Assembly (NCBI GenBank): GCA_905233385.1 | Contig: CAJOEH010000006.1 | Location: forward strand, 1-64,000 | Direction: 5' to 3' | Length of the DNA stretch: 64,000 nt | DNA from: an uncultured Oscillospiraceae bacterium | GTDB lineage: Bacteria; Bacillota; Clostridia; Oscillospirales; Oscillospiraceae | Shown: one piece after another, positions 1 through 64,000 of the stretch | Layout: every line of letters begins with the position of its first letter | How positions within the stretch are numbered: the first letter of the stretch is position 1 | Notes under the pieces: generated by a model | The model's database searches: none | What the model was told of the DNA's origin: nothing | Seen by the model: only the letters and a program-made list of their open reading frames with translations | Program-made: the position numbers and the translations under genes

Positions 1-78
1 CCGAACACAGAAGTTAAGCTCATTTGCGCCGACAATACTTGGCGGGTGACTGCCCGGGAAGATAGGTAACGCCAACAT
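1..78 (+). rRNA. rrf: 5S ribosomal RNA, 3' portion (5' end outside the window)
   Basis: CCGAACACAGAAGTTAAGCTC...TACTTGGCGGGTGACTGCCCGGGAAGATAGGTAACGCCAAC matches the conserved loop B/C to 3' end of bacterial 5S rRNA. Confidence 0.85.
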
Positions 79-83
79 AACAG

Positions 84-113
84 AAACCTCCTGCTTCGGT
101 AGGAGGTTTTCTG
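84..113 (+). terminator. Rho-independent terminator after 5S rRNA
   Basis: ACCTCCTGCTTCGGTAGGAGGT hairpin followed by a T-run. Confidence 0.75.
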
Positions 114-114
114 T

Positions 115-385
115 TTGCCAAGCATTGTGTTTGCTTGAAACAATCCACCGGATTGTTTCTTTACGGCAAAACAATACTTGGCCTACCCAGAAAGATAAGT
201 AACGCCAACACATAACCTCCTACGAAAGTAGGAGGTTTTTTCATCTCTGAAACAGCCAAGTATTGTGCTTGCCTAAAGCATTCCACAGGAATGCTTTTTA
301 ACGGCAAGGACAACACTTGGCCTACCCGGGAAGATAGGTAACGCCAACATAAAAGAGACGTCCTACGAAAGTAGGGCGTCTCTTT
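115..385 (+). repeat. Two tandem truncated 5S-tail units (ACTTGGCCTACCC..GAAGATA.GTAACGCCAAC), each followed by its own terminator
   Basis: Near-identical units at ~115-245 and ~245-385, each ending in a 5S-like 3' tail and a CCTACGAAAGTAGG hairpin. Confidence 0.75.
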
Positions 386-439
386 TGTTAGCTATTGAAT
401 AGTGAGTAATGAACAATTTGTGTGGAACTCATCCAAGTG

Positions 440-735
440 TGTCATTGCGAGGTCGCGTATGCGACCGTGGCAATCTGTCCGTGGAAGGGTTGGGATTTGC
501 ATCGTATTACGAGAATGTGTCCCGCGTCGATAGGCACGGATTGCCCGGTGAGCGGGCAATGACAGGATTTGGGATTCAGGTGGTTGGCGAGGAAGTGTCC
601 CTCATCGATAGGCACGGATTGCCCGGTGAGCGGGCAATGACAGGATTTGGGATTCAGGTGGTTGGCGAGGAAGCGTCCCTCATCGATAGGCACGGATTGC
701 CACGCCGCCGTTGGCGGCTCGCAATGACACAGAAA
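440..735. repeat. Family A hairpin-element cluster with tandem copies
   Basis: TGTCATTGCGAGGTCGC..GCGACCGTGGCAATCTGTCCGT and tandem CGATAGGCACGGATTGCCCGGTGAGCGGGCAATGACAGGATTTGGGATTCAGGTGGTTGGCGAGGAAG. Confidence 0.85.
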
Positions 736-914
736 GATGGTGCGGTGCGAATATTGAAAGGGCAGCCTCCCGTTCCCGGGAGGCTGCCCTTTTGTATCGG
801 TGCGCGGCGCGGCGAGGAAGGGGCGGCGGTACGGCCGGAGCGGAGCGCGTGGGTGCGGTACGGCGCGGCGCAGGAGAGCGGAGCGCATGGGCGCGGTACG
901 CGCGGTGCGGCGCG

Positions 915-2024
915 CTATTTCTCGATATAGCCGCTGATCACGCAGGTGTACATGTCGTCCGTGACGCTCTGATAGCGGGTGCCGGAGTAGCTGTCCATAA
1001 AGCCGTTATACGCCCGGTAGACGTCGCCGGTCTCCACGTCGTACACGCGCTCGTAGCCGAGGGTGGCGTCGCTGCGCTTTTGGCTGATGATGTCGTAGGA
1101 GCTGCTGCGCCGGTTCCACGAATCCATGATCATGTCGGACATCTCGTTATAGATCTTCGCGTTCGCCTGCACGGAGGCGAGCTGCGTGTTCTGCTCGCTG
1201 TTGAATCCGATCATGAAGGCGTCGGTAAACTCGATGGTAGACAGGCAATAATCGTAGATCGGCTGCCAGTTCACGAATTCCGCGTCCGGCGCGTACATCA
1301 TAATGTTGTGGTAGGTGTTCAGCGGCGCGAGATCATAGCCGTAGACGTAGAAGGATCCCACGTCCACCACGGTCGTCGTGAACAGGCCCTGCATCGGCTC
1401 GCCGCGGTCGTTCACGAAGGACCCGCGGAGCATGTCGCCGCCGAGGGGTGTCTGCCCCAGGTTTTCGATGATCTCAAACTCGGGCAGCGTTACGAAAAAC
1501 TCTTGGTTGATCATCTGATTGCCGACCGCCGCGCTCTCGTTCCATACGCGATAGTACTGCTCGGTGGTCTGCGGGTCGATCGCCGGCATCTGGCCCCAGG
1601 CGGCGGCGGAATACAGCGCGGCGTACAGCTCTTTCGACTCTTCACTCTTCAGGAAGCCCGACATCGCCAGGCAGAACTGGATCATGTAATCCTTGTCGTT
1701 CGGGTTGTAGAGCTGGAACGTGTAGCCGGAAAACGTGTTCGTCTTCGGCGTTTCCACCGTCCAACCCTTCGGGATCTGCATTCTCAGATACCCGTTGTCA
1801 TAGGCTTCGTACGTGATCCCGCTCGTCGACGCCGGGACGATCCGGATCACGGGGTCCTTGCTTCCGGCAGGCGTGCCGGGGGTGTTCCCGGGTGTGTTCC
1901 CGGGTGTGCTGCCTGGATTGCTGCCGGAATAGCCGCCGGAACTGCCGCAGCCTGTCAGAACGATCGTCAGGAGCAGAAGCAGCGCGAGCGCGCAACGGAA
2001 CTGTCGTTTCTTCATCTCAGTCAT
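915..2024 (-). CDS. Putative lipoprotein with Gly/Pro/Ser/Thr-rich linker after the lipobox
   Basis: ORF 369 aa; N-terminal signal MTEMKKRQFRCALALLLLLTIVLTGC (lipobox LTGC). Confidence 0.8.
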   Translation of the reverse strand: MTEMKKRQFRCALALLLLLTIVLTGCGSSGGYSGSNPGSTPGNTPGNTPGTPAGSKDPVIRIVPASTSGITYEAYDNGYLRMQIPKGWTVETPKTNTFSGYTFQLYNPNDKDYMIQFCLAMSGFLKSEESKELYAALYSAAAWGQMPAIDPQTTEQYYRVWNESAAVGNQMINQEFFVTLPEFEIIENLGQTPLGGDMLRGSFVNDRGEPMQGLFTTTVVDVGSFYVYGYDLAPLNTYHNIMMYAPDAEFVNWQPIYDYCLSTIEFTDAFMIGFNSEQNTQLASVQANAKIYNEMSDMIMDSWNRRSSSYDIISQKRSDATLGYERVYDVETGDVYRAYNGFMDSYSGTRYQSVTDDMYTCVISGYIEK

Positions 2025-2095
2025 CCTTTCCCGTCGAGTGTTAAACTTTCTGTTTCCAGTATACTACCGCGCGGCGGAAAAGTACAGCCTGAGTT

Positions 2096-2755
2096 TTACC
2101 GCTCGCTGCCGCGGGACTTGAAATCCTCGTCGACGGCCTCTTTCCACGCGCCCGGCATGCGCTTGCTCGCGCGGAAGCCGCAGACGGCCTCGGCGACGGC
2201 GTGGTAGACGGTCTTCGTGCCCTTGCGGTCGGCGTGGAAGTTCGCGGCGCGGTCGGGCGCGATGCCGAAGGTCGCGGCGGTCTGCACCGCGTCGATGTTC
2301 GCGCCGAGGAAGAGGAACTCCCAGCCGCATTCCTTCTGCTGTTCGATCAGCTTTTTGACCGCGTCGGCGGAGAAGCGCTTGCTCGCGTTCTCCAGACCGT
2401 CGGTCGTGATGACGAAAACGGTGCTGCCCGGCACGTCCTCGGGGCGGATGTAGCGGTGGACGTCCTTGATGTGCTCCACCGTCTGCCCGATCGCGTCCAG
2501 AAGGGCGGTGCAGCCGCGCACGACGTAGTCGCGGTCGGTCAGCGGCCTGAGGTCGGCGAGGCGTACGCGGTCATGCAGGGTCAGGAGCTCATGGTCGAAG
2601 AGGACGGTGGTGACGTAGGCCTCGCCGTCCTGCTTTTTCTGCTTGTCGATCATGGCGTTGAAGCCGCCGATCGTGTCGCTCTCCAGCCCCGCCATGGAGC
2701 CGCTGCGGTCGAGGATGAAGACCAGTTCCGTTGTGTTGCTTTTCGTGTTGTTCAT
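2096..2755 (-). CDS. von Willebrand factor type A (VWA) domain protein
   Basis: MNNTKSNTTELVFILDRSGSMAGLES: MIDAS DxSxS motif; internal start preferred over the ORF start at 2812. Confidence 0.85.
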   Translation of the reverse strand: MNNTKSNTTELVFILDRSGSMAGLESDTIGGFNAMIDKQKKQDGEAYVTTVLFDHELLTLHDRVRLADLRPLTDRDYVVRGCTALLDAIGQTVEHIKDVHRYIRPEDVPGSTVFVITTDGLENASKRFSADAVKKLIEQQKECGWEFLFLGANIDAVQTAATFGIAPDRAANFHADRKGTKTVYHAVAEAVCGFRASKRMPGAWKEAVDEDFKSRGSER

Positions 2756-2971
2756 TGTGTTGCCTCCTAAAGAAATCATGTGGTTATTTTGTTTACAACC
2801 ACATGATAACAACGGAGTTGTTTAAGATGGTCGCCTGCCGGGCGACAAATTTTAGTGAAGAATGAAGAATGAATAGTGAATAATTGTGGTATTTTCCAAT
2901 TCGGAGAATTGGAAAATGAAATTCAATTTGTCGCAGAGCGACACCATAATGATTCAAAAATAAGCGTTATT

Positions 2972-3019
2972 CGATAGGGACAGATTGCCCGGCTGACTTT
3001 GTCAGCCGGGCAATGACAG
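2972..3019. repeat. Family A hairpin element (single copy)
   Basis: CGATAGGGACAGATTGCCCGGCTGACTTTGTCAGCCGGGCAATGACA. Confidence 0.8.
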
Positions 3020-3035
3020 TTCATCAAATAGTGCG

Positions 3036-3584
3036 CTATACGCACAGCAAGGGCTGGTCGAATTCGTACAGGGCCTCGTTGATCTGCGCAAGGTCGTAAA
3101 TGCGGTTTTCGATGAAATACGAGACGATCACGTCGAACTTGCTGCTGCGCGACAGGGCGAAGCCCGCCTTGGCGAGCAGCTCGTCTGTTTCCGCGGGCGG
3201 CAGCTCCAGCGCGACCGCGAGGGAGAGGGCGGTCTGCTTCGAGGGGCGGTAATGCGCGTCCGAGCGGATCTTCGAGAAGTGCTTGCGGTCGATGTTCGCC
3301 TTTTTATAGCATTCCGCGTCGGTCATGCCGCGCTCGTCGATCTTTCGCAGGACCATCTCCGTGAAGCTCTCGTCCAGATCGCTCACCAGCTCCGCGAGCG
3401 AGGCGTTGGGCGCACAGGCCTCTTCTGCTTCCGCAGAGGCGCGGCGCGCGCTGCCGCTCAGCTTCGCGGCAAACGGGCGCGGCTTCGACGGGGCGGGCAT
3501 CGCCGCCATGGCGCAGGCGAACGGCGGAGCGATCAGGCGCTCCTGCAAATAGGCGAGCAGGGACGCGCGGCGTTCGTTTGTCAT
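3036..3584 (-). CDS. Small protein with XRE-like C-terminal region ([31 protein letters not shown]...)
   Basis: [17 protein letters not shown]... in the 345-aa ORF; upstream part of that ORF overlaps the csaB fusion on the same strand in another frame. Confidence 0.7.
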
Positions 3585-3589
3585 AGCGT

Positions 3590-5800
3590 TCACTCCAGCA
3601 GGCGCTTGGCAAGCTCCTCGTTTTTCCGCGAGAGCCTGCGCAGGCGTTCGATATTTTCCGCGCCGAACGGTTCCTCCGCGATCGCGGCGTCGATCAGGTC
3701 GCCGAGCGCGGCGGCGTTGACCTCCGCGAGCGGGAGGTAGAGCTCCTGCCCCAGATAGTCCAGGAAGCCGCTGACCTTCGGGTCGTAGACGACGCCGACC
3801 ATCGGCACGCCCTGCCCGGAGGCGAAGATCAGCGTGTGCAGGCGCATGGAGACGACCAGCGACATCCGGCGCACCAGTGCGAGGATTTCGCCGCCGTTGA
3901 TGCCGGCGCTCAGGACCAGGTGCGGTCCCTTGACCTTCGCGGCGACGGCCTTCGCCGCGGCCTCGTCGCGGTTCGGCTCCATCGCGTAGAGGATCGGGAT
4001 CAGGCCGTATTCGCGGTGCGCGTAGTCCGCGGCGTCGGCGAAGGCGGCGACCTTCTCGTCGAAGCCCTCCCACGGCCGCACCGCCATCATCATGTAGCGT
4101 TTGCCGTCGGTCAGCCCGCAGCGGCGCAGGTAGGCGCGCAGCTCGTCGGTGTCCGGCGGGTCGATCAGCAGGGCGGGGTCGGCGTTGAGGTGGATCTCCG
4201 GTCGGGTCACGCCGAGCTGGTGCAGGATCTCGATCGAATAGCGGTCGCGCACGGAGATGATGTCCGCGCAGCGGTCGAGCACCTTGCCGGCGCGCTTCTG
4301 ATTGCGCGGGCGGGAGATCGGGCCGACGCCGCAGCCGTAGAGCATGATCTTGCAGCCGTGGAACGCCGCCTGCCGGATGCTGAACAGGTAGTACAGCAGC
4401 GAGCGCGTGCTCGTCGCGTCCTGCATCAGCGTGCCGCCGCCGCTGATATAGAGCCGGCAGCGGCGCAGGAGACGGCCGATCTTGAAGATGTTGAAGGAAT
4501 GCACCGAATTGATGTTGGCGCAGAGCTTCGTCTCCATCGGGTCGCGGCTGAGGGCGCAGATCGGCAGATCCGGGTCGATGTGCCGGAGCTGCTCGACGAT
4601 GGCGTTCAGGATGGCGTTGTCGCCGCTGTTGCCCTTGCCGTACGCGCCGCAGATCACGACGCCGTCGCGGCGGAACTTCGGCCGCGCGGCGCGGCGGATA
4701 ATGGTCTCGTAGATGCTCTTCTGCTTGGCGAGCATCGCGTCGAGCGAGAAGTCGCGCCTCGTCTTTTCATAGAGCTTTTCGCCCATGGCGGCGCGTTCTT
4801 CCGGGTGTTCGGCGAAGAAGATCATATGCTCGGCGAGCTTCTGCACGTCCTGCGCCGGGAAGAGCAGGCCGTTGAAGCCGTCGTCGATCAGCCACGGCAC
4901 GCCGCCGACCTGCGAGGAGATCGTCGCGCAGTGCATCCGCGCGCCCTCGGTCAGGGCGTAGGGGAAGGTCTCAGAGAGGGAGGTCAGGACGTTGACGTCG
5001 ACCGCGTTGTAGAAGCTGTCGATATCCGCCTCCCAGCCGATGAAGGCGACCGTGCCCTTCGGGCAGACCGACGCGGCAAGGGAGCGGATCTCCGCCTCCT
5101 GCTCGCCGTCGCCGGCGATGGCGAGGCGGATGTTCGGGCATTCCTTCACCGCCTGCGCGAAGGCGCGGACCAGCGTGGTCATGTCCTTAACGGGGTTGAT
5201 GCGCGCGGCGATGCCGAAGACGACGTTGTCCTCCGCGAAGCCGAGCCGCTCCAGATACTCACCGCGCGGGACGGGGTCGCAGGGCTTGGAGAAATCGACG
5301 CCGTTGTAGAGTGTGTAGATCCGCTGCGGGTCGAAGCCGCGCGAGATCAGAAGATTCGTCATGCCCGCGCTCACGCCGATCCAGGCGTCGAAGCGCGGCA
5401 GGGCGAACTTGTTGATGTTGCCGTAGGTCAGAGCCGCAAGGGGCCTTCCCATATAGTCCAGCTTATAGTCGCTGTGGATGGTGGAGATGACCGGCACGCC
5501 CGCCTTCTTTTGCAGGAGCATGCCCATTAGATTGGCGCGCGCGCCGTGGCAGTGGATGACCTGATAGCCGTCGTGGCGGATCATGGCAAGAATCCGCTTG
5601 CGCGTGCCGAACAGGTCGTTGTCCTCGATGACGGTGGTCGGGATCCCGAGCTGCCGCGCCTCCGCGGCGAAGGGGCCCTCGGTGAAGCAGATCATATGGA
5701 CGGTCTCGGTCTTGTTCAGCCCCGCGAGCAGGGAGAGCACGTGGGTCTTCGCGCCGCCGACGTCGCCGCCGGAGATCATGTGGATGATTTTCATGGTCAA
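3590..5800 (-). CDS. csaB: Fusion: family 4 glycosyltransferase (N-term) + polysaccharide pyruvyl transferase CsaB-like (C-term)
   Basis: 736 aa; GT4 features ([25 protein letters not shown]) then CsaB-like [22 protein letters not shown]...[11 protein letters not shown]...[12 protein letters not shown] start 5800 or ATG 5794. Confidence 0.85.
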
Positions 5801-5899
5801 ATCCTCTTGAATTTCTTGGTCGTATCTACTATAATAATATATTATTATATTATATTATTGCAAAAAAAACAATCCCGGGAACGGGATTTCGGAGGGCTT

Positions 5900-6391
5900 A
5901 TGGAACGAACCGAAAAGAAAAGAAGATTCAACGTCATCGACGTGATCGTCATCGTCATTCTTGTCGCCGCGCTGGCGTTCGCGGGCTATAAGCTGCTGAA
6001 CAGAGGCAGCGGCGAGATCGGAGACGCGGACGCGCTGAGCGCGCCGAATATCCGTTTCACGGTGCTGTGCGACGATATTGACGCTGCGCTGGCGGATAAC
6101 ATCTTTGATCTGCTGGAGGCGGAGCCGATGAACATCGGCGGCACGACGGTAGAGAGCACGCGCCTTTACAACAGCAACAAGCTCGTCGACGCGCAGATCG
6201 TCGGCATTGAGCGGGTCGAAGGCGCGGAGGGGACGAAAGACCTGATCCTGACCGTGGAGGCGAACGCGACGGCGACGCCGGGCGCGTTCTCCGTCGTCAC
6301 GCAGGAGATCCGCGTCGGCAAGGATTATATCGTCAAGACGATCGCCGTGGAGATCACCGGCCAGATCCTGTCGCTGGAGCTGCTGGGATGA
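5900..6391 (+). CDS. DUF4330-like membrane-anchored protein
   Basis: MERTEKKRRFNVIDVIVIVILVAALAFAGYKL: single N-terminal TM; RBS GGAGGG upstream. Confidence 0.7.
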   Translation: MERTEKKRRFNVIDVIVIVILVAALAFAGYKLLNRGSGEIGDADALSAPNIRFTVLCDDIDAALADNIFDLLEAEPMNIGGTTVESTRLYNSNKLVDAQIVGIERVEGAEGTKDLILTVEANATATPGAFSVVTQEIRVGKDYIVKTIAVEITGQILSLELLG

Positions 6392-7965
6392 TGAACGAGC
6401 TGCTGAAAAACAGCCTGATCTGGCGGACGGTCGCCGCGCTTGCCGCGTGGATCGGCCGCTCGCCGGTCGGGCGCGCGTCGGCTGCGCTCGGACGGCGCTG
6501 GCGGCAGTCCTTCCTCTACGGGATCTGCGCGAAGATCCTCTGCGCGGAGGGATTCGCCGCGCGGTCGAAGACGGCGGGCCTGCTTGACCGCGTCAACGAA
6601 GGGCTCTGGCGCTTCGGACAGCGGATCGGCCCCGCGGTGAAGGGGAGCCTCCTTTATCGCATTTACGCATTGATCCTGCGCAAGGGACGGGAGAGCCGGA
6701 CGTTAGGCTGGCTCTTCGCGGGCGGCATGACGGCGATTCTGCTGTTCCTGCTCGCCTCCTACGGCGCGCTCGACTGGCTGCTCCGCGACATTCTGCCGCT
6801 CGGCGCGCTCTCGTCCGTGTGGGACGAGGCGCTCATGCTGTTCTGCCTTCTGTGGATCGTCGTGCGGCGGCTCAACGCGCCGCGCCCGCTGCGCAGCGCC
6901 TTCAACTCGCTGGACGTCTATCTGATCTTCTATCTGCTCGTCGGCATCGCCCTGCTGACGCTGACCTCCCGCTTCTGGGACATCAACGTCACGGGCTTCC
7001 GCGCGAGTATGCAGTATATCCTGGTCTTCTTCCTCGTCACGCGCCTGCTGCGCGATGAGCGCGACCTGCGCCTGATGTACGACACGATGGTCCTGCTCGC
7101 GTTCGTCTTCGCCCTCTACGGGATCTGGCAGTTCGTGATCGGCGTGGAGATCCCGGAGACCTGGCAGGACCGCGCGGAGACCGCCGTGCGCACCCGCGTC
7201 TATTCGATCTTCGCCAATCCGAACATCATGGCGGCGTATATGCTCCTGTTCGCGCCGATGGCGATCGGCAGAGCCTACACCTGCAAGACCCCGGCGGCGC
7301 AGACCTTCTTCTGGATCGCGGGGATCTCCATGTGCCTCGGCTGCCTGTTCACCATGACGCGCGCGGCGTGGATGGCGCTGGCGATCATCGCCGCGCTGTT
7401 CGCCCTGATCGTCGACCGCAGGCTCTTCGCGGTCATGCTCCTGGCGGGGATCGCGGCCTGCTTCCTGCCCTTCGTGCGAAGCCGGATCGGCTATCTCTTC
7501 ACCCCGCAGTTCCAGGAGTCCAACGCCAGAGCCGGCCGCGGCAAACGCTGGGACACCGCCTTCGGCTATCTGGACGAGCACTACGCCTGGAAGACCGGCC
7601 TCGGCTACGGCATGTTCGGCGGCGCGGTCGCGGCGCAGAATCCGATCAATCCCGACTACGACTATATGTACGTCGACAACTACTACGTGAAGATCCTCGT
7701 CGAAAACGGGATCGTCGGTCTGACCGCCTTCCTGACGAGCGTCGTCGGCGTGGTCTGGAACGGCGTGCGGGCGATCGCGCGCTCGTCGCGGACGGGCGAC
7801 AAGCCCCTGTGCGCCGGCATGTTCGCCGGTCTGGTGGGCATTTTGATCCACAGCTTCTTTGAGAGCCTGTGGGAAGAGCCGTATATGATGGCGCTGTTCT
7901 TCGCGGTCGCCGGTATGCTGGTCTTCGCGGGATTCCTGAACAGAGAGAAGGAGAAAGCAGTATGA
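6388..7965 (+). CDS. O-antigen ligase family protein
   Basis: 525 aa polytopic protein with GIWQF..FANPNIMAAYMLLFAPMAIG and NYYVKILVENGIVGL (Wzy_C-like). Confidence 0.85.
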   Translation: MMNELLKNSLIWRTVAALAAWIGRSPVGRASAALGRRWRQSFLYGICAKILCAEGFAARSKTAGLLDRVNEGLWRFGQRIGPAVKGSLLYRIYALILRKGRESRTLGWLFAGGMTAILLFLLASYGALDWLLRDILPLGALSSVWDEALMLFCLLWIVVRRLNAPRPLRSAFNSLDVYLIFYLLVGIALLTLTSRFWDINVTGFRASMQYILVFFLVTRLLRDERDLRLMYDTMVLLAFVFALYGIWQFVIGVEIPETWQDRAETAVRTRVYSIFANPNIMAAYMLLFAPMAIGRAYTCKTPAAQTFFWIAGISMCLGCLFTMTRAAWMALAIIAALFALIVDRRLFAVMLLAGIAACFLPFVRSRIGYLFTPQFQESNARAGRGKRWDTAFGYLDEHYAWKTGLGYGMFGGAVAAQNPINPDYDYMYVDNYYVKILVENGIVGLTAFLTSVVGVVWNGVRAIARSSRTGDKPLCAGMFAGLVGILIHSFFESLWEEPYMMALFFAVAGMLVFAGFLNREKEKAV

Positions 7966-8582
7966 AATGTATGCTTTGCGGCAGAGAAAACCCCGACGAC
8001 GCCCTCTACTGCGGCGGCTGCGGCTGGCCGCAGAAGAAACAGAAGGGCGGCGGTTGGAAGATCGTCGCGATCGGCGCTGTCGTGATCGCCCTGCTCGCGG
8101 CGGCTGCGGTCATTCTCTTCCGCCCTGCGGCGGCGAAGGCCGCAGATACTTCCAACGAGAGATCCGCCGCGGAAACCGTCGCTTCGGAGACTGCTGCGTC
8201 GGAGCCTGCCGCCGCGGAGCCGCTCACGCCCTACGAGCTGGTGGCGAAGACCTTTGTCGAAACCTACTGGAACAACGATCTGCCGACGATGGAAACAGTG
8301 GTAGAGTACCATTACTACAGCTATCTCGAGAACGAACTGGACACCGGCAGAGCACTTGACTGCACCGCGGAAACGGGACAGTCCGCGCCCTGCGACGACG
8401 CGCGCATCCTTGATCTGGAAATGGCGCTCAGCTTCATGGGCAGCTACGAAAACGTCAAAGAGGCGTACGTCGTCACGGTGAACTATGAGACACCGGAGCG
8501 GACTGACAGCACCGAGGTCACGGTCGGCAGGATCGGCGAGAACTGGGTCGTGATATCCTACCGCCCGTTCGATGCGGACTAA
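7962..8582 (+). CDS. Zinc-ribbon, single-TM protein
   Basis: MKCMLCGRENPDDALYCGGCGWPQ (2 x CxxC) followed by TM. Confidence 0.75.
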   Translation: MKCMLCGRENPDDALYCGGCGWPQKKQKGGGWKIVAIGAVVIALLAAAAVILFRPAAAKAADTSNERSAAETVASETAASEPAAAEPLTPYELVAKTFVETYWNNDLPTMETVVEYHYYSYLENELDTGRALDCTAETGQSAPCDDARILDLEMALSFMGSYENVKEAYVVTVNYETPERTDSTEVTVGRIGENWVVISYRPFDAD

Positions 8583-8597
8583 GGGGGTAGACAGACG

Positions 8598-9341
8598 ATG
8601 ATTTGCAAACACTGCGGAAAAGAGATCGAAGAAGGTCTGACCTTCTGCATCTTCTGCGGCGAGCCGCAGACGGAAGACGCGAAACGCCCCGTCTCCGCGC
8701 AGAAAAAGAGCGGCGGCGTCCTTGTGCCGCTGCTGATCGTCCTTGCCCTTGCCGCGGCAGTGGCCGCGGCGCTGTGGCTGTTCGTCTTCAAGGGCGCGCA
8801 GCCGCAGGACGGAACGAAAGCGACGGAGGAAACGCCGGGCGCGGCCGTCCCGACGCAGACGGAAGCGCAGCAGACGCTCCCGCGCGTTGTCGTGGACGAG
8901 GACGCCTATATCAGCATGGCGAAGGAGTTCGCGCAGGCGATCCTGCTGGGCGATCTGGACACCATCGGCGCGAGCACCCATCCGCAGCTCAAAGCGCCGT
9001 TTGTCGAGCTGTTCGGCAAGACGGACTTCGTCTTTGAGAGCTGCGAGATCCAATCCACCGAACTGCGGAAGATCCGCCGTGCCGAGGAGCGCATGTACGA
9101 GAGCGGCCTGTATGAGGATTACGGCATGGAGGCGACCATCGACGACGCCTACGAGGTCGCGGTCGCGTTCGAGGCGGTTTACCACGGCAAGCCCTATGCC
9201 GGCGAGATCACCGTGCTGGTCGCGGACGTGGACGGCGGTCGCTACGTCGTCCAGGCTGCGCTGACCGACATGGAGGTCGCCTTCTACGAGGACAACTACG
9301 ACCAGGGCGATTACTATTTCGACACACATTCGGAAGAATAA
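8598..9341 (+). CDS. Zinc-ribbon, single-TM protein
   Basis: MICKHCGKEIEEGLTFCIFCGEPQ then TM. Confidence 0.75.
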   Translation: MICKHCGKEIEEGLTFCIFCGEPQTEDAKRPVSAQKKSGGVLVPLLIVLALAAAVAAALWLFVFKGAQPQDGTKATEETPGAAVPTQTEAQQTLPRVVVDEDAYISMAKEFAQAILLGDLDTIGASTHPQLKAPFVELFGKTDFVFESCEIQSTELRKIRRAEERMYESGLYEDYGMEATIDDAYEVAVAFEAVYHGKPYAGEITVLVADVDGGRYVVQAALTDMEVAFYEDNYDQGDYYFDTHSEE

Positions 9342-9353
9342 GGAGTACGAGCG

Positions 9354-10355
9354 ATGGAAAACGAGCAGATGACGCCCATTCCCGAGCAGCCGCAGGCGCA
9401 GCCGCCGGTCGAACCGCAATACCAGAAGCCGTTCGAACCGCAATATCAGCAGCCGGCGCAGCCGCAGTATCAGCAGCCGGCGCAGCCGCAGTATCAGCAG
9501 CCGGCGCAGCCGCAGTATCAACAGCCGGCGCAGCCGCAGTATCAACAGCCGGCGCAGCCGCAGTATCAGCAGCCGGTCCAGCCGCAGTATCAACAGCCGG
9601 CCCAGCCGCAGTATCAACAGCCGGTCCAGCCGCCGCAGTATTGGCAGCCCTACGGTCAGCCGTACGGCCGGCCGTACGCGCAGCCGCAGGAACCGCCGAA
9701 GAAAAAGTCCAAACGGTGGAAGATCCTTCTCCCCGTCATCGCGGTCGTGCTGGCGCTCGCCGCGCTGGCGTGCGTGTACTTCTTCGTTCTGCGCGCGCCC
9801 TCGGTGGAAACGGTCGCGCTGTCCGAGGACGCCCTCTATCTGAAGCAGGGCGACGCCTGGGAACTGCGCTATACCTATGAGCCCGCGGACGCGGGCGAGT
9901 TCGACTGCGAGTGGAGCACCGACGACGCTTCCGTCGCCGCGGTCAAAGACGGCAGGATCACCGCCGTCGGCGCGGGCGAATGCACGATCACCCTGCGCGC
10001 GGACGGCGCAGCCGCCGACTGCCGCGTAACGGTCGTGGCGCCTCCCGCGGAGGGCGCGGATATCGTCGGCACGTGGCGCTTCGACGGCGCGTTCATCGAC
10101 GACGTCTATTACAGCGAGGCAAACTGCGCGCTGACCGTCTTTGTGGACAACCGCGCCGAGCTCGTCATCGACGGCGAAACGACCGGCCTCTCCTGGAGCG
10201 TCAGCTCCGCCGCCGAGGGCTGGGAATACTTCGACGCGACGGCCGACGACGGCACCGTGAGCGAGTTCTGGTACTGCAACGGATCCGATAAGGATTACGC
10301 CGGCAAGCTGGTGCTCTACGGCGACGAAAACAACATGTTCATCTTCAAGAAATAA
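9354..10355 (+). CDS. Pro/Gln repeat, single-TM, Ig-like (BIG2-type) protein
   Basis: Tandem QPQYQQPA octapeptides, TM helix, then BIG2-like VKDGRITAVGAGECTITLRAD. Confidence 0.75.
   Translation: MENEQMTPIPEQPQAQPPVEPQYQKPFEPQYQQPAQPQYQQPAQPQYQQPAQPQYQQPAQPQYQQPAQPQYQQPVQPQYQQPAQPQYQQPVQPPQYWQPYGQPYGRPYAQPQEPPKKKSKRWKILLPVIAVVLALAALACVYFFVLRAPSVETVALSEDALYLKQGDAWELRYTYEPADAGEFDCEWSTDDASVAAVKDGRITAVGAGECTITLRADGAAADCRVTVVAPPAEGADIVGTWRFDGAFIDDVYYSEANCALTVFVDNRAELVIDGETTGLSWSVSSAAEGWEYFDATADDGTVSEFWYCNGSDKDYAGKLVLYGDENNMFIFKK
9430..9640 (+). repeat. In-gene 24-bp tandem repeat encoding QYQQPAQP
   Basis: CAGTATCARCAGCCGGYSCAGCCG repeated about 9 times. Confidence 0.9.
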
Positions 10356-10370
10356 CACGGAGGCAACACG

Positions 10371-11150
10371 ATGATTTGCAGGCAATGCGGCAGGGAGTGC
10401 GACGAGGGGCTGCTCTTTTGCGGCGGCTGCGGCGCGCCGCTGACGGACGAAGCCGAAGCGAAAACGTCCGCCGCCGGGAAAAAACCGAACATCAAACGTC
10501 GTAGAAAACGGTCTTTTCTGCTCTGGATCGCGGCCGGTACGGCCTTGCTTGCGATCGCCGTCATTCTGTTCTTCGTCCTGCGCGGCACGCCCGCTGAGGC
10601 GATCCGCCTGACCGAAAGCGAGGTCGCGGTCAAGATCGACACGGCCTTCCAGATGACCTACAAGCTCACGCCAGCGGATTCGGACGACGAGGTGCAGTGG
10701 AAGAGCAGCGACGAGCGCGTCGCTACGGTGGAGGGCGGCCTGCTGACCGCCGTCGGCGAGGGCGACTGCGTCATCACCGCGACCGCGGACAGCGGGTGCA
10801 AGGATCTGTGCTACGTGCGCGTCCTGCCGCCCCTCCAGCCGCAGGAGAAAGAGGCGACCGGCTACCGCCGCCTCTACGCCTCGACGCAGGACGGCGAGGT
10901 GACCTACCATTACGGCACCGAGTACACGCTCTCGCTCTACAGCGACCTGACCGGGCACCTCTATTGCCCGGACGGCGTGTGGAAGCTGACGTGGTCGTAC
11001 GCCGAGACGAAGGAGCCGCGCTACTATTTCGACGCGGAGCTGTCCGACGGCTCGCGCGCGACGATCACCTACGACGCCGACACCGGCCATTCCATGCACG
11101 GCGTCGTGTCGATCCTGCTCGAAAACGGCACCCTGTGGTCGTTTAAGTAA
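10371..11150 (+). CDS. Zinc-ribbon, single-TM, BIG2-like protein
   Basis: MICRQCGRECDEGLLFCGGCGAPL; TM; WKSSDERVATVEGGLLTAVGEGDCVITATAD. Confidence 0.75.
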   Translation: MICRQCGRECDEGLLFCGGCGAPLTDEAEAKTSAAGKKPNIKRRRKRSFLLWIAAGTALLAIAVILFFVLRGTPAEAIRLTESEVAVKIDTAFQMTYKLTPADSDDEVQWKSSDERVATVEGGLLTAVGEGDCVITATADSGCKDLCYVRVLPPLQPQEKEATGYRRLYASTQDGEVTYHYGTEYTLSLYSDLTGHLYCPDGVWKLTWSYAETKEPRYYFDAELSDGSRATITYDADTGHSMHGVVSILLENGTLWSFK

Positions 11151-11169
11151 TGCGCAATGCGCAATGCGC

Positions 11170-11200
11170 AAGAGGCGCGCTCCATCGGAGCGCGCCTCTT
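11170..11200 (+). terminator. Hairpin terminator candidate
   Basis: AGAGGCGCGCTCCATCGGAGCGCGCCTCTT; weak T-tract. Confidence 0.5.
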
Positions 11201-11231
11201 GCCTTCTGATTAGAGAGAAGTTCCGATTCTG

Positions 11232-11583
11232 TCATTGCGAGCCGGTTGAAAACCGGCGTGGCAATCTGTCCGTCGCAATATTGGAATCTGTATCATATTT
11301 CGATGGAGTGTCCAATATCGATACGCACAGATTGCACCCGCAATACCCGCAACACCCGCAACACCCGCAAGGGGCACGCCATATCCGTAAGGCGGCAAAG
11401 CCGCCAACGGCTATGCAGGGGGCACGCCATATCCGTAAGGCGGCAAAGCCGCCAACGGCTATGCAGGGGGCACGCCGCATCCGTAAGGCAGCATAGCTGC
11501 CAACGGCTGTGCAGGGGGTAGGCCGCATCCGTAGGGCAGCAAAGCTGCCGACGGCTGCGCACCCCGGGCAAGCCGGGCAATGA
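11232..11583. repeat. Family A cluster with short tandem repeats (GGGGGCACGCC..CCGTAAGGCGGCAAAGCCGCCAACGGCTATGCA)
   Basis: TGTCATTGCGAGCCGGTTGAAAACCGGCGTGGCAATCTGTCC...CAATGACAG with internal near-identical units. Confidence 0.85.
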
Positions 11584-11602
11584 CAGCTGAGGGAATATCT
11601 CT

Positions 11603-11764
11603 TTATTCGTCAGGCATCATATCACATTTCGCGTTGTACATTCCGTGCTCTGCGTTCCGCACTTTGCCCTCCGCGCGGTTGCCGCAGGCGCCGCCGTTGA
11701 TCGCGGGCAGCTTCGGATCGCGCAGGTCGGAGTGCCGCTCCGGCTGTTTCGGCTTTTCGTTCAT
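11603..11764 (-). CDS. 53-aa small protein of unknown function
   Basis: MNEKPKQPERHSDLRDPKLPAINGGACGNRAEGKVRNAEHGMYNAKCDMMPDE; strong SD GGGAGGGATTTTTATG. Confidence 0.5.
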   Translation of the reverse strand: MNEKPKQPERHSDLRDPKLPAINGGACGNRAEGKVRNAEHGMYNAKCDMMPDE

Positions 11765-11768
11765 AAAA

Positions 11769-11946
11769 ATCCCTCCCGAACGTAGTTTGTTCGTTCCCGT
11801 ACGGTTTATGTATCTGCACGGCGTGCGTTGACACAAGAAAAATCCCTCCCGAACGTAGTTTGTTCGTTCGCGTGCGGTTTATGTATCTGCGCAACGCGCG
11901 ATGATGCAAAAGATCCCTCCCGAACGCAGTTTGTTCGGGAGGGATC
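11769..11946 (-). repeat. Three tandem ~71-73 bp units derived from a terminator hairpin
   Basis: ATCCCTCCCGAACGYAGTTTGTTCG.. at 11769, 11842 and 11913. Confidence 0.85.
11907..11946 (-). terminator. Rho-independent terminator of the sigma-like operon
   Basis: Perfect stem GATCCCTCCCGAAC/GTTCGGGAGGGATC followed on the minus strand by TTTT. Confidence 0.8.
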
Positions 11947-11957
11947 TTTTTCTGTAT

Positions 11958-12197
11958 CTAATACCGCAGGAACCTGCGCAGCCGCTCCTCGGCGCGGCGC
12001 AGGGTGCGGCAGACGGTGGAGCGGCTCACGCCGCGCTCGGCGGCGATCTCCGCCTGCGATTTGCCGCCGTAGTAGACCGCCAGCAGGACTTCGCGCTGCC
12101 GGTCGGTCAGCTCGTCGCGGATCACGCGCTCCATGCGCCGCAGCTGGACCTGCCGCGGCAGCCGCAGGTCGGAATAATCAGAGGGTATACTTTTCAT
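11958..12197 (-). CDS. Sigma-70 region 4-like HTH protein
   Basis: MERVIRDELTDRQREVLLAVYYGGKSQAEIAAERGVSRSTVCRTLRRAEERLRRFLRY. Confidence 0.75.
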   Translation of the reverse strand: MKSIPSDYSDLRLPRQVQLRRMERVIRDELTDRQREVLLAVYYGGKSQAEIAAERGVSRSTVCRTLRRAEERLRRFLRY

Positions 12198-12411
12198 TGC
12201 GCCAAAAGCCCCTTTCATAGTAATGCGCCGTCAGCTCCGCCAGCTCGCGGCACTGCGTCATGATCCCGGACAGGAGCGCGATCTCGTGCCGCAGCGCGGC
12301 CCGCCGATGCGGGTCGTCCTCCGCTTTCAGCGCCTGCCGCAGCCGCCGCAGCTTCTCTCGCAGCGGGATCGCCGCCAGGCGGTAGCCTTCGGACAGTTCC
12401 TCCAGCTTCAT
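12178..12411 (-). CDS. Small helical protein upstream of the sigma-like gene
   Basis: MKLEELSEGYRLAAIPLREKLRRLRQALKAEDD..., 77 aa; overlaps the downstream start. Confidence 0.6.
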   Translation of the reverse strand: MKLEELSEGYRLAAIPLREKLRRLRQALKAEDDPHRRAALRHEIALLSGIMTQCRELAELTAHYYERGFWRNEKYTL

Positions 12412-12498
12412 TCGATCGGTCCCGACCGGAAGACGCCGTGTGCGAAGGCGGACAGGCAGGGGAGACCGCGCAGGCGCGCGGCGATGCGTTCGGTCATT
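12409..12498 (-). CDS. Short ORF (29 aa), possible leader peptide, ATGA-coupled to the next ORF
   Basis: ATGACCGAACGCATC...CCGATCGAATGA with SD GGAGGTGAAATCG; not in the ORF track (too short). Confidence 0.4.
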
Positions 12499-12631
12499 CG
12501 ATTTCACCTCCACACATAGATTCAGCTTATCCATGCGAGGCAAATCACGACCGAAAACCGGCATTAAGGAGAGCAAAAGAATGAAACAGCAACTTTTGCG
12601 AAATATTTTATTTCCAATTATTTCCAATTCC

Positions 12632-12662
12632 TACACGGACAGTGTACTACACGAGGCGTGTA
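12632..12662. promoter_or_regulatory. Twin operator: two TACAC-N5-GTGTA palindromes
   Basis: TACACGGACAGTGTA (12632-12646) and TACACGAGGCGTGTA (12648-12662), 16 bp start-to-start, overlapping the promoter. Confidence 0.75.
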
Positions 12663-12669
12663 ATGTCAA
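12641..12669 (-). promoter_or_regulatory. Sigma-A promoter of the minus-strand sigma-like operon
   Basis: TTGACA (12669-12664) - 17 nt - TACACT (12646-12641) on the minus strand. Confidence 0.75.
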
Positions 12670-12748
12670 GTGTTTTTTTCGATCCCGCAAATAGTTACAA
12701 AATGCGCGCCGCGGCGGTGGTAGGGTGAAGGGGAAAGGAGGGGTGGCC

Positions 12749-13612
12749 ATGCTTGGCGCAAGGATCGCCCTGCTGCGGCGGCAGGCGGGCCTTTCCCAGC
12801 GCGCGCTGGCGGCCGCGCTGAAGATCAGCCCGAGCGCGGTGGGAATGTATGAACAGGAGCGGCGCATCCCGTCCACCGCGCTGCTGGTTGAGATGGCGCG
12901 GCTGTTCGACGTTTCGACGGACTTTTTGCTGACCGGCCGCGCGCGGGCCGCAGACGCGCCGCGCCTGCGCGATCTGACCGAGCGGTTTCGCAGACCGCTC
13001 CGCACGCAGACGGGCAAGCCGCTGCCGTTCGGCGACGCGGCGCTCCTGCTGCAGGCCGTTTTGACCGCAGGGGAGTTGACGGACGGCGAAAAATCGGCTA
13101 TCATGGAGAAAACCGGGGGTGACAGATCCATGACAGACGAGGAATACATGCGCGAGGCGCTCGCGCTGGCGAAGGAAGCGGCCGCGGAGGGCGAAGTCCC
13201 GGTCGGCTGCGTGATCACGGACGGCGAAAGCATTGTCGGCCGCGGCAGGAACCGCCGCGAGGGCAGGAAAAACGCCCTCTGCCACGCGGAACTGGAGGCG
13301 ATCGACGAGGCCTGCGCGTATTTGGGCGGCTGGCGGCTGTGGAAATGCACGATGTACGTCACGTTAGAGCCCTGCCCGATGTGCGCCGGCGCGGCCATCA
13401 ACGCGCGGATCGCGCGGGTGGTCTACGGCGCGGCGGACCCGAAGGCCGGCTCCTGCGGAACGCTGACCGACCTGTTCGCCCTGCCCTACAACCACCGCCC
13501 GGAGGTCACGCGCGGCGTTTTGGAAGAGGAATGCGGCGCGGTCCTGCAGGAATTTTTCCGCGATCTGCGCGAAAATCCGCCGGTCAGGACGTGGAAGAAG
13601 CCTTCTCCGTGA
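12749..13612 (+). CDS. tadA: In-frame XRE HTH - tRNA-specific adenosine deaminase (TadA) fusion ORF
   Basis: MLGARIALLRRQAGLSQRALAAALKISPSAVGMYEQERRIP (HTH) continuous with MTDEEYMREALALAKEAAAEGEVPVGCVI..CHAELEAI..LEPCPMCAGA; internal ATG at 13130. Confidence 0.8.
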   Translation: MLGARIALLRRQAGLSQRALAAALKISPSAVGMYEQERRIPSTALLVEMARLFDVSTDFLLTGRARAADAPRLRDLTERFRRPLRTQTGKPLPFGDAALLLQAVLTAGELTDGEKSAIMEKTGGDRSMTDEEYMREALALAKEAAAEGEVPVGCVITDGESIVGRGRNRREGRKNALCHAELEAIDEACAYLGGWRLWKCTMYVTLEPCPMCAGAAINARIARVVYGAADPKAGSCGTLTDLFALPYNHRPEVTRGVLEEECGAVLQEFFRDLRENPPVRTWKKPSP

Positions 13613-13870
13613 GGGCGGCAAGGCGGCAAGGCTTCCCCTTGAGGGGAAGCTGTTGAGCGAAGCGAAACTGATGAGGTGTCTGCTGGCATAATCGATTTAT
13701 TACTGTGCCGCAAATAAAGCGCCGCCAAAGGCGGCGACCACCTCATCCGGCGGCTGCGCCGCCACCTGTCTCGCTGCGGCTCGGTCACCGCGCGGCTCTG
13801 ACAGTCCACCGGACTGTCATTCACTACCGCGCGGACGCTTCGCTGCCCTCGAGGGGAAGGCTTTCGGTCA
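13613..13870. repeat. Family D palindromic element (CCCCTTGAGGGGAAG...GATGAGGTG...CACCTCATC...CCCTCGAGGGGAAGG)
   Basis: Long inverted structure; related copy at 51310-51475. Confidence 0.75.
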
Positions 13871-13894
13871 CGAAAACGAACGATAGAAACTGTA

Positions 13895-13922
13895 GGGCGC
13901 CCATTGGGCGCCCGTTGTTTTT
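13895..13922 (+). terminator. Hairpin terminator
   Basis: GGGCGCCCATTGGGCGCCC followed by a T-run. Confidence 0.55.
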
Positions 13923-13988
13923 TCTGTGGAAATTTCGAGCAAGATGAAGTATAATGATTTAAAAGAACCAAACAGAAAGAGGGATACC

Positions 13989-15458
13989 ATGAGAGCTTCC
14001 GGCATTCTGATGCATATTTCATCCCTTCCGTCGCCCTACGGCATCGGCACGATGGGCAAGAGCGCGTATCGATTCGCGGACTTTCTGCACGACGCGGGCC
14101 AGCACTACTGGCAGCTTCTGCCGCTCGGTCCGACCGGCTTCGGCGACAGTCCCTATCAGTCGTGCAGCTCCCACGCGGGCAATCCGTACTTCATCGACCC
14201 CGATCTGCTGGTCGAGGACGGTCTGCTCCTGCCGCAGGAGGCGGCGGAGGTGGCGAACGCGGTGCGCGGCGAGCGGGTGGACTACGGCTTCCAGTATCAG
14301 ACGCGCCTCGACCTGCTCTACAAGGCGTTCCGGCGCGGCGTCGACCGCTGCGCGCGGGAGATCGACCGCTTCCGCACCGAGCAGCCGTGGGTCGACGACT
14401 ACGCCCTGTACATGGCGGTCAAGCGCAGCCGCAATATGGAGCCGTGGAGCGAATGGCCGGAGGAGATCCGCCTGCGCAAGCCTTACGCGGTGCAGACCTA
14501 CGCGACCGCGCTCGCGGAGGACATGAATTTCTTCATCTTCGTGCAGTTCCTGTTCTTCCGGCAATGGAACGCCCTGCACGACTACGCGAAGGACCTCGGC
14601 ATCGAGATCATCGGCGACCTGCCGATCTACGTTCCCTACGATTCCTGCGACGTGTGGACGGACCCGCACCTCTTCCAGCTGGACGAGGACGGCACGCCTT
14701 CGGCGGTCGCGGGCGTTCCGCCCGACTGCTTCACCGAGGACGGCCAGCTCTGGGGCAATCCGCTCTACGACTGGGAGAAGATGCGCCTCGACGGCTACCG
14801 CTGGTGGAAAGACCGCGTCCGCGCGGCGGCGGGCCTGTTCGACGTCGTCCGCATCGACCATTTCCGCGGCCTGGAGAGCTACTGGAGCGTGCCCTACGGC
14901 GACGAAACGGCGCGCAACGGCAAGTGGGTCAAGGGGCCGGACAAGGACTTTATCCGCGCTTTGCAGACGGAATTCCCCGACCTCAAAGTGATCGCGGAGG
15001 ACCTCGGCTTCCTTACGCCCGAGGTCGTCGACCTGCTCGAATTTTCCGGCTATCCGGGCATGAAGATCCTGGAATTCGCCTTCGATCCCGTGACCCCGAG
15101 CGACTACCTGCCGCACCGCTACGAGCGCAACTGCATCTGCTACAGCGGCACGCACGACAACGAGACGCTGGCGCAGTGGTTCGCGGGGCAGGGCGAGGAC
15201 GTGATCGAATACGCCTGCGAGTACCTCGGCGTGTCCGACCCGAAAAACCTGATTTGGGGGATCCTGCGCGCCGGCATGGCGAGCATCGCGGACACCTTCA
15301 TCGCGCAGATGCAGGACTGGCTGGAGCTCGGCGCGGAGGGGCGCATGAACGAGCCCGGCACCTGCGGCACCAACTGGACGTGGCGCGTCGACGAGAACGC
15401 CCTGACGCCCGCGCTGGCGAAGAAGATCGCGCGTATGACGAAGCTCTACGAGCGATGA
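13989..15458 (+). CDS. malQ: 4-alpha-glucanotransferase
   Basis: MRASGILMHISSLPSPYGIGTMG...VRIDHFRGLESYWSVPYG...YSGTHDNETLAQW (GH77 motifs). Confidence 0.95.
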   Translation: MRASGILMHISSLPSPYGIGTMGKSAYRFADFLHDAGQHYWQLLPLGPTGFGDSPYQSCSSHAGNPYFIDPDLLVEDGLLLPQEAAEVANAVRGERVDYGFQYQTRLDLLYKAFRRGVDRCAREIDRFRTEQPWVDDYALYMAVKRSRNMEPWSEWPEEIRLRKPYAVQTYATALAEDMNFFIFVQFLFFRQWNALHDYAKDLGIEIIGDLPIYVPYDSCDVWTDPHLFQLDEDGTPSAVAGVPPDCFTEDGQLWGNPLYDWEKMRLDGYRWWKDRVRAAAGLFDVVRIDHFRGLESYWSVPYGDETARNGKWVKGPDKDFIRALQTEFPDLKVIAEDLGFLTPEVVDLLEFSGYPGMKILEFAFDPVTPSDYLPHRYERNCICYSGTHDNETLAQWFAGQGEDVIEYACEYLGVSDPKNLIWGILRAGMASIADTFIAQMQDWLELGAEGRMNEPGTCGTNWTWRVDENALTPALAKKIARMTKLYER

Positions 15459-15535
15459 GACGCAACGCGCAAGCGTAATGCTCAATGCTCAATGAGCAAT
15501 AACGCGGAGCGCTGGTGCGAGCCGAGAGCAGCGTG

Positions 15536-15561
15536 GTTGACCATAATATAATTATGTAAAC
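15536..15561. repeat. dif-like palindrome copy 1
   Basis: GTTGACCATAATATAATTATGTAAAC. Confidence 0.7.
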
Positions 15562-15650
15562 CAGCAAGAGATACTCCGAGCGGCACATAGTTATCACCGG
15601 CCGGCGCGGGAAAGGACCTGCGCTGAATAGAGGGGAACGAAGCTGCTGCA

Positions 15651-15676
15651 GTTTACCATAATTTTATTATGTAAAC
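15651..15676. repeat. dif-like palindrome copy 2
   Basis: GTTTACCATAATTTTATTATGTAAAC. Confidence 0.7.
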
Positions 15677-15726
15677 CTGCAATATAAGGGCAACGCCTCG
15701 TTGGTTTATGACGCCGCCCCGACCGT

Positions 15727-16180
15727 GTCATTGCGAGCCTGACGAAGTCAGGCGCGGCAATCTGTCCGTGTCAGGCGCGGCAATCTGTCCGTGTCAGGCG
15801 TGGTATCTGTTTCATATTACGAGAAAGTGTCCCATATCGATACGCACGGATTGCCCGCATAAAGCGGGCAATGACAGCGTTTCGGATGTCTGCGCCGCTA
15901 TGAAGACCTTCCAGTCAGGCAGGGAATCTGTCCGTTGCAGGGATGGTACTTCACCAAATTTTTTGAATCCTATCAGTCTGTCATTCCTCACATGGGGCAA
16001 TCTGTCCGTTGCAGGTGTGGTATCTGTTTCGTATTACGAGAAAGTGTCCCATATCGATACGCACGGATTGCCCGCATAAAGCGGGCAATGACAAGACTGC
16101 GAGTTCCTTGCGTTTTGGGCAAACGTTCTGTAACGATACGGACGGATTGCCACGCCGATTTCATCGACTCGCAATGACAA
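15727..16180. repeat. Family A hairpin-element cluster
   Basis: GTCATTGCGAGCCTGACGAAGTCAGGCGCGGCAATCTGTCCGTG; TTGCCCGCATAAAGCGGGCAATGACA; terminal CTCGCAATGACA. Confidence 0.85.
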
Positions 16181-16197
16181 AGATGGTGATTTTTATA

Positions 16198-16235
16198 AAG
16201 AAAGCGCGTGGCTGTGGAAACAGTCACGCGTTTTG
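16198..16235. terminator. Hairpin terminator between converging units
   Basis: AAAGCGCGTGGCTGTGGAAACAGTCACGCGTTTTG. Confidence 0.55.
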
Positions 16236-16311
16236 TATGCGGAAAAAGGGAAAAGGACGCAATCACGCCGCACAGATGCGGCACGGAAAGAAACCGCGAA
16301 AGTTCTGCGAA

Positions 16312-17319
16312 TCAGTCCTTCTCGAGCAGCAGCTCCGCGATCTGGACGGCGTTGGTCGCCGCGCCCTTGCGGACCTGGTCGCCGCAGCACCACAGGCACA
16401 GGCCGTTCTCGTCGGTCAGGTCGGGGCGGATGCGGCCGACGAAGACGATGTCCTGATCGGACGTTTCGAGCGGCATCGGGTACTCCTTCTTCGCCAGATC
16501 GTCCACGAGCTTGCAGCCGGGGGCGTTCGCGATCGCCTCGCGCGCCTGCTGCACGCTGACCGGGCGGTCAAAATGCAGCTGCACGGAGATCGAATGGCTG
16601 CGGACGACGGGCACGCGGACGCAGGTGCAGGAGACTTTCAGCTCCGGCAGGTGCATGATCTTGCGGCCCTCGTTCTGCATCTTCATTTCCTCGCTGGTGT
16701 AGCCCTCGAACTGCTCGCTGCCGATCTGCGGGATCAGGTTGTAGGCGATCTGGTGCGAGAAGACCTTCGGCTCGACTCTCTTGCCGAGGCGCAGGGCCTC
16801 GATCTCCTCCGCCAGCTCGATGGGGCCGCCCGCGCCCGCGCCGGACACCGCCTGATAGGTGGAGGCGATCATCGTGCGGATGGGGCTGATCGCGTTGAGC
16901 GCGTTCACCGCGGTCACGGTGATGATCGTGGAGCAGTTCGGGTTGGAGATGATGCCGTGGTGCAGTTTCGCGTCCTCGGGGTTGATCTCCGGGACGATCA
17001 GCGGCACGTTCGGGTCCATGCGGAACGCGGAGGAATTATCCACGAAGACCGCGCCCGCCCTGACGATGGCGGGGGCGAACTGCTTCGCGATCGCGTTCTC
17101 CGCCGCGCCGAGGACGATGTCCAGCCCCTCGAACGCGCTGTCGCAGGCCTCCTCAATCGTGATCGGCTTGCCCCGCCACTCCAAAACCTTGCCCGCGCTG
17201 CGGGCGCTGGCGAGCAGGTGCAGCTCCTTGACCGGGAACTTCCGCTCCGCCAGAATTTTCATCATTTCTCTGCCGACGGCGCCGGTCGCGCCGAGAATGG
17301 CAACCGTATATTCCTTCAT
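16312..17319 (-). CDS. asd: Aspartate-semialdehyde dehydrogenase
   Basis: MKEYTVAILGATGAVGREMM...IISNPNCSTI..YQAVSGAG. Confidence 0.95.
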   Translation of the reverse strand: MKEYTVAILGATGAVGREMMKILAERKFPVKELHLLASARSAGKVLEWRGKPITIEEACDSAFEGLDIVLGAAENAIAKQFAPAIVRAGAVFVDNSSAFRMDPNVPLIVPEINPEDAKLHHGIISNPNCSTIITVTAVNALNAISPIRTMIASTYQAVSGAGAGGPIELAEEIEALRLGKRVEPKVFSHQIAYNLIPQIGSEQFEGYTSEEMKMQNEGRKIMHLPELKVSCTCVRVPVVRSHSISVQLHFDRPVSVQQAREAIANAPGCKLVDDLAKKEYPMPLETSDQDIVFVGRIRPDLTDENGLCLWCCGDQVRKGAATNAVQIAELLLEKD

Positions 17320-17327
17320 GCATTGCC

Positions 17328-18638
17328 TCACTTTACGAATGCGTCGTAGAGGACGCGGATGGTGGCGGCGTAGTCCTTTTCGTCCACGCCGACGAGGATA
17401 TTCAGCTCGTCCGGCCCCTGCGAGATCATGCGGATGTTGATCCCGCGCTCGCCGAGGGCGGCGAAGATCTTGCCGGAGGTGCCGGCACGGTAGGCCATTT
17501 TTCTGCCGACCGCCGCGACGATCGCGATATTGTCGGCGATCTTGATGCTGTCGGGATGGATCTTCGCGCGGATCTGACCGGTGACGGTGTACAGGTGCGG
17601 CGAGAGCTTCTCCGTCGGGACGACGAGGGAGATCACGTCGATGCCGGTCGGAGTGTAGCAGATCGGCACGGCGTTGTCCTCGAAAATTTCAACGATCGCG
17701 CGCAGAGTGCCGACCGCGCCGGCCATGCCCTTCTTGGAGATCGTGACGATCGAGAAGTCCTTCTTGCCCGCGATGCCGGTAATGAAACGCTGATTGTTCT
17801 TCTGATCGACGAACTCGTCGGAGATCAGCGTGCCGGGATGGTCGGGGTCGTTCGTGTTGCGGATGTTCAGCGGGATGTTCTTCTCGCGGACGGGGAAGAC
17901 CGTCATCTCGTGCAGGACCTGCGCGCCGCTGTAGGAGAGCTGGCGCAGCTCGCTGTAGGTCGCGCGCTCGATCGTCTTCGGGTTCTCGACGATGCGCGGG
18001 TCCGCCATCAGGATGCCGGAAACGTCCGTCCAGTTCTCATAGACGTCCGCGTTCAGCGCGGCCGCCGCGAGCGCGCCGGTGATGTCCGAGCCGCCGCGCG
18101 TCAGGGTGCGGATCTTGCCGTCGGGCATCAGGCCGTAGAAGCCGGGGATGACCGCGCCGCGGTCGGTGACCAGCGCGGCGAGCGCGGGATAGGACTTCTC
18201 CTGATCGACCGTGCCGTCGTAGTGGAAGAAGAGCCACTTCGTCGCGTCGATGAAGTCGAAGCCCAAATATTCCGCCATCAGCAGGGCGGAGAAGTATTCG
18301 CCGCGGGAGACCAGCTCCTCGCGGGAAATGCCGCTGTCCATCTTCTGCTTCAGGGCGGCGAACTCGCTCTCGAGGTCGGTCTTCAGGCCGAGCTCGTCGC
18401 GGATGGCGAGATAGCGGCCGCGGATGGTGTCGAAAATGCTGTCATAGGAAACGCCGTACTGCAAATGCGCGTGGCACAGGTAGAGCAGATCGGTGATCTT
18501 GTTGTCGTCGGAGAAGCGTTTGCCGGCGGCGGAAACGACCACCACGCGGCGGGCGGGATCGGCGCAGACGATGTCGCGCACCTTGCGGTACTGCTCCGCG
18601 TCCGCCATGGAGGTGCCGCCGAATTTCAATACTTTCAA
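17328..18638 (-). CDS. lysC: Aspartate kinase
   Basis: MKVLKFGGTSMADAEQ...TRGGSDITGALAAAAL; C-terminal ACT-type region. Confidence 0.95.
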   Translation of the reverse strand: MKVLKFGGTSMADAEQYRKVRDIVCADPARRVVVVSAAGKRFSDDNKITDLLYLCHAHLQYGVSYDSIFDTIRGRYLAIRDELGLKTDLESEFAALKQKMDSGISREELVSRGEYFSALLMAEYLGFDFIDATKWLFFHYDGTVDQEKSYPALAALVTDRGAVIPGFYGLMPDGKIRTLTRGGSDITGALAAAALNADVYENWTDVSGILMADPRIVENPKTIERATYSELRQLSYSGAQVLHEMTVFPVREKNIPLNIRNTNDPDHPGTLISDEFVDQKNNQRFITGIAGKKDFSIVTISKKGMAGAVGTLRAIVEIFEDNAVPICYTPTGIDVISLVVPTEKLSPHLYTVTGQIRAKIHPDSIKIADNIAIVAAVGRKMAYRAGTSGKIFAALGERGINIRMISQGPDELNILVGVDEKDYAATIRVLYDAFVK

Positions 18639-18650
18639 GATATAACCTCC

Positions 18651-19808
18651 TTACCGAAGCGACGCGATGAAGCAGTCGGGATCGGTCTTCCTGCGTTCTT
18701 TCGCCCATTTGTGGATCTCGGGCACGGAGACGGGCGTGGTGATGATGCCGCAGTCGAGGATCTTATCCACCTTGCCCTGCAGCCACTTGTCGACGCCGCT
18801 CGTGCGGACGTAGTAGGCGCGGATGATGGTGGAATTGTCCACGTGCGCGGGCGTGAGCTGATCGGTGTAGAAGCCGCGCGCGCCGTCGAGCACGTCGACG
18901 CAGTCCTGCAGGACATTATATGCGGTCGGGTAGCGGCCTGCGCCCTGCCCGTAGAAGCTCTGCTTGCCGATGTGCTTGCCGGTCAGGGAGATCAGGTTGT
19001 AGTTCGTCGGAATGGCGGACTCGGGCATGGACGGCAGGGTGAGCGCCGGCTCGATGTAGGCGGCGATGCCGGTGTCCAGCTTGCGCGAGGCGGCGATCAG
19101 CTTGCACACGCGCCCTAAACGGCGGAAGACGGCGATGTCGGCGTCGGTGATGTGCTCGATGCCCTCGACCGCGACTTCATTCTCGTCGATCACGCAGCCG
19201 TAGCCGATGTTGGCGGAGATGACGAGCTTGCGGCGGATGTCCGCGCCGTTGAGGTCGTCCGCGGGATTCGCCTCCGCGTAGCCGAGGCGCTGCGCCTCCG
19301 TGAGGGCGGCGTCGAAGCTGCCGCCGGTGCGGTGCATGGTGTCGAGGATGAAGTTGGTCGTGCCGTTCATGATGCCGCTGATGCGGATGACCGGCTCCTG
19401 CTCGGCGCAGCGTTTCAGGCTCGTCAGCCACGGGATGCCGCCGCCTGCCGCCGCGGTGCAGCGCAGGGCGACGCCCTTCTCCATCGCGAGCGAGACGAGC
19501 TCGGTGTAGTGCTTCGCGATCAGCAGCTTGTTGGCGGTGACGACGTGCTTGCCCGCCTGCAAGGCGCCCTTGACCCACTCGTAGGCCGGGTGCAGACCGC
19601 CGATGACCTCCACGATGGCGTCGATCGTCTCGTCCGCGTAGATGTCCTCGATATTCTTCACGATCGGGCAGGTCACGTCCTCGGGGACGATCAGGCTCAT
19701 CGCGCAGGCGACTTCCATGTCGTCGCGGCGGCGGAGGAAGTCGTAAACGCCGTAACCGACGGTGCCGAGCCCCAGCAGCGCGACCCGCAGCTTCCTGTTT
19801 TCACTCAT
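18651..19808 (-). CDS. hom: Homoserine dehydrogenase
   Basis: MSENRKLRVALLGLGTVGYGVYDFL...GGIPWLTSLKR..ISGIMNGTTNFILDTM. Confidence 0.95.
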   Translation of the reverse strand: MSENRKLRVALLGLGTVGYGVYDFLRRRDDMEVACAMSLIVPEDVTCPIVKNIEDIYADETIDAIVEVIGGLHPAYEWVKGALQAGKHVVTANKLLIAKHYTELVSLAMEKGVALRCTAAAGGGIPWLTSLKRCAEQEPVIRISGIMNGTTNFILDTMHRTGGSFDAALTEAQRLGYAEANPADDLNGADIRRKLVISANIGYGCVIDENEVAVEGIEHITDADIAVFRRLGRVCKLIAASRKLDTGIAAYIEPALTLPSMPESAIPTNYNLISLTGKHIGKQSFYGQGAGRYPTAYNVLQDCVDVLDGARGFYTDQLTPAHVDNSTIIRAYYVRTSGVDKWLQGKVDKILDCGIITTPVSVPEIHKWAKERRKTDPDCFIASLR

Positions 19809-19956
19809 ACAAACGCCTTCTTTCAAGGGCAAGTGTCCGCCGTAGAAAAACACTTGCATTTTCTTGAAAAACAGTATATCATATAGAGCAGAAAAACGCA
19901 AGCACAAAAATCAGCAAAAAACGATGGAAAATCCACGCGAAAGACAGGGTGATTCT

Positions 19957-21405
19957 ATGAAATATCAGAGCACGAGAAACGCGAGTATCACGAATAGCTC
20001 GACGGCGGCGGTCCTGCAGGGACTGGCCGACGACGGCGGCCTGTTCATCACAAAGGAGTTTTCCGGCTTCGACTGGCGCGGCACGCTCGAGCTTAGCACC
20101 TTCGGGATGGCGGAAAAGATCCTCGGCGCGCTTCTGCCCGATTTCGACGATATGCACGAGCTGGTGCGCCGCGCCTACACCGGCAAATTCGAGACCGACG
20201 AGCTGACGCCGCTGGTGAAGGTCGGCGACCGCTATATTTTAGAGCTGTTCCGCGGCCCGACCTCGGCGTTCAAGGACGTCGCCCTGTCGATGCTCCCGCA
20301 GCTCATCACGGCGGCGCGGACACAGGAGGGCGTGACGGACGAGATCCTGATCCTCACGGCGACCTCCGGCGACACCGGCAAGGCCGCGCTCGCGGGCTTC
20401 CGCGACGTGCCCGGCACGAAGATCATCGTCTTCTACCCCGACGAGGGCGTCTCGAAGGTGCAGAAGGCGCAGATGGTCACGCAGGAGGGCGGAAACGTCT
20501 GCGTCTGCGCGGTGCGCGGCAATTTTGACGACACGCAGACCGGCGTGAAGGCGATCTTCGCCGCCGGCGTGCCGGCCGGCTGCGGCGTGCGGCTCTCGTC
20601 CGCGAATTCGATCAACATCGGCAGGCTCGCCCCGCAGGTGGTCTACTATTTCAAGGCGTACGCCGACCTCCTGTGCGAAGGCAGAATTGCAGCGGGCGAG
20701 CCGGTGGACTACGTCGTGCCGACGGGCAACTTCGGCGACATTTTAGCGGGCTATCTTGCCAAGAAGATGGGCCTGCCGGTCGGGAAGCTGATCTGCGCCT
20801 CCAACCGCAACGACGTGCTGACGGACTTCCTGCGCACCGGTACTTACGACCGCCGCAGACCGTTTTACAAGACCCTCTCGCCGTCCATGGACATCCTCGT
20901 TTCGAGCAATCTCGAGCGTCTGTTATATTTAATGTGCGAAAATGAAGCCGAGGTCGCGGACTACATGCGCGCTCTGAATGAGGGCGGCGCGTACACCGTC
21001 TCCGCCGCGATGCTGGAAAAACTGCACGCGGAGTTCGGCTACGGCTGCTGCGACGACGAGGAGACGAAAGCGGCGATCGGCCGGGTCTGGAAGGCGCACG
21101 GCTACCTGATGGACACCCACACCGCCGTCGCGTGGAAGGTCGCCGAGGACTACGAGAGCGACAAGCCCGTGGTCGTCCTGTCCACGGCCTCGCCGTATAA
21201 ATTCCCGACGGCGGTGCTCTCCGCCATCGGCGGCGACGTGCGCGGCGACGAATTTGAAATCATGGATCGCCTGCACGACCTGACCGGCGTGCCCGTCCCG
21301 CAGGGACTGGCGACCCTGCGCACGAAGGAAGTGCGACACACCGACGTCATCGACCGCGACGCGATGCAGGCCTACGTCCTCGGCAAAATCGCGCATTGGA
21401 AATAG
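19957..21405 (+). CDS. thrC: Threonine synthase
   Basis: MKYQSTRNASITNSSTAAVLQGLADDGGLF...GPTSAFKDVALSMLPQ (PLP Lys motif). Confidence 0.95.
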   Translation: MKYQSTRNASITNSSTAAVLQGLADDGGLFITKEFSGFDWRGTLELSTFGMAEKILGALLPDFDDMHELVRRAYTGKFETDELTPLVKVGDRYILELFRGPTSAFKDVALSMLPQLITAARTQEGVTDEILILTATSGDTGKAALAGFRDVPGTKIIVFYPDEGVSKVQKAQMVTQEGGNVCVCAVRGNFDDTQTGVKAIFAAGVPAGCGVRLSSANSINIGRLAPQVVYYFKAYADLLCEGRIAAGEPVDYVVPTGNFGDILAGYLAKKMGLPVGKLICASNRNDVLTDFLRTGTYDRRRPFYKTLSPSMDILVSSNLERLLYLMCENEAEVADYMRALNEGGAYTVSAAMLEKLHAEFGYGCCDDEETKAAIGRVWKAHGYLMDTHTAVAWKVAEDYESDKPVVVLSTASPYKFPTAVLSAIGGDVRGDEFEIMDRLHDLTGVPVPQGLATLRTKEVRHTDVIDRDAMQAYVLGKIAHWK

Positions 21406-21412
21406 CGTTTAT

Positions 21413-21438
21413 GTTTACCATAATATAATTATGTAAAC
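21413..21438. repeat. dif-like palindrome copy 3
   Basis: GTTTACCATAATATAATTATGTAAAC. Confidence 0.75.
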
Positions 21439-21489
21439 CGACAGGTGATAGACGGCGCACCCGATTCGGGGCAAGCAGACGACTGCAAC

Positions 21490-21760
21490 CGTGTCATTGC
21501 GAGCAGCGAAGCTGCGTGGGTGCGCAGCCGTTGGCGGCTTTGCCGCCTTACGGATGCGGCCTACCCCTTGCGGGTGCAATCTGTCCGCAGCAGCGTTGGA
21601 CAATCTCCGTAATACGATGCAGTTCCCAGATTTGCAACGGACAGATTCCCTGCCCGGCTTTGCCGGGCGGGAATGACAAAATTCAGCGTTGTCTCACGTC
21701 CTGTCATTGCCCGACTTGTTCGGGCAATCCGTGCGCTGCAGCGAGGGACACTTTTACGAT
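21490..21760. repeat. Family A hairpin-element cluster
   Basis: GTGTCATTGCGAGCAGCGAAGCTGCG...GGACAGATTCCCTGCCCGGCTTTGCCGGGCGGGAATGACA. Confidence 0.8.
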
Positions 21761-21813
21761 ACATGCTCTCTATGCGTATATTCGGCGGGCGGCCAATGGG
21801 CGCCCCTGCTGGC

Positions 21814-22153
21814 GTAGGGAGGCGTTCCCTGACGCCTCCGTATCCTGTGCGAGAATCCGCTTTGCCCTTTGCGGAGGCATGAGGGCATGCCTCCCTACGG
21901 ATTGAAACAAATACGTTGTTGCGCGTAGGGAGGCGTCCCCTGACGCCTCCGTATCCTGTGCGAGAATCCGCTTTGCTCTTTGCGGAGGCATGAGGGCATG
22001 CCTCCCTACGGATTGAAACAAATACGATGTAGCGCGTAGGGAGGCGTTCCCTGACGCCTCCGTATCTTGTGCATGAATCCGCGTCGCCCTTTGCGGAGGC
22101 ATGAGGGCATGCCTCCCTACGGATTGAAACAAATACGTTGTTGCGCGTAGGGA
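21814..22153. repeat. Family B double-hairpin element, three tandem 111-bp copies plus a partial
   Basis: GTAGGGAGGCG(T/T)CCCTGACGCCTCCG...CGGAGGCATGAGGGCATGCCTCCCTACGGATTGAAACAAATACG at 21814, 21925, 22036, partial 22147. Confidence 0.9.
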
Positions 22154-22199
22154 ACGGCCTGCGTGCCGTTCCGAAAACACCGCAGACGAAGGATATATA

Positions 22200-22225
22200 G
22201 TTAACCATAATATATTTATGTAAAC
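22200..22225. repeat. dif-like palindrome copy 4
   Basis: GTTAACCATAATATATTTATGTAAAC. Confidence 0.7.
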
Positions 22226-22243
22226 CTGCAAAGGGGAGATCAA

Positions 22244-23047
22244 ATGAAATTCTATAAATACTGCGGGGCGGGGAATGATTTTGTCCTGCTCGATTGGCGC
22301 GACCGTGCGGGCGCGGTGAACGAGAGCGACCTGCCCGCGCTGGCGAGACGGCTGTGCGACCGCCATTTCGGCGTCGGCGCGGACGGCCTGATGCTCGTCC
22401 TGCCGCCGGAGCGCGGCGGCGACTGCAAAATGCTCTTCTTCAACAACGACGGCTCGACCGCCGAGATGTGCGGCAACGGCGCGCGGTGCATCTGCAAGTT
22501 CTGCCATGACTTCGGGCATGCGGGCGACGCGCCGCGGATCGAAACGCCCGCGGGGCTCGTGACCGGCGCGCGCGTGGACGAGGATCGCTACCGCGTGCGG
22601 CTAAATCCGCCGCGGAATATTCGCTTGAACACCTCGGCGGCGGGTCTGACCTGCGACTATCTGGAGCTCGGCGACCCGGGCATTCCGCACGCGGTGATCC
22701 TGACCGACCTTTCGCAGGATCGCGACGCGCTGCGGCAGCTCGCGCGGACGGTGCGATATGCGCCGGAGTTCCCGCGCGGCGCGAACGTCAATCTCTGCGC
22801 TCTGACCGGCGAGAACGAGGTGCGCCTGCTGACCTACGAGCGCGGCGTGGAGGATTTCACCCTCGCCTGCGGCACCGGCAACGGCGCGACGGCCGCCGCG
22901 CTGACCCTGCGCGGCCTGATCGGCGGGAAGGGAACGAGGATCGTCAACGACGGCGGCACGCTGGCGGTTGACATAACACCGGGAGACCCCGTCGGGATCG
23001 ACCTGACCGGCGACGCGCGTCTGGTCTTCACCGGGGAGATCGAATAA
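22244..23047 (+). CDS. dapF: Diaminopimelate epimerase
   Basis: MKFYKYCGAGNDFVLLDWR...AEMCGNGARCICKF...ACGTGNGATAAAL. Confidence 0.95.
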   Translation: MKFYKYCGAGNDFVLLDWRDRAGAVNESDLPALARRLCDRHFGVGADGLMLVLPPERGGDCKMLFFNNDGSTAEMCGNGARCICKFCHDFGHAGDAPRIETPAGLVTGARVDEDRYRVRLNPPRNIRLNTSAAGLTCDYLELGDPGIPHAVILTDLSQDRDALRQLARTVRYAPEFPRGANVNLCALTGENEVRLLTYERGVEDFTLACGTGNGATAAALTLRGLIGGKGTRIVNDGGTLAVDITPGDPVGIDLTGDARLVFTGEIE

Positions 23048-23049
23048 CA

Positions 23050-23081
23050 AAAGCGAGGCTGAATTTCAGCCTCGTTTTTTG
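23050..23081 (+). terminator. Rho-independent terminator after dapF
   Basis: AAAGCGAGGCTGAATTTCAGCCTCGTTTTTT. Confidence 0.85.
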
Positions 23082-23096
23082 CGCGGCCCGTCAGGG

Positions 23097-23310
23097 GTGT
23101 CATTGCGAGGTCGCGCAGCGACCGTGGCAATCCGTCCGTCTCAAGGCGGGACACTTTACCGAAAATGGAACAATTCCCCGAAGTGTGTCATTGCCCGATT
23201 TGTTCGGGCAATCTGTGCCTCTCAATATGGAACAGTTGTACATTATATGCTGCAGATGCCATCCTTGCAGCGGACAGATTGCCGCGGCCGCAAGCGGCCT
23301 CGCAATGACA
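23097..23310. repeat. Family A hairpin-element cluster
   Basis: GTGTCATTGCGAGGTCGCGCAGCGACCGTGGCAATCCGTCCGTC...GGACAGATTGCCGCGGCCGCAAGCGGCCTCGCAATGACA. Confidence 0.85.
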
Positions 23311-23439
23311 CGACGGGGATCTGCGATCATTGCACGGCAAAAGGCGCGCTCCGCCGGAGCGCGCCTTTTGTGTGATTCGCCTTGCGGCGAGGAAACCTGT
23401 TGTGTCTTTGCATTGCACATTTTGAAAGTTTCCCGCATT

Positions 23440-23535
23440 GGTACGGACAGATTGCACCCGCAGGGGGTACGCCGCATCCGTAAGGCGGCAAAGCCGCCGA
23501 CGGCTGCGCAGCCCGGACAAGCCGGGCAATGACAG
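23440..23535. repeat. Family A hairpin element with GGCGGCAAAGCCGCC insert
   Basis: GTACGGACAGATTGCACCCGCAGGGGGTACGCCGCATCCG...GGGCAATGACAG. Confidence 0.8.
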
Positions 23536-23591
23536 ACGGGGGTGTTCTTGATTGCACATTGTGCATTATGCATTGCGCATTGTGCCTTGCC

Positions 23592-24923
23592 TTACGGCTC
23601 GAAGGTGTCCTCCGGGAGGATGATCGTCTCGTGCGGGACGTCCTCGTCCGCTTCCTGCGCCGCGCCGTCCGCCGCCGCCATCATCGAGACGAGATCAAAC
23701 ACGCGCATTCTCGAGAAGTAGAACGTGACGGGATAGGCGGCGTAGATGTCGTCGATCATGGCGTTGACGACGTCCTCGATCCAGCCCTTCTCCTCGGTCT
23801 GGCCGACGAAGAACATGATGTGATAGCCGTAGGTGGTCTTGACGATGCCGGTGTCGCCGTAGGTGCGGGACGGGTCGAACGACCAGTCCGAGAACTCCCG
23901 GACCATCGTGGAGGCCTTGAAGTCTTCGTACAGGCCGCCGTTCGAGCTGGAGCCGCCGTCGGCGGACTTCTCGTTGGCGAGATCGGCGAAGTTGTCCTCC
24001 GTGGGGTTCTGCTGCCACTGCGCGAGGATCTCATTGGCGGTCGCTTCCGCGGCAGCCCAGGCCTCGTCGGAGTAGTTGCCGTCCGCGTCCTGCTCGCCCT
24101 CGGGCTGGATCAGGATGTGGCGCACGCCGACGTTATTCGCCTTCTTCACGTTCTTTTCCGCAAAGAAGTCGATATGCGCGTCGTAGTAAGCGCCCGCGGC
24201 CGCCTCGTCGGTGTTCTCCATCAGATAGGTGTAGTAGGAGTTGGCGGTGATATAGAGCTTGACGTATTCGTAGTAGTCCTCCAGATCGACGCCCGGGCCG
24301 AAGTTGTCCTGCATATACGCCGTCGCGCTTTCATAGCCGTTCTCCGCCGCGCCGGACGCAATGCTGCCGTTGGGGTCGAGGATGTCGTCGAGCGTCGCCT
24401 GCTCCTCGTCGGTGATGGTGTAGCCGGCGTCGATCGCCGCGCGGCAGAGGGCGTACTGCTGCGCGAAGCCTTCCGTCGCGCTCTCGAGGAAGTACTGCTC
24501 CCAGGTGCGGTTCTCCGTCAGGGAGGGCTGCTCCGCCAGCGGCGTGTAGGCGTCCAGGCCGAAGTAGTCGGCGTAGCTGCCGTAGTAGTTCATGAAGTTG
24601 AAGAATTCCAGCCAGTAGATGAACTGCAGCATGCTGTTGTTCATCGCGGGATTGCCGTCCGCGTCGACCGCGACGACGGCAGACATGTTCGCGTCGTGGG
24701 GCGAAGCCTCGCTGACGGCGTAGTTGCTCCGCACGGTAACGTCCTCGCCGTCGGAGACCGGCGTGTCGATCGGGTCGGAGACGGGGGCGGTTTCCGTCGG
24801 GGGCTCGGCCTGGCTGTCAGTCGGCGTCTCGCTCTGCGCCGGGTCGGTCTGACCGCAGGCAGTCAGCGCGCCGAACGCCATGCACGCAGCAAGCAGCAGC
24901 GCAATCAGTTTCTTGATGTTCAT
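23592..24923 (-). CDS. PpiC-type peptidylprolyl isomerase lipoprotein
   Basis: Lipobox LTAC; VGVRHILIQPEGEQ...GGLYEDFKASTMVREFSDWSFDPSRTYGDTGIVKTTYGYHIMFF (parvulin motif). Confidence 0.8.
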   Translation of the reverse strand: MNIKKLIALLLAACMAFGALTACGQTDPAQSETPTDSQAEPPTETAPVSDPIDTPVSDGEDVTVRSNYAVSEASPHDANMSAVVAVDADGNPAMNNSMLQFIYWLEFFNFMNYYGSYADYFGLDAYTPLAEQPSLTENRTWEQYFLESATEGFAQQYALCRAAIDAGYTITDEEQATLDDILDPNGSIASGAAENGYESATAYMQDNFGPGVDLEDYYEYVKLYITANSYYTYLMENTDEAAAGAYYDAHIDFFAEKNVKKANNVGVRHILIQPEGEQDADGNYSDEAWAAAEATANEILAQWQQNPTEDNFADLANEKSADGGSSSNGGLYEDFKASTMVREFSDWSFDPSRTYGDTGIVKTTYGYHIMFFVGQTEEKGWIEDVVNAMIDDIYAAYPVTFYFSRMRVFDLVSMMAAADGAAQEADEDVPHETIILPEDTFEP

Positions 24924-24984
24924 AGGGGTTCTCCTTTGTCGTTGATTGCCATATCATAGCACATCCGCAGCCGGATTGCAACGG

Positions 24985-26658
24985 TCAATTCGCCGGCTGC
25001 ACGTTGAAGAAGCTGTGGTTGTCGGCGGTCACGGTGAAGGTCGTGGAGACCTCCTCGTCGCCTGCGGCTTCGCCGCCGGGCTGACCGGGATTGCCGCCGC
25101 CGTCAGGCGGGGTCGGGAGGCTGCCGCCGTCGGACTGACCGGGATTGCCGCCGGAAGGCGGCGAGGGAGGCGTGATGTCGGAGGGTGTGAAGGTGTCCGG
25201 GGGAAGCTCGATCCCCTCGGGCGGCACGATGGGCAGCTCGTTGCCGTTGCCGCCGCTGCCGCCGTTGCCGCCGGGCTGCGCGGGAGGCTGCTCGCCGCTG
25301 CCGCCGGGATTGCCGGAAGGCGGCTGCGTGCCGGGGTTCTCTCCCTCGGGCTTTTCGGGAGGCGCGCCGTCGCCGGGATTCGGGATCTCGCCGGGCTGCC
25401 AGCCGCCGCCGATGCCGGGCATCGTGCCGCCCTTGCCGCCGTGCTGCTGCAGCGTGCCGCCCACGGACAGAGAGTAGGGCACGTCGAGCTGCAGGCCGGG
25501 CGCGGAGATGACCAGCGCGGAGAAGTCGCGCGTCGCGGTGAAGCTGAAGATCTCGGTCTCATTGTCGATGAGCGCGACCGCCGCGCCCTTCTTTACGGTG
25601 TCCGTGAAGGTCAGGTCCATCAGGACCTGCTTGGAATCCGACGAAATTTCGTCGTTGCGCGAGCCGGTGGCGATCACGATGCCGCCGTTGAGATAGATGC
25701 CGAGGTCGGCGTCGATGCCGCCGTCGCCGGTGCGCGGGTTGGCGCTCGCGTAGAGACTGCCGCCGTTGATGACCAGCGCGCCGTTGGAGTCGATGCCGTC
25801 GCCCTCGCTGCCGTTGCCGCCGGAGATCGTGACGTCGCCGCCGTTGATCGTCGTGACGGAGATGCCGTCCTCGTTGGTGTTGACGCCGTCGTCCTGCGAG
25901 TAGATATTGACCGTTCCGCTATTGATTTCAAGGTGGAGTTCGGAATCCAGTCCCTCGTTGTCGGCGGTGACGTTCAGGACGCCGTCGCCCTCGATCCGCA
26001 GGGACATTTTGGAATAGAACGCGCCGTCGAACTTGTAGCGCTTGTCGGTCGTGCCTTCCTTGTAGATCTTCGCGACGTGCGAGCCGGTGATGTTGTTCTC
26101 GTTCTGCAGAACGACGACCGCGCCCGCGTTCGTCAGGTCGGGCGTCAGGGTGAAGTTCTCCTTGTCGCCGCACTCGTAGACGCGGTAGAACAGCACGGCC
26201 GGCGCGACGCCGCAGGTGATCTCCGCGCCGTCGAGCAGGAGGGTCACGCGGGCGTTCTCGTCCTTTTTCGCGTCGTCGCCGAGGTCGACGAAGAGCTGGC
26301 CGTTCAGCGTGCCGGTGACGTGGTAGGTTCCGGGCGCGGTGATGTGGACGACGGTCTGCGCGGCGGCTTCCTCCGCGGTGTGCGCTTCGTCCGCGCTGCC
26401 CGCGCCGTAGGTGTCGTCGTGACCGGCTTCATAATAGATGATATCGTTCGCGGCGAAGACGGCCTCGCTGTCGCAGTCGACCCCGTCGCCGGTGAGCTTC
26501 AGCTCGACCGCGTCCGCGGGGACCTGCGTCTCCACAGCCTCCGTCGCCGCTTCCGTCGGCGCTTCGGTCTCGTCCGCGACCGACTGTTTCGCGCAGGCGG
26601 CGAAGGAGAAGAGCAGGGCCGCCGCCAGAAGGAGCGTGAGAATGGTACGGAATTTCAT
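24985..26658 (-). CDS. Carbohydrate-binding-domain (DUF4353-like) lipoprotein
   Basis: Repetitive beta-helix-like GSLYASANPRTGDGGIDADLGIYLNGGIVIATG; Pro/Gly-rich C-terminal region; lipobox SFAAC. Confidence 0.75.
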   Translation of the reverse strand: MKFRTILTLLLAAALLFSFAACAKQSVADETEAPTEAATEAVETQVPADAVELKLTGDGVDCDSEAVFAANDIIYYEAGHDDTYGAGSADEAHTAEEAAAQTVVHITAPGTYHVTGTLNGQLFVDLGDDAKKDENARVTLLLDGAEITCGVAPAVLFYRVYECGDKENFTLTPDLTNAGAVVVLQNENNITGSHVAKIYKEGTTDKRYKFDGAFYSKMSLRIEGDGVLNVTADNEGLDSELHLEINSGTVNIYSQDDGVNTNEDGISVTTINGGDVTISGGNGSEGDGIDSNGALVINGGSLYASANPRTGDGGIDADLGIYLNGGIVIATGSRNDEISSDSKQVLMDLTFTDTVKKGAAVALIDNETEIFSFTATRDFSALVISAPGLQLDVPYSLSVGGTLQQHGGKGGTMPGIGGGWQPGEIPNPGDGAPPEKPEGENPGTQPPSGNPGGSGEQPPAQPGGNGGSGGNGNELPIVPPEGIELPPDTFTPSDITPPSPPSGGNPGQSDGGSLPTPPDGGGNPGQPGGEAAGDEEVSTTFTVTADNHSFFNVQPAN

Positions 26659-26700
26659 ATGGGTACCTCCTTGAAAACAATGAACGTGGTGTGGGGTTCT

Positions 26701-26789
26701 CCGTAGGGAGGCGTCCCCTGACGCCTCCGTGTACTGTTATTCTGCGCGGTTCGTCTTTCGCGGAGGCATGAGGGCATGCCTCCCTACGG
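26701..26789. repeat. Family B double-hairpin element
   Basis: CCGTAGGGAGGCGTCCCCTGACGCCTCCG...CGGAGGCATGAGGGCATGCCTCCCTACGG. Confidence 0.9.
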
Positions 26790-26943
26790 TCTTCGCAATA
26801 TCAGACGCGAAAATCGGTCCGCGGTTCCCCGCAGAGAAAGATCAAGTGTATTATAGTATGAAAATCCAAACAAACCGTGTGGAAATTGTTAAGAAACTGT
26901 GTTGACTTTCCGCGAGAATTCCATTATCGTAACAGCGGGAGGG

Positions 26944-27234
26944 ATGAACATGATCCGACATATCGTGATGTGGAAATTCCGCGCGGGCACGGAAGCGCAG
27001 GCGGAGGAGTTTTTATCGGGACTGGCGGCGTTAGAGGGGAGAATCGACTGCATCCGCGCCATGACCGTGCGCAAAAGCGCGGTGGAAAACAGCGCGTACG
27101 ACGCGGCGCTGATCGCCGATTTCGACAGCATGGAAGACGTGGAGAAGTATAAGACCGATCCGCGCCATGTGAGCGTCGCGGCAATCTGTTCCGCAATTCG
27201 CACGGAGCGCTGCGCGATCGACGTCGAAGTATGA
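26944..27234 (+). CDS. Dabb (stress-responsive alpha/beta barrel) family protein
   Basis: MIRHIVMWKFRAGTEAQAEEFLSGL...DAALIADFDSMEDVEKYKTDPRHV; ATG at 26944 or 26950. Confidence 0.8.
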   Translation: MNMIRHIVMWKFRAGTEAQAEEFLSGLAALEGRIDCIRAMTVRKSAVENSAYDAALIADFDSMEDVEKYKTDPRHVSVAAICSAIRTERCAIDVEV

Positions 27235-27503
27235 AGCAGTGGTGCGTCTATATCCTGCGCTGCGGCGACGGCACGCTTTATACCGGCATGACAGATGATT
27301 TTCCGCGCCGTCTGGAGATGCACCGCAGCGGCAAGGGCGCGAAATACACCCGCGGCAGAGCGCCTTTAGAGCCGGTCTACCGCGAGGACTGCGAGACCAT
27401 GTCCGCCGCGCTGAAGCGCGAATACGCGATCAAGCGGCTCTCCCGCGCGGGAAAGCTTGCGCTGATCGAACAAACCCATTATACCATGCCCGCGGACGCT
27501 TGA
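27231..27503 (+). CDS. GIY-YIG nuclease family protein (UPF0213/YhbQ-like)
   Basis: MKQWCVYILRCGDGTLYTGMTDDFPRRLEMHRSGKGAKYTRGRAPLEPVY. Confidence 0.9.
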   Translation: MKQWCVYILRCGDGTLYTGMTDDFPRRLEMHRSGKGAKYTRGRAPLEPVYREDCETMSAALKREYAIKRLSRAGKLALIEQTHYTMPADA

Positions 27504-27528
27504 CAAACGCTTTTTCCGGGGATATACT
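27500..27528 (+). promoter_or_regulatory. Sigma-A promoter upstream of the TPP riboswitch
   Basis: TTGACA-N17-TATACT; the -35 overlaps the stop codon of the GIY-YIG gene. Confidence 0.75.
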
Positions 27529-27538
27529 GTAATTACTT

Positions 27539-27638
27539 CTTCGGGGAGTCGGATGCTTCCGACTGAGATTGGGCGAGGGACGCCCTGACCCGCGAACCTG
27601 ATACGGATCATGCCGTCGTAGGGAAAGAGTGCATTGCC
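27539..27638 (+). ncRNA. TPP riboswitch (THI element)
   Basis: CGGGGAGTCGGATGCTTCCGACTGAGATTGGGCGAGGGACGCCCTGACCCGCGAACCTGATACGGATCATGCCGTCGTAGGGAAAG. Confidence 0.95.
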
Positions 27639-27639
27639 G

Positions 27640-27667
27640 CCGACGGATCGCATCCGTCGGTATTTTT
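27640..27667 (+). terminator. Expression-platform terminator of the TPP riboswitch
   Basis: CCGACGGATCGCATCCGTCGGTATTTTTCTT. Confidence 0.8.
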
Positions 27668-27683
27668 CTTTGAAAGGGGAACC

Positions 27684-28538
27684 ATGATGGAAAAGGAATC
27701 GAAAAAGAAGATCAACCTCTCCCGCCTGACGGAGAGCGCGATGATGATCGCGATCGCCACCCTGCTCAGCATGGCGAAGCTCATCGACATGCCCTACGGC
27801 GGCTCGGTGACGATGGCGTCCATGCTGCCGCTGGTGATCCTCGCCTATCGGCACGGCCTCGGCTGGGGTCTGCTGTCGGGTCTCGCCTACGGCGCGATCC
27901 AGTTCGCGCTGGGAAGCGAGAACATCGGCTATCTGCCGGCGACGAATTTCGTCTACGTGACGGTGATGCTCCTCGCGGACTATCTGCTTGCCTTCGCGGT
28001 GCTCGGCTTCGGCGGCATCTTCCGCAGGACCTGCAAGCGGCAGGCGACGGCGCTCGCGCTGGGCTCCGTGCTGGTCGCGCTGCTGCGGTACGCCTGCCAC
28101 GTGATCGGCGGTTGGACGGTCTGGGCGGCGTTTGACCTGAGCAAGACCGGCCTGCTCTATTCCCTGAGCTACAACGCGACCTATATGATCCCGGAAATGC
28201 TGATCTTAGTGGTCGCGGCGATCTTCCTCGGCAACGCGCTGGACTTCCGTGCGGACAGCCTGCGGCCCATGCCCGTGGAGGAGAAGAGCAGCGCGTCCGG
28301 CGGTCTGCTGATGGGCGCGCTCGCGCTGATCGCGTTCGGCCTGTCCTTTGCCGTCGTGCAGATCTTCGGCAAGCTGCAGGACGCGGATACCGGCAAATTC
28401 ACAACCGCTGGCCTGGGCGAGGTCAACTGGCTCCTCGTCTGCGTCGTCAGCCTGCTGTGCTTCCTGGCGGCGATCGGCCTGCTGATCCTCCGCAGGAACG
28501 GCAAGAAAGCGGCGAAGGAAGCGGAGAAGAAAGAATAA
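27684..28538 (+). CDS. thiT: Energy-coupled thiamine transporter ThiT
   Basis: Polytopic; LTESAMMIAIATLLSMAKLIDMPYGGSVTMASMLPLVILAYRHGLGWGLLSGLAYGAIQF; downstream of TPP riboswitch. Confidence 0.93.
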   Translation: MMEKESKKKINLSRLTESAMMIAIATLLSMAKLIDMPYGGSVTMASMLPLVILAYRHGLGWGLLSGLAYGAIQFALGSENIGYLPATNFVYVTVMLLADYLLAFAVLGFGGIFRRTCKRQATALALGSVLVALLRYACHVIGGWTVWAAFDLSKTGLLYSLSYNATYMIPEMLILVVAAIFLGNALDFRADSLRPMPVEEKSSASGGLLMGALALIAFGLSFAVVQIFGKLQDADTGKFTTAGLGEVNWLLVCVVSLLCFLAAIGLLILRRNGKKAAKEAEKKE

Positions 28539-28592
28539 TTGCTTCGGGGGCGGCGAATGCCGCCCCTTATTTTTGCCGCAACTGCCCCTGCG

Positions 28593-28733
28593 GCCGTAGG
28601 GAGGCGTCCCCTGACGCCTCCGTGCTGTGGATTCAGGCACGTTCCATAATTGCCGGAGGCATGTGGCCATGCCTCCCTACGTGATCTCGTATTACGTGGG
28701 AGCGTTCTTTGTCGAGAGGGACAGATTGCCACG
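28593..28733. repeat. Family B + family A composite element (inverted copy at 37446-37588)
   Basis: GGCCGTAGGGAGGCGTCCCCTGACGCC...CTACGTGATCTCGTATTACGTGGGAGCGTTCTTTGTCGAGAGGGACAGATTGCC. Confidence 0.9.
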
Positions 28734-28871
28734 AGCGGCTCCGCCGCTCTCGCAATGACACCTTCGATGGTGCGCCATAAATTGCGCAAGGAACGCGCGG
28801 ACAAGTTTTCGCTTTACACCGCCGGGGATTTGGTGTAGAATAGAGAAAGAAACAGAAACGGAGGTGGGCGG

Positions 28872-29531
28872 ATGCATTGTTTACGATGCGGCAAGGAGAT
28901 CGCGGACAGCGCGACCTTCTGCGAAAGCTGTGAAAAAGCGGTCAGCGAGCCGCTGGTGGAGTCTGCCTATCTGAGCAAGCAGATCCTGCTCCCGTCGCGC
29001 AAGCCGCAGCAGCCGCGCCAGGCGCAGACCAAGACCGCCCGCAAGACCGAGCGCAAGCCGGAGGAGGAACCGCCCCGCCGCAGAGGCGCGATCGTGTTTC
29101 TGGCCGTGGTCTGTATGCTCCTGCTCGCAGCGGGACTGTACGGCGCGACGCGCTACCTCAACCTCAGAAGCGAGGCCGCCGCGCTGACAGAGCAGGTCTC
29201 CGCGCTCGAGGAGAAGAAAGCCGGTCTGGAGCGGACGGCCGCCGGATTGAACGATACCGTCGCCGATCTGGAGGAGTCCGTCGCCGATCTCGAGGAGCAG
29301 GTCTCCGCGCTGGAGACCGCCGTCGCCGGGCTCGAAAAGACCAAAGCCGGCATGGAGAAGACGCTGGACTATGTGGATTCGCGCGCGGCGTTCATATCGA
29401 GAGACGGGTCGCCCTACTACCACACCGCCGACTGCGCCGGCTTATTGAAGGATAATTGTTATGTGATCGACGTCGCCGCGGCGAAGGAAAGAGGCTTTTC
29501 GCCGTGTCCCGACTGCCGCCCCGGGGAATAA
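28872..29531 (+). CDS. Zinc-ribbon, TM, coiled-coil protein with C-terminal Ada-like Cys motif
   Basis: MHCLRCGKEIADSATFCESCEKAV; TM; coiled coil; YYHTADCAGLLKDNCYVIDVAAAKERGFSPCPDCRP. Confidence 0.7.
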   Translation: MHCLRCGKEIADSATFCESCEKAVSEPLVESAYLSKQILLPSRKPQQPRQAQTKTARKTERKPEEEPPRRRGAIVFLAVVCMLLLAAGLYGATRYLNLRSEAAALTEQVSALEEKKAGLERTAAGLNDTVADLEESVADLEEQVSALETAVAGLEKTKAGMEKTLDYVDSRAAFISRDGSPYYHTADCAGLLKDNCYVIDVAAAKERGFSPCPDCRPGE

Positions 29532-29541
29532 GGAGGATTTT

Positions 29542-30396
29542 ATGAAGAAACGTTTTCTGGCGCTCGCGCTCGCCGCGGCGCTCGTGTTTGCGCTCTGCGC
29601 CTGCGGCTCCGGCGACGGAGACGCGGAAGAGACGATCCCCACCGAGGTGCAGGAGGGCAATTCACAGATCACGCTGTTCTCCAACGCCTCCTGCGCGCTG
29701 ACGCTCGAAAGCGTCGGCAAGGACGGCGCTGGCGACTACTGCTGGGAGATCAGCATGGAGAACAAGACGGGAGATACGCTCGTCTTCTCCGTCGATCAGG
29801 TCTACGTCAACGAATTTGAGGCCGACCCCTACTGGGCGCAGTTCGCGAGCGCGTGGCAGACGACGGCCTCCACGATCTCGTGGAGCGCGTCCAAGCTGGA
29901 TGCCTGCGGCATCCGCAGCGTCGACCGCGTGGACTTCCTGCTCTCGGTCTATCCGAAGGGCGACAGCAGGGACCTGATCGCGAGCGAAAAGATCACGGTC
30001 TATCCCAACGGCGAGGCGGCGTATCAGCCGGCCGCCTATGAGGCGGGACCGGACGATACGGTCCTCGCGGACGCGGAGGAGCTCTATGTCGCCGCGACCG
30101 GCTGCGACCCGGACGGCGAATGGGGCTATTACCTCAACGTCTATCTGGAAAACCGCACCGCGAGCGCGCAGGAGTACACCGTGGACAACGTGAAGATCAA
30201 CGGCCAGCTCTGCGACCCGTACTGGTACCGCACGATCGACGCGGGCAAGAAGAGCTTCACCTTTATCAACTGGTACCGGGACGATCTGGAGCACATGGAG
30301 ATCTACGAGGTCTCGAAGATCGAGTTCGATCTGCTCGTCAGCGACGCGTCGACCGGCGCGAATGTGCTGGAACAGCACTGCGTCGTGGAGCCGTAG
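29542..30396 (+). CDS. Putative lipoprotein
   Basis: MKKRFLALALAAALVFALCACGSGDG lipobox. Confidence 0.75.
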   Translation: MKKRFLALALAAALVFALCACGSGDGDAEETIPTEVQEGNSQITLFSNASCALTLESVGKDGAGDYCWEISMENKTGDTLVFSVDQVYVNEFEADPYWAQFASAWQTTASTISWSASKLDACGIRSVDRVDFLLSVYPKGDSRDLIASEKITVYPNGEAAYQPAAYEAGPDDTVLADAEELYVAATGCDPDGEWGYYLNVYLENRTASAQEYTVDNVKINGQLCDPYWYRTIDAGKKSFTFINWYRDDLEHMEIYEVSKIEFDLLVSDASTGANVLEQHCVVEP

Positions 30397-30461
30397 GCGC
30401 TTGGCGCAGTGAAGCTGTCCTTCGGACAGAGAAATAAGGAAGAAACAGATAAGACCGTCCT

Positions 30462-30560
30462 GTCATTGCGAGCTTGCCCGGCGGGCAAGCGTGGCAATCT
30501 GTGCCTTTCGATGCGGGACACTTTTCCGAAACATGGCAGACGGCTCGCTTCGCGCAGTGA
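30462..30560. repeat. Family A hairpin element
   Basis: GTCATTGCGAGCTTGCCCGGCGGGCAAGCGTGGCAATCTGTGCC. Confidence 0.75.
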
Positions 30561-30616
30561 AGTTTTGCTTCGCAAAGTGAAGTTGTCCTTCGGACAGTGA
30601 AATAAGGTTAAAAACA

Positions 30617-30655
30617 GGGAACGCTTTCAGATGAAAGCGTTCCCTGCTTTTCTAT
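30617..30655. terminator. Bidirectional terminator between convergent genes
   Basis: CAGGGAACGCTTTCAGATGAAAGCGTTCCCTGCTTTTC. Confidence 0.8.
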
Positions 30656-31329
30656 TTTCTCCCTTTCGGGCGGCCGCCGGTGGTGATGCCGAATTTCCGT
30701 CGGACGGCTTCCAGCTCCGTTAGCTGGGCCTCCGTCAGCAGGCGCACCTCGCCGAGTCCGCGCATGTGCTCATACATAATAATGGTATGCTCCAGGCATT
30801 CCGTGCGGAACAGCGCCTGCTCCACGTCCGCGCCCCAGGTGACCGCGCCGTGGTGCTCCAGGAAACAGCCGTTATATTCCTTGCAGTACTTTGCGGCGTT
30901 CTCGGCAAGCTGCGGCGAACCGGTCACGGCGTAGGGGGCGCAGGGGATCACGCCGAGCTGGACGGCGGTCTCCAGGGAGATCGCGATGTCGAAATCCCTG
31001 CCCTGCGTCGCGAACGCGGTCGCGGCGGGAGAATGAGCGTGGACGACGCCGCCGAGGTCGGGATTCTCGCGGTAGATCGCGAGGTGCATGGCGATCTCGC
31101 TCGAGACCTTCCACGCGCCTTCGATCACCGCGCCGTCCGGCGCGAGGCGGACGAGCATGTCCTCCGTCATGAAGCCCTTGGACACGCCGGTCGGGGTCGC
31201 CCAGACCGTGCCGTCTTCCATGCGGGCGGAGATGTTGCCGTCGTTGGCGGCGACGTAGGCGCGCTGATAAAGCCGCCGGCCCGCCTCTAAAATGGCTTCT
31301 TTCGCTGCGGCGGCAGAGCTGTATCTCAT
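30652..31329 (-). CDS. Class II aldolase (FucA/AraD-like)
   Basis: MRYSSAAAAKEAILEAGRRLYQRAYVAANDGNISAR...VVHAHSPAATAFA...LEHHGAVTWG; zinc-ligand His motifs; ATGA overlap with mtnA. Confidence 0.9.
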   Translation of the reverse strand: MRYSSAAAAKEAILEAGRRLYQRAYVAANDGNISARMEDGTVWATPTGVSKGFMTEDMLVRLAPDGAVIEGAWKVSSEIAMHLAIYRENPDLGGVVHAHSPAATAFATQGRDFDIAISLETAVQLGVIPCAPYAVTGSPQLAENAAKYCKEYNGCFLEHHGAVTWGADVEQALFRTECLEHTIIMYEHMRGLGEVRLLTEAQLTELEAVRRKFGITTGGRPKGRK

Positions 31330-32405
31330 GCGTTCATCGCCTCCGGAAACAGTTTGCGGAAATTCTCCTCGAACGGCGCGCGGACGATGCCGCGCTCGGT
31401 CACGATGCCCGCGAGCAGGCTGTGATCGGTCACGTCGAAGGCGGGATTGTAGCATTCCACCTCGTCGAGCGCCATGGGCTTCGCGTAGTGCAGGGACTTG
31501 ATCTCGTCCGGATCGCGCAGCTCGATGGGGATGTGATCGCCGTCGGGGCAGGAGAAGTCGATCGTCGTCGAAGGGCCGAGGGAGTAGACCGGGATGCCGT
31601 AGTGGTTGGCGAGGATCGCCAGCCCGGACGAGCCGATCTTGTTCGCGACGTCGCCGTTGCGGGCGACGCGGTCGCAGCCGAAGAAGACCGCCTGCACCTT
31701 GCCCTGCTTCATGACGATGGACGCCATGTTGTCGCAGATCAGGGTGCACGGCACGCCCGCCTTCGTCAGTTCAAAGCTCGTCAGGCGCGCGCCCTGGAGG
31801 AGCGGACGGGTCTCGTCGACCCAGACGTGGATGTTCACGCCCTGCTCCTTGGCGAGGTAGAACGGGCCCTGCGCCGTGCCGTAGCGGGAGGTCGCGAGCG
31901 GACCCGCGTTGCAGTGGGTGATGACGCCGTCGCCGTCCTTGAGCAGGGAGAGCCCGTACTCGGAGATCTTGCGGCACATCGCCATGTCCTCCTCGTGGAT
32001 CGCCTTCGCCTCCGCGTCCAGCGCGGCGAGCAGAACGTCGCGCGGATCGCCGCGGTGCGCCAGCGCGACGCCGTCCATGCGGCGGAGCATGCAGCCGAGG
32101 TTGACCGCGGTCGGGCGCGAGGAGTTGAGATAGTCGGACAGGCGGGCATATTCGGCGTAGAAGCCGTCGAAATCGGCGGCTTCAATGCTCTTCGACAAAA
32201 CCGCCATCGCGTAGGCGGCGAAAATGCCGATGCACGGCGCGCCGCGCACGCGCAGCTTGTAGATCGCTTCCCACATTTCCTCCGCCGTCCTTAGGGTCAG
32301 ATACTTCGTCTCATTCGGCAGAAGGGTCTGATCGAGGACGATGATACTGCGGCCGTCGTCGCCTAAGCGGACGTTGACCGCGTGGGTCACGGACCGGACG
32401 CTCAT
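31326..32405 (-). CDS. mtnA: S-methyl-5-thioribose-1-phosphate isomerase (MtnA family)
   Basis: MSVRSVTHAV...RGAPCIGIFAAYAM...THCNAGPLATSRYGTAQGPFYLA...GCDRVARNGDVANKIGS. Confidence 0.93.
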   Translation of the reverse strand: MSVRSVTHAVNVRLGDDGRSIIVLDQTLLPNETKYLTLRTAEEMWEAIYKLRVRGAPCIGIFAAYAMAVLSKSIEAADFDGFYAEYARLSDYLNSSRPTAVNLGCMLRRMDGVALAHRGDPRDVLLAALDAEAKAIHEEDMAMCRKISEYGLSLLKDGDGVITHCNAGPLATSRYGTAQGPFYLAKEQGVNIHVWVDETRPLLQGARLTSFELTKAGVPCTLICDNMASIVMKQGKVQAVFFGCDRVARNGDVANKIGSSGLAILANHYGIPVYSLGPSTTIDFSCPDGDHIPIELRDPDEIKSLHYAKPMALDEVECYNPAFDVTDHSLLAGIVTERGIVRAPFEENFRKLFPEAMNA

Positions 32406-32408
32406 TGC

Positions 32409-33239
32409 TTACAGCGCCTTGCCGATGGCGGTGATGCTCTCCTTGACGAGCTGACGGAAGAATGGCGCGACGCGGTTCGCGGTCTCGGCGACTTCCTTGT
32501 GATCCAGCGGCACGGGGGAGATGCCGGCGGCGAGGTTGGTGATGCAGGAGATGCCGCAGACGCGCATGCCGGCGTGGTTGGCGGCCGCCGCCTCGCAGGC
32601 GGTGGACATGCCGACGCTGTCCGCGCCGAGCAGCGCCGCCATGCGGATCTCAGCGGGCGTCTCATACGTCGGGCCGGTGAACTGGAGGTACACGCCTTCG
32701 CGCACGCCGATATTCAGACGGGCGGCGGTATCCTTGATGATCTGGCAAAGCTCCGGATCGTAGCAATGGCTCATGTCCGGGAAGCGCGGGCCGAATTCGT
32801 CGATGTTCGGGCCGATCAGGGGGTTCGGGAAGAAGCTCATGATGTGGTCGCGGATGATCATGAAGTCGCCGACGTCGAAGTTCTTGTTGACGCCGCCGGC
32901 GGCGTTCGTCAGGAACAGCACCTTCGCGCCCATCATCTTCATCAGACGGGTGGGAAGCAGAACGTCCTCGATGGGATAGCCCTCGTAGTAGTGGACGCGG
33001 CCCTGCATGATGACGACCTTGACGTCGTTGATGCAGCCGAAGACGAAGCGGCCCTTGTGGCCGGCGACGGTGGAGACGGGGAAGCCTTCGATGTCGTGGT
33101 AGTCCACGGTGGCGACCGCGTCGATCTCATCGGCGAGCGCGCCGAGGCCGGAGCCGAGGATCAGGGCGACGTCAGGAACAAAGTCGGTCTTTTCGCGTAC
33201 GCACGCGAGGCAGCGCTGGAGTTTCTCGTAGGGTGTCAT
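32409..33239 (-). CDS. Purine-nucleoside phosphorylase
   Basis: ALILGSGLGALADEI...QGRVHYYEGYP...FLTNAAGGVN...GMSTACEAAAANHAGMRVCGISCITN. Confidence 0.93.
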   Translation of the reverse strand: MTPYEKLQRCLACVREKTDFVPDVALILGSGLGALADEIDAVATVDYHDIEGFPVSTVAGHKGRFVFGCINDVKVVIMQGRVHYYEGYPIEDVLLPTRLMKMMGAKVLFLTNAAGGVNKNFDVGDFMIIRDHIMSFFPNPLIGPNIDEFGPRFPDMSHCYDPELCQIIKDTAARLNIGVREGVYLQFTGPTYETPAEIRMAALLGADSVGMSTACEAAAANHAGMRVCGISCITNLAAGISPVPLDHKEVAETANRVAPFFRQLVKESITAIGKAL

Positions 33240-33296
33240 GATTGGTTCCTCCTGTATGTCAAAATTTTATTTTGCGATATTGCCACTAAGCTGCGC

Positions 33297-34205
33297 TTAG
33301 TTTGTGCCCTTTTTCAGCCGTTCCAGCGCGGCGGCGAAGTCCGCCGGAAGGTCGCAGGAAACGGTGATCTCCTCGCCGGAGCGCGGGTGGACGAAGGTCA
33401 GCTCCTTCGCGTGGAGACATTGCGAGCTCAGCCCCAGCTCCGGCTTCTTCACGCCGTAGAGCGGGTCGCCCGCGATGGGATGGTTGAGATAGGCCATGTG
33501 GACGCGGATCTGGTGCGTTCTGCCGGTCTCGAGGCGGCAGCGGAGGTGCGTGTACTGCCCGTACCGCGCGACGACCTCCCAGTGGGTCACGGCGGCGCGG
33601 CTGTTCTTCTCCGTCACCGCCATCTTCTTGCGGTCGGAAGGATGACGGCCGATCGGCGCGTCCACGGTGCCGGAATCCTCCTTGAATCCGCCGCGCACGA
33701 TACATTCATAGGTGCGCCGCAGGGTGTGATCCTTGAGCTGCTTCGCGAGCGCCTGATGGGCGAAGTCGTTCTTCGCGACGATCAGCAGGCCGCTCGTGTC
33801 CATGTCGATGCGGTGGACGATGCCGGGCCGCTTCTCGCCGTTGATGCCGGAAAGGCTGTCGCCGCAGTGGTGCAGCAGGGCGTTGACGAGGGTGCCGTCT
33901 AAGTGTCCCGCGGCGGGGTGGACGACCAGCCCTTTCGGCTTGTTGACGACGAGCACGTCGTCGTCCTCGTAGACGACCTCCAGCGGGATGTCCTGCGCCT
34001 CGACGGGGATCTCTTTGACCTCCGGCAGGGTGATCTCATAGGTCTTGCCCGCCTCGGTCTTCTCGTTTTTGCGCACCGGCGCGCCGCCGCAGGTAATTGC
34101 GCCCTGCTCCAGGAGCTTCTGCACCGCGCTGCGCGTCAGATCCGGAAGCTCCCGCGCGAGGAACACGTCCACGCGCTCCCCGCCGGATTCAGCGATAACC
34201 TGCAT
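33297..34205 (-). CDS. rluD: RluA/RluD-family pseudouridine synthase
   Basis: S4-like N-term; VNKPKGLVVHPAAGHLDGTLVNALLHHCGDSLSGINGEKRPGIVHRIDMDTSGLLIVAK. Confidence 0.93.
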   Translation of the reverse strand: MQVIAESGGERVDVFLARELPDLTRSAVQKLLEQGAITCGGAPVRKNEKTEAGKTYEITLPEVKEIPVEAQDIPLEVVYEDDDVLVVNKPKGLVVHPAAGHLDGTLVNALLHHCGDSLSGINGEKRPGIVHRIDMDTSGLLIVAKNDFAHQALAKQLKDHTLRRTYECIVRGGFKEDSGTVDAPIGRHPSDRKKMAVTEKNSRAAVTHWEVVARYGQYTHLRCRLETGRTHQIRVHMAYLNHPIAGDPLYGVKKPELGLSSQCLHAKELTFVHPRSGEEITVSCDLPADFAAALERLKKGTN

Positions 34206-34299
34206 ATCCACGCCCTCCTGTTTCCGTATTGCGCGGCTCGAAGCCTTCCCCTTGAGTAACCGCCGATTTAAACCATATGCTTTGCAGAGCAGTGCGAAC

Positions 34300-34527
34300 A
34301 AGGACGCCCTCTTTTGTTAAAAGAGGGGCAGGGGTGATTTAACCTTGACTAGCTCGCCGCAGGCGATTTCAATAATACCTGTCTGTGCTTGCATGTTTAT
34401 CCGTAATATCTGACATTTTGCAAACCCGGAAGGAAGTATTGAAATGTCTTGCAGACGGCTGAGAAGGATAAATCATCCGCCCCAGTGTGCGCACTGGGGC
34501 ACCTTCTTTTTACAAAAGAAGGCTTTT
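34300..34527. repeat. MITE-like element with terminal hairpins
   Basis: CCCTCTTTTGTTAAAAGAGGGGCAGGGGTGATTTAACC...GGATAAATCATCCGCCCCAGTGTGCGCACTGGGGCACCTTCTTTTTACAAAAGAAGG. Confidence 0.6.
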
Positions 34528-34532
34528 AGGGA

Positions 34533-35012
34533 TTACTCTTGCGGGGGAGAAGGCTTTTTCTTGCTTCGGTCGAAGAAGAGGATGTAGATCAAAAGCGCGA
34601 AGCAGCCGACCGTGATGAAGCAGTCGGCGACGTTGAAGACGGGGAACTCCACAAAGTCGAATTTGATCATATCCGTGACCTTGCCGTAAGCGAGACGGTC
34701 GATCATGTTGCCGATCCCGCCGCCCGCGATGAAGGCGAGGCAGATCCACTCGAATTTCTTCGTCAGCCATTTGCGCCAGATCATCACGACGAGGACGGCG
34801 AGGAAGAGGACCATGATGACGACGAACAGCCACGTCTGCCCCTGCAGGATGCCCCAGATCGCGCCGGAATTCTCCGTGTGCGTGATGTGGAAGATGCCGA
34901 GGACGCTCCCAAGATGCTCGTGCATCGGGACGTTTGCGACGGTCAGCGCCTTCGTCAGCTGGTCGAGGCCGACGATCGCGGCGACGATCGCCGCTAAGAT
35001 TCCGTAAAACAT
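34533..35012 (-). CDS. lspA: Lipoprotein signal peptidase
   Basis: AIVGLDQLTKALTV...NSGAIWGIL...GGGIGNMIDRLAYGKVTDMIKFDF...FNVADCFITVG. Confidence 0.95.
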   Translation of the reverse strand: MFYGILAAIVAAIVGLDQLTKALTVANVPMHEHLGSVLGIFHITHTENSGAIWGILQGQTWLFVVIMVLFLAVLVVMIWRKWLTKKFEWICLAFIAGGGIGNMIDRLAYGKVTDMIKFDFVEFPVFNVADCFITVGCFALLIYILFFDRSKKKPSPPQE

Positions 35013-35016
35013 CGAA

Positions 35017-35462
35017 TCACCCGATTTCGGTTTGAAACTTTTGACTTTCCGCGACCGCCAGACGGTCGCAGCGATTGTTTTTCTCGTTTTCGGCGTGGCC
35101 CTTGACCCAGTGCCACGTCACTGCGTGCGTTTCCAGCAGCGGCAGGAGCTGCTCCCAGAGGTCGACGTTCAGCGCGGGCTTCCTGTCCGCCTTGCGCCAT
35201 CCGCTGTCGCGCCAGTTGTAAAGCCAGCCCTTGTCCACCGCGTCGAAGACGTATTTGGAATCGGTGAACAGGCCGACCGCGCACGGCTCTTTGAGCGCGC
35301 GCAGAGCGAAGATCACGGCGGACAGCTCCATGCGGTTGTTGGTCGTCTCCGCTTCGCCGCCGAACAGCTCCTTTTCATGGCCGTTCCATTCCAGGATCGC
35401 GCCCCAGCCGCCCGGGCCGGGGTTGCCGGAACAGGCGCCGTCGGTGTAGATCGTTACCTGCT

Positions 35463-35466
<4 letters not shown>
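35017..35466 (-). CDS. rnhA: Ribonuclease HI
   Basis: [27 protein letters not shown]...[13 protein letters not shown]...FTDSKYV...[22 protein letters not shown] overlap with lepA. Confidence 0.95.
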
Positions 35467-37268
<1,802 letters not shown>

Positions 37269-37445
37269 AGCAGATTCCTTTTATTAACAGTCGAAATTCA
37301 GGGCATAATCGTCCTTATATCATATAGTAAAAGTATTATATCACATAATTCCGCGCTTGCAAAGAGAAAAATCAATGCAGTTTGCACAAAACAATGCGCA
37401 ATGCGGAAGGATTTGCCTGCTGTGTCATTGCAAGCAGCGAAGCTG

Positions 37446-37762
37446 CGTGGCAATCCGTCCCTCTCGACAAAGAACGCTCCCACGTAATACGAGATCACGT
37501 AGGGAGGCATGGCCCACATGCCTCCGGCAATTACAGAACGTGCCTGAATCCACAGCACGGAGGCGTCAGGGGACGCCACCCTACGGCCGTAGGGAGGCAT
37601 GCTCACATGCCTCCGCGATTACGGAACGCGCTCGAATCCGAAACACGGAGGCGTCAGGGGACGCCACCCTACGGCCGTAGGGAGGCATGCCAACATGCCT
37701 CCGGCAATTATGGAACGCGCCTGAATCCACAGCACGGAGGCGTCAGGGGACGCCTCCCTACG
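37446..37762. repeat. Family A + three tandem family B elements (inverted relative to 28593-28733)
   Basis: GGGAGGCATGGCCCACATGCCTCCGGCAATTA...GGAGGCGTCAGGGGACGCC repeated three times. Confidence 0.9.
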
Positions 37763-37794
37763 GAGCTTCTTCGTAATACGATACAGTTCTCATA

Positions 37795-37975
37795 CCTGCG
37801 ACGGACAGATTGCCCGAGCAAGTCGGGCAATGACAGAACTGATATGCTTTTCGTATTACGACGCATCTTCCCAACCCTGCGACGGACAGATTGCACCCGC
37901 AAGGGGTACGCCGCATCCGTAAGGCGACAAAGTCGCCAACGGCTGCGCAGCCACGCCGCCTGCGGCGGCTCGCAA
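37795..37975. repeat. Family A hairpin-element cluster
   Basis: GACGGACAGATTGCCCGAGCAAGTCGGGCAATGACAG; GGACAGATTGCACCC...CTCGCAATGA. Confidence 0.8.
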
Positions 37976-38019
37976 TGAAAAAGGTTACAAAATATTCACA
38001 AAAATATTTTAGCAAACTA

Positions 38020-38048
38020 TTGACAAAAGTGCTAACGGGGTGTATCAT
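38020..38048 (+). promoter_or_regulatory. Sigma-A promoter of the hrcA operon
   Basis: TTGACA-N17-TATCAT immediately upstream of CIRCE. Confidence 0.8.
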
Positions 38049-38052
38049 TGGC

Positions 38053-38079
38053 TTAGCACTCGGGGACAATGAGTGCTAA
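38053..38079. promoter_or_regulatory. CIRCE element (HrcA operator)
   Basis: TTAGCACTC-GGGGACAAT-GAGTGCTAA, exact consensus with N9 spacer. Confidence 0.98.
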
Positions 38080-38125
38080 AGCCGCGGAGCGCGGTCCCCG
38101 CGGCAGACCCGAAGGAGGAACGGCC

Positions 38126-39178
38126 ATGGAGATATCCGAACGCAAACAGAAGATCCTCAAGGCGATCGTGGACCTTTACATCCGCACCGCCGAGCCGGTC
38201 GGCTCGAAGACCATCGCCGCGATGCCGGACATGGACTTTTCCTCCGCGACCATCCGCAACGAGATGGCGGAGCTGACGAACCTGGGCTATCTGGAGCAGC
38301 CGCACACTTCCGCCGGCCGCATCCCCAGCCCCGCCGGCTACCGTTTCTACATCGACCGGCTGATGCAGGACTACCGCCTGAGCGTGGACGAAACGCAGTC
38401 GATCAATCAGGCGATGGAGCTCCGCATGCAGGAGTTCGACCGCGCGATGAGCAAGGTCGGCAAGCTGGTCTCCCAGCTGACGAATCTCCCGGCGTACGCG
38501 ATGACCGCGCACACGGAGAGCGTCAAGGTGCGCCGCTTCGAGGTGCTGCCCGCGGGCGAGAAGAGCTTTATCCTGGTCGTCATGACCACGGACGAGACCG
38601 TCAAGAACAAGCTCATCAAGCTGCCGATCCACACCACCGAGACGGACCTGAAGCTCCTGAGCGCGGTGCTGAACGCCAGCCTGACGGAGATCACCGCCGA
38701 GCAGTTCACGCCGGAGCTCATCGACCGCGTGACGAGGAGCGCGGGCGCCGCCTCCGGTCTCGTGCCGATCGCGGTGGACTTCGCGGCGCACGTTCTGGAG
38801 AACTGCCGCCGCGCCGAGGTCTACCTGACCGGCCAGAACCGCCTGCTCGGCCAGCCGGAATATCAGGATCTGACCCGCGCGCAGGAAGTTCTGAGCGCGC
38901 TGGACGAGGACACGATCTCCAACCTCCCCGCCAAGCTCGACCCGAACAGCCAGATGCAGATCCTGGTCGGCCCGGAGAATGTCGCGCAGGAGCTTAAGAA
39001 CACCTCCGTCGTCGTGACGCGCTTCGACATCGGCGAGGGGATGCAGGGCATGATCGGCGTGGTCGGGCCGCAGCGTATGGATTACGCGCAGATCACCGCA
39101 AGATTAAGCTACTTTGCCGAGGGACTGGGCCGGATGTTCGGAAAGCCCGAGCTGCCCGAGGCAAAGAAGGAGGAATAA
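38126..39178 (+). CDS. hrcA: Heat-inducible transcription repressor HrcA
   Basis: MEISERKQKILKAIVDLYIRTAEPVGSKTIA...SSATIRNEMAELTNLGYLEQPHTSAGRIPS. Confidence 0.97.
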   Translation: MEISERKQKILKAIVDLYIRTAEPVGSKTIAAMPDMDFSSATIRNEMAELTNLGYLEQPHTSAGRIPSPAGYRFYIDRLMQDYRLSVDETQSINQAMELRMQEFDRAMSKVGKLVSQLTNLPAYAMTAHTESVKVRRFEVLPAGEKSFILVVMTTDETVKNKLIKLPIHTTETDLKLLSAVLNASLTEITAEQFTPELIDRVTRSAGAASGLVPIAVDFAAHVLENCRRAEVYLTGQNRLLGQPEYQDLTRAQEVLSALDEDTISNLPAKLDPNSQMQILVGPENVAQELKNTSVVVTRFDIGEGMQGMIGVVGPQRMDYAQITARLSYFAEGLGRMFGKPELPEAKKEE

Positions 39179-39181
39179 GCG

Positions 39182-39712
39182 TTGAGCAAGAAGAAAGACG
39201 CTCCCGCGGCTTCCGAACAGACCGAGGAGGTCAAAGAGGAAGTCAAGGAGGAACCGAAAGAAAAGAAAGAGCCTACCGAGCTGGAAAAGGCGCAGCAGGC
39301 GCAGGCGCAGGAGCACGATCAGTATCTGCGGCTCGCCGCCGAGTACGACAATTTCCGCAAGCGCTCCCAGCGCGAGAAAGACGCGATTTATCGCGACGCC
39401 GTGGCGGACACGGCGAAGAAATTCCTGCCCGTCTATGATAACTTACAGCGGGCGCTGAAAAACGAGACCGCCGACGAAGCCTACAAAAAAGGCGTGGAAA
39501 TGACGATGACCGAGCTGACGAAGATCATGGAAGGCGTCGGCATCCGCCCCTTCGGCGCGGCGGGGGATCCCTTCGATCCCGAAAAGCACAACGCCGTCAT
39601 GCACGTTGACGACGAAACTCTTGGCGAGAACACGGTCGCGGAAGTCTTCCAGACCGGCTTCACGCTCGGCGACAAGGTCATCCGTTTCGCGATGGTCAAG
39701 GTCGCAAATTAA
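39182..39712 (+). CDS. grpE: Nucleotide exchange factor GrpE
   Basis: LAAEYDNFRKRSQREKD...FLPVYDNLQRAL...FDPEKHNAVMHVDD; TTG start. Confidence 0.95.
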   Translation: MSKKKDAPAASEQTEEVKEEVKEEPKEKKEPTELEKAQQAQAQEHDQYLRLAAEYDNFRKRSQREKDAIYRDAVADTAKKFLPVYDNLQRALKNETADEAYKKGVEMTMTELTKIMEGVGIRPFGAAGDPFDPEKHNAVMHVDDETLGENTVAEVFQTGFTLGDKVIRFAMVKVAN

Positions 39713-39752
39713 AATCGTTAATAATTTAGGTTTAATATAGGAGGAAATTATC

Positions 39753-41585
<1,833 letters not shown>

Positions 41586-41602
41586 AACAAGCATCGCATA
41601 CA

Positions 41603-41632
41603 GGCGGTGACATTCGTCACCGCCTGTTCAGA
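41603..41632 (+). terminator. Hairpin after dnaK
   Basis: AGGCGGTGACATTCGTCACCGCCTGTT. Confidence 0.6.
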
Positions 41633-41666
41633 CTGTAACGGAGCAGGACGGTTCAATTCTTCCTTT

Positions 41667-41760
41667 CCGTAGGGAGCGATGCCTTCATCGCTCCGCTTCC
41701 CTGATACTGCTCTGTTTCGGCGCGTGATCGCGGAGGCATCAGGGGATGCCTCCCTACGGA
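41667..41760. repeat. Family B double-hairpin element, inserted between dnaK and dnaJ
   Basis: CGTAGGGAGCGATGCCTTCATCGCTCCG...GGAGGCATCAGGGGATGCCTCCCTACGG. Confidence 0.85.
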
Positions 41761-41836
41761 GAGCATTTCAGAACAGACCTGCGATGCAGTTCCCGGCAGT
41801 CTGTGTATGACATAACCGTAAAGTTGGTGAAGCCCT

Positions 41837-42973
41837 TTGGCAAACGAAAATAAACGAGACTACTACGAGGTACTGGGCGTCAAGAAGGACGCGACCGACG
41901 CCGAGATCAAACGCGCCTACCGCAAGCTCGCGGCGAAGTATCACCCCGACGTCAACCACGAGCCCGGCGCGGAGCAGAAGTTCAAGGAGATCAACGAGGC
42001 GAACGAGGTGCTGTCCGACGCGGACAAACGCGCCCGTTACGACCAGTTCGGCTTTGCCGGCGTCGATCCGAATTTCAATCCTGCAGCGGGCGCGGCGGGA
42101 GGAAACCCGTTCGGCGGCGGCAGTCCCGACTTGGGCGACCTGTTCGGCAGCTTCTTCGGCGGCGGCCGCTCCGCGAGCAGGCGCAGCGCCAACGCGGCGG
42201 TGCGCGGCGAGGACGTCATGGAGCGGATCGAGCTGACCTTCGAGGAGGCCGCTTTCGGCACGGAGAAGGAAGTCAGCGCCGCCCGGATCGAGGCCTGCGA
42301 CCGCTGCCAGGGCAGCGGCGCGGAACCCGGCACGCAGCCGGAGACCTGCCTGCGCTGCAACGGCAGAGGCACAGTACGCGTCCAGCAGAATATCATGGGC
42401 ATGGTCATGCAGTCCGAGAGCGCCTGCCCCGACTGCCGCGGCACGGGCAAGGTCATCAAGACCCCCTGCACCCGCTGCAAGGGCAAGGGCATGGTGCGCC
42501 GCAGCTTCAAGACGCGGGTCAAGATCCCCGCGGGCATTGACGACGACCAGACCCTGCGCGTGCGCGGCGAGGGCTGCGGCGGCAGAAACGGCGGCCCGAG
42601 CGGCGACCTGCTGGTCACGGTGAGCGTCCGCAGTCATCCGATCTTCACCCGTCAGGGACAGAGCGTTTACTGCGAGATGCCGATCTCCTTCACGCAGGCG
42701 GCCTGCGGCGCAGAGGTCGAAGTGCCGACGCTCGACGGCAAGGTGCGCTACACGATCGCCGAGGGCACGCAGACCGGCACGACCTTCCGCCTCAAGGGCA
42801 AGGGCATTCCCTACGTCAACAGCAAGAACCGCGGCGACGAGTTCGTCACCGTGGTGGTCGAGACGCCGGTAAAGCTCTCCCGCGAGCAGAAGGAGCTCCT
42901 GCGTAAGCTGGAGGACAACGGCAGCGCCGCGAACCTCCCGAAACGCAAGCGATTCTGCGACAGATTCAAATAA
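41837..42973 (+). CDS. dnaJ: Chaperone DnaJ
   Basis: [35 protein letters not shown]; four CxxCxGxG zinc motifs; TTG start. Confidence 0.97.
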
Positions 42974-42976
42974 ACA

Positions 42977-43013
42977 GAAAAAGCAGACTGAATCAAAATC
43001 AGTCTGCTTTTTT
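42977..43013. terminator. Terminator after dnaJ
   Basis: AAAAAGCAGACTGAATCAAAATCAGTCTGCTTTTTT. Confidence 0.85.
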
Positions 43014-43120
43014 CTGCGAATGAAGACACTCGCTGCGCTCGTGAAGGAAGACGGCAACTGCGTTGCCTAATGAAGCGAAAACGCCTCATTTCTTCATCAG
43101 CGAAGCGCCTTCATTATTGC

Positions 43121-44224
43121 TTATTCTTCTTTCGGTTTTTCCTTCTCGGGTTCCTGCTTGTGGTGCGACCTTCGCTCGGAAGGATCTTTGGCGTTCCAGC
43201 GACGGACTTCGCGTTCCTCCCATTTCTTGCCTTCGTGCTTGCTGACCAGGTAGTAGAGACCGCCGAGGATCGCCGCTACGACGCCGCCGAGCGCGAGGCT
43301 GATGAGGATCCATTTGATCATGGACCGCTTGTTCGCCGTGTATTTACCGAGGGACACGGGCTCGAAATCCGAGTCGCTGCGCTGCCGGTCGCCGCCGGTC
43401 GGCGCAGTGTTCTGCTCGATGTTGTAGGTCTGCTCGACGTAGTTGCAGAACAGGGAGTTGACCTCCGCCAGCAGGGTGTCGCCGCCGGCATCCTCGCTGG
43501 CAAAGCAGACCAGCAGGTAGGTGTCCGGCGCGCTGACCTCGGCAAGATCGCAGATGAAGCCGTCCTGCTCGCCGCGGATGTGGACGAGGTTGTACGGGCG
43601 GTCGTAGGCGGCGAAGCCGTCGTCGGTCTGCACGAGGCTGAAGTTCTTCATCATGTCCTGATACAGCTCCGGGTAGGCGCTGACGCGCTTCAGGCAGTTC
43701 ATCAGGAAGGTCGCGCTGTAGCAGTTGTCGCGGTAATAGCTGACCGGCAGATCCTCCACGGCGACGTGGCCGTACTGCTCGTTGATGAGGGCGAGATACT
43801 GATCCGGAGAGCCGAGATTGTCGCGCATCTGGCGCGAGACCTCGTCCTCGCCGTTGATAATGCTGCGGTAGCGGCATTTTTCGAGGGTCATGCCTTCGAT
43901 CGTATAGATCTCGTCCGGGTGCTCAAAGTCCGGCTCGAAGTCGCCGAGCGTCTCATGCTCGTAATAGTACATGTGCAGGGGCAGGATCCAGTCGTTGCCG
44001 ACCGGCAGGAAGGCGTTTTCGTTGTAAACGTATTCCTCCCGCGTCGCGGGATTGTAGAAGTAGACCGCGAAATCTTCTTCGGTCAGACCCTTCTCCTTGA
44101 CGAACTGATCGCCCTTGTTTTTCAGCATGTTCGGCTCGTCGTCGGCGGACGTCGCCGCGGCCGGTACGCAGAACGCGCACAGGAGCAGACACAGGCACAG
44201 GCAGACACAGAGGACTCGTTTCAC
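43121..44224 (-). CDS. Secreted/membrane-anchored protein of unknown function, possibly a degenerate serine-hydrolase fold
   Basis: Signal peptide, ~280 aa exported domain, C-terminal TM (KWILISLALGGVVAAILGGLYYLV) and charged tail. Confidence 0.65.
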   Translation of the reverse strand: MKRVLCVCLCLCLLLCAFCVPAAATSADDEPNMLKNKGDQFVKEKGLTEEDFAVYFYNPATREEYVYNENAFLPVGNDWILPLHMYYYEHETLGDFEPDFEHPDEIYTIEGMTLEKCRYRSIINGEDEVSRQMRDNLGSPDQYLALINEQYGHVAVEDLPVSYYRDNCYSATFLMNCLKRVSAYPELYQDMMKNFSLVQTDDGFAAYDRPYNLVHIRGEQDGFICDLAEVSAPDTYLLVCFASEDAGGDTLLAEVNSLFCNYVEQTYNIEQNTAPTGGDRQRSDSDFEPVSLGKYTANKRSMIKWILISLALGGVVAAILGGLYYLVSKHEGKKWEEREVRRWNAKDPSERRSHHKQEPEKEKPKEE

Positions 44225-44370
44225 AGCAGAACGCCTCCTTTCTCATAAAATGTCATTCTAAGTATAGCAGAAAATCCGCGGAAAGAAAAGAGTTTTTTCA
44301 AGAAAATGCGAATTGACAGGCTGTTCCTGATATTCTATAATATTCCAAAAGAGATGAAGGAGGGCTTCCC

Positions 44371-45054
44371 ATGGCGGAATTCTGCACAAATTGCGGCCGG
44401 CCCCTGCCCGAAAACGGGATCTGCCCGTGTCAGAGCGGGCGCGCGCGGACGGCTTCGCGCGGGAGAAAACGCGGCGAGATCGACAAGGCGGTGCACGCCC
44501 TCCCGTCGCTCTGGATCCGCTATCTGAAGGATCCGGTCGGCGCGAGCCGTCTGGCGCAGGAGCGGTGCGAGACCGCGAACGGGCTGACGATCCTGGCGGC
44601 GACGGTGCTTCTGAGCTTCCTCTCCGTCGTGGTCTTCGTGCTGCGCTACGCGGCGGATCACTTCGGCAGAGCGGTGCTGCGGTGGGCCGCCACGGGACTG
44701 TTCGCGCCCGTGATCGCGGCGATCCTGACCTTCGCGCTGATCTACACCCTGACCGCGCTGTCGAAAATGCGCGTCAACTTCCGCGCGGCGATCGCCGCCG
44801 TCGGCGCGATGACGGCGCTGCCGATGACGCTGCTGGCCGCGTCGATCTTCCTGTCGCTGATCCATATGACCGTTTTTACCGTCTTCTGCGCGGCGATCTT
44901 CGCGGCGTGGGCGTTGGCGGTCTTCCTGCTGATCTCGCAGGTCTTCGGCATTCGGCTGAACCTGGTCAACTGCCTGATCACGATCGGCTTTATGACCCTC
45001 GGCTACTTCGCCGTCGCCCTGCTGCGCGACTGGATGATCGCAGGGCTGTTTTAA
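44371..45054 (+). CDS. Zinc-ribbon polytopic membrane protein
   Basis: MAEFCTNCGRPLPENGICPCQSG plus ~5 TM helices. Confidence 0.7.
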   Translation: MAEFCTNCGRPLPENGICPCQSGRARTASRGRKRGEIDKAVHALPSLWIRYLKDPVGASRLAQERCETANGLTILAATVLLSFLSVVVFVLRYAADHFGRAVLRWAATGLFAPVIAAILTFALIYTLTALSKMRVNFRAAIAAVGAMTALPMTLLAASIFLSLIHMTVFTVFCAAIFAAWALAVFLLISQVFGIRLNLVNCLITIGFMTLGYFAVALLRDWMIAGLF

Positions 45055-45100
45055 TGCGCAATGCTCAATGCGCAATGCTCAATGCGCAATGCGCAATTAG
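45055..45100. repeat. Heptanucleotide repeat (AATGCGC/AATGCTC)n
   Basis: ATGCGCAATGCTCAATGCGCAATGCTCAATGCGCAATGCGCAATT. Confidence 0.85.
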
Positions 45101-45110
45101 TCCTCTTAAT

Positions 45111-45426
45111 GTCATTGCCCGGCTTGTCCGGGCAATCTTTATTTCCCGACGAGGAACCTTTTTCAAATAAGAACACGCACGAATTTTCTGTCATTGCCCG
45201 GCTTGTCCGGGCAATCTTTGCTTTCCGACGAGGAACCTTTTTCAAATAAGAACACGCACGAATTTTCTGTCATTGCCCGGCTTGTCCGGGCAATCTTTAT
45301 TTCCCGATGAGGAACCTTTTTCAAATAAGAACACGCACGAATTTTCTGTCATTGCCCGGCTTGTCCGGGCAATCTTTGCTTTCCGACGAGGAACGCTCCG
45401 CCGAAAAGCGATACAGATCCCAAACC
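45111..45426. repeat. Family A tandem array, four copies at exact 79-bp period
   Basis: GTCATTGCCCGGCTTGTCCGGGCAATCTTT..TTCCCGACGAGGAACC at 45111, 45190, 45269, 45348. Confidence 0.95.
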
Positions 45427-45429
45427 TGC

Positions 45430-45856
45430 GACGGACAGATTGCCCCATGCGGGGCAATGACAGAGCTGAAAGGCGCTGCGTCAAACAATACGGCTCCCAA
45501 ACCTGCGGCGGACAGATTGCCCCATGCGGGGCAATGACAGAGCTGAAAGGCGCTGCGTCAAACAATACGGCTCCCAACCCTGCGGCGGACAGATTGCCCC
45601 ATGCGGGGCAATGACAGAGCTGAAAGGCGCTGCGTCAAACAATACGGCTCCCAAACCTGCGACGGACAGATTGCCCCATGCGGGGCAATGACAGAGCTGA
45701 AAGGCGCTGCGTCAAACAATACGGTTCCCAACCCTGCGACGGACAGACTGCCCCATGCGGGGCAATGACAGACCTGAAAGGCGCTGCGTCAAACAATACG
45801 GCTCCCAAACCTGCGGCGGACAGATTGCCGCGGCGCGTTGCGCCTCGCAATGACAC
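45430..45856. repeat. Family A tandem array, five copies at exact 77-bp period
   Basis: AGCTGAAAGGCGCTGCGTCAAACAATACGG...GACGGACAGATTGCCCCATGCGGGGCAATGACAG at 45464, 45541, 45618, 45695, 45772. Confidence 0.95.
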
Positions 45857-45910
45857 GCATGAAGTGTTGCGCCATATCATTGCGCATTGCACATTGCGCA
45901 TTGTTTTTGG

Positions 45911-45939
45911 TTGACATTGTCTGTAAATAAGACTATAAT
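45911..45939 (+). promoter_or_regulatory. Consensus sigma-A promoter of glyQS
   Basis: TTGACA-N17-TATAAT. Confidence 0.9.
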
Positions 45940-45979
45940 ATTTATTTAGAGTAATATATCTTCCGGAGGGAAATACAAC

Positions 45980-47410
45980 ATGAAAAACACCGAAAAAACC
46001 ATGGAAAAAATCGTCGCGCTGTGCAAGAACCGCGGCTTTGTCTTTGCGGGCTCCGAGATCTACGGCGGCCTCGCCAACACCTGGGACTACGGCCCCCTCG
46101 GCGCGGAGCTGAAGAACAACATCAAGCGCGCCTGGTGGAACAAATTCGTCCAGAGCAATCCGTATAACGTCGGTCTGGACGCCGCCATCCTGATGAATCC
46201 GCAGACCTGGGTCGCCTCGGGCCATCTGGGCGGCTTCTCCGATCCTCTGATGGACTGCCGCGAGTGCCACGAGCGCTTCCGCGCGGACAAGCTCATCGAG
46301 GACTTCTGCGCCGAGACCGGCAAAGAACTCCCGAAGCCCATCGACGCCTTCTCGCAGGCGGAGATGAAGGACTTCATCGAGGAGAACGACGTCCCGTGCC
46401 CGACCTGCGGCAAGCACAACTTCACCGATATCCGTCAGTTCAACCTGATGTTCAAGACCTTCCAGGGCGTCACCGAGGACGCGAAGAACACGGTCTATCT
46501 GCGGCCCGAGACCGCGCAGGGCATTTTCGTCAACTTCGTCAACGTCCAGCGCACGACCCGCCGCAAGCTGCCCTTCGGCATCGGCCAGATCGGCAAGTCC
46601 TTCCGCAACGAGATCACCCCGGGCAACTTCATCTTCCGCGTCCGCGAGTTCGAGCAGATGGAGCTCGAATTCTTCTGCGAGCCGGGCACCGACCTGGAGT
46701 GGTTCGCCTACTGGCGCGGCTTCTGCAAGCAGTGGCTGCTGTCGCTCGGCATGAAGGAGGAGAATCTCCGCCTGCGCGACCACGACCCCGAGGAGCTCTG
46801 CTTCTACTCCAAGGCGACGACGGACTTCGAGTTCCTCTTCCCGTTCGGCTGGGGCGAGCTGTGGGGCGTGGCGGACCGCACCGACTACGACCTGACCCAG
46901 CATCAGAACACGTCCAACAAGGACCTGACCTACTACGATCAGGAGAAGAATCAGCGATATATCCCCTACGTCATCGAGCCGTCCCTCGGCGTGGAGCGCA
47001 GCTTCCTCGCGTTTTTAGTGGACGCCTATGACGAGGAGGTCGTCGGCCAGGACAAGAACGGCAACGACGACGTGCGCACCGTCCTGCACCTGCATCCGGC
47101 GCTCGCGCCCTTCAAGGCCGCCGTCCTGCCGCTTTCCAAGAAGCTCTCGCCCGCCGCGGAGGAGATCTACCGCGACCTGCAGAAGGAATTCATGGTCGAT
47201 TTCGACGACGCCGGCTCCATCGGCAAGCGCTATCGCCGCGAGGATGAGATCGGCACGCCGTTCTGCGTCACCGTGGACTTCCAGACCGTCGGCGACGAAA
47301 CGACCCCTGCCGACCACGCCGTCACCGTCCGTGACCGCGACACGATGGAGCAGGTGCGCATCCCGATCGCCGAGCTCAAGAATTATCTGAGAGAGAAACT
47401 GGTGTTTTAA
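45980..47410 (+). CDS. glyQS: Glycine--tRNA ligase (single-chain type)
   Basis: [42 protein letters not shown]...[12 protein letters not shown]. Confidence 0.97.
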
Positions 47411-47416
47411 CGCGGC

Positions 47417-49378
47417 ATGAAGTGGTTTAAGAGAAAGAAAGACGCTTCGGGAACGGAGCTCCCCGCGGAGCCTGTGCCGGAGGAGTCGGAGGAAGCGCGG
47501 GAAGAACCGCCCGCAGCGGAGAAAGCGGCCCGCGGGAAGAATCCCCGCCGCGAAATGATCCGGACGGTCGGCCTGCTGCTGCTCATGACGGCGCTGCTGA
47601 CGCTGTGGTGCCTGCTGGTCGGTACGCGGAGCTATGAGAACGGATTTTCCATGGTCGGCGCGTACTTCACCGAGAACCCGATCACGCTGCTTCTGAACTT
47701 CCTGCCGGTCTTCCTCTTCACGGCGATCGTCTTCGCGCTGACCAACCGCGCGTGGGTGACGTATCTGATCTCCTCGATCTTCTTCCTGCTGATCGTCTTT
47801 GTCAACTATTTCAAGATCGACCTGCGCGGCGAGCCGTTCCTCTATGACGACCTCGCGATCGCGGGCGACGGCCTCGGCATTTTAGGCGAATACAGCCTGC
47901 ACATCCCGAAATGGCTCTGGGGGTCACTGCCGGTCGTCGCCGGCGGCACCGTCCTGCTTTGGTTCTTCGCGCGCGGCAGGATCACCCGCCGCTTCTGGTG
48001 GACGCGCGTCGCCGCCGTCCTGCTGTGCGTCGGGATCGGCGTGTTCTCGTGGTTCCACTGGTACACCGACGATCGGCTGTACTATAACTCCGTCGTGCGC
48101 GTCCAGCACTCGTTCAACATCTGGCGCGACGACGGGCGCAGCGCCGCGGGCGGCCTGTTCTATTCCTTCCTGAACTCGGTCCACGAGGCCTATCCCGACG
48201 CGCCGGAGGGCTATTCCGCGGAAGCCGCCGCGCAGACGCTCGCGCAGTACCCCGACGCGGCGATCCCGGAGGACAAGAAGGTCAACCTGATCGTCACGAT
48301 GATGGAGAGCTTCTCCGATCTGTCGGAGTTTGACTCCATCTCCTTCGATGTCGACCCCTACGCGGAGTTCCACGCCCTGCAGGAAGAGAGCTATCACGGC
48401 ACGCTGGTCGTGGACAGCATCGGCGGCGGAACGATCAACGCCGAGCGGTCGTTCCTGACAGGCTTTGCCTACCGGCAGCCCGGCTACAACAGCAACACGA
48501 GCTCCTTCGTCTGGTACCTGCGGCAGAACGGCTACCGCACCGAGGGCGCGCACCCCGGACACGACTGGTTCTACAGCCGCCAGTCGATCGACCGCAGACT
48601 GGGCTTCGAGGACTATACGTTCCACGAAAACGGACTGAACGAGTACGTCACGGAAGAGAGTTCCTATCAGGGCTTCGCGACCGACGCGCAGCTCTTTGCC
48701 GAGCGCCGCGACGCCTATGACGCCCGCGACCCGGACACGCCGTATTTCTCCTTCACCGTCACCTATCAGGGGCACAGCCCCTACGAAAAGGAGCAGCTGC
48801 CGCGCACGCAGTACGTCAGCGGCCTTTCGGCGGAAGCGGACGTCATCGTCAACAACTACCTTACCAGCGTCGCGGACACCGGGAAGCAGATCGCGGCCTA
48901 CGTCGGTTCCTTCCGCGACGATCCCGAGCCGGTCGTGCTGGTCTTCTTCGGCGACCACAAGCCGACCCTCGGCGAAGGGAACGCGTATTATAACGACCTC
49001 GGCGTCACGGGCACGACGATCGGAAACGTCGGCCGCTACCGCCTCTACTCCTCGCCCTATCTGATCTGGGCGAACGACGCGGCGAAGGAAGTCCTGGGCA
49101 CGGACTTCACCGGTGAAGGCCCGACGATCTCCCCGTGCTACCTGATGAGCATGGTCTTCGACCGCTGCGGCTGGACGGGTCCCTCATGGATGCAGTTCCA
49201 GCGCACGGTGCGCGCCATCGTCCCGGTCCTGCACTTCCACGACTATATGCTCCACGGCGACGACAACCTGACCCTGTCGAAGACCGACGAGGAGCAGACC
49301 GCGTTCGACGAGTTCGAGCGGATCGAGTACTATGTGCGGCGGTCGAAGCCGACCGTCCCGTCGTCGGAAGAGGATTGA
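47417..49378 (+). CDS. LTA synthase family (sulfatase-fold) membrane protein
   Basis: 5 TM then NLIVTMMESFSDLSEFD...INAERSFLTGF...VLVFFGDHKPTLG. Confidence 0.9.
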   Translation: MKWFKRKKDASGTELPAEPVPEESEEAREEPPAAEKAARGKNPRREMIRTVGLLLLMTALLTLWCLLVGTRSYENGFSMVGAYFTENPITLLLNFLPVFLFTAIVFALTNRAWVTYLISSIFFLLIVFVNYFKIDLRGEPFLYDDLAIAGDGLGILGEYSLHIPKWLWGSLPVVAGGTVLLWFFARGRITRRFWWTRVAAVLLCVGIGVFSWFHWYTDDRLYYNSVVRVQHSFNIWRDDGRSAAGGLFYSFLNSVHEAYPDAPEGYSAEAAAQTLAQYPDAAIPEDKKVNLIVTMMESFSDLSEFDSISFDVDPYAEFHALQEESYHGTLVVDSIGGGTINAERSFLTGFAYRQPGYNSNTSSFVWYLRQNGYRTEGAHPGHDWFYSRQSIDRRLGFEDYTFHENGLNEYVTEESSYQGFATDAQLFAERRDAYDARDPDTPYFSFTVTYQGHSPYEKEQLPRTQYVSGLSAEADVIVNNYLTSVADTGKQIAAYVGSFRDDPEPVVLVFFGDHKPTLGEGNAYYNDLGVTGTTIGNVGRYRLYSSPYLIWANDAAKEVLGTDFTGEGPTISPCYLMSMVFDRCGWTGPSWMQFQRTVRAIVPVLHFHDYMLHGDDNLTLSKTDEEQTAFDEFERIEYYVRRSKPTVPSSEED

Positions 49379-49392
49379 GGATGGCGCCCTGC

Positions 49393-49459
49393 GCAGGGAG
49401 CGATGCCCGCATCGCTCCGCCGCGTGGTCCTCGGAGGCATCAGGGGATGCCTCCCTACA
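49393..49459. repeat. Family B double-hairpin element
   Basis: GCAGGGAGCGATGCCCGCATCGCTCCG...GGAGGCATCAGGGGATGCCTCCCTAC. Confidence 0.85.
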
Positions 49460-49502
49460 TTGTACATCACCGCGTTTCGGCGGTAAAATATAAGGAAAAG
49501 GA

Positions 49503-50348
49503 ATGGTTACTATGGAAAGCAAGACCTTAGCAATCACCGCGACCAAAGCCAGACTGCTCGGCCTTGACGCCGTGCATACGGCGGCATCCGGCCACATCGG
49601 CGGCAGCCTGTCTGCCATCGATGCCATCACGACGCTGTACTTCGGCGTGATGAACGTCGACCCGAAGGACCCGAAAAACCCCGACCGCGACCGCTTCGTG
49701 CTGTCGAAAGGTCACTGCACGCCCGCCCTCTACCCGGTGCTGGCGCTGCGCGGCTTCTTCCCGATCGAGGATCTGAAGCTGTTCCGCTCCATCAAGGGGC
49801 ACTATTCCGGCCACGCCGAAATGCGGCACGTGAACGGCGTCGATATGTCCACCGGCTCTCTGGGCCAGGGCATCTCCGCGGCGGTCGGCATGGCGCTGGG
49901 CGGCAAGCTCAACAAGAAGGACTACCGCGTCTACGCCGTCCTCGGCGACGGCGAGATCGCCGAAGGTCAGGTCTGGGAGGCGGCGATGTCCGCCGCGAAG
50001 TACGGTCTGGACAACCTCTGCGCGGTCGTGGACGTGAACGGCCTGCAGATCGACGGCGCGACGAAGGACGTCATGCCGTCCGAGCCGCTGGACAAGAAGT
50101 TCGAGGCGTTCAACTGGAACGTCATCAAGGTCGACGGCCACGACTACGACGCGCTGCTCAAAGCCTTTGAGGACGCGAAGGCCTGCAAGGGCAAGCCCAG
50201 CGTGGTGCTGATGAAGACCACCAAGGGCAAGGGCGTCTCCTTCATGGAGAACCAGGCCGGCTGGCACGGCAAGGCGCCCAACGACGAGCAGTACGAGCAG
50301 GCGAAGGCCGAGCTCGAAGCGAAATTAGCAGAATTGGAGGGCAAGTGA
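49503..50348 (+). CDS. Transketolase, N-terminal subunit
   Basis: HTAASGHIGGSLSAIDAITTLYFGVM...SLGQGISAAVGMALGGKL...GDGEIAEGQVWEA (TPP motif); ATG at 49503 or 49512. Confidence 0.95.
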   Translation: MVTMESKTLAITATKARLLGLDAVHTAASGHIGGSLSAIDAITTLYFGVMNVDPKDPKNPDRDRFVLSKGHCTPALYPVLALRGFFPIEDLKLFRSIKGHYSGHAEMRHVNGVDMSTGSLGQGISAAVGMALGGKLNKKDYRVYAVLGDGEIAEGQVWEAAMSAAKYGLDNLCAVVDVNGLQIDGATKDVMPSEPLDKKFEAFNWNVIKVDGHDYDALLKAFEDAKACKGKPSVVLMKTTKGKGVSFMENQAGWHGKAPNDEQYEQAKAELEAKLAELEGK

Positions 50349-50349
50349 T

Positions 50350-51294
50350 ATGGCAGGCAAGATCGCAACCCGCGCCGCCTACGGTGAAGCTCTTTGCGAG
50401 CTGGCGGAAAAGTACCCGGAGCTGGTCGTTTTCGACGCCGACCTGGCAGGCGCAACGATGACCAAGGGCTTCGCGGCCAAGTATCCCGAACGCTTCTTTG
50501 ACATGGGCATCGCCGAGTGCAATATGACCGGCGTGGCGGCAGGCCTTTCCACCTGCGGCTTCAAGCCCTTCACGAACACCTTCGCCATCTTTGCCTCCGG
50601 CAGAGCGTGGGAGCAGGTGCGCAACTCCATCGCCTATCCGCATCTGAACGTCAAGGTCGTCGGCTCGCACGGCGGTCTGTCCGTCGGCGAAGACGGCGCG
50701 ACCCACCAGTGCATCGAGGACTTCGCGCTGATGCGCGCCGTGCCCGGCATGAAGGTCCTCTGCCCCTGCGACGGCAACGAGATGAAGCTCGCCGTCGAGG
50801 CGCTGCTGAACTATGACGGCCCGGCCTACATGCGCCTCGGCCGCAGCGCGGTGGAGATCGTCACCGACGAGATCCCCGGCTACAAGTTCGAGCTCGACAA
50901 GGGCGCGGTCCTGGCCGACGGCAAGGACGTCGCCGTGATCGCGACCGGCATCATGGTCCAGATGGCGCTCAAGGCGCGCGAGATCATGGCGGCGGAGGGC
51001 GTTTCCGTCCGCGTGATCGACATGCACACGATCAAGCCGCTGGATGAAGAATTGGTCATCAAGGCCGCGAAGGAGACCGGCTGCATCGTCACCACCGAGG
51101 AACACAACATCATCGGCGGTCTCGGCGGTGCGGTCGCCGAGTGCCTGAGCGAGAAGTGCCCGACCCCGCTGGTGCGCCACGGCGTCAACGACGAGTTCGG
51201 CCGCAGCGGCACCGCGGCGGCGGTGCTGGAAGCCTACAAGCTCACCCCGGAAGGCATCTGCGAGAAGATCCGCGAAGCGTTAGCGAAGAAATAA
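50350..51294 (+). CDS. Transketolase, C-terminal subunit
   Basis: MAGKIATRAAYGEALCELAEKYPELVVFDADLAGATMT...GVAAGLSTCGFKPFTNTFAIF. Confidence 0.95.
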   Translation: MAGKIATRAAYGEALCELAEKYPELVVFDADLAGATMTKGFAAKYPERFFDMGIAECNMTGVAAGLSTCGFKPFTNTFAIFASGRAWEQVRNSIAYPHLNVKVVGSHGGLSVGEDGATHQCIEDFALMRAVPGMKVLCPCDGNEMKLAVEALLNYDGPAYMRLGRSAVEIVTDEIPGYKFELDKGAVLADGKDVAVIATGIMVQMALKAREIMAAEGVSVRVIDMHTIKPLDEELVIKAAKETGCIVTTEEHNIIGGLGGAVAECLSEKCPTPLVRHGVNDEFGRSGTAAAVLEAYKLTPEGICEKIREALAKK

Positions 51295-51309
51295 GTTCCA
51301 TACAGGAAA

Positions 51310-51475
51310 GCAAAAAGGCTTCTCCTTGAGGAGAAGCTGTCAGCCGCAAGGCTGACTGATGAGGTGTCGCTGTTTCCGACACGCATGGATGTAAAAAAGT
51401 TGTGGCAGTGTTGAACACCTCATCCGTCACCGGTGCGCGCACCGGTGACACCTTCCCCTCGAGGGGAAGGCTTTG
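51310..51475. repeat. Family D palindromic element (second copy)
   Basis: CTTCTCCTTGAGGAGAAGCTGTCAGCCGCAAGGCTGACTGATGAGGTGT...CACCTCATCCGTCACCGGTGCGCGCACCGGTGACACCTTCCCCTCGAGGGGAAGG. Confidence 0.8.
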
Positions 51476-51534
51476 CGGGCGGCCGTTGGTCGCCCGCTTC
51501 CTGTCAGGTTTCAAATCATCTGGAGGAACCCCGT

Positions 51535-52650
51535 ATGATCTACTTGGACAATGCCGCGACGACGAGGCCGTGCGCCGAGGCGGTGGCGGCGATCAACAAA
51601 GCGCTGACCGAGGACTGGGGCAATCCCAGCGCACAGTACCGCTTCGGCATCGACGCGGCGCGCCTGCTGCGCCAGTGCCGCCAGACGGTCGCGGAGGCGC
51701 TCGGCGCGCCGACCGACCGCGTGTATTTCACCTCCGGCGGCACGGAGGGCGACAACTGGGCGATCTTTGCCGCGGCGGAGCGCATGGGCAAGCGCGGAAA
51801 GCACATCGTCACCACGGCGGTCGAGCACCACGCCGTCCTGCACCCGATGCAGAAACTGGAAGAGCGCGGCTTCGAGGTGACCTACCTCCAACCGGACGCC
51901 CTCGGCAATATCGCGGTCGAGGCCCTGCAGGCTGCGCTGCGCTCCGATACGATCCTCGTCAGCGTGATGACGGTCAATAACGAATCCGGCGCGGTCCTGC
52001 CGATCGAGCGGATGGCGAAGCTGACGCACAGGCTTGCCCCCAACGCGCTGTTCCACACGGACGCGGTGCAGGGCTTTTTCAAGGTGCCGTTCCGCGCGGC
52101 GACCCTCGGCGCGGACATGATCTCCGTCTCGGGGCATAAGGTCCACGCGGCGAAGGGCGTCGGCGCTTTGTATCTTGCGAAATCGCTCCCGCCCCTGCTG
52201 CTCGGCGGCGGGCAGGAGAGCGGACTGCGCAGCGGGACGGAGAACCTGCCGATGATCGCGGGTTTCGCCGCCGCCTGCGCCGCGCAGATGCCGACCCGCA
52301 TGGCGGACATCGCGGAGGAGAACCGGCTGAAAGCGCTCCTGCAGGAGCGCCTGCGCGCGATCGACGGGGTGACCCTGCTCGGCGCGCAGGAGGCACCGCA
52401 CATCGTCAATCTGGCGGTCGCGGGCCTGCGCTCGCAGGGGCTGATCAACGCCCTGCAGGACAAGGGCTTCTGCGTCTCGGCAGGCTCCGCGTGCAGCAAG
52501 GGCCACCGCTCCCACGTCTTAGAGGCGATGGGCGTCGCGCCCGCCCTGATCGACGGCTCGATCCGCGTGTCTCTCTCCCGCGAAACGAAGGAGGACGAAG
52601 CGCTCGCCTTCGCCGCCGCCCTGCCGGAAGTCATCGGGAGTCTGAAATAG
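51535..52650 (+). CDS. Cysteine desulfurase family protein
   Basis: MIYLDNAATTRPCAEAV...TSGGTEGDNWAI...VSGHKVHAAKGVGALYL...CVSAGSACSKG. Confidence 0.93.
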   Translation: MIYLDNAATTRPCAEAVAAINKALTEDWGNPSAQYRFGIDAARLLRQCRQTVAEALGAPTDRVYFTSGGTEGDNWAIFAAAERMGKRGKHIVTTAVEHHAVLHPMQKLEERGFEVTYLQPDALGNIAVEALQAALRSDTILVSVMTVNNESGAVLPIERMAKLTHRLAPNALFHTDAVQGFFKVPFRAATLGADMISVSGHKVHAAKGVGALYLAKSLPPLLLGGGQESGLRSGTENLPMIAGFAAACAAQMPTRMADIAEENRLKALLQERLRAIDGVTLLGAQEAPHIVNLAVAGLRSQGLINALQDKGFCVSAGSACSKGHRSHVLEAMGVAPALIDGSIRVSLSRETKEDEALAFAAALPEVIGSLK

Positions 52651-52697
52651 CCTGAAAAATGAACGCGAACTTGAAACAGAGGAACGCAGTATCAAGT

Positions 52698-52832
52698 TTG
52701 TCATTGCGAGGCGCAACGCGCCGTGGCAATCCGTCCGTATCGACGCGGGACACTTTTTCGTGATACGAGACAGAGTCCATACCTGTAACGGACAGATTGC
52801 CACGAGTGCTGACGCACTCTCGCAATGACAGA
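52698..52832. repeat. Family A hairpin element
   Basis: GTCATTGCGAGGCGCAACGCGCCGTGGCAATCCGTCCG...GGACAGATTGCCACGAGTGCTGACGCACTCTCGCAATGACA. Confidence 0.9.
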
Positions 52833-52857
52833 ATCAGAGGTTTCTGCGATCAAGAAA

Positions 52858-52890
52858 ACCGGATGTGCCAAACGGCACATCCGGTTTTCC
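52858..52890. terminator. Bidirectional terminator between convergent genes
   Basis: AACCGGATGTGCCAAACGGCACATCCGGTTTTCC. Confidence 0.8.
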
Positions 52891-52893
52891 ATA

Positions 52894-54477
52894 TTATGCG
52901 TCTAATGTCTCGGACAATTCCAGGCCCGGGTTGCGGCGGACGGTGAAGTCGATCGCCCAGGGGCTGGAGAAGACCAGCAGACGGTGGCCGCGGTAGTCCT
53001 CCAGCAGCTCCGCGTCGGAGGAGAGGTTGAGGTCCTTCTCGTCCACGGAGGATTTCTGTATGAAGCGGAGCACCTCGTAGGGCAGGTTCTCCATCCGCAG
53101 CTCCACGCCGTATTCCGAGAGCATGCGGTAGCGGAAGACGTCGAACTGCAGGGTGCCGACGACGCCCACGATGACCTCCTCCATGCCGGTGTTCGGCACC
53201 TTGAAGATCTGGATCGCGCCTTCCTGCGCGATCTGCTCCGTGCCCTTGATGAACTGCTTGCGCTTCATCGTGTCCTTCGGGCTGACGCGGCAGAAATGCT
53301 CCGGCGCGAAGGTCGGGATGCCGGCGAAGCGGAACTTCTGACCGGGCATGCAGACCGTGTCGCCGATCGAGAAGATGCCGGGGTCAAACACGCCGATGAT
53401 GTCGCCGGCGTAGGCTTCGTCGATGATCTCGCGCTCCTGCGCCATGAGCTGCTGCGGCTGCGACAGGCGCATTTTTTTGTTGCCCTGCACGTGGTAGACC
53501 TCGCTCTCGCGCTCGTATTTGCCGGAGCAGATGCGAAGGAACGCGAGGCGGTCGCGGTGCGCCTTGTTCATGTTCGCCTGAATCTTGAAGACGAAGGCGG
53601 AGAAATCGGGGCGGAACGCGTCGATCACGCCGCAGTCGGCCTCGCGCGACAGGGGCGGCGGGGTCATCTGCAAGAAGGCCTCGAGGAAGGGCTCCACGCC
53701 GAAGTTCGTCAGCGCCGAGCCGAAGAAGACGGGGCTGAGCTGTCCGGCGCGGACCTCGTCCATGTCGAACTCCCGACCCGCGCCCAAAAGTTCCACGTCG
53801 TCCTTGAGCTGCTGCCAGCGGGACGCGCCGATGTGGTCCGCGACCGCGGGATCGTCCAGCGCGATCTCCAGTTTCTCGGCGCGTTTCTTGCCGGAAACGC
53901 CGGAGAAGAAGTTGATCTGCTGTTTCTGCCGGTCGTACACGCCCTGGAATTCCTTGCCGCAGCCGATCGGCCAGTTGACCGCGTAGGTCTCGATGCCGAG
54001 CTCGCGCTCCAGTTCGTCGAGCAGGTCGAAGGGGTCCTTCGTCTCGCGGTCGAGCTTGTTGATGAAGGTGAAGATCGGGATGTGCCGCATGGCGCAGACC
54101 TTGAAGAGCTTCCGCGTCTGCGGCTCCACGCCCTTCGCACCGTCGATGACCATGACCGCGGAGTCCGCCGCCATCAGCGTGCGGTAGGTGTCCTCGGAAA
54201 AGTCCTGGTGGCCAGGCGTGTCGAGGATGTTGATGCAGAAGCCCTCGTACTGAAACTGCATGACCGACGAGGTGACGGAGATGCCGCGCTGCTTCTCGAT
54301 CTCCATCCAGTCGGAGACCGCCGCGCGGGCGTTCTTCTTGCCCTTGACCGCGCCTGCCTGCGCGATCGCGCCGCCGTAGAGCAGGAACTTCTCGGTCAGG
54401 GTCGTCTTGCCGGCGTCCGGGTGCGAGATGATCGCGAAGGTGCGGCGGCGGTTGATCTCTTGCTGTAAGGTTGACAT
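52894..54477 (-). CDS. prfC: Peptide chain release factor 3
   Basis: MSTLQQEINRRRTFAIISHPDAGKTTLTEKFLLYGGAIAQAGAVKGKKNARAAVSDWMEIEKQRGISVTSSVMQF. Confidence 0.97.
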   Translation of the reverse strand: MSTLQQEINRRRTFAIISHPDAGKTTLTEKFLLYGGAIAQAGAVKGKKNARAAVSDWMEIEKQRGISVTSSVMQFQYEGFCINILDTPGHQDFSEDTYRTLMAADSAVMVIDGAKGVEPQTRKLFKVCAMRHIPIFTFINKLDRETKDPFDLLDELERELGIETYAVNWPIGCGKEFQGVYDRQKQQINFFSGVSGKKRAEKLEIALDDPAVADHIGASRWQQLKDDVELLGAGREFDMDEVRAGQLSPVFFGSALTNFGVEPFLEAFLQMTPPPLSREADCGVIDAFRPDFSAFVFKIQANMNKAHRDRLAFLRICSGKYERESEVYHVQGNKKMRLSQPQQLMAQEREIIDEAYAGDIIGVFDPGIFSIGDTVCMPGQKFRFAGIPTFAPEHFCRVSPKDTMKRKQFIKGTEQIAQEGAIQIFKVPNTGMEEVIVGVVGTLQFDVFRYRMLSEYGVELRMENLPYEVLRFIQKSSVDEKDLNLSSDAELLEDYRGHRLLVFSSPWAIDFTVRRNPGLELSETLDA

Positions 54478-54623
54478 AATATTCCTCCCCTTCCTCGGGG
54501 TAACAAATTTCGCAACATATTTTACCACAAACCGCGGGGAATTACAAGCAGACAAAATGCAATGCTCAAAGCTCAATGCTTAATGCTCAATGATTCCTGA
54601 TACGCACGCACAATCTTTCAACG

Positions 54624-54858
54624 GTGTCATTGCGAGCCTGACAAAGTCAGGCGTGGCAATCTGTCCGTTGCAGAATTGGGAACTTCATCGTAATACACGG
54701 GCGGCCAATGGCCGCCCCTACGGTTACAGTTGTCATTTGTGAATGTAGGGGCGCACATCGGGCGCCCGCATATCACGTATCATCGTATCACGAAAAAGTG
54801 TCCCTTATCGATACGGACGGATTGCCACGGCTTGTTGCACAAGCCTCGCAATGACAGC
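54624..54858. repeat. Family A cluster with an inserted GGCGGCCAATGGCCGCCCC hairpin element
   Basis: GTCATTGCGAGCCTGACAAAGTCAGGCGTGGCAATCTGTCC...CGGGCGGCCAATGGCCGCCCCTACGG...GACGGATTGCC...CTCGCAATGACA. Confidence 0.85.
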
Positions 54859-54909
54859 GTTGGTTCTGCGTGCGGTTGGAATTGCTGCATTCGTGAGATG
54901 GAAGAAAGA

Positions 54910-54942
54910 AACAAGACGCCGCAAAAGCGGCGTCTTGTTTGT
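54910..54942. terminator. Terminator downstream of znuB
   Basis: AACAAGACGCCGCAAAAGCGGCGTCTTGTTT. Confidence 0.8.
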
Positions 54943-54959
54943 GAGGGTCGCGCGCAATT

Positions 54960-55808
54960 TTATGCACGCAGTTTTCGCGTTACCAGGCCCGTCAGCCAGC
55001 AGAGCAGGAAGGCCGCGACGTCGATCGCGACGATCGTGGAGCCGACCGGCGTGCCTTCCAGAATGGAGACGAGGATGCCGAGCGCGGCGCAGAGTACGGA
55101 CAGCACCGCGGAGCAGATCGTCACGCCCTTGAAACTGCGGAACAGCCGCATCGCCGACAGCGCGGGGAAGATGACCAGCGCGGAGATCAGCAGCGAGCCG
55201 ACCAGATTCATCGCCAGGACGATGATGACCGCGATGATGATCGCGAGCAGGAGGTTGTACGCGCCGGCCTTCGTGCCGGTCGCGCGGGCGAAGGCCTCGT
55301 CGAAGGTCACCGAGAAGATCTTGTTGTAGAAGAAGATAAACAGGATGACCACCAGCACCGAAAGCGCGGTGCACAGCCAGACCTCGAGCTGACTGAGCGT
55401 CAGGATGGAAGTCGAGCCGAAGAGCGTCGTGCAGACGTCGCCGGACAGGTTGGACGAGGTCGAAAACAGATTCATCAGCAGATAGCCGAAGGCGAGCGAG
55501 GCGACCGAGATCATCGCGACGGCGGCGTCGCCCTTGATCTTTGTGTTCTGCCCGGTGCGCAGCAGCAGGACGGCGCAGACCATCGTGATCGGCAGGATCA
55601 GCAGCATGTTGTTCGTCAGGTTCAGCACCGCGGCGATCGTCATCGCGCCGAACGCGACGTGGGAAAGACCGTCGCCGATGAAGGAGAAGCGTTTCAGCAC
55701 CAGCGTCACGCCGAGCAGGGAGGAGCAGAGCGCGATCAGCACGCCGACGATCAGCGCGTAGCGCACGAAGGGGTATTGCAGGTACATCGCGAGCTTATCA
55801 AACATCAC
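54960..55808 (-). CDS. znuB: Zinc/manganese ABC transporter permease (ABC-3 family)
   Basis: Polytopic; LLGVTLVLKRFSFIGDGLSHVAFGAM...GDAAVAMISVASLAFGYLLM. Confidence 0.9.
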   Translation of the reverse strand: MMFDKLAMYLQYPFVRYALIVGVLIALCSSLLGVTLVLKRFSFIGDGLSHVAFGAMTIAAVLNLTNNMLLILPITMVCAVLLLRTGQNTKIKGDAAVAMISVASLAFGYLLMNLFSTSSNLSGDVCTTLFGSTSILTLSQLEVWLCTALSVLVVILFIFFYNKIFSVTFDEAFARATGTKAGAYNLLLAIIIAVIIVLAMNLVGSLLISALVIFPALSAMRLFRSFKGVTICSAVLSVLCAALGILVSILEGTPVGSTIVAIDVAAFLLCWLTGLVTRKLRA

Positions 55809-56515
55809 GCTTCACCGCCCTTCTCCTGCGCGAGGAAAAACTTCCCCGCGTCGCTGCGCAGGTATTCGTCCCGCGTGCCGAAAAAGACGTCTTTTCCGAC
55901 GTGCAGGATATGGTCGGCGTATTGCAGGGCGGCGGCGATGTCGTGAGAGATCATAATGACCGTGACGCCGTCCTTGTTGAGCTGCTCGATCAGGCCGTAC
56001 ATCTCCGCAGTCACCTTCGGATCGAGACCCGCGACCGGCTCGTCGAGCAGAAGCAGCTTCTGCGTGGCGCAGAGCGCGCGCGCCAAAAGCACGCGCTGCT
56101 GCTGTCCGCCGGACAGCTCGCGGTAACAGCGCTTTGTGAGCTTTGACAGCCCCATTTTCTCGATCGCGTCCGCCGCGCGCTTCTTTTGCTCCCTGCCGTA
56201 GAAGGGGGAAAGCCCCATCTGATTCTGACAGCCGGACAGGACGACCTCCCGCACGGAAGCGGGGAAATCCTTCTGCACGACGGTCTGCTGCGGCAGATAG
56301 CCGATCTCGTTCTGCCTGAGGCCGTCGCCGGTCAGGATCTTGCCGCCGAGCGGCGCCTGCAGGCCGAGGATTGTCCGCATCAGCGTGCTTTTGCCGGAGC
56401 CGTTCTCGCCGACGATGCACAGGTAGTCGCCGGGGTTGACCTCAAAATTCAGGCCGCGGACGATCTCGTGCCCGTCGTAGCCGAGCGATACGCCTTGACA
56501 AGTGAGTAATGCCAT
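55805..56515 (-). CDS. znuC: Zinc/manganese ABC transporter ATP-binding protein
   Basis: Walker A GENGSGKSTLM; LSGGQQQRVLLARAL; Walker B LLLLDEP. Confidence 0.92.
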   Translation of the reverse strand: MALLTCQGVSLGYDGHEIVRGLNFEVNPGDYLCIVGENGSGKSTLMRTILGLQAPLGGKILTGDGLRQNEIGYLPQQTVVQKDFPASVREVVLSGCQNQMGLSPFYGREQKKRAADAIEKMGLSKLTKRCYRELSGGQQQRVLLARALCATQKLLLLDEPVAGLDPKVTAEMYGLIEQLNKDGVTVIMISHDIAAALQYADHILHVGKDVFFGTRDEYLRSDAGKFFLAQEKGGEA

Positions 56516-56531
56516 AGAAACGCCTCCGGTC

Positions 56532-57287
56532 TTACAGATCGTTCATCGACTGCACGGAAAGCGTGCCGTTCGCTACCGTGCCGGTGATCTCGACGAGCGT
56601 GCCGATCGCGGGCAGACTGCCGTCCCACGTCATCGTGTTGTTCCACGAGCCGTCGTAATAGGGGTCCTGAATGGAGTTGACCGACGCGATGCGCCCATAG
56701 GCGAAATAGGTCTGTCCCTCAAAGGCCTCCGGGTGGTACATGATGTTGTACATCTGCACGCGCTCCAGCGTCGCGCTCATCGAGCGCATGTCCAGATCCG
56801 CGGTCGGGCCGGCGTATTCCGTTTCCGGCTCGAGGCTCGCGTCCTTGATCCAGTACTTGTCCAGCGCGTTGTCGTCATAGGCAAACGTGCCCGTGACGTG
56901 CACCAGCGAGCCGACCGGCGGAAGCGCCTGTCCGTCCTGCGGGACGAACTCCCACTGCCAGTCGCAGCAGCGGGTCTGGTCGTAATAGCCCCAGACGTAA
57001 TAGCGCGTGCGGTCGCTGTAGGCGTCGTGGATCACGGCGAAGACGCCGTCTTTTTCCGTGGCTTTGCCGTCGTAGTCCTGCGCGTAGCCGCTGTAGAAGA
57101 TGTTCTGATAGAGCATGTATTCGTCCTGGCTGAAAACCTCCTGGCGTTCCTCCGCGGCGTCCGGTTCAGACGCCGCGGGAGCGGCGGTCGTTTCCGTCGG
57201 CGCGTCGGACGGCTCGCCGCCGCAGCCGACGCAAGCGGCGAGGACCGCCAGCGCAAGAAGGAGTGCGAGCAAAGCTTTCATTTTCAT
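56532..57287 (-). CDS. Lipoprotein between znuC and znuA, tandem OB-like repeats suspected
   Basis: Lipobox AACVGC-type signal; paired ...VGSLVHVTGTF / IGTLVEITGTV motifs. Confidence 0.65.
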   Translation of the reverse strand: MKMKALLALLLALAVLAACVGCGGEPSDAPTETTAAPAASEPDAAEERQEVFSQDEYMLYQNIFYSGYAQDYDGKATEKDGVFAVIHDAYSDRTRYYVWGYYDQTRCCDWQWEFVPQDGQALPPVGSLVHVTGTFAYDDNALDKYWIKDASLEPETEYAGPTADLDMRSMSATLERVQMYNIMYHPEAFEGQTYFAYGRIASVNSIQDPYYDGSWNNTMTWDGSLPAIGTLVEITGTVANGTLSVQSMNDL

Positions 57288-57304
57288 AGGGGCACCTCCA
57301 AAGG

Positions 57305-58285
57305 TTATTGCAATGCTTTCTGTAAGACTGCAAGGTTATCTTCCATGATCGTCAGATAGGACGCGCCGTTCTGCACGTCAAGCGATGTCGTCGACTGCAT
57401 CGAGTCGAGCGTCAGGATCGCTTGGTCCTTCGTTTCGGTCGTGTCGCGGATCGTTTCGGCGATCTTGCCGTTCGCGCTTTCGATCTGCATGATCGCGCGC
57501 AGACCGAGCTCGTCGACCTTGTTCGCGAGGAACAGAATGGTCTCAAAACTCGCTTCGCTTTCGGCGGAACAGCCGACGAAGGCGGCGTAGTAGTCAAGCC
57601 CGTAGTCGTCGGCGAGATAGCGGAAGGGGAACCGGTCGCCGAAGAGGAGCGTTTTGGTCTGCGCCTCGGCGACCGCCGCTTCGTATTCGCCGTCGAGGGC
57701 GTTCAGTTTTTCAAGGTAGGCGTCGGCGTTCGCCTGATAGACGTCCTTGTTCTCCGCGTCGATCTCGCAGAGCCTGTCCGCGATATACCTGCAGAGTTTG
57801 GCGGCGTTTTTCAGAGAGAGCCAGACGTGTTCGTCGTATTCGACTTCCTCTTCGCCGTCTTCTTCGGCTTCTTCCTCTTCCGCCTGCATGCCTTCTTTGA
57901 CCTCTTCCTCCTTCACGTCGGAGCCGAGGACTTCCAGCAGGTTGATCACGACCATGTCCGGATTCGTCGCTTCGGCAAGCACGCCGCCGACCCATTTGCC
58001 GTCGGATTCGCCGCCGACGTAGATGAACAGATCGCAGTTGGAAACGCGGATGATGTCGTCCGCCGTGGGCTGGTAACTGTGCAGGTCCACGCCGTTATCA
58101 AGGAGCATCGCGACGTCCGCCTGCGCGGCCTTGTCGCCCAGGATCTGCATCACCCAGTCGTATTCCGGGAAGATCGTCGTGACGATGCTGAGTTTTTCGC
58201 CGCTGTCGGCGGAACTGCCGCCGCAGCCTGCGAGCAGGCCGGTCAGCATCACGGCGCACAGCAGCACAGCTGATAATTTTTTCAT
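57305..58285 (-). CDS. znuA: Zinc ABC transporter substrate-binding lipoprotein
   Basis: MKKLSAVLLCAVMLTGLLAGCGG..IVTTIFPEYDWVMQILG...LDNGVDLHSYQPT...EYDEHVWLSLKNA. Confidence 0.92.
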   Translation of the reverse strand: MKKLSAVLLCAVMLTGLLAGCGGSSADSGEKLSIVTTIFPEYDWVMQILGDKAAQADVAMLLDNGVDLHSYQPTADDIIRVSNCDLFIYVGGESDGKWVGGVLAEATNPDMVVINLLEVLGSDVKEEEVKEGMQAEEEEAEEDGEEEVEYDEHVWLSLKNAAKLCRYIADRLCEIDAENKDVYQANADAYLEKLNALDGEYEAAVAEAQTKTLLFGDRFPFRYLADDYGLDYYAAFVGCSAESEASFETILFLANKVDELGLRAIMQIESANGKIAETIRDTTETKDQAILTLDSMQSTTSLDVQNGASYLTIMEDNLAVLQKALQ

Positions 58286-58398
58286 TGGATACCTCCGAAT
58301 CAATACAAAATCGTTGAAACAGATAAAAAAAGACAAGGGACGCGGCATACGCCGACAAAGCCTGCCGCAAGGCAGACCGATCCCTTGTTGATTCGATA

Positions 58399-58695
58399 TT
58401 AATTCAGAAGCTTGACTTTCAGCGTGATCGGGGTCTTTAAGTACGCCGGAACGCGGCGCACCGAGAGCAGGAGCGCGGCGAAGCGGCAGCACGCGAAGGC
58501 GAGCGCCGCGGCGATCAGAAGGCCGCACAGCGTCTCCAGCGTGGTCCGGCACAGCGCGATCACGGCGCAGACGGGGCAGTCTTCGCCGATACAGTCGTGG
58601 TCCGCTTCGCTGGACATGAAAAACAGCGACGTCATCAGGGCGACGAGAACGAGGACGGCAAAGATCACAGCCGCCAAACGCTTATGCTTCGTCAT
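58399..58695 (-). CDS. Small membrane protein with SSEADHDCIGEDCPVCAVI motif
   Basis: 98 aa, two TM segments flanking a Cys/His/Asp cluster; same strand as and upstream of znuA. Confidence 0.6.
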   Translation of the reverse strand: MTKHKRLAAVIFAVLVLVALMTSLFFMSSEADHDCIGEDCPVCAVIALCRTTLETLCGLLIAAALAFACCRFAALLLSVRRVPAYLKTPITLKVKLLN

Positions 58696-58754
58696 GATGA
58701 ACACCGCCTTTCCGTTCCGAAACGGCACGGTTTTCTCCGCCCTGCCGCAAATTG

Positions 58755-58784
58755 ACTATAGCACCGCGCCTCCCGATTGTCAAG
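58755..58784 (-). promoter_or_regulatory. Candidate sigma-A promoter for the minus-strand znu-associated unit
   Basis: TTGACA-N18-TATAGT on the minus strand. Confidence 0.5.
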
Positions 58785-58824
58785 CGAAAAGCCGGAAAAC
58801 TGTCCGCTCGCCGGCGGAAAGCGG

Positions 58825-58853
58825 TTGCATTGCGGGCGCGGACTTGGTATAAT
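58825..58853 (+). promoter_or_regulatory. Sigma-A promoter
   Basis: TTGCAT-N17-TATAAT. Confidence 0.7.
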
Positions 58854-58882
58854 GGCAGTAACCAAGAACGGAGGATACTGCT

Positions 58883-59320
58883 ATGCATCGATTATTGACT
58901 GTTTTTGAAGAAGCGGCGACCGGCGCGACCGAGGCGGAGAACGGCGCGGCGACCCTCAACGACATGGGCGGTATGCTGTCGATCATCCTGCTCATCATGC
59001 TGGTCGGCAGCGGCGTCTACGCGCTCTATACCTATATCCGCCTGCACAGGACGTGCGCCCTGTTCCCCAACAAGTTCCTGTACCCCGGCAACTGCACGCC
59101 GGATAAGTGCGTCGACGTGGACGGCTTCATCGACTATATCGAGCCGCGTCTGCTGGTGCTCGGCGTCGCGATGCTCCTCTGCGGGATCGCCTACGGCCTG
59201 TATTCCATGCTCCTCAAGGGCTCGATCATCTGGGTGGACATTGCGACCATTGTGATCCCGGCGGGGATCTTCGTGTGGTATATGGTCGTGCAGCGCAAGG
59301 CGTCGAAGGAATACTGGTGA
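58883..59320 (+). CDS. Small membrane protein
   Basis: 145 aa, ~3 TM segments. Confidence 0.65.
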   Translation: MHRLLTVFEEAATGATEAENGAATLNDMGGMLSIILLIMLVGSGVYALYTYIRLHRTCALFPNKFLYPGNCTPDKCVDVDGFIDYIEPRLLVLGVAMLLCGIAYGLYSMLLKGSIIWVDIATIVIPAGIFVWYMVVQRKASKEYW

Positions 59321-60282
59321 TGAAGCTCGTCATTCTGGACGCCTATCCGTCGAATCCCGGCGATCAGAGCTGGGACGCGCTGCGCGCCTTCGGCGAGCTG
59401 ACGGTCTACGACCGCACCGCGCCGGAGCAGGTGATCGAGCGCGTCGGCGACGCGGAGGTCGTCCTGCTCAACAAGACGCCGCTCGGCGCGGGGGTCTTCG
59501 AGGCCTGCCCGTCTCTTCGCCTCGTCAGCGTACTGGCGACCGGTTACAACATCGTCGATACGCAGGCGGCGCGGGCGCACGGCGTCACGGTCTGCAACGT
59601 GCCCGGCTATTCCACCGGCGCGGTCGCGCAGATGACCTTCGCCCTGCTGCTGGAGATCACGCAGCAGGTCGGCCTGCATTCGGCGGCGGTCTTCGCCGGC
59701 GATTGGCAGAACAACCCGGACTTCTGCTTCTGGCGCAAGCCCCTGACCGAGCTGGAAGGCAAGACGATGGGGCTGATCGGCTACGGCGCGATCGGCCGCG
59801 CGGTCGGGAACATCGCCCTCGCCTTCGGCATGAAGCTGCTCGTCACGGCGCGGCATGAGCGGCCGGTGCCGGACGGCGCGAAGTTCGTCGATTTCGATAC
59901 TCTGCTGCGCGAGTCGGATATCGTCTCCCTGCACTGCCCGCAGACGGCGGAGAACCTGCACATGATCGACGCGAGCGCGATCGCGAAGACGAAGGACGGC
60001 GCGATCCTGCTCAACACCGCGCGCGGCGGCCTGCTGGACGAGCGGGCGGTCGCGGACGCGCTGCAACGCGGCAAGCTCCGCGGCTTCGGCGCGGACGTGG
60101 TCTCGAAAGAGCCGATCGCCGCGGACAATCCGCTGCTTTCCGCGCCGAACTGCTTCCTCACGCCGCACATCGCGTGGGCGCCCTTTGAGACCCGCCTGCG
60201 CCTGCACCGGATCAGCGCGGACAACGTCCGGCTGTTCCTGGAAGGCACGCCGCAGAATGTGGTGAATGCCGAGCGTCCATAG
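59320..60282 (+). CDS. D-2-hydroxyacid dehydrogenase (glycerate dehydrogenase/hydroxypyruvate reductase-like)
   Basis: MGLIGYGAIGRAVGNIALAFGMKLL (Rossmann GxGxxG); LLNTARGGLLDERAVADAL; NCFLTPHIAWAPFETRLRL; overlaps the upstream stop (TGATG). Confidence 0.92.
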   Translation: MKLVILDAYPSNPGDQSWDALRAFGELTVYDRTAPEQVIERVGDAEVVLLNKTPLGAGVFEACPSLRLVSVLATGYNIVDTQAARAHGVTVCNVPGYSTGAVAQMTFALLLEITQQVGLHSAAVFAGDWQNNPDFCFWRKPLTELEGKTMGLIGYGAIGRAVGNIALAFGMKLLVTARHERPVPDGAKFVDFDTLLRESDIVSLHCPQTAENLHMIDASAIAKTKDGAILLNTARGGLLDERAVADALQRGKLRGFGADVVSKEPIAADNPLLSAPNCFLTPHIAWAPFETRLRLHRISADNVRLFLEGTPQNVVNAERP

Positions 60283-60472
60283 ACGCTCGGCAGCGATATT
60301 TGCCCTGCGCGCAAGCGATATGCACCAAAGGTGCGCGATATGTGCCGTTGGCACGCGATATGTTCGCTTCGCGAACGCGGGCAAATATCATATCGCATCG
60401 AGCTTAAGCGAGATATATCGCAGCGGCAGATGCCGCTATATCGCGTTTTGCATTGATGCAAAACATATCGCA
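60269..60472. repeat. Symmetric multi-hairpin array: 4 x GCGATAT then 4 x ATATCGC, separated by different short hairpins
   Basis: GCGATAT at 60293, 60315, 60335, 60355; ATATCGC at 60390, 60415, 60438, 60465; outer GATATTTGCCC/GGGCAAATATC; hairpins GCACCAAAGGTGC, GTGCCGTTGGCAC, GTTCGCTTCGCGAAC, AGCGGCAGATGCCGCT, GTTTTGCATTGATGCAAAAC. Confidence 0.9.
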
Positions 60473-60499
60473 AATACTCCCTGCTTGCACAAACAGACG

Positions 60500-60553
60500 A
60501 AAAATACCGACTGAAACGGGACTTGCATCCTTTCTCAGTCGGTATTTCTTTAT
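60500..60553. terminator. Bidirectional terminator
   Basis: AAAAATACCGACTGAAACGGGACTTGCATCCTTTCTCAGTCGGTATTTCTTT. Confidence 0.7.
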
Positions 60554-60571
60554 CGCGCCGTCAGGCGCAAG

Positions 60572-61069
60572 TCACTTCTGCTGAAACGCCTCCCAGCCCT
60601 GCTGGCGGGCGTAGAAGGAAGCCGAGAGGAAGCGCGAAAGCAGCGCCTGCGCGAGCGAGCCGTCCGCCGCCGGCGCGAGCAGGAGACAGTCTTTGCCGTC
60701 CTGCCGGACCAGCGCGGCGATCTCCATCTCGTTCGACATCACGGCGGCCGCGTCGGCCTCTCCCGCGACGTAGTATTTCCCGTCGAAGGTGAGGCGGAGA
60801 TCGCAGACCTCCTGCCCGTCTGTTTGGAGCGAACCTTTGAAGATCGGCTCGTCCTTGCTGAACGCGTAGGTCAGGACGTCCCCCTGCAAGCGGACCGTGC
60901 AGGACGCGCTCTCTCCGTCGGGATAGAGCAGAACGCCCGGCTGTTCGGCGGAACACCCCTCCTTTTCGGGAACGAACAGGAGGATCAGGGTCAGAATGGC
61001 CGCGATCGCAAGCGTCGCGCCGAGGAGGATCTTCAGATTGCGTTTATTGGCGCGCGGCTTCGCGATCAT
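60572..61069 (-). CDS. Hypothetical protein with N-terminal TM anchor
   Basis: KILLGATLAIAAILTLILLFVPEKEG; start overlaps the stop of the upstream SPFH gene. Confidence 0.6.
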   Translation of the reverse strand: MIAKPRANKRNLKILLGATLAIAAILTLILLFVPEKEGCSAEQPGVLLYPDGESASCTVRLQGDVLTYAFSKDEPIFKGSLQTDGQEVCDLRLTFDGKYYVAGEADAAAVMSNEMEIAALVRQDGKDCLLLAPAADGSLAQALLSRFLSASFYARQQGWEAFQQK

Positions 61070-61977
61070 TTCTTCGCGCTCTCCACCAGACCGGCCGCCA
61101 GACCGGCAAGGCCCTGGATCTCGGACGGAATGATGATCTTCGTCGCCTGGCCGTCCGCGATCTTCTGCATGGCCTCGAGCGCCTTGAGCTTGATGACCTG
61201 GTCGTTCGGGCAGGCCTCGTTCAGCATCCGCATCGCCTCGGCCGTCGCCTTCTGCACGGCGAGGATCGCCTCTGCCTGACCTTCAGCGCGGAGGATGGCC
61301 GCCTGCTTCTCCGCGTCGGCGCGGAGGATGGCGGATTCCTTTTCGCCCTCGGCGACGAGGATCTGCGAGTGCTTGGTGCCTTCGGCCTGGAGGATCGCCT
61401 GACGGCGGTCGCGCTCGGCCTTCATCTGCTTCTCCATGGAGTTCTGGATGTCCTGCGGCGGCAGGATGTTCTTCAGCTCCACGCGCGTGACCTTGATGCC
61501 CCACGGGTCGGTCGCCTCGTCGAGGATGGAGCGCATGTTCGTGTTGATAAGGTCGCGCGAGGTCAGCGTCTGGTCGAGCTCAAGGTCGCCGATGATGTTA
61601 CGCAGGGTGGTCGCGGTCAGGTTTTCCATCGCCATCATGGGATGCTCCACGCCGTAGGTGTAGAGCTTCGGGTCGGTGATCTGGAAGTACACGACCGTGT
61701 CGATCTGCATGGTGACGTTATCCTTGGTGATGACGGGCTGGGGCGGGTAGTCGAGCACCTGCTCCTTGAGGCTGACGCGCTTGGCGATCCGCTCGATGAA
61801 CGGGATCTTGAAGTGGATGCCCACCTCCCAGACGGTCGAGAACGCGCCGAGCCGCTCAATGACGAAGGCGCGGGACTGCTGGACGATCGAGATGTTTTTG
61901 ATCAGGATGATGAACAGGACGACCGCGACGGCCGCGATCAGGATGATACCGGAATTGTTGCTGATAAATTCGCTCAT
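61066..61977 (-). CDS. SPFH/Band 7 domain protein (QmcA/stomatin-like)
   Basis: IVQQSRAFVIERLGAFSTVWEVGIHFKIPFIERIAKRVSLKEQVLDYPPQPVITKDNVTMQID. Confidence 0.93.
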   Translation of the reverse strand: MSEFISNNSGIILIAAVAVVLFIILIKNISIVQQSRAFVIERLGAFSTVWEVGIHFKIPFIERIAKRVSLKEQVLDYPPQPVITKDNVTMQIDTVVYFQITDPKLYTYGVEHPMMAMENLTATTLRNIIGDLELDQTLTSRDLINTNMRSILDEATDPWGIKVTRVELKNILPPQDIQNSMEKQMKAERDRRQAILQAEGTKHSQILVAEGEKESAILRADAEKQAAILRAEGQAEAILAVQKATAEAMRMLNEACPNDQVIKLKALEAMQKIADGQATKIIIPSEIQGLAGLAAGLVESAKK

Positions 61978-62420
61978 TTTACTTCCTCCTTTACAAGTTC
62001 CACGAACACTTTCACGCCTTCGATCTTCGTGACGCGGACGACCGCGTCCTTTTCGATGGGCGTGTCGTCGGCGCTTCTCGCCGTCCATTCCACGCCGCCG
62101 ATCTTCACCGCGCCTTCGCCGCGCAGGTTGTCGATCGCAGCGGTCACGACGGCGGTCTTGCCGAGGTTACTGCTGACGTTGGTCGGGACGGTGCGGGCCT
62201 TCATGTATTTTCGCGCGATCGGACGCAGCAGCAGAAGCAGCGCGGCGGAAACGACGAAAAACAGAACGACCTGGAGCCAGACCGGCAGACCGAGCAGGGC
62301 GGCGAGCATGGCGACCAGCGAGCCGCCGATGAACCACACGGACACCAGCGCGCTGGTGGACGCTTCGAGGATCGCGAACAGCACGAGCGCCGCGAGCCAG
62401 ATCCATTCCATACTGGGCAT
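61974..62420 (-). CDS. NfeD family protein
   Basis: MPSMEWIWLAALVLFAILEASTSALVSVWFIGGSLVAMLAA...LGKTAVVTAAIDNLRGEGAVKIGGVEWTARS. Confidence 0.9.
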   Translation of the reverse strand: MPSMEWIWLAALVLFAILEASTSALVSVWFIGGSLVAMLAALLGLPVWLQVVLFFVVSAALLLLLRPIARKYMKARTVPTNVSSNLGKTAVVTAAIDNLRGEGAVKIGGVEWTARSADDTPIEKDAVVRVTKIEGVKVFVELVKEEVK

Positions 62421-62529
62421 AATGCCACCTCCTTTTACAGATATAGTGTGCCACAATTCGTCACGGAAGTCAAGCGGTACAGTTTGGGAATGCGATGTGT
62501 AATGCACAATGCACAATGTGATTCCATCC

Positions 62530-62725
62530 GTGTCATTGCGAGACCGACGAAGTCGGCCGTGGCTGCGCAGCCGTTGGCGGCTCTGCCGCCTTACGGATGC
62601 GGCGTACCCCCTGCGGGTGCAATCTGTGCGTGTCGATGAGGGACACTATTCCGCAAAACGGTGCACATGCCATACCTGCGACGGACAGATTGCCGCGGTT
62701 TGCTGCGCAAACCTCGCAATGACAT
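62530..62725. repeat. Family A hairpin element
   Basis: GTGTCATTGCGAGACCGACGAAGTCGGCCGTGG...GACGGACAGATTGCCGCGGTTTGCTGCGCAAACCTCGCAATGACA. Confidence 0.85.
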
Positions 62726-62771
62726 AATCGAAAGAAACAGGGCTTCTGCAAGCTGCGGAAGCCCTTGTGTG

Positions 62772-63599
62772 TTATCTCTGCATGGCAGGAACTTCGTCCA
62801 TGTCGGTGCGGAGGTTCGAGTCGGAGATCAGGTGGCGCGGGCAGATCGCCGCGCACCGGCCGCAGGAGACGCACTTGCTGTAGTCGATCACCGCCAGATT
62901 GTCGACGATGTGGATCGCGTCGTGCTCGCACTCCCTCTCGCACAGGTGGCAGCCGAGACAGCCGACGTCGCAGACCTTGCGGGTCTTTGCGCCGCGGTCA
63001 TGGTTGGAGCAGGCGATGACGATGTCGGCGTCGTAGGTGACGGGGACGATGACCTTCCGCGGGCAGGCCTCCACGCACTGCATGCAGCCGGTGCACTTGT
63101 CCGCGTCCACGCGGGCGACGCCGTCGATCACGTGGATCGCGTCGAATTTGCAGACGGTCGTGCAGGTGCCGAAGCCGAGACAGCTGAACGGGCAGGCGGA
63201 CGGGCCGTTGCCGGTGACGAACATCGCACTGCGGCAGTCGGCGATGCCGTCGTACCGCGCCTTGGACAGATGATGCCGGCCGCGGCACTTGACCATGGCG
63301 ACCTTTTTCTCGACCTCCACGGCCTCCACCCCCATGATCGCGGACATCTGCTTCGCCGATTCCGCGCCGCCGGCGGCGCACAGGCCGATCTTTGCCTTGC
63401 CGTCGAGCACCGCCTGCGCGTAGGCCTGGCAGCCGGCGTAGCCGCAGCCGCCGCAGTTCGCGCCGGGCAGGGCCGCCGTCAGCTTCGGCAGACGCTCGTC
63501 CACCTTGACGGCGAAGATCTTGGAGGCGATCGCCAGGATCGCGCCGAACACCGCGCCGAGCGCGGCGAGGACGGCGACCGCATAAAGAACTTTATCCAT
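62772..63599 (-). CDS. rnfB: Electron transport complex Rnf, subunit B
   Basis: PGANCGGCGYAGCQAYA; multiple CxxCxxCxxxC [4Fe-4S] motifs. Confidence 0.95.
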   Translation of the reverse strand: MDKVLYAVAVLAALGAVFGAILAIASKIFAVKVDERLPKLTAALPGANCGGCGYAGCQAYAQAVLDGKAKIGLCAAGGAESAKQMSAIMGVEAVEVEKKVAMVKCRGRHHLSKARYDGIADCRSAMFVTGNGPSACPFSCLGFGTCTTVCKFDAIHVIDGVARVDADKCTGCMQCVEACPRKVIVPVTYDADIVIACSNHDRGAKTRKVCDVGCLGCHLCERECEHDAIHIVDNLAVIDYSKCVSCGRCAAICPRHLISDSNLRTDMDEVPAMQR

Positions 63600-63611
63600 A
63601 CCGGCACCTCC

Positions 63612-64000
63612 TTAACCGAAGACCTTGAAGCCGGAGAAGCCCATAAAGGACAGCGCCAGCAGGCCGGCGGCGATCAGCGCGAGCGGGAAGCCGCGGAACG
63701 CCTTGGGGCAGTCGCAGTCTTCCAGCCGCTGCCGCACGGACGAGAACAGGACGATGGCGAGGGTGAAACCGATACCGCCGGTCACGCCGTAGATCACGGA
63801 CTCAATGAACGTATAGCCGTTCTGGATGTTCAGCAGAGCCACGCCGAGGACGGCGCAGTTGGTGGTGATCAGCGGCAGGTAGATGCCGAGCGCCTGATAC
63901 AGCGCGGGCAGGACCTTCTGCAGGAACATCTCGACGAACTGCACGAGGGCGGCGATCACGAGGATAAAGACCACGGTCTGCATGAATTCCAGACCCAGCG
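63612..64000 (-). CDS. rnfA: Electron transport complex Rnf, subunit A (5' end beyond window)
   Basis: QTVVFILVIAALVQFVEMFLQKVLPALYQALGIYLPLITTNCAVLGVALLN; this is internal RnfA sequence, so the true start lies outside. Confidence 0.9.
   Translation of the reverse strand, partial: LGLEFMQTVVFILVIAALVQFVEMFLQKVLPALYQALGIYLPLITTNCAVLGVALLNIQNGYTFIESVIYGVTGGIGFTLAIVLFSSVRQRLEDCDCPKAFRGFPLALIAAGLLALSFMGFSGFKVFG

What the first reader, a model, noticed from the sequence alone, without database searches (positions are those of the whole stretch)
60269..60472. Symmetric multi-hairpin array with 4x GCGATAT and 4x ATATCGC
Directly visible: four GCGATAT heptamers (spacing 22, 20, 20 bp) are followed by four ATATCGC heptamers (spacing 25, 23, 27 bp), so the whole ~180 bp block is an inverted arrangement. 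Between heptamers sit unrelated short perfect hairpins, and an outer pair GATATTTGCCC/GGGCAAATATC brackets the left half. The spacers differ in sequence but each is self-complementary. It starts right after a hairpin (CCGAGCGTCCATAGACGCTCGG) that contains the stop codon of the dehydrogenase, and is separate from the ordinary terminator at 60500-60553. I have a general impression of similar GATAT-hairpin strings in other Clostridia but know no assigned function. It could fold as one long cruciform/RNA with many side hairpins.
Basis: partly seen in the sequence, partly recalled or inferred. Interest (0 to 1): 0.85.

Follow-up and report, generated by a model that had tools for sequence, protein, structure and literature searches.

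The report
Hairpin-array mobile element, ORF-less copy
A 205-base string of eight short repeats separated by hairpins is a recent insertion of a widespread gut-bacterial mobile element whose larger relatives carry a gene for the mysterious 23S rRNA "intervening sequence" protein, which gives that protein a candidate binding target to test.

Summary
In detail: four GCGATAT then four ATATCGC, with self-complementary spacers, unique in the window. It is not a local curiosity. The hairpin holding the dehydrogenase stop codon (60267-60292) belongs to it. Sister species lack hairpin and array at this site and keep their own stop codon there, so the block is a recent insertion.

The same architecture recurs across the order: 41 of 119 genomes match my covariance model, 51 match Rfam Gut-1, which models the left half. 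Hairpin arms differ between copies but stay complementary (30 of 50 pairs with double changes). The first arm has two conserved, mutually exclusive partners.

Arrays precede genes for the 23S rRNA intervening sequence protein (IVP, PF05635): 26/89 IVP gene hits have a strict 4+4 array upstream, 0/87 downstream. Arrays and IVP co-occur by genome (odds ratio 29); reverse transcriptase and Y1 transposase do not track arrays. The heptamer differs between arrays but follows the IVP protein tree. In other phyla, inspected IVP genes often have tandem heptamers beside them.

Best reading: an ORF-less copy of an IVP-linked mobile element, relative of 23S rRNA intervening sequences. That IVP binds the heptamers and moves the element is inferred, not shown.

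The parts
60267..60292 (+). H0, the 5' hairpin of the element (TGCCGAGCGTC CATA GACGCTCGGCA)
   Evidence: Perfect 11-bp arms; absent from the sister-species sites inspected; a hairpin at this place in 77 of 93 family copies vs 46 of 930 shuffles
60280..60282 (+). TAG stop codon of the D-2-hydroxyacid dehydrogenase, supplied by H0; four sister species shown have their own TGA or TAA directly after the shared ...GTGGTGAAT or equivalent
60293..60299 (+). left heptamer 1 GCGATAT
60315..60321 (+). left heptamer 2 GCGATAT
60335..60341 (+). left heptamer 3 GCGATAT
60355..60361 (+). left heptamer 4 GCGATAT
60390..60396 (+). right heptamer 1 ATATCGC (inverted)
60415..60421 (+). right heptamer 2 ATATCGC (inverted)
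60438..60444 (+). right heptamer 3 ATATCGC (inverted)
60465..60471 (+). right heptamer 4 ATATCGC (inverted); last certain base of the element
60295..60305 (+). first arm GATATTTGCCC: pairs partly within spacer 1, or fully with 60379-60389
   Evidence: Both pairings kept by compensatory changes across 39 copies
60379..60389 (+). central arm GGGCAAATATC, alternative partner of the first arm
60322..60334 (+). side hairpin GCACC AAA GGTGC
   Evidence: sequence; the corresponding helix co-varies
60342..60354 (+). side hairpin GTGCC GTT GGCAC
   Evidence: sequence
60362..60376 (+). side hairpin GTTCGC TTC GCGAAC
   Evidence: sequence
60397..60414 (+). side hairpin ATCGAGCTTAAGCGAGAT (imperfect)
60422..60437 (+). 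side hairpin AGCGGCAGATGCCGCT
60445..60464 (+). side hairpin GTTTTGCATTGATGCAAAAC
60291..60366 (+). stretch that matches Rfam Gut-1 over its full length, below the gathering score (left half of the element)
   Evidence: 38.4 bits, E 3.4e-6, gathering 50
60472..60500 (+). unresolved right end of the insertion
   Evidence: No sister genome close enough to place it
60502..60547 (+). host terminator of the dehydrogenase, not part of the element
   Evidence: inverted repeat I1; sister species also have a terminator-like hairpin at this place

Best explanation
The block is an ORF-less, probably non-autonomous copy of a mobile element family linked to the IVP/S23 protein (PF05635). Shown by sequence: H0 plus the 4+4 array was inserted at the stop codon of the dehydrogenase; the architecture is conserved while hairpin arms co-vary; the family is dispersed across the order; fuller copies carry [H0][left half][right half][IVP gene], some with a second left half after the gene; different heptamers go with different IVP clades. 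Inferred: the IVP protein (solved relative 2RLD; one family member is reported as a homopentamer) binds the heptamers displayed by the folded array, and this protein-array complex promotes spread, acting in trans on ORF-less copies. I think the folded form acts mainly as single-stranded DNA or cruciform, because G-U pairs are not in excess of A-C mismatches and some copies sit in loops of host hairpins; RNA action is not excluded. The two mutually exclusive pairings of the first arm would be a switch between folded states. No enzyme that cuts or joins the DNA has been identified.
For: Interrupted site versus uninterrupted sister sites. Conserved structure: 95% of cells paired, 30 of 50 pairs with double changes, covariation 0.381 vs 0.126 shuffled; alternative helix 99.5% paired with 6 double-changed pairs. 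Dispersal: full-length model hits in 41/119 genomes, up to 19 each. IVP adjacency: 26/89 upstream, 0/87 downstream; loose measure 45/90 vs 7/95 vs 5/98; at least 13 independent model-next-to-IVP places with gaps of 29-135 nt. Genome co-occurrence OR 29, p 5e-14 for IVP but not for reverse transcriptase (OR 0.77) or Y1 transposase (OR 1.8, p 0.13). Heptamer class follows the IVP tree: 20 changes vs 57.7 shuffled. Placement: same-strand stop codon within -6..+3 nt of H0 in 28/70 copies vs 2/70 opposite strand and 45/2100 random; a subset in terminator loops.
Against: No binding or movement has been shown. The window copy has no IVP gene and no resolved right end or target duplication. Six of the 51 Gut-1 genomes and three of the 41 R1 genomes lack a detected IVP. 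More than half of the IVP genes have no strict array. Adjacency and co-divergence would also arise if array and gene were merely inherited as one unit. Co-occurrence p-values ignore shared ancestry, and the heptamer classes were defined after seeing the sequences. The G-U versus A-C test has little power (control terminators 108:78).
Confidence: 0.68

Rival explanations
1. Structured RNA: the array is a functional noncoding RNA or 3'-UTR regulator (the published view of Gut-1) that works as RNA in the host transcript, for instance by stabilising the dehydrogenase mRNA or ending transcription.
For: Strong covariation; sense orientation right behind stop codons; Gut-1 was published as a likely noncoding RNA (PMC2864571).
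Against: Genes upstream are unrelated between copies and sister genes do without it; copies are dispersed and multi-copy; the link is to IVP; G-U pairs are not enriched over A-C mismatches.
Confidence: 0.12
2. A retroelement: IVP is homologous to Avd of diversity-generating retroelements, so the array RNA could be copied by a reverse transcriptase, supplied in trans.
For: IVP-Avd homology (PMC10053308); elements lie in transcribed places in sense orientation.
Against: No reverse transcriptase (PF00078) was found in the own genome (95% complete) and there is no co-occurrence with arrays (OR 0.77, p 0.55).
Confidence: 0.08
3. A REP-like element or MITE moved by a Y1 (IS200/RAYT) or other transposase that recognises hairpins in single-stranded DNA; the IVP link is secondary.
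For: Hairpin-based DNA elements are moved this way in other bacteria (general knowledge); terminal inverted repeats in some subfamilies.
Against: Y1 transposase shows no significant co-occurrence (OR 1.8, p 0.13); no transposase gene was seen next to inspected copies, whereas IVP repeatedly is.
Confidence: 0.07
4. The hairpins are largely a by-product: spacers become perfect palindromes by template switching or hairpin correction during replication, and only the heptamers matter.
For: Stems are almost purely Watson-Crick with arms free to change; many IVP genes have tandem heptamers with no hairpins between.
Against: The fixed number and order of units, and the second conserved partner of the first arm some 80-90 nt away, are not expected from local correction alone.
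Confidence: 0.1

Closest known systems
Gut-1 RNA (Rfam RF01706; Weinberg 2010, PMC2864571)
   Same: Four repeated words with hairpins between; matches the left half of the element over all 77 model positions; many Gut-1 hits are the first half of full-length R1 hits
   Different: Gut-1 covers only the left half, uses gUGAAAU in place of GCGATAT, and was described as a noncoding RNA without H0, right half, mobility or IVP link; the window copy scores below its gathering score
23S rRNA intervening sequences with S23p/IVP ORF (e.g. Coxiella, PMC4990558)
   Same: IVP ORF in the fuller copies, heptamer repeats before the ORF, complementary ends, placement in a hairpin loop for some copies
   Different: Placed at protein and tRNA gene ends, not in rRNA; present in many copies; elaborate 4+4 hairpin array; mostly without ORF
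REP elements / RAYT and MITEs
   Same: Short dispersed palindromic elements without genes, terminal inverted repeats in some subfamilies
   Different: About 205 bp multi-hairpin array; partner by linkage is IVP, not a transposase
Intergenic heptamer repeats (TAACTGA of Beggiatoaceae, PMC4679880; cyanobacterial STRR)
   Same: Heptamer units, intergenic; repeats beside IVP homologues in Nostoc and Anabaena plasmids
   Different: Tandem without hairpins; no link to IVP found in the papers searched; not tested here for the published repeats themselves
Avd of diversity-generating retroelements
   Same: Homologous to IVP (PMC10053308)
   Different: DGR Avd is encoded beside a reverse transcriptase (likely cases G088:C25, G139:C6, G105:C1); the own genome has IVP genes but no detected reverse transcriptase

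Membership tests
Gut-1 RNA (RF01706) | Rfam gathering score of 50 bits | tested here: not met
   38.4 bits, E 3.4e-6
Gut-1 RNA (RF01706) | Full-length match to the four-unit hairpin model | tested here: met
   model positions 1-77 of 77
23S rRNA intervening sequence | Located inside the 23S rRNA gene | tested here: not met
   At the stop codon of a dehydrogenase gene
23S rRNA intervening sequence | IVP/S23p ORF in the element | tested here: not met
   Window copy has none; fuller family copies do
23S rRNA intervening sequence | Excision from the transcript by RNase III | not testable with these tools
   Needs RNA data
REP/RAYT element | Y1 transposase partner | tested here: not met
   No significant genome co-occurrence, OR 1.8, p 0.13
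MITE | Terminal inverted repeats | tested here: inconclusive
   Seen by eye in ORF-less subfamilies A-C; not found in the window copy
MITE | Target site duplication and a cognate transposase | tested here: inconclusive
   Right end unresolved; no transposase seen beside copies
IVP-linked hairpin-array element (proposed here) | H0 followed by 4 heptamers and 4 inverted heptamers with co-varying spacers | tested here: met
   window copy scores 118 bits, E 7e-28 with R1, but it was among the sequences used to build R1
IVP-linked hairpin-array element (proposed here) | IVP binds the array | not testable with these tools
   Needs a binding assay

The most novel reading that the evidence does not exclude
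IVP/S23-family proteins are the specific partners of a very widespread class of mobile elements defined by architecture, not sequence: several heptamers and their inverted copies, with or without hairpins between, each IVP clade with its own heptamer, placed in hairpin loops or at gene ends. 23S rRNA intervening sequences, Gut-1 and possibly the heptamer repeats of cyanobacteria and Beggiatoaceae would be faces of this one class, moving by a mechanism that uses neither a known transposase nor a reverse transcriptase.
Probability: 0.35. Interest if true: 0.92.

Novelty: new variant of a known kind. Interest (0 to 1): 0.76.

Why it matters
IVP/S23 proteins have had no known function (PMC4990558), Gut-1 has been an orphan RNA candidate since 2010 (PMC2864571), and the protein behind intergenic heptamer repeats has been an open question (PMC4679880). 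The link found here joins the first two, and perhaps the third, and turns them into simple binding and movement tests. It would also mean that an annotated candidate RNA is a piece of a mobile element, and that structure at gene ends in gut Clostridia is partly of mobile origin.

Tried and rejected
Rfam at gathering scores found nothing at the site; only the permissive search showed Gut-1. RNA versus DNA action by G-U/A-C counts: no G-U excess, but control terminators show only a mild one, so weak. A first alignment of 9 copies was thin; two selection scripts used too tight a position limit and kept 8 and 10 copies, corrected. Reverse transcriptase and Y1 transposase as partners: tested, not supported. 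CRISPR was not pursued because the spacers are short and self-complementary. A viral-contig scan gave no answer. Literature searches for a published link between IVP and heptamer arrays found none beyond the heptamers in the Coxiella paper; only open-access papers are covered. Right boundary and target duplication were not resolved from sister species (about 83% DNA identity at best). Terminator-loop placement: 8 of 78 copies have at least 10 complementary flank bases vs 8 of 922 mismatched pairs, not seen in the window copy.

Full report
Observation. The arrangement is the only one of its kind in the window and does not arise in ten simulated windows. Both strands fold far better than shuffles, as any inverted array would, so folding energy alone does not tell RNA from DNA.

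It is an insertion. The dehydrogenase (PF02826/PF00389) aligns with sister species up to GTGGTGAAT at about 60267. In four of the sister species shown, the gene then ends at once with TGA or TAA, followed after a few bases by a terminator-like hairpin; none of the sister sites inspected has the hairpin or the array. In the window the same point is followed by the hairpin TGCCGAGCGTC/GACGCTCGGCA, which supplies a TAG, then the array, then the terminator. So the stop-codon hairpin (called H0 here) came with the element. The right end lies between 60471 and about 60500 and is not resolved. Loss in several sisters is a less simple alternative to gain in this species.

It is a family. The own genome has two more full copies and a decayed one. 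Relatives have the same plan: H0, four units, a central arm, four inverted units. A covariance model from 39 copies (R1) finds matches in 41 of 119 genomes of the order, up to 19 per genome; some places are counted on both strands because the element is nearly symmetric.

Structure is conserved, sequence is not. RNAalifold on the 39 copies gives GCGATAT/ATATCGC helices enclosing side hairpins; 30 of 50 pairs show changes on both sides. Against shuffles the covariation score is 0.381 vs 0.126, 0 of 500 as high, and sliding the partners lowers it to 0.03-0.09. The first arm (AAATCC in most copies, TTGCCC here) keeps two partners: its own hairpin and the central arm before the first ATATCGC. Changes such as AAATTC, AGATCC or AAATCT are matched in both partners; the 11-bp alternative helix is standard in 99.5% of cells, with double changes in all six of its variable pairs. 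The two pairings exclude each other. In 49 canonical copies each spacer but the long central one forms a hairpin far more often than when shuffled.

Relation to Gut-1. The left half matches Rfam Gut-1 over its whole length but below the gathering score (38.4 of 50 bits, E 3.4e-6), as do other copies. In the order, Gut-1 is found in 51 of 119 genomes, and many of those hits are the first half of full-length R1 hits, for example G073:C5 and G039:C6. Its consensus has gUGAAAU four times, that is, a different heptamer in the same plan. The own genome has a GAAATC-type array (L159). Gut-1 was published as a noncoding RNA candidate known only from environmental (human gut) sequences (PMC2864571).

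Link to the IVP gene. Reading the flanks of about 95 copies showed the start of the same ORF shortly after the array in eight loci; the two tested are PF05635, the 23S rRNA intervening sequence protein, and the solved relative of the own one is 2RLD. Turning the question round, I took IVP genes from the order and looked for arrays with a detector that knows no sequence. A strict 4+4 array lies in the 420 nt upstream of 26 of 89 gene hits and downstream of 0 of 87 (two genes are counted twice because a second hit lies in the same gene). The gap is mostly 20-85 nt and the orientation constant. A looser repeated-word count gives 45 of 90 upstream, 7 of 95 downstream, 5 of 98 elsewhere. Model R1 lands upstream of IVP matches in at least 13 places with gaps of 29-135 nt (pairs picked from the lists).

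By genome, Gut-1 and IVP occur together in 45, Gut-1 alone in 6, IVP alone in 14, neither in 54 (OR 29, p 5e-14). The same test gives OR 0.77 (p 0.55) for reverse transcriptase and OR 1.8 (p 0.13) for Y1 transposase. These p-values ignore shared ancestry; the contrast between partners is the more useful part.

Heptamer follows protein. Upstream repeats of different IVP genes differ (GCGATAT, TGATAT, GAAATC, GTGAAG, GTGATG, AGTTAT, tandem GTGAAT, tandem AGAGAAG). On a tree of 95 IVP proteins the classes need 20 changes against 57.7 when shuffled, 0 of 200 as low; the GCGATAT-linked proteins, including the own one, form a supported group from several families. I defined these classes after seeing the sequences, and a third of the rows were unclassified. 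The pattern fits specific recognition, but inheritance as one unit would give it too.

Wider occurrence. Many IVP genes without a strict array have degenerate arrays or tandem heptamers instead, as does the third IVP gene of the own genome. Among ten IVP homologues on plasmids and phage-like contigs, Nostoc shows (TCGCAAT)4-IVP-(ATTGCGA)4, Bernardetia a run of TTAGTGA, Anabaena AAAAGTA-type repeats between cas2 and cas1, and two gut phage-like contigs carry hairpin arrays. This is by inspection, without a control set. The Coxiella 23S rRNA intervening sequence also has heptamers (GACAGAT) before its S23p ORF (PMC4990558).

Placement. H0 is a feature of the family: 77 of 93 copies vs 46 of 930 shuffles. 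A same-strand stop codon lies within -6 to +3 nt of H0 in 28 of 70 copies, on the other strand in 2 of 70, at random positions in 45 of 2100. In about ten copies the host flanks on both sides are complementary and carry A- and T-runs, so the element sits in the loop of a terminator. Intervening sequences likewise replace a tetraloop of an rRNA helix. Several IVP-bearing copies have a second left half after the gene.

Mechanism. Shown: insertion, dispersal, conserved alternative structures, adjacency to and co-divergence with IVP. Inferred: that IVP binds the heptamers, that the complex promotes movement, that ORF-less copies are moved in trans. The form that acts is open. Stems hold 1090 Watson-Crick pairs, 9 G-U and 16 A-C in one count, and 20 G-U to 21 A-C in another; an RNA-selected structure would be expected to tolerate G-U. 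Since terminators show only 108:78 in the same measure, I take this as a mild lean towards DNA. No nuclease or recombinase has been identified.

Verdict. I place the window copy in that proposed family and not in Gut-1 or the 23S rRNA intervening sequences, because a defining feature of each was tested and not met, though it looks like a relative of both.

Noticed in passing
L158 (own genome C9, about 32.0 kb): A third IVP gene of the own genome has tandem heptamers (AATGCTC-type) upstream and their inverted copies downstream, with no hairpins between.
   Followed up: partly
L159 (own genome C9, about 41.0 kb): IVP gene preceded by a GAAATC-type 4+4 array and followed by another array that starts with the same hairpin (CCAGAAAAAGCAGCCGAAAGGCTGCTTTTTTCAACGAAATCC).
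   Followed up: partly
L154, L120, L138, L053, L046, L152, L147, L129: Copies lie in the loop of host intrinsic terminators: complementary flanks with A-run on the left and T-run on the right.
   Followed up: yes
L067, L122, L149, L276: A second left half-array stands directly after the IVP stop codon, so the right half could pair with either left half, the second one enclosing the gene.
   Followed up: partly
L178, L228, L236, L237, L243, L251, L254, L262 and others: Many IVP elements start right behind the 3' end of a tRNA gene and a terminator-like hairpin.
   Followed up: no
L280 (Monoglobus), L284 (Planktothrix), L285 (Anabaena): IVP genes sit between genes of one defence locus: hsdS/hsdR, drmD/pglX, cas2/cas1.
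   Followed up: no
L046, L053, L118, L131, L152, L156 and others: An ORF-less subfamily with H0 GCGTGTTATCC... has a long shared right tail with its own terminator-like hairpin, ending in TTCTCCGCTAAGRACATCACCC, an imperfect inverted copy of H0.
   Followed up: partly
window 27532-27641: TPP riboswitch (68.9 bits); a 5' truncated 5S rRNA match lies at window 1-77.
   Followed up: no
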